DNA from: Prevotella sp.
GTDB taxonomy: Bacteria; Bacteroidota; Bacteroidia; Bacteroidales; Bacteroidaceae
DNA: 39,419 nt
Reading direction: 5' to 3'
NCBI GenBank assembly: GCA_017449025.1
Contig: JAFSKJ010000055.1
Span: 1 to 39,419 of the forward strand
Program-made: the position numbers and the translations under genes
Shown here: piece by piece, positions 1-39,419 of the stretch
How positions within the stretch are numbered: position 1 is the stretch's first letter
Layout of the letters: the number at the start of each line of letters is the position of its first letter
Notes under the pieces: model-generated
Databases searched by the model: none
What the model was told of the DNA's origin: nothing
The model's input: only the letters and a program-made list of their open reading frames with translations

Positions 1-309
1 GCTGCGCTGGCTTGCTACCGAAGGGACGCAAGGACCCCTGCAAGTCAGCGGAGCTGGAGCGGCACCCCTGCCTGTAGTCTGTTGCCCTTTGGGCCTTTGG
101 TGGTACGATTGCGGATAATCATTTTCTTTTTGTAAGATTTGGTCAGATTTGTTCGATTTCTGCCCCGGATGGGACACTCATCTTGAGGGTGCTGAGTCGC
201 ACTGCCGCCTTGATTCCTTAAGAATATTTAATTGCAACAAGAAAACAATGCCTTATGCGTCATAATACTGATTTTATTTCATACTTTTGCCCATTGAAAA
301 GTGGAATAA
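1..309. repeat. Intergenic region at left edge with a dispersed repeat
   Basis: I see no convincing gene here. Positions 99-122 carry GGTGGTACGA, two variable bases, then GCGGATAATCAT. The same string recurs at 39317-39340 near the other end of the window with only the two central bases changed. Read on the minus strand, the repeat starts a 25-codon frame (122 down to 45) beginning MIIRNRTTK. The right-edge copy starts with MIIRFRTTK, so the shared frame follows from the DNA repeat and is not good evidence for a gene. The rest of the stretch up to the promoter at 282 shows nothing I recognise. Confidence 0.5.
282..289 (+). promoter_or_regulatory. Bacteroidetes -7 box for the MGMT-like gene
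   Basis: TACTTTTG matches the Bacteroidetes -7 consensus TAnnTTTG and lies about 20 nt before the ATG at 310. I see no clear -33 TTTG at the usual distance. Confidence 0.5.
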
Positions 310-654
310 ATGCGTTATTACCCCGACAAGATGACGCCTGAGCAGGCGAGGACGTTCGGCAAGGATGTGCTGAACATAGTCTGTCAGATACCTCGCGGAA
401 AGGTAACTACCTACGGACATATAGCTGCGTGGGCAGGATGGCCGAGTCATTCGAGGATGGTGGGGAGAACGCTGAGGTATTCGCCGGGGGCGGAGAGCCT
501 GCCGTGCCATCGGGTGGTGAATATCGCGGGGCGCACGGCTCCCGGCTGGTCCCGTCAGCGGACGTTGTTGGAAGAGGAGGGAGTAACTTTCAAGCCCAAC
601 GGCCATGTGGACATGAGCAAACATCTTTGGGAACCAGAAATAAATGGAGTATGA
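310..654 (+). CDS. MGMT-family methyltransferase (O6-alkylguanine-DNA alkyltransferase-like)
   Basis: This 114-residue protein corresponds to the DNA-binding/active-site domain of the Ada/Ogt/MGMT family, which moves alkyl groups from O6-alkylguanine onto its own cysteine. The active-site motif PCHRVV is present, with Cys66. The protein is therefore not an alkyltransferase-like (ATL) protein, in which that Cys is replaced, usually by Trp. The helix-turn-helix part with the arginine finger lies around residues 27-58 (IPRGKVTTYGHIA, then RMVGRTLR). The N-terminal domain of full-length Ogt is absent, as is common for the short single-domain branch. Its TGA overlaps the next ATG (ATGA at 651-654), so it is translationally coupled to an alkD remnant. 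Together they look like a small alkylation-repair operon. Confidence 0.85.
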   Translation: MRYYPDKMTPEQARTFGKDVLNIVCQIPRGKVTTYGHIAAWAGWPSHSRMVGRTLRYSPGAESLPCHRVVNIAGRTAPGWSRQRTLLEEEGVTFKPNGHVDMSKHLWEPEINGV

Positions 655-869
655 CAACAGCGAAGGAAATCATTGAATATATGGAGTCGCTGCGCAATGA
701 AGAGCAGCGCGAGAACCTGATGCGGTTTTTCAAAACGGCACCAGGGGAGTATGGCTATGGCGACGAGTTCTTGGGACTGAAGGTTCCAGTGACCCGCGAG
801 GTAGTAAATAGTGTGGCTCAAGACTTTGCCTTGAGCGAAGAGGAGCGCAAGCAGTGGATGGCAGCATAA
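651..869 (+). pseudogene. Truncated DNA alkylation repair protein (AlkD-like), N-terminal part only
   Basis: The 72 residues match the start of AlkD-type HEAT-repeat DNA glycosylases as I know them (EEQRENLMRFFKTAPGEYGY, then GDEFLGLKVP). Full-length family members run to roughly 220-240 residues. Here the frame stops shortly after the first helices, with EERKQWMAA. The roughly 25 bases between the stop and the terminator hairpin at 897 leave no room for the missing two thirds, and I see no continuation in another frame. The cause looks like a deletion rather than a simple frameshift. The ATGA overlap with the upstream MGMT gene is intact. I infer it is non-functional as a glycosylase. Confidence 0.7.
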
Positions 870-896
870 ATGCGCCTTGTTAGATAACAGATACGA

Positions 897-931
897 TTGT
901 AGCGGGGTTTGGCAAACCCCGCTACAATTTT
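897..931. terminator. Bidirectional terminator between convergent genes
   Basis: A perfect 14-bp stem (TTGTAGCGGGGTTT, loop GGC, then its complement) is followed by TTTT on the plus strand and by a matching T-rich side on the minus strand. It lies between the plus-strand alkD remnant (ends 869) and the minus-strand secreted-protein gene (ends 995), so it can serve both. Confidence 0.8.
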
Positions 932-994
932 CAGCCTGCTAATAAACTGCTTTCTTCAGCAGATACTGCAGGAATGTAGCTTTTTTGCAATCTG

Positions 995-3900
995 CTACTT
1001 CACCACAACCTTCTTTCCGCCAACGATGTTGATGCCCTTCTGCAGCTTGTCGATGCGGACACCCTGGAGGTTGAAGATGGCTGCGTCGGCGTCGGCAGCA
1101 TTGATGGTGCTGATGCCGGTGGCAGTGTCAGTGATGGTGATGGGCAGCAGCTGCTGCTTGGTGCTGGAAGATGCAACGAAGATACCCACCACGATGGCCT
1201 TTTCAATCTTGGTCTCGTCCTTCACCCACGGTGTAATCTTGTGGAGCTGCTGGTTGGCATTCTCTGCGCCGTTGTTCAAGGTGAGCGTGGCCTCGCCTTC
1301 TGTCAGTGTTCCGGCAGTAGCGCTGGTAGCGGCAAACGCCACATTGTTGATCACAACCACCTTGTTCAGGTAGTCGGCGGGATTTTCATTAAGCTGTGCA
1401 ATGGTTGCAGTGATGGTGGTAAGCTCGTTGATGCTGGTAGCGGTAAGCTCGCTCTTCGGAGTGTCCTCGGTCTCCTTTATCTGCGGATTGCCTGATGCCT
1501 CGCGCTTGATGCAGTAGACGGTGCCGTTGACCTTGGTGTTCTCGCTCAGATTGGCGTTGAGCGACGTGTACTGGATCCAGCAGCCGCCGGTGGCATCCTG
1601 GATGAATGCGGTGGAGAAGCCGTCGGCAGAGATGCCGGTCACCTCGGCGTCCTTCAGGGTAAGCTTGGCGTAGGTGCCCGACTCAAGAGCATTGAAGGCG
1701 GCAATGTTGGCGCAATCAGTATAGGTGATGGCCTCGAGGGCTGCGGTGGCGTCGGTGGCATCGGCGAGGGTTACTACGGCTTTTGCCAGATAGCTGGTGC
1801 CACCCTGCACGAAGCGCACGCCATCGGCGTTGCCCGTCCAGGCCATTCCCTCGATGGTTCCGCTGGAAGCTGTGAACTTATCTATTTTGCTGTTGCCGGC
1901 GGCAGTGAAGGTGATGCCAGTGATGGCCTTGCCCTTGGGAGCGCGGAATGTCAGCGAGGAGTACTGCGGATAGGTAACAAGGTTAATGCCACGGTTGTTA
2001 TCCTCGTAGATGCGCGAGGGTGCTGAGCCTGCAGTAATCTGGAGCGAAACATTGTCAACGGTGTAGGTCTCGTTGTAGATCCAACCCTTAGTATCCATCA
2101 TGGCATTAACACCGTCTTTATCCTTGCCCACGTAGCCGCGCAGGCTCTCGGTGCCGTCCTTGGTGAAGTCGAAGGATGCAACGGCAGGAGTTGCTCCGGC
2201 CTCGACGATAGCGTCGGCAGAGATGGGAAGCAGGAACCATCCAGTCATGTAGTAAACAACCACGCCGGTGATGGAGGCGGCGTTCTCAGGCCAGGTGAAG
2301 TCTGAGGGCAGCACTGCGAGATAGTCGCGAGCCTTGAAGGTGTTGCCTGTGGCGTCGGTGAGCGTCTTGTTCTGTCCAGCGCCGCTGATGGCTACGTTCT
2401 CCAAGGTTACCAGTCGGCCATAGTTATCCTGTGCACCGGCTTTGTCAAGAGTTATCACAGTGCCAGTTAAGGTTGTGGCTGTAGCCTCGACGGATGCCTC
2501 GGATGCTGCCATGAAATACTCGACAGCCTCGGCAGGAGTATTCATATAGTCGATTTCGCTGTCAGTACCCTTGGTGCCGGTGATAGAGCCGTTGATGGTG
2601 GTGCCGGCAGTGAGAGCAGCGCCCTTGATGACGGTGGCACCGGTGGCGTCCTCCACGAAGTACTTGCCCTGAAGATCCCAGTATGCGTTAACACGGGCAT
2701 CGGTAAGGTTAAGCTTCACAACCTTTCCGTCCTCAACAGCGTTGAAGGCTGCAATATTATCCACCTCGACATCCACTGCGGCAGGCTTCACTGTCTCAGA
2801 GTTCTCGTCGGCCAGGGTGACGTTGAAGGCCCAGACGTAGCGGGTGCTATTGGCATTTGGCCCAAAGACAACCTCTGTGGCGTTGCCTGTCCAAACGTTA
2901 TCAGCAACTGTGCCAGTAGAAGGAGCCAGATCGAATGAACCTGTCTGCATGGTAGCTTCGATCTTAGTAATGGCCTTGCCCTCGGGGGCATTGAATTTCA
3001 GGGAATTTGACTTGTAAATCCAAAGGCATATACCGCGGCTGGCATTCTTCATGATGCGCACTGGATTCATGGCTTCGCCCTGGACGCCAGTCAAAGTAAC
3101 ATCGTCCATGACAATCGGCTCGGTGAGGTTGCCATTAGCATAATCAGCACCTTCGCCCACGGGCCACTGGCCGTTGTTGTTCTGGAAGTCGAAGGTGGGA
3201 GAGGCAGGAGCCTGTGCGGTGAACGTGATGCCATAGTAGCGCAGCATGTTGGGGGCAGAGTTGTCACCATCGTCCAACCATCCGCTGATTACTACTTCAC
3301 CAGCGCCAACGGAAATGTCGCTTGCCACAACCTTGTCGGTGGAGTTGCTCTTGAACTCGGTATTCTGGCCGTTGACCTGAAGAATGCGATAGGGACGGTT
3401 GCCGCCGGTGTTGGAGAACGTTACTCCTACGAGGCCGGGCACAGTGGTCTTGAACTTAATGATGTTGCCCTGGGCATAGCCGCCACGAGAGGGGTACTGC
3501 ATGCCTTCCATCTTGATGGCCTTGGCGTCGCCGAAATCGTCGGTAAAGTTGATGCGGTCGTCAAGGTCGGCCAAGAGGAACTCTTCTGTCTTACTGGGGC
3601 TGGTGGCATCGGTAAGCTCAACAGTCTCTGTAAGCTTGGTCCAGTCCCAGGCGGCATCGGCGCTCACCTCTGTCTGTGTGTAGGCAACGGCGCGGCTCTG
3701 ATAGGTGATGCTGACAGCGGCTGTCAAGTCGCCCACTGTGGCTGAGATTTCGGCTGCAGTCTTCTCTACGTCGGCCTCGCTGGAATATGTCACCTCAAAC
3801 TCCTGGTCGGCAACACCGCCGGACACACTGAAGCTGGAAGGCTCAATGGACAGGCCTGCCACGTTGGGCATGGTGATTGCGTAAGTGCCATCGGCAAGGT

Positions 3901-4453
3901 TCTTGCCAGTCAGGGTGAACTTCTCTGTCATGCTCTTGTTGTTGGGATTAACTGCAAATGCAAGCGTCTTGGGAGAGACTGCCAACGACGGAGCTGTGGT
4001 GCTGTACTCAACAACGATGATGGCAAGGAACTGAGCCGAAGCATTAAGGCCAGCAACATTGGTGATGTCTATTGCCACGGGGGTCGAGCCTTTTGCAGGC
4101 AATGTGCCTAACGATGTGCGGTCATCTTTATTTATGCCGAGAGTAGCAGCATCGCTACCATTACTGGTGCCATACAGTGTCACCTTTGTCACTGTGGCAT
4201 TGGAGGAGTAGGCAATGACGAACTGGCGAGAACCAGACAGCTTCATAGGAGTAGCACTTTCAGAGCCATAGGCCAAAGAGCCGCTACCCACTTGGATTCC
4301 GCCTTTGCTTCCTTCGTCGGTCAAGGTAATGATGCCGTCGGCGTCGGAGTGCGTACTACCGCTCTCTGTGGGCGAGGAGAGCACCACGATGTCGGCCTTT
4401 GCCGATGCCACAAATAGCATCAGCAAGGTTAGTAGTGATAAAATTTTTTTCAT
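995..4453 (-). CDS. Large secreted multidomain protein with type IX secretion-like C-terminus
   Basis: This 1152-residue protein has a signal peptide (MKKILSLLTLLMLFVASAKA). It ends in NLQGVRI...GINIVGGKKVVVK, the kind of C-terminal tail found on many Prevotella secreted proteins and resembling type IX secretion sorting domains. Residues about 154-255 look like an Ig/BACON-like beta domain (SLAVSPKTLAF...). There is an internal duplication. A beta module at about 420-555 is followed by an OB-like module starting NIAAFNAVEDG (about 561-755). A second beta module at about 761-915 is followed by NIAAFNALESG (about 918-1115). Both beta modules share RGI, a stretch resembling SLxFxAPxGKAIT, and a WTGNA motif. 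I see no catalytic motif. An adhesin or glycan-binding role is possible but not shown. The gap to asd is only 39 nt, so co-transcription with asd is possible. Confidence 0.65.
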   Translation of the reverse strand: MKKILSLLTLLMLFVASAKADIVVLSSPTESGSTHSDADGIITLTDEGSKGGIQVGSGSLAYGSESATPMKLSGSRQFVIAYSSNATVTKVTLYGTSNGSDAATLGINKDDRTSLGTLPAKGSTPVAIDITNVAGLNASAQFLAIIVVEYSTTAPSLAVSPKTLAFAVNPNNKSMTEKFTLTGKNLADGTYAITMPNVAGLSIEPSSFSVSGGVADQEFEVTYSSEADVEKTAAEISATVGDLTAAVSITYQSRAVAYTQTEVSADAAWDWTKLTETVELTDATSPSKTEEFLLADLDDRINFTDDFGDAKAIKMEGMQYPSRGGYAQGNIIKFKTTVPGLVGVTFSNTGGNRPYRILQVNGQNTEFKSNSTDKVVASDISVGAGEVVISGWLDDGDNSAPNMLRYYGITFTAQAPASPTFDFQNNNGQWPVGEGADYANGNLTEPIVMDDVTLTGVQGEAMNPVRIMKNASRGICLWIYKSNSLKFNAPEGKAITKIEATMQTGSFDLAPSTGTVADNVWTGNATEVVFGPNANSTRYVWAFNVTLADENSETVKPAAVDVEVDNIAAFNAVEDGKVVKLNLTDARVNAYWDLQGKYFVEDATGATVIKGAALTAGTTINGSITGTKGTDSEIDYMNTPAEAVEYFMAASEASVEATATTLTGTVITLDKAGAQDNYGRLVTLENVAISGAGQNKTLTDATGNTFKARDYLAVLPSDFTWPENAASITGVVVYYMTGWFLLPISADAIVEAGATPAVASFDFTKDGTESLRGYVGKDKDGVNAMMDTKGWIYNETYTVDNVSLQITAGSAPSRIYEDNNRGINLVTYPQYSSLTFRAPKGKAITGITFTAAGNSKIDKFTASSGTIEGMAWTGNADGVRFVQGGTSYLAKAVVTLADATDATAALEAITYTDCANIAAFNALESGTYAKLTLKDAEVTGISADGFSTAFIQDATGGCWIQYTSLNANLSENTKVNGTVYCIKREASGNPQIKETEDTPKSELTATSINELTTITATIAQLNENPADYLNKVVVINNVAFAATSATAGTLTEGEATLTLNNGAENANQQLHKITPWVKDETKIEKAIVVGIFVASSSTKQQLLPITITDTATGISTINAADADAAIFNLQGVRIDKLQKGINIVGGKKVVVK

Positions 4454-4492
4454 GTCTTAATTAGCTTTTTAAGTTTAACAAATAGTATATTG

Positions 4493-5506
4493 TCATTTCA
4501 CATTTCCAACGCTTATCAGGTACTCGCCTATCTGCACGGCATTCAAGGCTGCGCCCTTGCGTATCTGGTCGCCGGAGAGCCAGAAGGTGAGGCCGTTGTC
4601 GTCGCTGAGGTCCTTGCGCACGCGGCCAACGAAGATGTTGTCCTTGCCGGCGGTGTCAAGCGGCATGGGGTAGGTGAGCGTGGAGGGGTCGTCGACAAGC
4701 GTGCACCCAGGAGCATTGGCAATGGCCTGCTGGGCCTCCTCGACGGAGAGAGGACGCTCGGTCTCTATCCAGACACTCTCGGAATGGGAGCGCAACGAGC
4801 TGACACGCACGCACATGGCGGAGCACTTGGCGTCGGTGTGCATGATTTTCTGTGTCTCGTTGAACATCTTCATCTCCTCCTTGGTGTAGCCGTTGGGCTG
4901 GAACACGTCGATCTGGGGGATGACGTTGTAGGCAAGCTGGTGAGGGAACTTCTTGATGGTCTTCACCGAGCCGGTCTCTACTATCTCCTTGTATTGCTGC
5001 TGCAGCTCCTGCATGGCGGCGGCACCAGCGCCGGAGGCACTCTGGTAGGATGCCACATGGATGCGCTTGATATGGCTAAGCTGCTCAAGGGGCTGAAGCA
5101 CAACCACCATCATAATGGTGGTGCAGTTGGGGTTGGCAATGATGCCACGGGGACGGTTCAAGGCATCCTCGGCGTTGCACTCAGGAACCACCAAAGGCAC
5201 GTCGGAGTCCATGCGGAAGGCCGACGAGTTGTCGATCATCACTGCGCCATACTTGGTAATGGTATCGGCGAACTCTTTCGACGTACCGGCACCGGCACTG
5301 GTGAAGGCGATGTCGATGTCGCGGAAGTCGTCGTTGTGCTGGAGGAGCTTAACCGTAAGCTCCTTGCCACGGAACGTATACTTACTGCCGGCAGAACGCT
5401 CTGAGCCGAACAGCACCAGCTCGTCCATCGGGAAATTTCTCTCATCGAGCAGTCTTAGGAACTCCTGCCCTACGGCGCCGCTGGCGCCAACAATTGCTAC
5501 TTTCAT
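4493..5506 (-). CDS. asd: Aspartate-semialdehyde dehydrogenase
   Basis: It makes L-aspartate 4-semialdehyde from aspartyl phosphate with NADPH, the branch point to lysine/diaminopimelate, threonine and methionine. The 337-residue protein opens with the nucleotide-binding loop [14 protein letters not shown]. It carries the catalytic Cys128 in ANPNCTT and the C-terminal dimerisation part with H and R residues typical of the family. The open frame extends upstream to a GTG at 5527, but the ATG at 5506 starts directly at MKVAIVG, as family members do, so I chose it. A TAnnTTTG promoter box on this strand lies at 5554-5561. Length and motifs look intact. Confidence 0.93.
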
Positions 5507-5553
5507 TCTCTTTTTTACTATGCCCACTGGTCGTCAGGGGCGGTTATTCGCCG

Positions 5554-5561
5554 CAAAATTA
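5554..5561 (-). promoter_or_regulatory. -7 box for asd (divergent promoter pair)
   Basis: On the minus strand this reads TAATTTTG, matching TAnnTTTG, about 48 nt upstream of the asd ATG. It faces a second TAATTTTG at 5604-5611 on the plus strand, so the two divergent genes share a short promoter region. Confidence 0.55.
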
Positions 5562-5603
5562 CAAAAAAAACAACGAAAACACACACGTTTGCGCTTTTTT
5601 TTG

Positions 5604-5611
5604 TAATTTTG
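5604..5611 (+). promoter_or_regulatory. -7 box for the cation/proton antiporter gene
   Basis: TAATTTTG matches the Bacteroidetes -7 consensus. It overlaps the upstream in-frame TTG at 5609, which argues that translation starts at the ATG at 5633 instead. Confidence 0.55.
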
Positions 5612-5632
5612 CAACAAAAATCAGAGCTGACC

Positions 5633-7774
5633 ATGCATTATTTCCCCATCACCAACCCCACACTAATATTCTTCGTGGTGCTGTTGATAATATTGTTTGC
5701 GCCAATAATCATGAGCAAGCTGCGCATACCCCACATCATCGGCATGGTGCTGGCGGGCGTAGTGATAGGACAGTACGGACTGAACGTGCTGGAGCGCGAC
5801 AACTCGTTCGAACTCTTCGGGCGCGTAGGCCTGTACTATATTATGTTTCTTGCAGGGCTGGAGATGGACATGGAGGGCGTGAAGCGCAACAAGGGGCGAT
5901 TCATGGTTTTCGGACTGCTGACATGCCTCGTGCCACTCGGCCTGACATACATCGTGGCCATAACCCTGCTGCACTATTCGCCGGCGGCATCGCTGCTGTT
6001 AGGGTGCATCATGGCGTCGAACACGCTGGTGGCCTATCCCATCATTGGCAGATACGGACTGCAGAGGCACTCGTCGGTGGCGCTCTCCGTAGGCTCGTCG
6101 ATGATCTCGCTCTTCTTGGCCTTGGTGATGCTCGCGGCATTCTCGGCGGCCTACCCCGTGCTGAACGAGTCGACGGGCGGCGACACGGCGAACGAGGCAG
6201 CGCTGTGGCTTTTCTTCCCGGTATTCATGCTGAAGCTCAGCGCGTTCATAGCCGGTTCGGTGATTGTAATCCCGAGGTTAGCACGATATTTCCTGCGACG
6301 ATACAGCGACGCTGTAATGCAGTACATCTTCGTGATGGCAGTGATGTTCCTGTCGGCGGCATGCTCGGAACTCATCGGACTGGAGGGAATATTCGGGGCA
6401 TTCTTCTCCGGACTGGTGCTGAACCGATACATTCCGCGAGTGTCGCCACTGATGGTTCGCATTGAGTTCATTGGCAACGCGCTCTTCATACCTTATTTTC
6501 TGATAGGTGTGGGAATGTTGATAAATGTGCGGACGCTGAGCCAGGGACCGCACGTGCTATGGATAGTGCTGCTGATAGCCTTCGTGGGAACATTCGGCAA
6601 GGCTGTGGCTGCATACGTATCAAGCCTGCTGTTCCGCCTGTCGAAGGCCGACGGAAACATGATGTTCGGACTGACATCGGCACACGCTGCAGGAGCAATA
6701 GCCATGTTGATGGTGGGTATGGGGCTGGAAGTGACACCGGGAACTTACCTCGTGAGCGACGACATGCTCAACGGTGTGGTGATGATGATTCTCGTGACTT
6801 GCATCATTTCGACACTCATGACTGAGCACGCTGCACAGCAGATAATTGTGCAGGAGAAGTTGCACCCGAAGCACGACACTGCCACAAACGACGACGAGAA
6901 AATACTGCTATGCGTGAAATACCCGGACATAGCGCCGCAGCTGCTGTCATTGGCGCTGATGGTGAGAAACCAGAAACTCAACCGAGAGATAGTGGCACTG
7001 AACGTGGTCTACGACGACAAAGAGAGCGCAAAGAACAGGGAACAGGGCATGCGGCTCATGGAGCAATTGCAGCAAAGGGCAAGCGCTGCTGATGTAAGGC
7101 TACAGCCACACGTGCGACTGTCGTCGAACATAGCAAACGGCATTAAGCATGCTTTCAGGGAGTCGGCAGGCTCGGAAATAATCATGGGGATGCACGTGCA
7201 CACGGAGGTGACGCAGAAATTCTGGGGTGAGTTCATCCAGAGCCTATACAACGGACTGAACAGGCAGATACTGCTCATAAGGCTCGTGCAGCCCTTGAGC
7301 ACACTGAGGCGAATACATGTGGCTGTGCCCAGCAGGGCGGAATTCGAGCCGGGATTCCACAGATGGTTGGAGAGAATATCAAGGATGGCGGAGAACCTGG
7401 ACTGCAGGATACAGTTCCACGGCAGACAGGAGTCGCTGAACTTCATCGCCGACTTCCTGAACGAAAACCACCAGAGCGTAAGGGCTGAATACACAATAAT
7501 GAACCACTGGAACGAGCTGCCACAGCTGGCTGCGAACATAGGCAAAGACAACCTGTTCGTGGTGGTGACGGCAAGAAAGGGCACCATATCGTACAAAACA
7601 GCCTTGGAGCGACTGCCCGACGAGCTGCAGAAATACTACTCGGGCAAAAACCTGCTGATAATATTCCCCGACCAGTACGGAATACAGAAAGAAGATACCA
7701 TGAGCTTCACCGAGGCACAGCACCATGAGGAAAGCTCTATCTACGACGCTCTGCTCAGATGGCTGCACAAGTAG
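5633..7774 (+). CDS. Cation:proton antiporter (CPA2/Kef-like) with C-terminal USP-like region
   Basis: A 713-residue membrane protein. Residues about 1-400 hold some 12-13 hydrophobic segments with the CPA2 pattern ([20 protein letters not shown] near the N-terminus, GLEMDMEG, then [16 protein letters not shown]). It should exchange K+ or Na+ for protons across the inner membrane. Residues about 430-713 are soluble and resemble two universal-stress-protein-like halves rather than the RCK/TrkA-N domain of KefC, so the regulation is probably different from glutathione-gated Kef. An in-frame TTG at 5609 would add eight residues but lies within the promoter box, so I use the ATG. The ion specificity cannot be read from sequence. 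Confidence 0.85.
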
Positions 7775-7809
7775 GCGGAACTAATGAAGAAAACAAGAAG
7801 ACAAAGAAT

Positions 7810-8493
7810 ATGATAACAACAAAAAACATAACCAAGAGCTTCGGCTCACTGCAGGTGCTCAAAGGCATAGACCTCCACATTGACAAGGGCGAGGTGGTAA
7901 GCATAGTAGGACCAAGCGGCGCAGGAAAAACCACACTGCTACAGATTATCGGCACTCTCGACCGGCCAGACAGCGGCTCAGTATGCATAGATGGAAAAGA
8001 CACTACCAACCTATCGCAAAAGGCACTGGCAAACTTCCGCAACGCACACATTGGCTTCGTTTTTCAGTTCCATCAGCTGCTACCGGAGTTCACCGCCATA
8101 GAAAACATAATGATTCCGGCATACATTGCCGGACGTTCGCAGAAGGAAGCGAAAGCACGAGCCAACGACCTGCTGGTGTTCATGGGACTGACAGACAGGG
8201 CATCACACAAACCGGCAGAGCTGTCGGGGGGAGAGAAGCAGCGCGTGGCAGTGGCACGGGCACTGATAAACAACCCCGCAGTGATACTTGCCGATGAGCC
8301 GTCTGGCTCACTCGACACCAAGAACAAGTCTGAACTGCACCAGCTGTTCTTCGACCTGAGGGACAAATTCGGACAGACTTTCGTCATTGTCACCCACGAC
8401 GAGCAGTTAGCCACTCTCACCGACCGCACCATCCACCTACGCGACGGCCTAATCCTCCCCCAAGAAACCCCATTAGTCCCATTAGCCCCATAA
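7810..8493 (+). CDS. ABC transporter ATP-binding protein, LolD-like
   Basis: This 227-residue ATPase belongs to the LolD/MacB/FtsE class. It has Walker A GPSGAGKT (34-41), Q-loop Gln86 in VFQFHQLLP, signature LSGGEKQR (138-145), Walker [10 protein letters not shown] (about 158-166) and switch His in VTHDEQ. The [15 protein letters not shown] segment is typical of LolD, the motor for releasing lipoproteins from the inner membrane. No permease gene is adjacent, so the substrate is inferred. An upstream in-frame ATG at 7759 lies inside the antiporter gene. The ATG at 7810 gives [12 protein letters not shown], the normal family start. The last residues (about ETPLVPLAP) and the stop codon TAA (8491-8493) are made by a 9-bp tandem repeat, so the C-terminus looks repeat-modified. 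Confidence 0.85.
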
Positions 8494-8522
8494 GCCCCAT
8501 TAGCCCCATGATTCCCATCGGC
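8469..8522 (+). repeat. 9-bp tandem repeat spanning the lolD end and cvfB start
   Basis: Six degenerate units of 9 bp run in series: CCCATTAGT, CCCATTAGC, CCCATAAGC, CCCATTAGC, CCCATGATT, CCCATCGGC. The third unit contains the TAA stop of the LolD-like gene and the fifth contains the ATG start of the CvfB-like gene. The gap between the two genes is thus built from the repeat. Confidence 0.9.
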
Positions 8523-9416
8523 ACCTACAGCACCCTCCGAATAGTCAAGCAAGTAGACTTCGGACTCTACCTCGACGGCGCAGAGACAGGCGAGATACTA
8601 CTGCCACTGCGCTACGTCACACCCGACATGCACATCGGCGACGAGATTGAAGTGTTCATCTACCTCGACCAGAGCGAGCGTATCGTGGCAACCACAGAGC
8701 GGCCCTTTGCCACTGTGGGGCAGTTCGCATACCTGAAGTGTGCCTGGATCAACGAATACGGAGCCTTCCTGTCGTGGGGAATACAGATGAAAGACCTCTT
8801 CTGTCCTTTCCGAGAGCAGAAAAAGCGAATGGAAATAGGAAAAAGCTACATCGTCTACATAAAGCTCGACGAAGACAGCTACCGCCTAATGGCTACCGCC
8901 AAAGTGGAAAAGTTTCTAATGAGCCCCATTAGTCCAAAAAGTCCTATAAGTCCCATGAGTCCCATTAGCCCCATTAGCCCCATAAGCCCCATCCCCCCCC
9001 TCACTCACGGCACCCCCGCAGACTGCCTCATCTGGCAGAAGACTCCCCTCGGCTTCAAGTGCATAGTTGACAACCTCTACCAAGGCCAACTCTACGACAA
9101 CCAGATTTTCCGCCCACTGACCACCGGCGACCGCCTGACAGCCTACATAGACCATATCCGCCAAGACGGAAAGATAGACCTGACGCTGCAGCCCACCGGC
9201 CACAAGCACACCCTCGACTTTGCCGAGCAGCTGCTGCGCTACCTCTATGAGAACAACGGCCATTGCGAACTTGGCGACCATTCCGATGCCGAACTCATCT
9301 ACGACCGTTTCAAGGTCTCAAAGAAAGCCTTCAAGCGAGCCGTCGGCGACTTATACCGCAGGAGACTCATAAACATCACCCCCGAAGGCATTGACCTGAA
9401 AGACCAGCGGGGATAA
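8508..9416 (+). CDS. S1-like RNA-binding protein, CvfB family
   Basis: The 302-residue protein has the CvfB layout: tandem S1-like OB domains (about 5-65 and 70-138), a third S1-like part (about 175-235) and a C-terminal winged-helix-like part (about 240-300, ending in LYRRRLINITPEGIDL). Members bind RNA and in Firmicutes influence virulence-gene expression; the role in Bacteroidetes is not established. The linker between the second and third S1 parts is an unusual run of Ser-Pro-Ile tripeptides (about residues 139-165) encoded by a 9-bp tandem repeat. Relatives I know have a short ordinary linker there. The start codon lies in another array of the same repeat, 14 nt after the lolD stop, so the two genes are probably co-translated. 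Confidence 0.85.
   Translation: MIPIGTYSTLRIVKQVDFGLYLDGAETGEILLPLRYVTPDMHIGDEIEVFIYLDQSERIVATTERPFATVGQFAYLKCAWINEYGAFLSWGIQMKDLFCPFREQKKRMEIGKSYIVYIKLDEDSYRLMATAKVEKFLMSPISPKSPISPMSPISPISPISPIPPLTHGTPADCLIWQKTPLGFKCIVDNLYQGQLYDNQIFRPLTTGDRLTAYIDHIRQDGKIDLTLQPTGHKHTLDFAEQLLRYLYENNGHCELGDHSDAELIYDRFKVSKKAFKRAVGDLYRRRLINITPEGIDLKDQRG
8925..8996 (+). repeat. 9-bp tandem repeat inside the CvfB-like gene
   Basis: Eight degenerate 9-bp units (CCCATTAGT, CCAAAAAGT, CCTATAAGT, CCCATGAGT, then CCCATTAGC twice, CCCATAAGC and CCCATCCCC). The period is three codons, so the frame is kept and the array encodes Ser-Pro-Ile/Met/Lys repeats. It is the same family as the array at 8469-8522. Confidence 0.9.
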
Positions 9417-9439
9417 TGGCTATTTACCATTATCCCCGC
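9407..9439. terminator. Hairpin between convergent cvfB-like and DUF1573 genes
   Basis: A perfect 13-bp stem (GCGGGGATAATGG, 7-nt loop, complement). The left arm contains the stop codon of the CvfB-like gene. No T-run follows on either strand, so it is either a weak bidirectional terminator or a 3'-end stabilising hairpin. Confidence 0.6.
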
Positions 9440-9459
9440 AAAGGAAACATGTGCTTATA

Positions 9460-9897
9460 CTACTTCTTTTCCAGGTTGGGCTTGCGAACAAACTCACCCT
9501 TGAGAGTCAAGGGAATAGGCTTGTCTGAACCATTGGTATACACATCCACTGACTTGTTGAAGTAACCAATCTCGAGAGCACGGGTCTCAAGGGCTACTGT
9601 CATGTAAGCGGAATCACCCGGGGCTATTGGCTTCTGGAAATAAACCGGCAACGTGCAGCCACAATGTGATTCCACACGCTCGATAACCAGATTTTCGGTG
9701 CCGTCATTATATATCGTGAATTGTTTGTTGAGGAGCGTGTCGTGGTCTATAAGGCCTAAGTCATATAACTCCACATTAAACCGGACCTTGGCTCCAGACT
9801 CCTTCGCAGACTCATTGTCCTTGGGAGCCTTGTTGCCGCCACCGCAGGAAGAGAGTAGGGCGGCAGCCATGGCAAATAACAAAAATGTCTTCTTCAT
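9460..9897 (-). CDS. DUF1573 lipoprotein
   Basis: A 145-residue predicted lipoprotein. The signal peptide MKKTFLLFAMAAALLSSC gives a lipobox with the Cys at residue 18. The residues after it (GGGNKAPKD) are not the acidic string used for surface export in Bacteroidetes, so it probably faces the periplasm. The rest is a single DUF1573 beta-sandwich with the hallmark ESHCGCTLP and the following P-I-x-P-G-D-S. The molecular function of this widespread Bacteroidetes family is unknown. It follows ompA on the same strand, but a strong terminator lies between them. Confidence 0.85.
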   Translation of the reverse strand: MKKTFLLFAMAAALLSSCGGGNKAPKDNESAKESGAKVRFNVELYDLGLIDHDTLLNKQFTIYNDGTENLVIERVESHCGCTLPVYFQKPIAPGDSAYMTVALETRALEIGYFNKSVDVYTNGSDKPIPLTLKGEFVRKPNLEKK

Positions 9898-9911
9898 AAT
9901 CGAATAACTTA

Positions 9912-9949
9912 AGAAAAAAAACAGGGGAGAAGCACTCGGTGCCCTCCCC
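9912..9949 (-). terminator. Intrinsic terminator of the OmpA-family gene
   Basis: On the minus strand a GGGGAG/CTCCCC hairpin with a central CAC/GTG pairing is followed by a run of eight T (9913-9920 region). It lies 30 nt after the ompA stop. Confidence 0.75.
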
Positions 9950-9980
9950 CGTCCATTTATTAACCTATATGATCAGATTA

Positions 9981-11111
9981 TTACTCTGCAATACAGATAG
10001 AAACGCGGTTCTTGTCGTTCTCGGCGAACGGCTGAACGCGAGCACCGTGGCTGTCGTAGGTGATACGGTCAGCAGCAATGCCATACTTCTCCTTGAGAGC
10101 CTTCACAACAACGTCGGCGCGCTGAGCAGCCAGACGGTCGTTGATACGGTCGTTACCGGTTCCAGCATCAGCATAACCGTTAACAGTTACCTTTGACTCG
10201 GGATACTTAATCATGTAGTCAGCAACATCCTTGATCTTCTTGTCCTCAGACTCAACAATCTTGTAAGAGTTGATGGTGAAGAACACGTCGCGGCGGATTG
10301 GCTCAATCTTTACTACAACAGGCTCAACGACAACAGGCTCGGGCTCCGGCTCGGGCTCGACAATAGGCTCGGGCTCCGGTGCGGGAGGAACAATCTTGTT
10401 GTAGGTCTTGCCAAGGTTGATGCGCAGACCGGCCAGTGCGTTGAAGTACCAGTCGGGGTTGTCACCGTTCTTGGAGTTGTACTTGTCAGAGAGGATGTTG
10501 GCATTACCCTCGACGAGGATGCTGACAGCATCGCTCAGACGGAAAGCAAGCTCAAGACCACCACGTCCGAAGGGGCGGATCTTGGTGCCATCCCATACAT
10601 ACTCAAGCTGGTAGTTGCCCCAGTTGTTTGCCTTAACGCCAGCAGCAATGTCGTTGGCCTCATCGTTAGAGAAACCAATGTTGGCACCACCACCGAGGAA
10701 AGCAGTGAGACTAACTACACGGAAAGGATTATATCCTGCAATGAGATTAGAGAGGTTCAGCATCAAGTCGATACCGGGAGCTACATACTTCCACTTGTAG
10801 GTGTTGGTATAACCTTCGCCGGGGAAAGGCTCGCCGGGATAGCCGTTCCAACCACCCTTGGACTGATAGGCATTAGCCTGGATGCGGGCAGCGAAAACGG
10901 GGCTGAACTGATAGCCGAAGCTCAGCTGAAGGTTCGGACTGAGCAGATCAGAGAACTTAGCCTCTCCGAGCGTATACTGAGCACCACCCTGAATGGTAAT
11001 GAAGGGGTGCTTCTGGAACTCATAGCGGACACCGTCCTCAGAGTTCTGAGCCATAGCAGATGCACTTACGGTAAGCAAGGCGGCTGCCAAAAGAGTTTTA
11101 AGTGACTTCAT
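9981..11111 (-). CDS. OmpA-family outer membrane protein
   Basis: A 376-residue outer-membrane protein. The signal peptide (MKSLKTLLAAALLTVSASAMA) is followed by an N-terminal beta-barrel of about 220 residues with alternating aromatic/glycine strands. A Pro-Glu-rich linker comes next (PAPEPEPIVEPEPEPEP, about 243-262). The C-terminal OmpA domain (about 270-376) carries the peptidoglycan-binding pattern NGYADAGTGNDRINDRLAAQ followed by RADVV and a terminal NRVSI. It should anchor the outer membrane to peptidoglycan. It lies 46 nt downstream of the small lipoprotein gene at 11158 and could share its transcript. It has its own terminator. Confidence 0.9.
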   Translation of the reverse strand: MKSLKTLLAAALLTVSASAMAQNSEDGVRYEFQKHPFITIQGGAQYTLGEAKFSDLLSPNLQLSFGYQFSPVFAARIQANAYQSKGGWNGYPGEPFPGEGYTNTYKWKYVAPGIDLMLNLSNLIAGYNPFRVVSLTAFLGGGANIGFSNDEANDIAAGVKANNWGNYQLEYVWDGTKIRPFGRGGLELAFRLSDAVSILVEGNANILSDKYNSKNGDNPDWYFNALAGLRINLGKTYNKIVPPAPEPEPIVEPEPEPEPVVVEPVVVKIEPIRRDVFFTINSYKIVESEDKKIKDVADYMIKYPESKVTVNGYADAGTGNDRINDRLAAQRADVVVKALKEKYGIAADRITYDSHGARVQPFAENDKNRVSICIAE

Positions 11112-11157
11112 AGATTCTTTCTTTAAATTTAGTTCTCATTTCTCGTGCAGACAGATA

Positions 11158-11646
11158 TCAGTCTCCAAATGCCATTGCATCAGCCATCGTCAGAAACCAC
11201 TTGCCATCTTGGCGAATAGGCTTCAGATAGAAAGCTGTTGTATTTGGCCTGGGGTCGTCATCCTTCTTCTCGAACAAGGTTACAACGAACTTAACCTCGT
11301 TTTCCTTGTCTGTCTTGAAACGGAAGTGTGACACTTCATAACGTACACCTTTGAAGCGCTTGAAGAGCATTGCCTGCGCACGGGCGCGGTCGTTGCCAAG
11401 AGCTTCCAAGCTGTCATTGTTCAAGTAGTAGAGCATACCAACAGCATCGTCGTACTTCTCTGCACGGAGGCGGTCGAGAAGCTGATTGGTAAGAGAGATA
11501 ACCTCCGCGGTATCAGCAGCACTCAGCTCCATGTTGGGCTTGGGTAAACTGTAACCCTGTGAGTCACTCTTTTTCTTGTCACCACCGCAGCTGCACATGA
11601 AGAGAGCTACAGCGAGCACGAATAAATATAACGAACTTTTACGCAT
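11158..11646 (-). CDS. Small lipoprotein of unknown function
   Basis: A 162-residue protein with signal peptide MRKSSLYLFVLAVALFMCSC, lipobox Cys at residue 20, then GGDKKKSDS. The mature part has an early helical stretch (AADTAEVISLTNQLLDRLRA) followed by an alpha+beta pattern ending in WFLTMADAMAFGD. This is reminiscent of NTF2-like/DUF4878-type fold proteins, but I cannot assign a family. No surface-export acidic motif is present. It lies between the giant lipoprotein gene, which has a terminator, and ompA. Confidence 0.7.
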   Translation of the reverse strand: MRKSSLYLFVLAVALFMCSCGGDKKKSDSQGYSLPKPNMELSAADTAEVISLTNQLLDRLRAEKYDDAVGMLYYLNNDSLEALGNDRARAQAMLFKRFKGVRYEVSHFRFKTDKENEVKFVVTLFEKKDDDPRPNTTAFYLKPIRQDGKWFLTMADAMAFGD

Positions 11647-11672
11647 TAAATGAAATTTCTAATTCTTTAGTT

Positions 11673-11702
11673 TAAAAGGGGTGCCAACGAGTTGACACCC
11701 CT
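11673..11702 (-). terminator. Intrinsic terminator of the giant lipoprotein gene
   Basis: On the minus strand the AGGGGTGTCAAC arm, a 2-nt loop and GTTGGCACCCCT form a 12-bp stem with one G-T pair, followed by TTTT. It lies about 45 nt after the stop of the 1666-residue protein. Confidence 0.8.
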
Positions 11703-11745
11703 CTGATATTCCGTTAGATAACTCGCTTATCTAAGCGTCAGGTTT

Positions 11746-14700
11746 CTACTTGCGAACAGCAGCTGCGGGATTGTCCTTGGTGAACTTGATGGTGATCACA
11801 CCGTAAGTCATTGCAGGAACCTCATCCTGGACAACACCGTTGGTAGCATCAATTGCGAGACCAGTGCGGAAGTAGTCATACTTCTCAGCTGTGGTGGTCG
11901 TTGCAGGATTGTTGGTGTAGCGAGCCAGACCAAGAGCACGGTTGGTGATTCCAGAAATCGTCCAGTCATTGTTCTTGAACATGAAGTCGCTTGAACCGAG
12001 TACGTAGCTCCAGTAGATAGGAACAAACAGGTGGAAGTCATGGACATTGTTCTGAGTGTTCTGGTAGTGGAGGAATGTACGTGCTACAGGACCAGTGTTA
12101 CCGTTAGAGTAAGCAGTACTTACTGTCAGGTCGAGACCCTGGTTAACCTTGAAGTCATCAGCACCGATGCGACCGTCAACACGCGAAGCAGCGAGAGGCA
12201 GCTTAGCGATGGTCTCACGACCAGCAGCAGTCAGAGTCAGGTTGTAAGCATCAGCGTCAGACATAGGATCACCGATATCAGTGCGGATAGCCTTAACCAG
12301 AGTGTTGGTCCAGCCGAAGCCGTTCTGGATGTCACCAGATACCCACTGGATGGTTCCGTCATGACCGTTGTCAAGCATCACATCGTAGAAGCTCCACAGA
12401 ACTGTTGCAGGAACGTTAGTACCATTACCCTTATTGGTGTGAGAGTAGTCATACATACCCTGAGGTGTTGCAGCTCCACCATAGAATCCGCGCTTGTCAC
12501 TCTGAGTAGCGTCGTTGTCACGAATCAGGTCGTAGTTGCGCCAGTCGAAGAATGCGAAGAACGTGTTTTGCTTTGTCTTGAAGTGGTGGTTGTCCTTCTT
12601 CTCCTGCTCCAGGAAGTCCATGAAGTCGAAGTATGTACCAGTGTTAACTGCATCAGGAGCAACCTCCCAAACGATCTGGAACGGATAGAAGTTCACAGGA
12701 CGCTCGAAGATGGTGTTGAAGTAGCGAGAGTTGTTGTCGTACAGCTCATAGCATGCGCCAGCGTAAACAACCTCAATGTAAGCACGGAATGCCTCCATCT
12801 CGCCAAGCTCACGAGTAGCAACACGAGCGGTATGTGCACTGTTCACGTCGTTCTTACGACCCTTGTAGTTGAGGATATCCTCAGCAATCTGGTTCTGCTG
12901 GAAGCGGATGTACTCGTTCTGAGTCTCATTCGGGAAGTTGGTCCAGTGGTCGGTCTGACCGTAGTCAACATCGAGCCAAGGATTCATCCAGTCATTAACC
13001 TTAGTGTCAAGCAGGCTTACGATAGGAGTAGCGGTACCATCAGCAGCGATGTTGATGATGTAGTGACCGCGATCCAGAGCAACAAGCTTAGTATCCAGAT
13101 TCTTATACTCATAGATCTCACGTGTGTCAACAGTGTCGATCAGAGCTGAAGTATAGTAAGCACCTGAGATAGGATCGTAGTTAGCGATAGCCAGCTCGTA
13201 AGTTGCGCCAGAGTAACCCTTAACAGTCCAAACCATTGCAGGCTGGCTAACACCGTCAACGAGGCGAGTTACCTCCTGAGCGTTGTTGTCGCTGTTCAGG
13301 ATATTGCCCTTAGAGGTGTTAGGAGAGGTCAGCCAGAAGCTGATCTGATCCTGACGGCTACCATCAGCAGCAGTTGTGAAGGCTGCATTCTCCCAACGTG
13401 AACGCTGGTAGATGGGGATAGTAGGATACTCAGCATCAACAGTTGCAGTTGTGAGGAAGTGCTCATCGATGTTGGTCCACTTAACAATGTGGTTGTTGAA
13501 GAAGTGAGTCAGGTTCTTACCGAAGTCACGGTCGTGGAGCTGAGCATAACCGTCAGCAGTACCGTCACCGTAGCGAGGCTCAGTTACATTGATACGTACC
13601 TCCTTAGCATTAGCATCACTTCCGGGATCGCCGTCCTTATAGAGCGGGAACCACTCGCCGTGTACCTTGTTGCCAAGCTCAGCAGTAGCGAACTGCATTG
13701 AGCCAACAGGAATGCGCAGCTTAACGAAGATAGACTTATTGCTCTTAGCCTTGTGGTTGAAGCGGATGATAGTCTCAATAGCCTGAGTGTTCTTACCAGT
13801 GTTGAAGTCGGGCTTAGCAAGATAGGTTACGTATGCCTGGTCAACATAGCTGGGGATAGTAGAACCATTCAGATAAGAATGAGCGTGTGCAGAGTGGTCG
13901 GCACCGAATACCCAGTAGATAATCTCGGTCTCCTTAGCCTTTGCATCGTCCGGCAGGAAGTTGGTGGGATCGCCAGTGTAGTTGATGTAACCAGCAAATG
14001 CCTTATAGTAAGCCTTAGCAAAGTCGATGTTCTTCTTAACGAGATCCTCAATCAGGAAGTTGTCGTCAGTCTTGTACTTGTTCTCCAGATACTTGATGTA
14101 GTCAGCCTCGGTGAGGTAACGGCCATCCAGCTCGATGTAGCGAACAGCACCACCAGTCTCAGAAGGAACAGATGTACGGTTCATCTCAAGCTCATACTCG
14201 TTGCGGAACTCGTACTCGCTGATACCCTTGCCGTCGAACAGCTCATCGGGAGTAACGCGCTTCAGAATCTCATTCTCGATCTGAGCCCATGTTACATAAC
14301 CCCAACCTGGGCAGTTCATGTAAACAGTGTTAGGAATATCGATGGTGATATCTCCATAGTAAGCAGCCAGCTCAGTAACGATGCGAACCTTGATGTAACC
14401 AACCATCAGAACCTCGTCGTCCTCCAGCTTGCTCTGAGGAGCACCGTGTACACCAGTCTTAGAAGCCTTCAGCATAACGCGAACCAGAGGCTCACGGTCT
14501 ACAGAAGCGCGGGTAGCCTTCTTGTCGGTGATGGTCTTGGCACGGCCATTGGCAATAACCTCAACGTCACGCGGGGTCAGAATACCAGTCTTAGAGTCAA
14601 GAGTAGCGTGCAGAGACTCAGAAGTGGTGTAGTCGTCAGAGATGTAGTCAACAAGAGCGTACTCATAGTACAGACCCATGGCGTCCATCAGCTCCTGAGG

Positions 14701-16746
14701 CATCTTCTTGTCGCGCTGGAAAGCAGTAGCAACATAACCGAAGTGAGTCTCAACGAACTGAGAGAGGTCGATAGTGCCATCGTACTTAACCTCGTGAGTG
14801 TATTCACCGTGAATGGCAGACTCAGCTGTGGGATACAGGTGGTTGCTGGTCACGTGGTCGTTGTCGTTGACAGACCAAGCGCGCTGCTCGTAAGAGTAAG
14901 CCCAACCATAGTCCTCAGCCTCGGTAGAGAGCTTATCGATAGAGTAAGACTTAATCTCCTGCTGAGGAGCATTGTCAGCCAGAGCAACGATGTGGAGCAG
15001 CCAAGGAGTCAGAGCAGCCCAGTCAGAAGAAACGGTACGGCTCTCACCGTCAACAGTCTTGGTAACAGCAGCAGCAACGAACGGCAGCTGGCGAGTAACC
15101 TCCCAGATACCAACACCGCGCTTGCTATCCCACATGTCAACGAAGCTCTTAACATACTGGTTAACGAACTGCTGAGTGTTAACGCTCATCTCGAGGTCAT
15201 AGTAACCCTTAGCCTTAGCGTACTTAGCGATAGAATCGGTAACCTTGGTGTCAACAACCTTCAGCTGGAGCTGGTCGGAAGTCGGAGTAGCGGTAGCGCG
15301 TGTAGCGTTGCCACGAGCGGTAGCTGCAAGCTCAGCAGTCTCCCAAACAGTCTGAGTGTAGTTCTCAGTAACCTCAGGATAGTTCACATAGAGGCTAACA
15401 TTAGAATCCTTCAGGTCAGCATTCTTCGGGTTGGTCAGATAGTAAGCGTGGAAGTTGGGGAAGTTCTGATACATCTTGTAACCCAGAGTGTTGTAATCCA
15501 GTCCGCCCGTGATGGCTGTGATAAGAAGGTTGGTGCCCTCGGGCCAATGGATATCCTCAGTAGTTACAACAGGCTTGCGAACGCGATACCACTCCTCACC
15601 GCCGTAACCGCGAGTGTATGTAGCATCGATGTCAACCTCGTCGCGGAGGGGCACTGCGCGCTCCTTACCGTCAACCTTGCAGATGTAGGTCTCAGGACGG
15701 ATAGCATCCTTTACAGCCCAAACCGGCTGGTAAACGAGCATAGGCACGCCAATAGCCTCAATACCATTAACATAGAACTTAGGCATGAGCTGCAGTCCGC
15801 TCAGTGCGCTTGATACGTAAACGGTCAGCACGCTGGCGTGCTCCTTAATAGTATTGATAATGGTGGTCTGAATACCATTCATTGCAGACTCGAGGTTAGA
15901 GATCTTAACGTCAACGCCGCTCAGCTTACCCAGTGAGGTCTGCAGATTGCTGATAGCGGTCTTAACGGTCTCATAGTCAGCAACCTTGTTGTTGAGGGTA
16001 GTGATAGCGGTCTCGTTGTCAGCAATCTTCTTGGCGAAGTTGTTGATGTCAGCGGGGAGATCACTCTTCTTCAGATAGTCGGCCAGAGCTGCGGTAGAAG
16101 CATAACCAGCAAGGTCAGCCTTCTTCACATACTCAGAAAGGTCGATAGTGCTGCCAGTTCCAGGATTATCCTGAATCTTCTTAACGGCATCCTGAAGAGC
16201 CTGAATCAGAAGCAGCTGGTTAGCCAACTGAGTGTTTACAGCCAGAAGACCCTTCTCAGGATCGTTAACTGTAGATGTCAGGCCATCGATGGTCTGAGTC
16301 AGGATGCTCAGCTGAGGATTGATAGCTTCAATCTGATTCTGGAAAGCCTGAAGGTCTTTGATTGCAGCTTCGTTAGCCTCAACCTTGCCTGCCAGGGTCT
16401 GACCGTCCTTAATCAGATCTTCGAGAGCGGAAGCTGTAGCGAAAGCAGCCAGCTTCTTCTCAATCTCTGCGATTGCATTCTCGATGTCGGCAGCTGTTGC
16501 AAACTTTGCATCAGCCTTGTCGAGCTTGAGAGCGAGACTAGCCTTGATCTGCTCAATCTGCGTGTCATAATTTGACTTGGCAGACTGTAGCTCAGCCACC
16601 TGCTTGTTCAGAGTTGCTTTGATGGCGTCAACGTCCGTCTGGAGGGCGTTGATATCATCATCGTAATCCTTACAAGAGGTAAACATACTCATGGAAGCGA
16701 TGAAGAACGCTCCCATCAGCAGAGTACTAAATAATCTTTTTTTCAT
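11746..16746 (-). CDS. Giant surface lipoprotein with N-terminal coiled coil
   Basis: A 1666-residue protein. The signal peptide ends in FTSC (Cys at residue 25), followed by KDYDDD, which fits the acidic lipoprotein export signal of Bacteroidetes and predicts surface exposure. Residues about 28-310 are heptad-rich and likely coiled coil (INALQTDVDAIKATLNKQVAEL and similar blocks). The remainder is a long, Tyr/Asn/Thr-rich, probably beta-rich region without a recognisable enzyme motif. Codon choice is extreme: one aligned antisense frame of 686 codons (13753-15813) is open, so the gene uses no TTA, CTA or TCA there. That indicates very high expression. A good promoter and a roughly 105-nt leader precede it. 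The family resembles other 'SCKDYDDDI' Prevotella/Bacteroides surface proteins. An abundant surface or S-layer-like role is inferred only. Confidence 0.75.
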   Translation of the reverse strand: MKKRLFSTLLMGAFFIASMSMFTSCKDYDDDINALQTDVDAIKATLNKQVAELQSAKSNYDTQIEQIKASLALKLDKADAKFATAADIENAIAEIEKKLAAFATASALEDLIKDGQTLAGKVEANEAAIKDLQAFQNQIEAINPQLSILTQTIDGLTSTVNDPEKGLLAVNTQLANQLLLIQALQDAVKKIQDNPGTGSTIDLSEYVKKADLAGYASTAALADYLKKSDLPADINNFAKKIADNETAITTLNNKVADYETVKTAISNLQTSLGKLSGVDVKISNLESAMNGIQTTIINTIKEHASVLTVYVSSALSGLQLMPKFYVNGIEAIGVPMLVYQPVWAVKDAIRPETYICKVDGKERAVPLRDEVDIDATYTRGYGGEEWYRVRKPVVTTEDIHWPEGTNLLITAITGGLDYNTLGYKMYQNFPNFHAYYLTNPKNADLKDSNVSLYVNYPEVTENYTQTVWETAELAATARGNATRATATPTSDQLQLKVVDTKVTDSIAKYAKAKGYYDLEMSVNTQQFVNQYVKSFVDMWDSKRGVGIWEVTRQLPFVAAAVTKTVDGESRTVSSDWAALTPWLLHIVALADNAPQQEIKSYSIDKLSTEAEDYGWAYSYEQRAWSVNDNDHVTSNHLYPTAESAIHGEYTHEVKYDGTIDLSQFVETHFGYVATAFQRDKKMPQELMDAMGLYYEYALVDYISDDYTTSESLHATLDSKTGILTPRDVEVIANGRAKTITDKKATRASVDREPLVRVMLKASKTGVHGAPQSKLEDDEVLMVGYIKVRIVTELAAYYGDITIDIPNTVYMNCPGWGYVTWAQIENEILKRVTPDELFDGKGISEYEFRNEYELEMNRTSVPSETGGAVRYIELDGRYLTEADYIKYLENKYKTDDNFLIEDLVKKNIDFAKAYYKAFAGYINYTGDPTNFLPDDAKAKETEIIYWVFGADHSAHAHSYLNGSTIPSYVDQAYVTYLAKPDFNTGKNTQAIETIIRFNHKAKSNKSIFVKLRIPVGSMQFATAELGNKVHGEWFPLYKDGDPGSDANAKEVRINVTEPRYGDGTADGYAQLHDRDFGKNLTHFFNNHIVKWTNIDEHFLTTATVDAEYPTIPIYQRSRWENAAFTTAADGSRQDQISFWLTSPNTSKGNILNSDNNAQEVTRLVDGVSQPAMVWTVKGYSGATYELAIANYDPISGAYYTSALIDTVDTREIYEYKNLDTKLVALDRGHYIINIAADGTATPIVSLLDTKVNDWMNPWLDVDYGQTDHWTNFPNETQNEYIRFQQNQIAEDILNYKGRKNDVNSAHTARVATRELGEMEAFRAYIEVVYAGACYELYDNNSRYFNTIFERPVNFYPFQIVWEVAPDAVNTGTYFDFMDFLEQEKKDNHHFKTKQNTFFAFFDWRNYDLIRDNDATQSDKRGFYGGAATPQGMYDYSHTNKGNGTNVPATVLWSFYDVMLDNGHDGTIQWVSGDIQNGFGWTNTLVKAIRTDIGDPMSDADAYNLTLTAAGRETIAKLPLAASRVDGRIGADDFKVNQGLDLTVSTAYSNGNTGPVARTFLHYQNTQNNVHDFHLFVPIYWSYVLGSSDFMFKNNDWTISGITNRALGLARYTNNPATTTTAEKYDYFRTGLAIDATNGVVQDEVPAMTYGVITIKFTKDNPAAAVRK

Positions 16747-16857
16747 ACGATTAAAAAATTTAAATTAATAAAAAACAATTAGAAATAATACTTCTTTCTT
16801 ATCACATATTCTCTCAATTTTCCATAGCTTCTCCGAGCTGGAGCCGCATTTTCGGTG

Positions 16858-16889
16858 CAAATATAGACATAAATCTGAAAACTTGCAAA
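16858..16889 (-). promoter_or_regulatory. Promoter of the giant lipoprotein gene
   Basis: On the minus strand a -33 TTTG (16886-16889), a 20-nt spacer and a -7 TATATTTG (16858-16865) form the most canonical Bacteroidetes promoter in the window. The predicted start is near 16851, giving a leader of about 105 nt. A small CTCC/GGAG stem-loop (16831-16843) sits close to the 5' end and could stabilise the mRNA. Confidence 0.75.
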
Positions 16890-17189
16890 TAAAATCGAAT
16901 ATTTTTTTCAATTTTGGGTAAAAAATTGAGCATAATCCGACTTTATACCGTATTTTTAACGTTTCGGCGCACGTTTTTCCTTTGTTTACTTGGGTTTGCT
17001 GTCATAGGCAATGTAATTTTTGTTTGTTATCAGTTGTTTCTATTCACCTTATTATATATATAGGCCTTTCAAGGTTATGGTCAAAGGGGCTTTGGAGTGT
17101 TCCAGAAGTGTCCTTTTTCTGCCATTTCCATTTTCGGCGTACAAAGTTACGACTTTTTTTTGATACTGCAAGCATTTTTGCAATATTTT
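16890..17189. other. AT-rich intergenic region with an orphan promoter-like box
   Basis: No gene is convincing here. On the minus strand TAACTTTG (17142-17149) matches the -7 consensus and points toward the giant lipoprotein gene, about 250 nt upstream of that gene's own promoter. A 16-codon frame (MEMAEKGHFWNTPKPL) starts just downstream of it. Positions 17046-17062 share the 17-mer ACCTTATTATATATATA with the clpP leader at 36488-36504. A small transcript is possible but unproven. Confidence 0.35.
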
Positions 17190-18689
17190 TTAGAATTCCG
17201 CCGATTTTGGTGTCCTTGGGAAGGGAATAACGTCGCGAATGTTCTGCATTCCTGTTACAAAAAGGATAAGCCGCTCGAATCCGAGTCCGAATCCGGCGTG
17301 TGGGCAAGAACCCCATCTGCGTGTGTCGAGATACCACCACAGTTTGTCGGTCTCCATGTCGCGGCGCTTAATTTCTGCCATGAGCTTGTCGTAGGACTCT
17401 TCGCGGACGGAACCGCCGATAATCTCGCCGATTTGCGGGAAGAGGACATCGGTGCCCTGCATGGTGGGTCCGGGAGCCACGCATCCCTTGTAGCCTGTTG
17501 AGGCCTGGGGCTTATTGGCCTCATTGGTCTTATTGGCCTCATTGGCGTCACAAGGAGTATTCTGCTTCATATAGAAGGCCTTGATGGCTGTTGGGTAGTC
17601 GGTCATGATGACGGGCTTCTTGAAGTGGTGCTCCACGAGGTAGCGCTCATGCTCTGAAGCGAGGTCGTCGCCCCAGTTGCATGGGAACTCAAACTTATGT
17701 CCGTCGGCGATGGCCTTCTGCAGGATTTCTATTCCCTCAGTGTATGGCAGGCGTACAAACGAATCCTTGAGCACGCCCTCCAGTCGGTCAATGAGAGTCT
17801 TGTCGATCATCTTGTTGAGGAACTCCAGGTCGTCCTTGCAGTTGTCGAGTGCCCAGCGCACGCAGTACTTGATGAAGTCCTCTTCCAGATCCATCAGCCC
17901 TTCCTGGTCAAGGAAGGCGACCTCTGGCTCTATCATCCAGAACTCAGCGAGGTGCCGCGGGGTGTTGCTGTTCTCTGCCCGGAACGTGGGTCCGAAGGTA
18001 TAGATGGCTCCAAGCGCCGTTGCTCCCAGCTCACCTTCGAGCTGTCCAGAGACGGTGAGCGATGTCTGCTCTCCGAAGAAGTCATCGTCGTAGATGATCT
18101 TTCCGTCCTCATCCTTCTTCAGGTCATATAGATTCTTGGTGGTTACCTGGAACATGTTTCCGGCACCTTCGCAATCGCTGGCCGTGATGAGCGGAGTGTG
18201 GAAGTAGTAGAAGCCATGCTCATGGAAATAGGTATGAATGGCCATGGCCATATTATGGCGGATACGCATTACAGCTCCAAAGGTGTTTGTGCGCAGGCGC
18301 ATGTGTGCATTCTTACGCATGGTCTCGAACGACTGTCCCTTTTTCTGCATGGGATAGTCATTGCCGCAGAGTCCGTAGATTTCAATAGCCTTTGCCTGAA
18401 TCTCCGATGGCTGACCAGCGGCAGGACTCTCGACAAGTGTTCCCTCTACACAGATGCAGGCTCCGGTGGTGACATCCTTAAGAGAAGGCTGCGACTCAGG
18501 TGCAGCACACCCGGTAACAGTCAGTTCGGGGTCGACCACAATCTGCACATTCTTGATGGTTGAGCCATCGTTGAGGGCAATGAAGTCAACGTTCTTGCTG
18601 GTTCGGTGCGAGCGCACCCAGCCTTTAACACATACATCCTTTCCGTATTCGGTGCTTTTCAGCACATCTGTTATCTTTGTTCTTTTCAT
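17190..18689 (-). CDS. asnS: Asparaginyl-tRNA synthetase
   Basis: A 499-residue class IIb synthetase that charges tRNA-Asn in the cytoplasm. The N-terminal OB anticodon-binding domain (about 15-125, [10 protein letters not shown]) precedes the catalytic core. Motif 2 is present ([20 protein letters not shown]), as is motif 3 ([12 protein letters not shown]). Between them, at about residues 374-411, sits an insertion containing [14 protein letters not shown]. Relatives I know have a short loop of about ten residues at that point (KxNEDGKTVAAMDVLFP), which makes this protein some 30 residues longer than usual. The insertion is encoded by a 9-bp tandem repeat. Core motifs are intact, so I expect it to be active. 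It follows rluB and purB on the same strand. Confidence 0.93.
17510..17545 (-). repeat. 9-bp tandem repeat inside asnS
   Basis: Four 9-bp units (minus strand CCAATGAGG, CCAATAAGA, CCAATGAGG, CCAATAAGC) encode the Asn-Glu-Ala/Asn-Lys repeats of the AsnS insertion. The period keeps the reading frame. The unit is related to, but not identical with, the CCCATTAGC units near cvfB. Confidence 0.85.
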
Positions 18690-18700
18690 TTTTCTTTTTT

Positions 18701-18721
18701 GGGGCTAATGGGGCTTATGGG
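18701..18721 (-). repeat. 9-bp repeat units in the asnS leader
   Basis: On the minus strand CCCATAAGC, CCCATTAGC and CCC lie directly before the T-rich stretch upstream of the asnS ATG (18689), in the 48-nt gap after rluB. They are the same family as the arrays at 8469 and 8925. Confidence 0.8.
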
Positions 18722-18737
18722 AAAAGCCTTGATTATT

Positions 18738-20156
18738 TTATTCGTAGGCTCCCATGCGGAGGCGGTCAACCTCCTCTTCTGTTAGGTAGCGCCAGTCGCC
18801 GCGGCGCAGGTTCTTCTTGGTAAGCCCTGCAAACTGCACGCGGTCGAGCTTTATCACCCTATATCCGAGGGACTCGAATATTCGGCGTACGATGCGATTC
18901 TTCCCTGAGTGGATTTCAATGCCTACCTGTTTCTTGTCTACGGGGTCGGCATACTGTATGTCATCGGCCTTGATATCTCCATCTTCCAGTGTGACACCTT
19001 CGGCAATCTGCTGCAAGTCGTGTGCCGTTACGTTCTTGTCGAGGAAGACGTGATAGATTTTCTTCTTGAGGAACTTGGGATGTGTGAGCTTCGATGCCAA
19101 GTCGCCGTCGTTGGTAAGCAGTAGCACGCCGGTGGTGTTACGGTCAAGGCGCCCTACGGGATAAATACGTTCCGGGCAAGCGTTCTTGACCAGGTCCATG
19201 ACAGTCTTGCGCTGCTGTGGGTCGTCGCTGGTTGTCACGTAGTCCTTGGGTTTGTTGAGCAGCACATACACTTTCTTCTCAAGTGTTACCGGATCATCGT
19301 GGAAGCGGATCTCGTCGGTACGCAACACCTTGGTTCCAAGCTCTGTCACCACCTGTCCATTGACAGTTATGACACCAGCCTGTATGAACTCGTCGGCCTC
19401 GCGGCGGCTGCACACTCCGGCATTTGCAAGGAACTTGTTCAGACGTATAGGCTCGTTAGGGTCGAAATGCTCCTCTTTATACTCGATGCGCTTCTTCAGG
19501 CTGTACTTGGCGTTGGGGTCGTAGTCGGCTGTACGCTGGCGCTTGTTGAACGGCTTGTTGCCGTATGGCTTGTTACCATAGCCTCCAGAGTAGGGCTTGT
19601 TGCCAAATGGCTTGTTGCCGTATGAGCCGTCCTGCTGCTGGTAGCCTCCGCGCTGCTGGTAGCCTCCGCGCTGCTGCTGTCCGTAGGTTGGGCGCTGCTG
19701 ATAGCCGCCCCGCTGCTGCTGTCCGTAGGCCGGGCGCTGCTGGTAACCTCCGCGCTGCTGCTGATAGCCTCCTCCATTCTCGCCACCCTCCTGGTTGAAA
19801 CGTGGGCGAAAGTTGGGACGCTGCTGATAGCCGCCACGCTGCTGTTGCTGGTAGCCACCACCATAGTTATTGTTGTTACGCGGACGAAAGGTGGGTCTCT
19901 GCGGAGCTGCACTCTGCAATCCGGCTCCAAAGCCCTCGGGGCGGAATCCGCCTTCGTCTTCAGCGTTCTTACGGTTAAATGTGGGACGCTCGCCGTTGAA
20001 AGGACGCTGTCCTGTGTGTATACGCGGACGCGGTGAGCGCCCGGGGCGATAGTCTCTCTGATAGTTTCCTGAAGTGTTTCCTGACTGGTATGCCTCCCGG
20101 CTACCACCTGTCTGCTCAGCAGACTGCTCTTCTTGTTTCTTCTCTTCGTAATCCAT
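18738..20156 (-). CDS. Pseudouridine synthase (RluB/RsuA family) with Gln/Arg/Gly-rich N-terminal tail
   Basis: A 472-residue protein. Residues about 237-470 form a normal RluB/RsuA-type enzyme: an S4 RNA-binding domain (IRLNKFLANAGVCSRREADE, about 237-285) and a catalytic domain with GRLDRNTTGVLLLTNDGDL, where Asp338 is the catalytic residue. It converts a uridine of rRNA, probably 23S, to pseudouridine. The first 236 residues are low complexity, rich in Arg, Gly, Gln, Tyr and Asn, with repeated GGYQQR/RPxYGQQQ blocks (98-175) and GNKPF/GNKPY blocks (180-203). Such tails are known on several Bacteroidetes RNA enzymes and probably bind RNA or phase-separate; that is inference. It lies between purB (88 nt gap) and asnS (48 nt gap). 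Confidence 0.88.
   Translation of the reverse strand: MDYEEKKQEEQSAEQTGGSREAYQSGNTSGNYQRDYRPGRSPRPRIHTGQRPFNGERPTFNRKNAEDEGGFRPEGFGAGLQSAAPQRPTFRPRNNNNYGGGYQQQQRGGYQQRPNFRPRFNQEGGENGGGYQQQRGGYQQRPAYGQQQRGGYQQRPTYGQQQRGGYQQRGGYQQQDGSYGNKPFGNKPYSGGYGNKPYGNKPFNKRQRTADYDPNAKYSLKKRIEYKEEHFDPNEPIRLNKFLANAGVCSRREADEFIQAGVITVNGQVVTELGTKVLRTDEIRFHDDPVTLEKKVYVLLNKPKDYVTTSDDPQQRKTVMDLVKNACPERIYPVGRLDRNTTGVLLLTNDGDLASKLTHPKFLKKKIYHVFLDKNVTAHDLQQIAEGVTLEDGDIKADDIQYADPVDKKQVGIEIHSGKNRIVRRIFESLGYRVIKLDRVQFAGLTKKNLRRGDWRYLTEEEVDRLRMGAYE
19542..19865 (-). repeat. Coding tandem repeats of the RluB-like tail
   Basis: Degenerate DNA repeats encode GGYQQ(Q)RGGYQQRPxYGQQQ and then GNKPF/Y units. The unit length varies but is always a multiple of three, so the frame is preserved. 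Arrays like this can change copy number between strains. Confidence 0.75.
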
Positions 20157-20244
20157 GATGTTCTCTCCTTTTCAGTTGTTTTTATTGATATTATAATTAG
20201 CCTCACGGCTGGTTGTTGATTCTGGTTGGGTTGTCTATGGCTGA

Positions 20245-21594
20245 TTAGATGCCAGTATATGTGTCGGGGGTTATTGCCATCAGCTCTGCTTTTACCTCGG
20301 GCTTCACGTCGAGGGTGTCGATAAACTGATGTATCGTCTCGGGCGTCATGCGCTCGTTTGTTCGTGTCAGGGCCTTCAAGGCCTCGTACGGGTTGGGATA
20401 TGCCTCACGGCGCAGTATGGTCTGTATGCCCTCGGCCACCACAGCCCATGTGTTGTCAAGGTCTTCCTTCAGCTTCTGCTCATTAAGGATAAGCTTGCGC
20501 AGTCCCTTCAGCGTAGAGTTAAATGCAATGACGGCATGTCCCATAGGCACACCGACGTTGCGCAGCACTGTCGAGTCCGTAAGGTCGCGCTGCAGCCTGC
20601 TTACTGGCAGCTTCTGTGCGAGGAACTGCAGCAGTGCGTTGGCTATTCCGAGGTTTCCCTCCGAGTTCTCGTAGTCAATGGGGTTCACCTTGTGTGGCAT
20701 GGCGCTGCTTCCCACCTCTCCAGCCTTGATTTTCTGCTTGAAGTAGTCCATTGAGATGTACATCCAGAAGTCGCGGTCCAGGTCGATGACAATGGTGTTG
20801 ATGCGCCGCATGGCATCGAAGAGTGCGCCAAGCCAGTCGTAGTTGGAGATCTGCGTGGTAAACTGTTCGCGCTCCAATCCAAGCTTCTCGCCAACGAACT
20901 TGTTTCCGAACTCTCTCCAGTCGTACTGCGGGTATGCCACATGATGGGCGTTGAAATTGCCTGTAGCTCCGCCGAACTTAGCGGTAATAGGGGTGTCCTT
21001 AAGCGAGCGCAACTGCTCCTCAAGGCGGTAGACGTAGACCATCACCTCCTTGCCCAGGCGTGTTGGCGAAGCGGGCTGTCCGTGGGTCTTTGCCAGCATG
21101 GGCACATTCTTCCATGCCTCGGCATAGTCGTTCAGCTGCTCTATCAGCTCTTCAACAAGCGGATAGTACACCTGCTCCAGCGCTTCCTTGACAGACAGTG
21201 GCACGCTGGTGTTATTAATGTCCTGCGATGTAAGGCCGAAGTGTATGAATTCCTTGGCTTCTGCGGGGAAAGCGCTGATTGTGGCAAGCTGCTCCTTGAT
21301 GAAGTATTCCACGGCCTTGACGTCATGGTTGGTTACCTTCTCTATCTCCTTCACCCGTTCTGCATGCTCAGGTGTGAACTTGCGGTAAATATCGCGCAGC
21401 GGCTCAAAGAGGCAGCAATCGAAGTCTTCGAGCTGCGGCAATGGCAACTCGCACAGTGCGATAAAGTATTCGATTTCCACTCGTATGCGATAGCGTATCA
21501 ACGCATACTCCGAAAAGAACTCGGTTAAGGCTGCTGTCTTGCTTCTGTAGCGACCGTCAATAGGCGAAACGGCTGTCAACGAATTTAATTCCAT
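20245..21594 (-). CDS. purB: Adenylosuccinate lyase
   Basis: A 449-residue fumarase/aspartase-superfamily enzyme that acts twice in purine synthesis: it splits SAICAR to AICAR and adenylosuccinate to AMP, releasing fumarate each time. It has the N-terminal SPIDGRYRSKT, the KTHGQPASPT block with catalytic His171, and the family signature SSAMPHKVNPIDYEN (about 296-310) carrying the catalytic Ser loop. Length and motifs match the long, E. coli-like PurB form. It lies downstream of a tRNA-Val gene on the same strand and starts the purB-rluB-asnS run. No strong promoter is visible in the 88 nt between them. Confidence 0.93.
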   Translation of the reverse strand: MELNSLTAVSPIDGRYRSKTAALTEFFSEYALIRYRIRVEIEYFIALCELPLPQLEDFDCCLFEPLRDIYRKFTPEHAERVKEIEKVTNHDVKAVEYFIKEQLATISAFPAEAKEFIHFGLTSQDINNTSVPLSVKEALEQVYYPLVEELIEQLNDYAEAWKNVPMLAKTHGQPASPTRLGKEVMVYVYRLEEQLRSLKDTPITAKFGGATGNFNAHHVAYPQYDWREFGNKFVGEKLGLEREQFTTQISNYDWLGALFDAMRRINTIVIDLDRDFWMYISMDYFKQKIKAGEVGSSAMPHKVNPIDYENSEGNLGIANALLQFLAQKLPVSRLQRDLTDSTVLRNVGVPMGHAVIAFNSTLKGLRKLILNEQKLKEDLDNTWAVVAEGIQTILRREAYPNPYEALKALTRTNERMTPETIHQFIDTLDVKPEVKAELMAITPDTYTGI

Positions 21595-21682
21595 ATATAA
21601 GATACTTGTCTTCTTCTCCTTTTCCTGTCAAACTGAAATCCGCAACCTCAAAACGGCTGCGGACAGGCATTTTTTGTGTTTG

Positions 21683-21757
21683 TGGGCGCTGACGGATTCG
21701 AACCGCCGACCCTCTGCTTGTAAGGCAGATGCTCTAAACCAGCTGAGCTAAGCGCCC
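21683..21757 (-). tRNA. tRNA-Val (anticodon TAC)
   Basis: 75 nt on the minus strand, GGGCGCT acceptor arm paired with AGCGCCC plus discriminator A, no encoded CCA. The D arm GCTC...GAGC, the anticodon arm TCTGC-CTTACAA-GCAGA with TAC, and the TpsiC arm with GTTCGAATC are all well paired. Identical to the gene at 23984-24058. Confidence 0.95.
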
Positions 21758-21779
21758 CCTCCCTTTCTGTTTGCAGCTG

Positions 21780-21787
21780 CAAAGGTA
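21780..21787 (-). promoter_or_regulatory. -7 box for the first tRNA-Val gene
   Basis: On the minus strand TACCTTTG, a perfect TAnnTTTG, lies 22 nt before the mature tRNA 5' end. The second tRNA-Val gene has the same box (24077-24084). Confidence 0.7.
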
Positions 21788-21919
21788 CGCAGTTTTTTTT
21801 ATTCCACCAAATTTTTCTCTCACTTTTTTAAATCAATCTGTTATGGAACGACATTATTTCCCTCGCGCGCACGTACATATAATTATATATATAGGGAATA
21901 TCGTGCTGTGCGGTTGAAA

Positions 21920-22045
21920 ACGGCCTGAAAGGCCAATAAGCACATAGCCCAAGGCAACACCCTGGGCTATGCAGGGCGTATTTACTCACTTCCGTGTACC
22001 CAAGGCGCTGCCCTGGGCTAAGTGCTTGTTGGCCTTTCAGGCCGT
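21920..22045. repeat. Large cruciform-type palindromic repeat
   Basis: The outer arms of 24 bp (21920-21943 and 22022-22045; start ACGGCCTGAAAGGCC) pair with one G-T position. Inside are two smaller hairpins: ATAGCCCA/TGGGCTAT (21944-21970) and CCCAaGGC/GCCcTGGG-like pairing (about 21998-22020). The result would be a four-way junction as DNA or a branched RNA. It lies in the 320-nt gap between the ACT-domain gene (whose stop is at 22079) and tRNA-Val. Repeats of this GGCCTGAAAGGCC / CCCAGGGC type are, as far as I know, dispersed in Bacteroidales genomes. Confidence 0.75.
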
Positions 22046-22078
22046 TGCTTACACATGGCCCTTGGAGGTTAGCGCCCC

Positions 22079-22504
22079 CTACAGTCTGTAAAGTGCGCTA
22101 TCGGCAAGCAGCTCTACGCTCTTGTCCTTGAGTATGCGCTCACATGCCTCCAGGTCTGTGGGACGGATGATTACATGCGCCACGTCGCCATTGGCAAATG
22201 AATACATATATTCAATAAACACTCCGTTGTCAGAGAGGTACTTCAGTACTACTGCCAGCGAGCCGCTGGTGTTCGGACAAATGAAACCGATGACATCCGT
22301 TATCTTGACTGCGAAGTGAGCCTCCTTTAGCACCTGGTATGCACGGTCGGGGTCGGAAACAATGCAGCGCAAAATTCCAAAGTCGCTGTTGTCGGCTATA
22401 CTCATGGCCGAGAGGTTTATTCCGGCATTGCCAAGCACGTCGGTCACCTCGGTCAGTCGCCCTGATTTGTTCTCTAAGAAAATTGATAATTGCTTTGCTT
22501 TCAT
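22079..22504 (-). CDS. ACT-domain protein (tandem ACT)
   Basis: A 141-residue protein made of two ACT domains (about 1-70 and 71-141). The first opens KQLSIFLENKSGRLTEVTDVLGNAGINLSAMSI and the second has a SGSLAVVLKYLSDNGVFIEYMYSF pattern. ACT domains bind amino acids or related acids as regulators. It lies 53 nt downstream of the paaK-like gene on the same strand. In Bacteroidales this pair is often linked to aryl-pyruvate or aryl-acetate metabolism, so a role as sensor for that pathway is inferred. Confidence 0.85.
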   Translation of the reverse strand: MKAKQLSIFLENKSGRLTEVTDVLGNAGINLSAMSIADNSDFGILRCIVSDPDRAYQVLKEAHFAVKITDVIGFICPNTSGSLAVVLKYLSDNGVFIEYMYSFANGDVAHVIIRPTDLEACERILKDKSVELLADSALYRL

Positions 22505-22557
22505 ATAGATAGGTTTTTTAGGGTTATCAATAGAATTGTTTTTTTGTTGGCATGGAG

Positions 22558-23856
22558 TTAAAGCTTGCGGTTGTCTATCACACGCTTGGCCTTACCTGTG
22601 GAGCGCTCAATGCCCTTAGGCTCTACCAGTCTCACCTTGAATCCTAATCCAATAACAGAGCGCAGCTCGCCCTCGAGTTTCTTCTGCAGCCCTACCATCG
22701 TCGACATATCGTCGGTGAAGTAGTCTTCCTTCACCTCCACCTTCAGCTCGCTGGTGTCGGTGTTGTTCACACGGTCTACGATGAGCATGAAGTGCGGCTC
22801 GAATTCCTTCTGCTTGAGGATGACGTCCTCTATCTGCGACGGGAACACGTTGACACCACGTATGATGAGCATGTCGTCGCAACGGCCGAGTATGCGGTCC
22901 ATGCGCACGAGTGTGCGCCCGCACTTGCACTTGTCGTAGTGCAGGGCCGTGAGGTCGTGGGTACGATAGCGCAGCAGCGGCATGCCCTCCTTGGTGAGAT
23001 GGGTGAAGGTCAGCTCGCCGTAAGTCCCTTCTGGCAAGGGTTCGCCCGTCTCTGGGTTGAGAATCTCCGGATAGAAATAGTCCTCGTTCAGGTGTGTGCC
23101 GTGCTGGCACTCACATTCGAAGCCTACGCCCGGTCCTGCAATCTCCGACAGGCCATAGATGTCGTATGCCTTGATGCCTAACTGCTGTTCCAACTTCACT
23201 CGCATGCTTTCCGTCCACGGCTCGGCTCCAAAGGCGCCAATCTTCAGCTTGAACTCTTCGCGGGGCCACTCGCTCTCGCCCATCGCCTCTCCAAGGAACA
23301 TGGCGTAGCTTGGCGTGCAGCAAAGCACCGTGGCTCCAAAGTCGTGCATCAGCGTTATTTGCTTCTGGGTATTGCCCGACGACATGGGTATCACCGAGGC
23401 GCCGATATTTGTGGCACCGTCGTGGGCGCCCAGGCCACCAGTGAACAGGCCATAACCGTATGACACCTGGAACACATCGTCCTTCGACGCACCGTATGCT
23501 GTGAACGCGCGCGATATGGCCTCAGCCCACATTGACAAATCCTTACGCGTATGTAGCACCACCACGGGTTTTCCGGTAGTGCCGCTCGAAGCGTGTATGC
23601 GCACTATCTGGCTCATGGGCACAGCAGCCAGTCCGAATGGGTAGTTGTCACGCAGGTCAAGCTTGTTGGTGAAGGGCAGCTTCGTAATATCGTCGATGCT
23701 GCGAACATCGCCCGGCTCAAGTCCAATCTCCTGGAACTTCTTCCGGTAAAAAGGCGTGTTATGATACACATAGTCCACCATCTTTACCAGACGGCGGCTC
23801 TGAATCTCGCGAAGCTGTTCACGATCCATGCACTCAATACTTGGATTCCAAATCAT
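22558..23856 (-). CDS. Phenylacetate-CoA ligase family protein
   Basis: A 432-residue adenylate-forming enzyme of the PaaK family, which activates phenylacetate (or related aryl acids) with ATP and CoA. Visible motifs are SSGTTGKPVV (90-99), YGLSEIAGPG, a PLLRYRTHD core, and RMDRILGRCDDMLIIRGVNV with the hinge. The pair CKCGRT resembles the Cys motif of anaerobic PaaK forms. The frame stays open 36 codons further upstream, but that extension overlaps the promoter (TACCTTTG at 23919-23926), and MIWNPSIECMDREQL is the family's usual start. Genes for indolepyruvate oxidoreductase, often nearby, are not in the window. Confidence 0.88.
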   Translation of the reverse strand: MIWNPSIECMDREQLREIQSRRLVKMVDYVYHNTPFYRKKFQEIGLEPGDVRSIDDITKLPFTNKLDLRDNYPFGLAAVPMSQIVRIHASSGTTGKPVVVLHTRKDLSMWAEAISRAFTAYGASKDDVFQVSYGYGLFTGGLGAHDGATNIGASVIPMSSGNTQKQITLMHDFGATVLCCTPSYAMFLGEAMGESEWPREEFKLKIGAFGAEPWTESMRVKLEQQLGIKAYDIYGLSEIAGPGVGFECECQHGTHLNEDYFYPEILNPETGEPLPEGTYGELTFTHLTKEGMPLLRYRTHDLTALHYDKCKCGRTLVRMDRILGRCDDMLIIRGVNVFPSQIEDVILKQKEFEPHFMLIVDRVNNTDTSELKVEVKEDYFTDDMSTMVGLQKKLEGELRSVIGLGFKVRLVEPKGIERSTGKAKRVIDNRKL

Positions 23857-23918
23857 AAGTCTGTTTTTTCTGTTGGTTATTAATAAGTGTGTTTCATTAT
23901 TATTGGATTTTATAGGGG

Positions 23919-23926
23919 CAAAGGTA
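23919..23926 (-). promoter_or_regulatory. -7 box for the paaK-like gene
   Basis: On the minus strand TACCTTTG, a perfect TAnnTTTG, lies 63 nt before the chosen ATG (23856). Its position within the extended open frame supports the shorter start. Confidence 0.65.
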
Positions 23927-23950
23927 GTTATTTTTTCTGAAACCACAAAA

Positions 23951-23979
23951 TAAAAACGCGACAATTTTCTTGTCGCGTT
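23951..23979 (-). terminator. Terminator of the second tRNA-Val gene
   Basis: A perfect 10-bp stem AACGCGACAA / TTGTCGCGTT with a 5-nt loop, followed on the minus strand by TTT. It starts just 4 nt after the tRNA 3' end. Confidence 0.85.
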
Positions 23980-23983
23980 TCTG

Positions 23984-24058
23984 TGGGCGCTGACGGATTC
24001 GAACCGCCGACCCTCTGCTTGTAAGGCAGATGCTCTAAACCAGCTGAGCTAAGCGCCC
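23984..24058 (-). tRNA. tRNA-Val (anticodon TAC)
   Basis: 75 nt on the minus strand, identical in sequence to the gene at 21683-21757, with the same cloverleaf and TAC anticodon. It has its own promoter box (24077-24084) and terminator. Confidence 0.95.
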
Positions 24059-24076
24059 TTTTTTCGTAAGCGGGTG

Positions 24077-24084
24077 CAAAGGTA
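24077..24084 (-). promoter_or_regulatory. -7 box for the second tRNA-Val gene
   Basis: On the minus strand TACCTTTG lies 18 nt before the mature tRNA 5' end, in the same context (GCAAAGGTAC on the plus strand) as at the first tRNA-Val. Confidence 0.7.
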
Positions 24085-24171
24085 CTACTTTTTTTTCATA
24101 CCGCCAAGAGTTTTCGCACTTTTTTTGAGATATGTTCTTTAAAATCGTTTTTCTGTAGGTACGCGACAACC

Positions 24172-24293
24172 AGTGGCACTTTACAATCTTAAAGTGCCAC
24201 TCCTCATCATGCATGTTTCACGCCATTTTTTATGAAGAATTTACGTGTCAGAGGTGTCAGTGGTTTTTGCTTATTTCGTACTCGCGCTCGAGG
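24172..24293. repeat. Dispersed palindromic element, copy A
   Basis: A perfect 12-bp hairpin AGTGGCACTTTA (24172-24183), 6-nt loop, TAAAGTGCCACT (24190-24201) is followed by a conserved tail: GCATGTTTCACGCCATTTTT (24211-24230), TGTCAGAGGTGTCAGT (24246-24261) and a TCGTACTCGCGCTCGAGG end. Both long strings recur exactly at 38868-38887 and 38905-38920. It fills most of the 294-nt gap between the tRNA-Val and the mutL stop. A further GGATGTGG/CCACATCC hairpin follows at 24292-24317. Confidence 0.85.
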
Positions 24294-24352
24294 ATGTGGT
24301 GCTTTATGGCCACATCCCATCGTTGGATAATATGGCTTGTCGTTTCGCTTGA

Positions 24353-26164
24353 CTAAACTATCTCGGACTTGAGCGGTGATGAGTTACGCCCAAGCAGATG
24401 TTCAATATCGGCATGGGGAAGAATGGCAAGGATGCACTTGCCATCAGGTGTATAGTTTACATTTGAACATGCAAACAGCTGATTGACGACAGCTTCCATC
24501 TCATCGTTGGATAGCACCTGGCCTTGAGGTATGGCTGCGCTGCGCGCCAGGCTAAGTGCCAGGCGGTGGTGAATCTCGTCGATGGCAGTCACCCCCTCTT
24601 CGGTAGCAGCCGCCACCATCTGCCCGATGAGTGCGACAGGGTTCAGCCCCTCTGTGCCGGCTGGCACGCCGTTGATGGCATAGCTGTTGCCGCCAAGGTC
24701 TGAGAGGTCGAAGCCCACAGCAATGAGTTCTGGAACGATTCTCTCTAACACCACCGTATCTGACGGCGGAAACTGTACCACCTCAGGGAAGAGCACTCTC
24801 TGTGTGCGTGCGTTCTTGTTTTTCAGGGCCGTGAGCATGCGCTCGTAGCGTATTCGCACGTCGGCGCGGTGCTGGTCGATAATCATCAGCCCAGACTTCA
24901 CGGCAGTCATGATGTAGCAGCCCTTGTACTGGTAATGCACAGGAGATTTATCGGAAATCATGCGCTCAGCCTCTGTCTGCTCCGGTGCGGGAAACAATTG
25001 CTCCCAGTCTGCCGGAGGCGCTGTGCGAGCCGTGCGGTCTGTCCTGCCGCTTCCCGCAAATGGGTTATAGTCAGGGTTGTAGTTCACATTCGGCATCACA
25101 ATTTTGTTGCGCTCTGGGTTGAAGACAGGTATGTCTGGACGCCCTTCAGTATCGAAGTCGATGGCCGACACCTCGCAGAACTGTCCTATGGCATCCTTGA
25201 CGGCAGCCGACAGTATCTGGAAGATGGCCTGTTCGTTCTCAAACTTAATCTCGGTCTTCGTGGGATGAATATTCACGTCGATGTCAGTAGGCGCAACGTC
25301 GAAATACACGAAATATGGCACCTGCATGCCCTCAGCCACTAACCGTTCGTATGCATTCTGCACTGCCCTGTGGAAATACGGGTGCTTCATGTAGCGCCCA
25401 TTCACAAAGAAGCACTGGTGGGCGCCTTTCTTCTTGGCTGCCTCCGGCTTACCCACAAAGCCACTGATGCTACAGATGGCCGTATCTACAGCTATTGGCA
25501 GGATGTCCTGATTGAACCTCTTGCCGAAGACGTCGCAGATGCGCTGTCGCAGTGAGGCGGCTTTCAGTTCGAGCAGCACAACATCGTTGCTATGGAGCGA
25601 AAAGGCTATGTCGGGGTACACGAGAGCAATGCGCTCGAAAGCCACCAACACATTGTTAAGCTCTGTAGCATTGGTTTTCAAGAACTTACGTCTTGCCGGA
25701 ACATTGAAAAAGAGGTTCGTGACTTTAAAGTTGCAGCCCACGGGACAGGAGGTCATTTCCTGGCTCACCACCTTCGAGGCCGAAAGAACTAAGCGCGTGC
25801 CCAGCTCGCTGCCTTCCATGCGGGTGACCAGCTCCACCTGCGACACGGCAGCTATCGAGGGGAGTGCCTCGCCGCGAAAGCCCATGGTGTGAAGCGAGAA
25901 GAGGTCGTCGGCCTGCCGTATCTTCGACGTGGCGTGGCGTTCGAAAGCCAGTCGTGCGTCGGTGTCAGACATGCCCCTTCCGTCGTCAATGACTTGTATC
26001 GAAGTGCGTCCGGCATCAACCACCAACACGTGGATGTTCTTTGCTCCAGCGTCGACGGCATTCTCAACCAGCTCCTTGATTACCGAAGCAGGGCGCTGTA
26101 TGACTTCTCCTGCCGCTATCTGGTTAGCCACAGAGTCGGGAAGCAACTGTATGACGTCACTCAT
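24353..26164 (-). CDS. mutL: DNA mismatch repair protein MutL
   Basis: A 603-residue mismatch-repair protein that links MutS recognition to strand incision. The N-terminal GHKL ATPase has [24 protein letters not shown] and [13 protein letters not shown] in order (about 30-110), then the transducer domain to about 330. The C-terminal dimerisation domain has [14 protein letters not shown] near residue 430. The endonuclease motif of B. subtilis-type MutL is DQHAxxExxxxE. Here the Ala is Arg and the first Glu is Val, and no CPHGRP-like motif is visible near the C-terminus. It may therefore lack nicking activity. It is the last gene of the guaB-to-mutL run, 5 nt after the OstA-like gene. Confidence 0.93.
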
Positions 26165-26169
26165 ATTTA

Positions 26170-27858
26170 TTATGGTATTGATGCTACTCCTGCCCTTCCT
26201 AAACGCTGTCGCGGAGCTTCCGGGCGTTCCTCTTTTTTCAATTCTGTACCGGCGCGCTTCGGTCGCCAGTTGAAAATGTCGTCCTTGTCGCGCGGCCGCA
26301 CATAACTAAACCACTCAAAGCCGGGCAGATATTTCTTGTCGGCAGGAATCTGGTTCATAGGGTAAAGCACCCCCGACGACTTTGGTGTCCACACTCGCTG
26401 AAGCTTGCGATTGTCCATGAACATCTGCATCTCAGTGGTCTCCTGACAATTCAGGCAGATGAGCGAGCTGTCTGAATCGTCTTCGAAGTGATAGGCAATG
26501 AGCACGTTGCCTTCTGCAAGTGTCTTGTATATCTCTCCGTTTGTGAAATATGCGTACATTTCGTTCGACGACACCTGATTGAAGTAAAGGGTGTCGCGAA
26601 GCTGTTGCACGGAGAATGCCTGGTTGATTACATGGGCATGCTCAACTGTTGAGTCGCGCATGAACACATCAATCTGTTCGCCCACGAGCTGCTGGTTGTT
26701 GTTCCAGACAATAGGGTCGCGATAAAGGGTCAGGCAGGAGTCGAGCTGATTGTAGACCATGGAGTCGCATACGCCCTGAAGATCCAGACGATAGGCTCTA
26801 ACATGATTGTAAGCATGAACCACGCGATAGACAGAGTCGGTGTTCATGTTGTAGGAGAATATCTTGAAAGTGTCCGCATGCATAAAGAGAGTGTCCTTCT
26901 GCGAAAAATCTTCACAAATGGCGCTGTCGGTGCACATGGCGTAGCCCGTGGTCTCATTGTACTCGCCATAGTTGCACAGCAAGCGGTTCTTGTTCACTGT
27001 GTCCACATACACAACATTGCGAAACGCCTTGCTTAAGCCGCCTTCGCCACCATAGACCACGCTGTCGCCCACCATCATCTTGCCTTCGTTGCGGAGTACC
27101 GAGCGGTTCATCAGGCGGGCCTTGCCTGTGTTGGAGTCGTAATATCCATGCTCTGAATAAATGTGACTTTTGCCAGAAGTAATGTCCGTCGGGCCAACGA
27201 TGTGCGCCATCGACAGCTTGGTGTCATAGTAGAGCGTGTCGCTCTCAAGATAGAAATCCTTGCCACGCATTTTTACATCGAAATTGAACACGGCCTCACG
27301 GGTTTTTGTGTTGTATTCCCCCCAGTCGGAAGTAAGGGTGGTGGCTCCGTCAATAAGTTTTCCACCCTCAAAGAAGTAGGCGTTGTCGTAGAGACGGTCG
27401 AAGTTCAAGCTGTCGGTGAAGAGCTGTGTATTACGGTTCTTCAGTTTCACATTATAGCGCGCCATGGCCATCTGGTCATCGCCGTCGTAGTAAGCATAGT
27501 CGCTGAAGAGGGAGAGGGTGTCGCCCTGAAATATCTTTACATTACCAAAAGCCTCAAACGAATTGCTGGCTTCATAGAAATGAGCACTGTCGCAATACAG
27601 TGATGCGCCTTGATGGCGGAACTGCACTTTACCGTGAAGCACTTGTGCACCGCGTGTCTGCCATTGGTCGTAGTGCAGGTTGTCGGCATGAACAAGATAC
27701 ACTCGTTTGTCGGCAGGTGCATTCGACTTGGTGGTGCGCCGCTGTATATGCCTGGCCTTCTTGCGTGCAGCCATGCCGTTTGGCGCCGCAAAACAGAGAG
27801 TGAGCAGTGCAACAAGGAGTGCCAGCCCCACCTTACGGAGAGAAACGTCGCGCTTCAT
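26170..27858 (-). CDS. OstA/LptA-like protein
   Basis: A 562-residue exported protein. The signal segment is [30 protein letters not shown]. It is followed by many short beta repeats of OstA-like type ([40 protein letters not shown], and so on to about residue 460), a beta-jellyroll groove suited to binding the lipid part of LPS. The C-terminus is Pro/Arg-rich. It probably takes part in LPS transport across the periplasm. Its ATG overlaps the stop of the SurA-like gene (ATGA, 27855-27858), so translation is coupled. Between SurA-like chaperones and mutL, the block serves outer-membrane biogenesis. Confidence 0.85.
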
Positions 27859-29231
27859 CGTATCCAGCCTTGATATTCAAAGTCGCAATCCCTGTATTCG
27901 GGTTTTATCCGTACGTAGGTGGCCTTGATCTTGTCGCTCACCCACTTGTTTATGCGCTCTTCGCGTAACTTGTTGAGCACCACGTCCTTCATTATCTGGA
28001 AGTCCTCGGTTATGGTGGCCTTGTGCCCTTCTGTCCTACTCTTCAGCTTGGCAATCACGCAGAGCGTCTTTCCGCGGTCGTTCACCATCTCGAACGACTT
28101 GGATATCTGCCCCACCTGCATGGTGTCTACCACGCGAGCCACCTCCGATGGCAGGTCTTGCATGCGAAACTTCGACGTACGTCCCGACTGCGACGTGTTT
28201 GCCATCAAGCCGCGGTTGTTGCGCGTATCCTTGTCGTCGGAGAGAAGTGTTGCCGCCTCCTCGAACGAGAATTTCCCGTCGCGTATGTCAGCCGCTATGG
28301 AGTCGAGCCTCAACAGCCCCTTCTCAATAGCTTCGTCAGACACTCGCGGCTTCCTGAGTATATGGCGCACCTTTATCTTGTCACCGCGCTTGTCGATAAG
28401 CTGTATGATATGGTAACCGAATTCCGACTCTACAATTTTGGAAATCTTCTTGGGGTCGGTAAGGTTGAAGGCAACATTGGCGAACGACTGGTCGAGTACG
28501 CCTCGGCCTGTATAGTCGAGTTCGCCGCCATTGCGCGCCGTACCGGGGTCTTCGCTGTAGATACGTGCCAGAGCCTGGAAAGTAACCTCTCCCTTGGTAA
28601 TGCGGTCGGTGTAGTCGCGCAACTCATCCTTCACACGGTTAATCTCCTCAGGCTCAATCCTCGGAGTATACGTCACTATCTGTACCTCAACCTCCGTGGG
28701 CACAAAGGGCAGACTGTCGGCAGGCAGGTCCTTGAAATAGCGGCGCACCTCAGCCGGAGACACCTTGATGTCCTCCACCAGCTTCTCACGCATCTTCTGC
28801 ACCATCTGTCGGTCGCGAAAGTCATCGCGCAACTGCTGACGCATCTGGGCCACCGTCTGTTTCTTATACTCTTCGAGCTTCTCACGCGAGCCAGCAGCTT
28901 CAATCCAGAACTGTATCTGCTGCTCTACGCCCTGCGACACTTCCGTCTCAGTCACTTCGATACTGTCGATGGCGGCCTGATGCAGGAAGAGCTTCTGCAC
29001 GGCTATCTGCTCTGGAATAGCACAATCGGGATTGCCCCTCCACTTCACACCTTCCTGAGCGGCCTGCATGCGCATCACCTCGACATCAGACTTCAATATA
29101 GGCTCGTCGCCGACCACCCATATCACCTCGTCGACCACGCTCTGTGCATGCGTGGAGCTGATGAATAGTGAACAGTGGACAGTGAACATTACCACTGCCA
29201 CTACCATCCTTAAATATATGTGTTGCTTCAT
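27855..29231 (-). CDS. SurA-like periplasmic chaperone / peptidyl-prolyl isomerase
   Basis: A 458-residue exported protein of the SurA type. Signal peptide (MKQHIYLRMVVAVVMFTVHCSLFISSTHA), N-terminal chaperone domain beginning VVDEVIWVVGDEPILKSDVE, then two parvulin-type domains (about 175-275 with YSEDPGTARNGGELDYTGRG and FGYHIIQLIDKRG; about 285-390 with ILRKP...LLSDDKDTRNNRGLM). It should escort outer-membrane proteins through the periplasm. The open frame reaches a GTG at 29243, but the ATG at 29231 gives a normal signal peptide. The signal peptide's middle is encoded by 7-bp repeats (see separate entry). It overlaps the OstA-like gene by ATGA. Confidence 0.87.
   Translation of the reverse strand: MKQHIYLRMVVAVVMFTVHCSLFISSTHAQSVVDEVIWVVGDEPILKSDVEVMRMQAAQEGVKWRGNPDCAIPEQIAVQKLFLHQAAIDSIEVTETEVSQGVEQQIQFWIEAAGSREKLEEYKKQTVAQMRQQLRDDFRDRQMVQKMREKLVEDIKVSPAEVRRYFKDLPADSLPFVPTEVEVQIVTYTPRIEPEEINRVKDELRDYTDRITKGEVTFQALARIYSEDPGTARNGGELDYTGRGVLDQSFANVAFNLTDPKKISKIVESEFGYHIIQLIDKRGDKIKVRHILRKPRVSDEAIEKGLLRLDSIAADIRDGKFSFEEAATLLSDDKDTRNNRGLMANTSQSGRTSKFRMQDLPSEVARVVDTMQVGQISKSFEMVNDRGKTLCVIAKLKSRTEGHKATITEDFQIMKDVVLNKLREERINKWVSDKIKATYVRIKPEYRDCDFEYQGWIR
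29159..29186 (-). repeat. 7-bp repeat within the SurA-like signal peptide
   Basis: On the minus strand four 7-bp units (TTCACTG, TCCACTG, TTCACTA, TTCATCA) encode FTVHCSLFIS of the signal peptide. This is the same TTCACt-type low-complexity sequence as at 32276-32402. Confidence 0.7.
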
Positions 29232-29266
29232 CTCACTTTCCACTCTTAGCTATTCGCTTCCGCCCT

Positions 29267-30733
29267 TCACTTTTTACCATCCGTCTGCGTTGTGCCATGA
29301 CTGTTGACAGTCTTCAGCACTTCGCGGTCAACAGTGAACGTGTACTTGCGGCGCAGCTCGGCAACCCAAGCTTTCTCTAACTCGTCCTGATAGTCGGCAG
29401 TAACCAGCCCGCGGACGTCAGTATAATCCTCCGGCCCCTTCTTGAGTATCTTTCCATAGACAGCGTCGATGGGGAAGTCCTTGACCTTGGTGACGGTGGT
29501 GTCCTTCTTGAACACTATGCTGTCGACCAGTGCGTGGTCGCCGCGCTTGAAGATTCCTTTCTCCACGCGTATGCGAAGCACGGAGTCGGCATTGAAAGTC
29601 TGTCGCAGGGCATCGGGCCACTGGTCGAACTTCAGTTTCTTCACACAGTCGCGTACAGCCTTCACGTCCTCCTGAACCTTAACATGGTATGCCATGCCCT
29701 TATAACGAGGCTCATCCCAAGCATACTTTTTCTTGTTCTTCTTGAAGTAGCGCTCCAGGCCTGCCTCATCCTTTGCAGCTTTGTCCCACACAGTGCTGTT
29801 GCTAATCTCATAAAGCAGCAGACCGTCGTGGTACTCACGGATAAGGTATTTAAGGTCGGAGTCCTCAGCAGCCATCTCGTCGGCTTTTTTCTCAAGGATA
29901 GACTCCTTGGTTAGTTTTCCTTCCGACTGCGCCACCAGCGTGTCGAGCTTCTGCTCCACAATGCGGTCGCGTATGCCGCGCTGCTCAATGAACTTCAAGA
30001 TGTTCTCCTTGTGGAAGTCAAAGGGTTCGAGCATCTTGCGCTCCTTCATCAAAATGATGTGATAGCCAAAGGGCGACTGCACTACCGGCGACATTTCGCC
30101 CGGCTGCAGAGGGAAGGCTGCTTCTTCAAACTCCTTTACCAACTGTCCGCGAGAGACGAATGGCAACAAGCCGCCCTGCTGTGCCGACCCTGGGTCCTGG
30201 CTCACTTTCTTGGCCAGCTCGGAGAAGTCGGCTCCCTTCTTCAGTGCATCGTAGATAGAGTCGATGCGCACCTTGGCAGCCTTCTGCTCTTCTTCTGTTG
30301 CCTTCTGGTCAAGACGAATCAGGATGTGCGCCGTCTGTATAAGGCCGTCAGGCCCTATGCTCTCCACTGTCTGGTCGTAAATCTTATGTGCTTCCACCAA
30401 CACGTCGTCATCGTTGATAATGGCCGGACGGATCTGCTGGTCGCGGTACTGTGCAAACTCCTGCTTGAACGACGTAAGCGTGTCGAGGTGGGCGTCGAGG
30501 GCGGCGCACACCTTCAGCTTATAGTTGACAAAAAGGTCAACATACTCGTCGATGGTCTTCTTGTCGATAACGCCCTCTGAGTTGTTCTTGTTGTACGAAT
30601 ATTCAAACTCCGAGCGCAGGACAGGCTGGCCGTTGATAGTCATGATAACGGGATCGTCGGCCTGGGGCTGCTGAGCTACAGCAGCAAACGAAACTGCGGC
30701 GAACAAAGCCGCAAAAAGCATATTCTTCTTCAT
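29267..30733 (-). CDS. Peptidyl-prolyl cis-trans isomerase (parvulin/SurA-like)
   Basis: A 488-residue exported protein. Signal peptide MKKNMLFAALFAAVSFAAVAQ, N-terminal domain with DPVIMTINGQPVLRSEFEYS, then one clear parvulin domain (about 115-230: AHILIRLDQKATEEEQKAA, SQDPGSAQQGGLLPFVSRGQ, FGYHIILMKERK). The C-terminal 250 residues are a less conserved chaperone-like part. It should fold or escort periplasmic and outer-membrane proteins. The frame extends 12 codons upstream, but the ATG at 30733 gives a proper signal peptide and lies 1 nt after the guaB stop. It is followed by the SurA-like gene; the two are diverged paralogues. Confidence 0.87.
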   Translation of the reverse strand: MKKNMLFAALFAAVSFAAVAQQPQADDPVIMTINGQPVLRSEFEYSYNKNNSEGVIDKKTIDEYVDLFVNYKLKVCAALDAHLDTLTSFKQEFAQYRDQQIRPAIINDDDVLVEAHKIYDQTVESIGPDGLIQTAHILIRLDQKATEEEQKAAKVRIDSIYDALKKGADFSELAKKVSQDPGSAQQGGLLPFVSRGQLVKEFEEAAFPLQPGEMSPVVQSPFGYHIILMKERKMLEPFDFHKENILKFIEQRGIRDRIVEQKLDTLVAQSEGKLTKESILEKKADEMAAEDSDLKYLIREYHDGLLLYEISNSTVWDKAAKDEAGLERYFKKNKKKYAWDEPRYKGMAYHVKVQEDVKAVRDCVKKLKFDQWPDALRQTFNADSVLRIRVEKGIFKRGDHALVDSIVFKKDTTVTKVKDFPIDAVYGKILKKGPEDYTDVRGLVTADYQDELEKAWVAELRRKYTFTVDREVLKTVNSHGTTQTDGKK

Positions 30734-30734
30734 A

Positions 30735-32237
<1,503 letters not shown>

Positions 32238-32250
32238 TTAATATTGCGTG

Positions 32251-32258
32251 CAAAGGTA
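32251..32258 (-). promoter_or_regulatory. -7 box for guaB and the downstream operon
   Basis: On the minus strand TACCTTTG, a perfect TAnnTTTG, about 28 nt before the guaB ATG. Confidence 0.7.
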
Positions 32259-32275
32259 CAAAAAATACGGTAAAA

Positions 32276-32402
32276 GTGAGGAGTGAAAAGTGAAAAATTT
32301 GCTGCTGCCATCTCATTTTTAACCACTCTTCACTTACGCAGAGGTGTTGCGGCATCAAATTATTCACTTTTCACTCTTCACTTTTCACTTTTCACTTCCT
32401 CA
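32276..32402. repeat. Low-complexity inverted repeat of TTCACTTTTCAC type between guaB and recQ
   Basis: GTGAGGAGTGAAAAGTGAAAA (about 32276-32296) faces TTTTCACTTTTCACTTCCTCA (about 32382-32402), giving a near-perfect inverted repeat with about 85 nt between. The right side also has tandem TTCACTTTTCACTCTTCAC. The recQ stop TGA (32400-32402) lies within the right arm. Related TTCACt heptamers appear near 29159-29275. Confidence 0.75.
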
Positions 32403-34580
32403 GTTAGCCATGTCGCTGATGAACTTGATGCGAACCAGCCTTATTTCGTCTTCGTCGCCTCCCAGCTCACGGATAGCGTCGTCAAGCTTGTCGGTCTCCG
32501 ATTCTGCAAAGTAGTCGTAGATTTCATCTAAGCGGTCGTCGTCGATTACCTCCTCAAGGAAATAGTCTATGTTGAGCTTAGTTCCGCTGTAGACGATGGC
32601 CTCCACCTCGTCAAGCAACTCGTCAAAGCCTATGTTCTGGGCGGTGGCTATGTCGTCAAGGGCTATCTGGCGGTCGATGCTCTGTATTATCTTCACCTTA
32701 AGCAGCGACTTCTTGGCTACGGTACGCACGCGCAGGTCGGCCTGCCTCACGATGTCGTTCTCGTCACAGTAGCGCTTTATCAGGTCTACGAACTCCTTGG
32801 CGTATGGTTGCTTTACCTTTCCTTCGCCTACCCCCTGAATGTTCTTAAGCTCTTCGAGGGTGACAGGATAGTCGGTGGCCATCTGCTCAATGCTCACATC
32901 CTGGAATATCACATACGGCGGGCGCTCCATGCGTTTCGACACCCTCTTGCGCAGGTCGCGGAGCATGGCAGACAGAGTGGGGTCGAGGGCACTGGTCATG
33001 CCATCATGCTCTGGCATCACATCGTCTTCGTCGCCAAACTCCCTGTCCTTGACAATCATGAATGGATGCGGGTTCTTGAGGAACCTCTTTCCCTCGGCTG
33101 TCAGCTTCAGCAGTCCATAGTTCTCCACCTCCTTGGTAAGATACCCGTCGATGAGTGCCTGCCGCACCACGGGATTCCACACCTTGGAGTCACCATCCTC
33201 GCCGGCTCCGAACAGTTCGTGGTCCTGGTGCCTATGAGCAATGATCTCCTCTGTCTCCTTGCCCATGATGAAGTCTATGATGTAGTCAGCACGGAAATTC
33301 TCTTTCAGCTGCAAAATGACACTTAGCGTAAGCTTAAGCTCATCTTGTGCCTCTATCTTTGTCTTAGGATGCAGGCAGTTGTCGCAGTTGTGGCAGTTGT
33401 CCTCATTGTATAACTCTCCGAAATAGTGGAGCAACATCTTCCGGCGGCATATAGACGTCTCGGCATAGGCAGCAGTCTCTGAAAGCAGCTGCCTCCCTAT
33501 GTCCTGCTCGGCCACAGGCTTGCCCTCCATGAACTTATCGAGCTTCTGCAAGTCCTTATAGCTGTAGAACGCCAAGCAGATGCCCTCGCGACCGTCGCGC
33601 CCTGCACGCCCTGTCTCCTGGTAATAACCTTCCAGCGACTTGGGTATGTCATAATGTATGACAAAGCGCACGTCGGGCTTGTCTATGCCCATTCCAAATG
33701 CAATTGTAGCCACAATTACATCTATCTCCTGCATCAGGAAGTCGTCCTGCGTCTGAGTTCTTGTGCCTGAGTCGAGGCCGGCGTGGTATGGCAGCGCCTT
33801 GATGTCGTTGGCGCGCAGGATCTCGGCCAATTCCTCCACCTTCTTGCGCGACAGGCAGTAGATGATGCCACTCTTGCCGGGATGCTGCTTTATGAAGCGG
33901 ATTATGTCCTTGTCCACGTCTTTCGTCTTCGACCGCACCTCATAATACAGGTTAGGCCGGTTAAACGACGACTTGAACTCAGTGGCGTCTACAATTCCCA
34001 GGTTTTTCTTGATGTCTGTGCGGACTTTGTCTGTCGCCGTAGCCGTCAGGGCAATGATGGGAGCCTGGCCTATCTCGTTTACCAGAGGGCGGATGCGCCT
34101 GTACTCCGGTCGGAAATCGTGCCCCCACTCAGAGATGCAGTGCGCCTCGTCAATGGCGTAGAACGATATTTTCACCGTCTTGAGAAACTCCACATTGTCC
34201 TCTTTTGTCAGCGACTCCGGAGCCACATATAGCAGTTTGGTGATGCCGGCCCGTATGTCGGCCTTCACTTGGTCGATGGCCGACTTGTTGAGCGAGGAGT
34301 TAAGATAGTGGGCTGTGCCTGCATGCTCACTTAGGTTCGAGATTACGTCCACCTGGTTCTTCATCAGTGCTATCAATGGCGATATGACAATGGCAACGCC
34401 GTCCATGAGCAGAGACGGCAGCTGATAGCACAGCGACTTTCCGCCGCCGGTGGGCATAAGCACAAACGTGTCTTTGCCTGCCAGCAGGTTCTTGATGATG
34501 GCTTCCTGGTCGCCCTTGAACTTGTCGAAACCGAAATATTTCTTCAGGGCTTCAGCCAGATTAATTTTTCCTTCTTTCAT
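32400..34580 (-). CDS. recQ: RecQ-family ATP-dependent DNA helicase
   Basis: A 726-residue SF2 3'-to-5' helicase. Walker A TGGGKS (44-49), DEAH box in AIDEAHCISEWGHDFRPEYR (about residue 140-160), helicase C domain with GYYQETGRAGRDGR, then the RecQ zinc-binding domain (CRRKMLLHYFG, CHNCDNC). A winged-helix and an HRDC-like segment (LRDLRKRVSKRMERPPYVIF) follow, and a further C-terminal extension beyond about residue 620 is acidic. It unwinds branched DNA in repair and recombination. It follows clpX (16 nt) and clpP on the same strand, an arrangement I know from other Bacteroidales. Confidence 0.93.
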   Translation of the reverse strand: MKEGKINLAEALKKYFGFDKFKGDQEAIIKNLLAGKDTFVLMPTGGGKSLCYQLPSLLMDGVAIVISPLIALMKNQVDVISNLSEHAGTAHYLNSSLNKSAIDQVKADIRAGITKLLYVAPESLTKEDNVEFLKTVKISFYAIDEAHCISEWGHDFRPEYRRIRPLVNEIGQAPIIALTATATDKVRTDIKKNLGIVDATEFKSSFNRPNLYYEVRSKTKDVDKDIIRFIKQHPGKSGIIYCLSRKKVEELAEILRANDIKALPYHAGLDSGTRTQTQDDFLMQEIDVIVATIAFGMGIDKPDVRFVIHYDIPKSLEGYYQETGRAGRDGREGICLAFYSYKDLQKLDKFMEGKPVAEQDIGRQLLSETAAYAETSICRRKMLLHYFGELYNEDNCHNCDNCLHPKTKIEAQDELKLTLSVILQLKENFRADYIIDFIMGKETEEIIAHRHQDHELFGAGEDGDSKVWNPVVRQALIDGYLTKEVENYGLLKLTAEGKRFLKNPHPFMIVKDREFGDEDDVMPEHDGMTSALDPTLSAMLRDLRKRVSKRMERPPYVIFQDVSIEQMATDYPVTLEELKNIQGVGEGKVKQPYAKEFVDLIKRYCDENDIVRQADLRVRTVAKKSLLKVKIIQSIDRQIALDDIATAQNIGFDELLDEVEAIVYSGTKLNIDYFLEEVIDDDRLDEIYDYFAESETDKLDDAIRELGGDEDEIRLVRIKFISDMAN

Positions 34581-34596
34581 AATATGTATGTCTTTA

Positions 34597-35808
34597 TTAC
34601 AGGTTCGACTTGGCTAACTGTTTTTCCGCATAGTCTCGTGTCACCTCAAATTTCTTTACCTTCTTCGACGGCACCTCGAACATGGCATCAATCATGATGT
34701 TCTCTACTATTGAGCGCAGTCCGCGTGCGCCGAGCTTGTACTCCTCAGCCTTGTCTACAATCAGCTCCAGAGCGTCCTGGGCAAACTTCAGTTCTATGCC
34801 ATCCATGCCAAAGAGCTTCTGATACTGTTTGATAATGGAGTTCTTGGGCTCAAGCAGTATGCGCTGCAATGCTTCCCGGTCGAGAGGGTTCAAGTATGTG
34901 AGCACTGGCAGGCGGCCTATTATCTCAGGTATCAGCCCGAACGATTTCAAGTCTTGCGGAGCCACGTATTTCATCAAGTCGTTTTTGTCAATTTTCCTAA
35001 CATTCTGCACAGAGTTGTAGCCCACAACATGCGTGTTCATTCGCTGGGCTATCTTCTGCTCTATGCCGTCGAAAGCGCCACCACAGATAAACAGGATGTT
35101 GCGTGTGTCCACGTGTATGTACTCCTGGTCAGGGTGCTTGCGGCCACCCTGCGGCGGCACGTTCACCGTGGTGCCCTCCAACAGTTTGAGCAGTCCCTGC
35201 TGCACGCCCTCGCCGCTCACGTCACGTGTTATGCTGGGGTTGTCGGTCTTGCGGGCTATTTTGTCTATCTCGTCTATGAACACAATGCCACGCTGCGTAG
35301 CCTCAACGTTGTAGTCTGCCACCTGAAGCAGTCGCGTCAGTATGCTCTCCACGTCCTCGCCAACGTATCCGGCCTCAGTAAACACAGTGGCATCGACAAT
35401 GGTGAAAGGAACATCCAGGTACTTGGCTATCGTACGCGCCAGCAGGGTCTTGCCTGTTCCCGTCGACCCCACCATGATTATGTTCGACTTCTCTATCTCC
35501 ACCCCGTCGTCACCTTCGGGTTGCTGCAATCGCTTGTAGTGATTGTAGACGGCCACTGACAGGAACCGCTTGGCCGCGTCCTGACCAATGACATACTGGT
35601 CCAGATACGCCTTAATCTCCATCGGCTTCGGCAGCCGTCCGGGTTTAAAGCCGTCTGACAACGCGGCCGTGTCACTCTCCTTTAAGTTCTCCTTAACTAT
35701 CTGATACGCCTGTTGCGCACAATCCTCACAGATATAACCGCTGACACCTGATATCAGCAGCTTCACCTCCTTATCACTTCTTCCACAGAAGCTACACGTT
35801 TTCTTCAT
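34597..35808 (-). CDS. clpX: ATP-dependent Clp protease ATP-binding subunit ClpX
   Basis: A 403-residue AAA+ unfoldase that feeds substrates to ClpP. The N-terminal zinc-binding domain has Cys5, Cys8, Cys27 and Cys30. Walker A GSTGTGKT (114-121) and Walker B VFIDEIDK (about 176-182) are intact, and [21 protein letters not shown] and the sensor-2 region ([11 protein letters not shown]) follow. The ClpP-contact loop normally reads IGF. Here the corresponding segment reads VVGYNS, which seems usual for this phylum. It is 5 nt downstream of clpP. Confidence 0.95.
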
Positions 35809-35812
35809 TTCT

Positions 35813-36481
35813 CTAAGCCTTCCTCTTCAACACCTCGTCTATCATGCCATACTCCTTTGCCTCTTCAGCCGTCATCCAGTAGTTGCGGTCGGAGTCGGCA
35901 TAAACCTTTTCGTAAGGCGTATGGGAGTGTTCTGATATTATGGTATACAGTTCCTTCTTGAACTTCAGTATTTCCTTGGCTTCGATCTCTATGTCCGACG
36001 CCTGTCCCTGTACGCCGCCCAACGGCTGGTGTATCATGACGCGGCTATGAGGCAGCGCAGAGCGCTTGCCCTCCTGTCCGGCCACGAGCAGCACCGCAGC
36101 CATCGAGGCAGCCATGCCGGTACATATAGTAGCAACGTCGCTGGAGATGAACTGCATGGTGTCGTAGATTCCAAGACCTGCGGTAACGCTACCGCCCGGC
36201 GAGTTTATGTAAATGGAGATGTCTTTGCCCGAGTCCACAGAGTCGAGATACAGCAGCTGAGCCTGCAGCGTGTTGGCTGTATAGTCATCAATCTCTGTGC
36301 CAAGGAAGATTATGCGGTCCATCATCAAACGGCTGAACACATCCATCTGGGTTACGTTCAGCTGGCGCTCCTCCAGTATATATGGATTCAAATACTGAGC
36401 CTGAGCCTTCATCACGTCGTCGAGTGCCAGACTGTTAATGCCTAAATGCTTCGTAGCATATTTCCGAAAATCGTTCTTCAT
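35813..36481 (-). CDS. clpP: ATP-dependent Clp protease proteolytic subunit ClpP
   Basis: A 222-residue serine peptidase that forms the tetradecameric barrel of ClpXP. The catalytic triad is Ser126 ([11 protein letters not shown]), His151 ([11 protein letters not shown]) and Asp198 ([14 protein letters not shown]). The N-terminus is about 20 residues longer than the E. coli mature enzyme, probably a propeptide. It starts the clpP-clpX-recQ run, with a promoter at 36566-36573 and a terminator-like hairpin in the leader. The trigger factor gene that often precedes clpP is absent here; the divergent neighbour is a pullulanase gene. Confidence 0.95.
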
Positions 36482-36515
36482 TTCTATACCTTATTATATA
36501 TATAATACCAATGGT

Positions 36516-36560
36516 AAAAACCGCCAAAAGCAGCCCGTCAAGGCAGGCGGGGCGGTTTTT
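36516..36560 (-). promoter_or_regulatory. Terminator-like hairpin in the clpP leader (possible attenuator)
   Basis: AAAAACCGCC (36516-36525) and GGCGGTTTTT (36551-36560) form a perfect 10-bp stem with a G/C-rich interior that can pair further. Read as clpP-strand RNA, the 3' arm ends in UUUUU, as in an intrinsic terminator. The predicted transcription start from the box at 36566-36573 falls at about 36559, so the hairpin occupies the first 45 nt of the transcript, about 35 nt before the clpP ATG. Confidence 0.55.
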
Positions 36561-36565
36561 AGATA

Positions 36566-36573
36566 CAAAGATA
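36566..36573 (-). promoter_or_regulatory. -7 box for clpP-clpX-recQ
   Basis: On the minus strand TATCTTTG matches TAnnTTTG. It faces the divergent pullulanase promoter box at 36617-36624. Confidence 0.55.
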
Positions 36574-36616
36574 TAAAAAAAAAGCATTACGCAAGCCTAT
36601 TTTAAGATTTTTTTTG

Positions 36617-36624
36617 TAGCTTTG
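36617..36624 (+). promoter_or_regulatory. -7 box for the pullulanase gene
   Basis: TAGCTTTG matches TAnnTTTG, 32 nt before the ATG at 36657. Confidence 0.65.
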
Positions 36625-36656
36625 CAAACAATTTAAGAACTTAACGCCACACAAAG

Positions 36657-38618
36657 ATGAAAGCATTGATAATTGCAGGACTATTAACCATGATGTTGCC
36701 CAAAACAGGAAAAGCAGACGACTTCCGCTTCAAAGAGATGGACTATACGCCCGAGCAAACCACATTCCAGCTCTTTGCCCCGGTCAAGGCCAAAACCATA
36801 AAGGTACGCATATACAAGGACGGACAAGGCGGCCGTCCGATGAAGACCGTAGCCATGAAGCGGACGTACAGCACCGATCCAGACGAGAACGGCGACGTGT
36901 GGAAGGTAACCGTCAAGGGCGACCACTTAGGGCGCTTCTACACTTTCGACACAGGCAACGGCGAGACACCCGGCGTCTTTGCCAAGGCGGTGGGAGTGAA
37001 CGGCCAGCGCGGAGCCATCATCAACGACATGAAAACATGGCCCGACGACTGGTGCTGCGACCAGCACCCCATCATCAAGTCGCCCGCCGACCTTGTGGTA
37101 TACGAGCTGCACCATCGCGACTTCTCCATAGGCAACCCCGATGCCAAGTACCCCGGCAAGTTCCTCGCCCTCACTGAGCCGTGGGCCATCGACCACCTTA
37201 CCAAGCTCGGCGTCAACGCCATACACCTGCTGCCGTCATACGACTTCGGCTCCATTGACGAGACACGTCTCGACTTGCCGCAGTACAACTGGGGCTACGA
37301 CCCCGTGAACTACAACGTGCCAGAAGGGTCGTACTCCACCGACCCCTTCAACCCCGTTACGCGCATTCTCGAGTTCAAGCAGATGGTACAGGCACTGCAC
37401 AAGGCCGGCATAGCCGTAATCCTCGACGTGGTCTACAACCACACCTACGACATCGAGCACAGTAATTTCCAAAGGACATTTCCCGACTATTACTATCGGA
37501 AGACAACCGACAAGGCAGGCAACAAGGTATACTCCAACGGCTCAGGCTGCGGCAACGAGACAGCATCGGAACGGCGGATGATGCGCCAATTCATTGTTGA
37601 GAGTGCCAAATACTGGTACAACGAATACCGCGTTGACGGCTTCCGCTTCGACCTCATGGGCGTACACGACATAGAGACCATGAACGCCGTCAGGGCTGAG
37701 CTGTCTAAGCTCGACCCATCTATCATAATCTATGGTGAAGGATGGAGCGCCGGAACCTGCGCACTGCCCACTGAGAAGCTGGCCATGAAGGCCAACATCG
37801 CGCAGATGCCGGGCATTGCCGCCTTCAGCGACGAGCTGCGCGATGCCCTGCGCGGCCCCTTCAGCGACGACACGAAGAGCGGCTGGTTAGGCGGTCGCCT
37901 TGCCGGCGACAAGCTCAGCGAAGCCACTGAGAGCATCAAGTTCGGAATAGTGGGAGCCATCAGCCATCCACAGGTAGACCTGTCGAAGGTGAACTATAGC
38001 GACAAGGCGTGGGCTAATGAGCCTACGCAGATGGTGAGCTACGTGAGCTGCCACGACGACATGTGCCTCACCGACCGTATGCGGGCAAGCATCGACAGCA
38101 TCACCGACGACGAGCTGATACGCCTCGACCTGCTGGCACAGACAGCAGTCATGACCTCACAGGGCATGCCCTTCATGCTCAGCGGAGAGGAGCTGCTGCG
38201 CACAAAGCTCGGCGTACACAACTCCTACTGCTCGCCCGACTCCGTCAACCGCTTGGACTGGGGCAATGCCAAGCGCTACCCGCAGGTTCTCAACTACTAC
38301 CGCAGCCTGATACAGCTGCGCCACAACCATCCCGCATTCCGGTTAGGCGACGCCCACCTCGTGCGCAAACATCTGGAGTTCCTTGAGGCTCCGGCCGGCG
38401 TTGTTGCCTACCGTCTGAAAGACTACGCCGGACGCGACGACTGGCGCAACATCATCGTCATACTCAACAGCAACCGCACAGCCCAGCAGGTGCCCATCCC
38501 CAAGGGCATGTACACTGTGGTGTGCCAGGACGGGGAAATCAACGAGCAGTCCACCACCAAGATCTTCGGTCGCAAGGCCACCGTTTCCCCGCAGTCTGCC
38601 CTGATAATCCACGACTGA
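36657..38618 (+). CDS. pulA: Type I pullulanase (GH13), secreted
   Basis: A 653-residue glycoside hydrolase that should cut alpha-1,6 branch links in pullulan, glycogen or starch fragments. Signal peptide (MKALIIAGLLTMMLPKTGKA), N-terminal CBM48/E-set-like domain (about 24-125), then the GH13 barrel. The type I pullulanase signature YNWGYDP is at 210-216. Catalytic residues by family comparison are Asp332 (DGFRFDLMG), Glu361 (IYGEGWSAG) and Asp467 (YVSCHDDM). A C-terminal beta domain closes the protein (about 570-653). No lipobox is visible, so it is probably periplasmic. It stands alone, without a starch-utilisation (sus) gene set in the window, and is transcribed divergently from clpP. Confidence 0.9.
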   Translation: MKALIIAGLLTMMLPKTGKADDFRFKEMDYTPEQTTFQLFAPVKAKTIKVRIYKDGQGGRPMKTVAMKRTYSTDPDENGDVWKVTVKGDHLGRFYTFDTGNGETPGVFAKAVGVNGQRGAIINDMKTWPDDWCCDQHPIIKSPADLVVYELHHRDFSIGNPDAKYPGKFLALTEPWAIDHLTKLGVNAIHLLPSYDFGSIDETRLDLPQYNWGYDPVNYNVPEGSYSTDPFNPVTRILEFKQMVQALHKAGIAVILDVVYNHTYDIEHSNFQRTFPDYYYRKTTDKAGNKVYSNGSGCGNETASERRMMRQFIVESAKYWYNEYRVDGFRFDLMGVHDIETMNAVRAELSKLDPSIIIYGEGWSAGTCALPTEKLAMKANIAQMPGIAAFSDELRDALRGPFSDDTKSGWLGGRLAGDKLSEATESIKFGIVGAISHPQVDLSKVNYSDKAWANEPTQMVSYVSCHDDMCLTDRMRASIDSITDDELIRLDLLAQTAVMTSQGMPFMLSGEELLRTKLGVHNSYCSPDSVNRLDWGNAKRYPQVLNYYRSLIQLRHNHPAFRLGDAHLVRKHLEFLEAPAGVVAYRLKDYAGRDDWRNIIVILNSNRTAQQVPIPKGMYTVVCQDGEINEQSTTKIFGRKATVSPQSALIIHD

Positions 38619-38757
38619 CATCTCTTCGTCACGAAAAAACTGCGTAGAACCTACGACGAGTGCCTGCCTATTAGAATCTTATACTCGTAAATCGCCGATT
38701 TATAGCGGGTAACGCGCCAATGCCTAACATCTTCTGTTGTTTTTTCGCGCGCGCTCA
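38619..38757. other. Intergenic gap after the pullulanase gene
   Basis: I see no gene. A small palindrome TAAATCG-C-CGATTTA lies at about 38688-38702 and a GTAG/CTAC mini-hairpin at 38644-38654. No strong terminator with a T-run follows the pullulanase stop. The hairpin array at 38758 may serve that role. Confidence 0.4.
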
Positions 38758-38952
38758 CGTGAAACATTGAGGCTTCATCCGTAGAGTGGCACTTTACGGC
38801 GCTGGAGTGGCACTTATTTGAAATTAAGTGCCACTCCACGGTCGTAAAGTGCCACTCTACGGATGAGGCATGTTTCACGCCATTTTTATGAACCAAATTT
38901 TACATGTCAGAGGTGTCAGTAAAAAAGTGTCATCTCGTACGCGAGCGTGAGG
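38758..38952. repeat. Dispersed palindromic element, copy B, with giant hairpin
   Basis: Three nested perfect stems: CGTGAAACAT (38758-38767) with ATGTTTCACG (38870-38879), a 24-bp stem (38775-38798 with 38843-38866) and TGGAGTGGCACTTA (38803-38816) with its complement (38825-38838), closing on an 8-nt loop. That is 48 paired positions. The core unit AGTGGCACTTTA is the same as in copy A (24172-24201), here arranged as a double inverted pair. The conserved tail follows: GCATGTTTCACGCCATTTTT (38868-38887), TGTCAGAGGTGTCAGT (38905-38920) and TCGTACGCGAGCGTGAGG. Confidence 0.9.
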
Positions 38953-38962
38953 TGGAAATGCC

Positions 38963-39049
38963 CCAGAGAGGCATGATAGGAGTAGCCAGCCATACAGCCG
39001 TACCTAAGGCACGGCTGTATGGCTGGCTACCCCTATCTGATGCCTCTGG
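38963..39049. repeat. Second long hairpin after the pullulanase gene
   Basis: GTAGCCAGCCATACAGCCGT (38982-39001) pairs perfectly with 39011-39030 around a 9-nt loop. An outer arm AGAGGCAT (38967-38974) pairs with ATGCCTCT (39040-39047), with an imperfect GATAGG/CCTATC part in between. It is unrelated in sequence to copy B. Confidence 0.85.
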
Positions 39050-39091
39050 CATCGTCTTCCTACAGATGTGTATAACGAATATCTATTAATC

Positions 39092-39159
39092 GTAGGGACT
39101 TACTTTATGTATGTCCGCAAACCCGCATAGATTCGGACATACATAAAGTAAGTCCCTAC
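39092..39159. repeat. Third long hairpin after the pullulanase gene
   Basis: A perfect 26-bp stem: 39092-39117 (starts GTAGGGACTTACTTTATG) pairs with 39134-39159 around a 16-nt loop. It is unrelated to the two hairpins before it. Confidence 0.9.
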
Positions 39160-39180
39160 AATTAACAAATGTTCACTTTA

Positions 39181-39306
39181 TTACCTCACGAACTTCTTTC
39201 CGCCGCGGATATACACGCCCTTCTTCTTAGACTGTGCATCTACGCGCTGGCCGCCGAGGGTGTACACACTCCCCTCGCCCTTTAGAGTTACCGAGCGTAG
39301 ACGCTT
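39181..39306 (-). pseudogene. C-terminal fragment of a secreted protein (type IX tail-like)
   Basis: The minus strand reads SVTLKGEGSVYTLGGQRVDA...KKGVYIRGGKKFVR and a TAA stop at 39181-39183. This matches the pattern of the C-terminal tail seen on the 1152-residue secreted protein (NLQGVRI...GINIVGGKKVVVK). Going upstream, an in-frame TGA appears at 39307-39309 and no start codon is available, so only 41 codons are open. It is a decayed remnant, or a 3' end left after repeat insertion: the 24-bp dispersed repeat lies just upstream at 39317-39340 and a palindrome AGACGCT-TTC-AGCGTCT at 39299-39315. Confidence 0.65.
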
Positions 39307-39316
39307 TCAGCGTCTT

Positions 39317-39340
39317 GGTGGTACGAAAGCGGATAATCAT
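39317..39340. repeat. Dispersed repeat shared with the left edge
   Basis: GGTGGTACGA, AA, GCGGATAATCAT. The copy at 99-122 has TT at the two central positions. Confidence 0.75.
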
Positions 39341-39385
39341 ATAGTGTCATACATGAGGACACAGCCCGTCAGGCGTGGCCGATTG

Positions 39386-39419
39386 ACTTTACGGAAACTG
39401 AGTGGCACTTAGAGCGTAA
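39386..39419. repeat. Start of a third palindromic-element copy at the window edge
   Basis: ACTTTACGG, six differing bases, then AGTGGCACTTA matches the interior of copy B (ACTTTACGG...GAGTGGCACTTA at 38791-38816) with the same spacing. The window ends before the opposite arm could be seen. Confidence 0.6.

Follow-up and report, generated by a model that had tools for sequence, protein, structure and literature searches.

The MITEs and the Correia-type elements are short, non-coding sequences that have inverted-repeat arms and occur in many copies, and in Neisseria and Haemophilus pairs of the uptake sequence, which is found about once per kilobase, serve as terminators. The BOX elements have a modular layout, boxA-boxB(n)-boxC. 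The BOX elements of Streptococcus pneumoniae are small interspersed repeats, rich in secondary structure and hardly found outside a single species and its close relatives, and are seen as slow parasitic elements (PMC3049150), and the REP/BIME repeats are abundant extragenic palindromes, found in both orientations, with a suggested role in protein binding and transcription termination (PMC2817692). Among the literature matches listed, we noticed no paper on the repeat described below.

In this report, we analyze a repeat that occurs twice in a window of 39,419 nucleotides (the whole of one contig, JAFSKJ010000055.1, designated C102) from a 3.50-Mb Prevotella assembly of 134 contigs that is 80.65% complete. 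Like the MITEs and Correia-type elements, it is short, non-coding, armed, and multicopy. Its inverted arms, CGTGAAACAT and ATGTTTCACG, which may be a half-match to the ParB site parS, are present in many copies, are longer in some, and are missing from part of the arrays. It differs from those elements in that its arms and tails are combined in various ways, and in that no target-site duplication was evident by eye in the few copies inspected and no autonomous partner or parent transposase was found in a search for PF01797. As with the uptake sequences, a shared short word makes the stem of 3'-end hairpins, but the Prevotella word is present in at most 182 exact copies per genome in the 22 genomes counted. 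By description, the repeat resembles BOX in being small, structured, interspersed, modular, and largely limited to a species, with a variable number of core units (two to six boxes); unlike BOX, its core is an array of palindromes with a 21-bp period that also stands alone in other species of the genus. It is abundant, extragenic, palindromic, and present in both orientations, as REP/BIME are (PMC2817692), but it has no repeat-flanked rayt gene in this genome. By analogy, the element appears to work most like the BOX or BIME repeats. With moderate confidence, we regard it as a non-autonomous, modular, MITE- or BOX-like intergenic repeat that has multiplied in this lineage and is built on an older stem-loop array of Prevotella gene 3' ends.

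The Two Copies in the Window

Copy A begins with a two-box array (locus L005, positions 24172-24201, no strand assigned) that reads AGTGGCACTTTA-CAATCT-TAAAGTGCCACT, in other words a perfect 12-bp stem with a 6-nt loop whose boxes are 21 bp apart. It is followed on the plus strand by an outer arm, TGTTTCACGCC, with the ATTTTT run of the family (24211-24230), and then by tail A (24242-24287), which consists of TACGTGTCAGAGGTGTCAGT and a T-rich stretch up to a CGTAC..GCG end. Repeat coverage starts at 24172, ends at about 24287, and is zero after that. Copy B (38758-38946) is the fuller copy, with a full four-box hairpin at 38758-38880 (boxes at 38785, 38806, 38826, and 38847) and a tail A like that of copy A at 38901-38946, both on the plus strand. 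The copy B hairpin (133 nt, -57.4 kcal/mol as DNA, z = -15) is far larger than that of copy A, and the folding of copy A as RNA (141 nt) is non-significant (z = -1.5). Terminator-like sites are listed in neither copy, and copy B had no match in the plasmid collection.

The two copies share GCATGTTTCACGCCATTTTT, which is exact at 24211-24230 and 38868-38887 (two matches in the window against 0.01 expected), and TGTCAGAGGTGTCAGT, which is exact at 24246-24261 and 38905-38920, in identical order. Taken alone, TGTCAGAGGTGTCAGT is weak evidence within the window, as 7 of 100 shuffles also gave two matches at up to three mismatches. The perfect 12-bp hairpin near mutL and the exact strings of 20 and 16 nt in the same order in both copies had been noticed in an earlier, sequence-only reading, and both observations are confirmed. 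Copy A, a 12-bp hairpin plus a tail to about 24287, is a truncated member of a genome-wide family.

A Modular Family Dispersed in One Genome

With up to three mismatches, the 20-mer was found at 37 places in the genome (0 for the reversed control), some of which are the two arms of one hairpin, and with up to two mismatches, the 16-mer from the tail was found at 27 places (control, 3). A covariance model built from 30 hairpins gave 150 matches on both strands of the 3.5-Mb genome, and most places are counted twice because the hairpin is palindromic. Among the fetched loci there are 83 distinct arrays of two to six boxes, 62 of them with four. These arrays are distinct by sequence; ten pairs have at least 50 bp of flank in common, and the flank-sharing pairs whose contigs were checked lie on different contigs. 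The outer flanks differ between copies, and the arms and tails are common to them. A genome search therefore returns many further copies, and the dispersed family that the sequence-only reading had preferred to a random palindrome is real.

The modules follow a rough order, from box B or a conserved left stretch to the hairpin and then to tail A, but they are also found singly or in other combinations, and neither box A nor box B is always accompanied by a hairpin. Twenty tails A lie on 19 arrays (22 rows were compared, two of which were another repeat), and by our reading, 4 of the 15 copies that could be scored have the interior of the hairpin in the opposite orientation to tail A. At one locus (L027, C64:41227), the inner stem-loop is flipped with respect to the outer spacers of its own hairpin. 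At L177, L234, and L235, arrays also sit inside a second repeat family with GGGTGACAGAGGGTGACAG units. Box B, TTCAACCGCACAGCACG, is a further module with 97 places in the genome (control, 0). Many of these point into the contig from a position 110-240 bp from its end and follow small hairpins that vary (for example C9:140, C21:121, C34:115, and C134:124), and box B seems to mark the edge of longer, assembly-breaking repeats. Box B also lies within several hundred bases of two of the four Y1-transposase matches of this genome (L275 and L279).

The full element has a narrow distribution. Under strict filters, with at most 11 candidates scored per genome, the covariance model matched 10 of 299 genomes of the genus, and strong full-hairpin matches (E below 1e-20) were obtained in only two of the 299, this genome and G260. 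One G260 locus is 99.8% identical to this genome over 1671 bp, the other is 100% identical over 3020 bp, and the listed contamination of G260 is 6%; given this near-identity over 1.7 and 3.0 kb, the G260 copies are probably contamination. Tail A, with up to three mismatches, has 25 matches here and is numerous in this genome only; elsewhere it is scattered over 31 other genomes of 269, with two or three mismatches, and the reversed control gave about 40 genomes. Judged from these distributions, the arms and tails look specific to the species, and the array looks more widespread. The exact 22-mer TGTTTCACGCCATTTTTATGAA had no match in a genome-contig collection that may leave this genome out.

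The Palindrome Array in Other Genomes

In the core of the hairpin, the 11-bp palindrome AAGTGSCACTT is repeated in tandem. When boxes no more than 24 bp apart are grouped, all 230 of the 230 adjacent spacings in this genome are exactly 21 bp. Using the query AAGYGSCRCTT-N9..12-AAGYGSCRCTT, which permits periods of 20-23 bp, we found that 43 of 398 Prevotella genomes, this one included, carry bare arrays whose period is 21 or 22 bp; the control gave none. The richest genomes of the genus are G247 (106 pairs), G000 (this genome, 87), G297 (57), G351 (35), G041 (33), and G169 (29). In the family draw, 8 of 301 genomes have arrays, again with this one included (37 in G502), and in the order draw 3 of 277, likewise counting this genome. 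A two-box array is also present in three stretches of viral contigs, which bear little resemblance to the copies of this genome. A repeat family of one species is thereby tied to a motif that is common to dozens of Prevotella genomes.

The exact box is present 182 times in this genome, 137 times in G351, 74 times in G169, and 57 times in G278, and each of the 12 genomes used as negatives has 0-4 copies. In some array-bearing genomes it is scarce (G247, 4; G041, 1; G361, 6; G297, 8) because their consensus differs. Among the places listed for G278, several single boxes are 44 or 88 bp apart, as if the units in between had decayed.

Placement Relative to Genes

Of the 38 loci scored in the relatives, 33 are closer to the 3' end of a gene, at a median distance of 28 bp, and the neighboring genes are convergent in 16, tandem in 20, and divergent in 2. 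Loci in this count are the best matches returned and not a random draw, genes are open reading frames of at least 90 codons, and identical arrays are counted once; 8 loci inside open reading frames and 2 edge loci were excluded, and five were skipped (two of this genome, one of G260, and two repeats of the same array). In this genome, 48 of the 83 arrays could be scored by the same 90-aa calling, after exclusion of 19 edge arrays and 16 inside short open reading frames, and of these 14 lie between convergent genes, 18 between tandem genes, and 16 between divergent genes. The median distance is 128.5 bp to a 3' end and 218.5 bp to a 5' end. In 33 of 38 cases, the arrays of the relatives lie where an intrinsic terminator would be expected, just past the stop codon, and those of this genome also lie away from 3' ends; the 3'-end bias is mostly lost here. 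The contrast fits a 3'-end feature that was turned into a dispersed repeat in this genome, with gene contexts taken from a simple and crude calling of open reading frames (70 or 90 aa).

A directional terminator was considered and rejected, since U-tracts are not enriched downstream: in 33 hand-oriented loci of the relatives, T-runs were present downstream in 14 and on the opposite side in 13.

Stem Pairing, Phased Sites, and the Possible Origin of the Repeat

Compensatory change gives different answers for the simplest and the larger arrays. From the matches listed, and with this genome and G260 left out, 98 pairs of boxes were taken, of which 60 were taken as isolated, the matches listed nearby including no third exact box (degenerate boxes may adjoin). 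In these 60 pairs the box centers are complementary in 44 (mean after shuffling, 29.9), and Watson-Crick pairs are present at 101 of the 120 outer Y-R positions (mean after shuffling, 74.6). The excess persists with one pair per genome (30 genomes), with means of 23.4 of 30 against 15.3 for the centers and 50.1 of 60 against 35.0 for the Y-R positions. In the larger arrays of the relatives, pair covariation is absent (centers, 14 of 38 against 17.7; Y-R, 45 of 76 against 49.0), and the paired box centers of the four-box arrays here covary no more than composition predicts. Because isolated pairs covary and larger arrays do not, we conclude that the two-box form, the simplest one, is a stem that was selected or inherited, and that the larger arrays resemble phased sites or tandem duplications more closely. 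Compensatory changes are found in the isolated two-box arrays of relatives and not, beyond composition, in the family of this genome.

The larger arrays lend some weight to a different explanation, which we hold to be possible but unlikely: the boxes would be operator sites, phased at two helical turns, of a putative dimeric DNA-binding protein of a nucleoid, silencing, or regulatory type, and the hairpin would be a by-product. The period agrees with this, being strictly 21 or 22 bp and single-valued in 13 of the 14 genomes with at least two isolated pairs (22 bp in 37 of the 60 pairs, 21 bp in 22, and 23 bp in one), although tandem duplication can also give an exact period. The boxes are conserved and the spacers variable, and in G322, G662, and some loci of G169 all the boxes of an array have one orientation. 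The excess of exact boxes over the 12 negatives in this genome, G351, G169, and G278 points the same way, but G247 and G041, with their differing consensus, bear arrays with hardly any exact box. The covariation of isolated two-box arrays as stems argues against the operators, the location behind stop codons is unusual for them, and no cognate protein was identified. More speculatively, and with slightly less conviction, one may imagine an undescribed chromosomal address system of Prevotella, in which AAGYGSCRCTT, phased at two turns, would be bound cooperatively at gene 3' ends by a putative lineage-specific protein and would here have been packaged and spread through intergenic DNA as a dispersed repeat.

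A transcribed, structured RNA with a defined function is improbable. The hairpin of copy B is strong, but in the window nothing except two tRNAs scores above the Rfam gathering score, only 2 of 26 pairs in an RNAalifold alignment of this genome's family are changed on both sides, the family lacks covariation in this genome, and the interior of the hairpin can be inverted against tail A, as described above. The three possibilities named by the sequence-only reading thus part company: a MITE-like element fits, a protein-binding array is possible by virtue of the periodic boxes, and a conserved structured RNA is not supported within the family. Mobilization of REP/BIME elements by a RAYT (Y1 tyrosine) transposase is very improbable, and we rejected the link: the 83 distinct arrays are indeed high-copy extragenic palindromes in both orientations and the genome has four PF01797 (Y1 transposase) matches, three of them over the cut-off, but none of the four loci has an array in its fetched flanks, PF01797 over the cut-off shows no association with arrays in 22 genomes (5 of 10 array-bearing against 7 of 12 array-free), and it has no match in the array-rich G247, G297, and G351.

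We return to the preferred reading, a modular intergenic repeat built on an older array. The older array would be a stem-loop that works in both directions at the 3' ends of genes, forming the ends of transcripts or protecting the transcripts. In this genome, some enzyme or recombination process may have captured the array between arms and tails, after which the captured array would have been copied into intergenic DNA. The strict helical period, the 3'-end placement, and the covariation make the function open to direct tests in Prevotella cultures. As a binding site, the array would point to an undescribed DNA-binding protein; as a stem-loop, it would point to a shared 3'-end element that has become a dispersed repeat.

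The mutL Junction

As the sequence-only reading had it, copy A lies 3' to mutL and upstream of a tRNA promoter. The mutL gene (minus strand) ends at 24353, tRNA-Val (23983-24058, minus strand) starts 294 bp past its stop, and the repeat makes up only 116 bp of the junction. Upstream of tRNA-Val, TACCTTTGCA (24075-24084, minus strand), a Bacteroidetes-type -7 element, is kept with small changes in 19 short junctions of relatives. The MutL proteins of the relatives compared at the junction stop or nearly stop at ...EHLLG, and here eleven extra codons and a stop follow that end (24353-24388, minus strand). Most of the named MutL relatives belong to Prevotella and Prevotellaceae; they are largely uncultured, and many come from ruminants.

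In 80 relatives, tRNA-Val lies 88-130 bp past MutL in 19, 868-1536 bp in 23, and further in 4, and it is absent from the fetched flank in 34; several of the relatives closest by MutL identity have the junction of 868-1536 bp. An insertion of about 230 bp at mutL, which had been deduced from 21 hand-picked relatives (19 with 88-130 bp, the other two with 868 and 1293 bp), was withdrawn because 23 of the 80 relatives have the long junction. No clean empty site was found among the 80. Given two arrangements in the relatives, the 294-bp gap could reflect either an insertion or a loss, so that copy A may have been inserted at mutL or the intervening stretch may have been lost. The 60-70 bp beside the tRNA align best with L314, which has a junction of 868 bp. 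In the longer junctions inspected (L306, L307, L310, and L322), an open reading frame of about 400 codons, absent here, lies between mutL and tRNA-Val, and its N-terminus resembles MKK...ASMAQDA or MKK...AAAQDE.

Other Repeats near the Contig End

An extra box, AGTGGCACTT, lies near the contig end (39401-39410, plus strand). A second dispersed hairpin repeat (GTAGCCAGCCATACAGCC... / ...GGCTGTATGGCTGGCTAC) occupies 38960-39060; about 20-40 fetched loci of the same genome, some of which overlap mutually, cover most of its length. Between 39090 and 39165 there is also an inverted repeat of about 30 bp around TAGGGACTTACTTTATGTATGTCCG.
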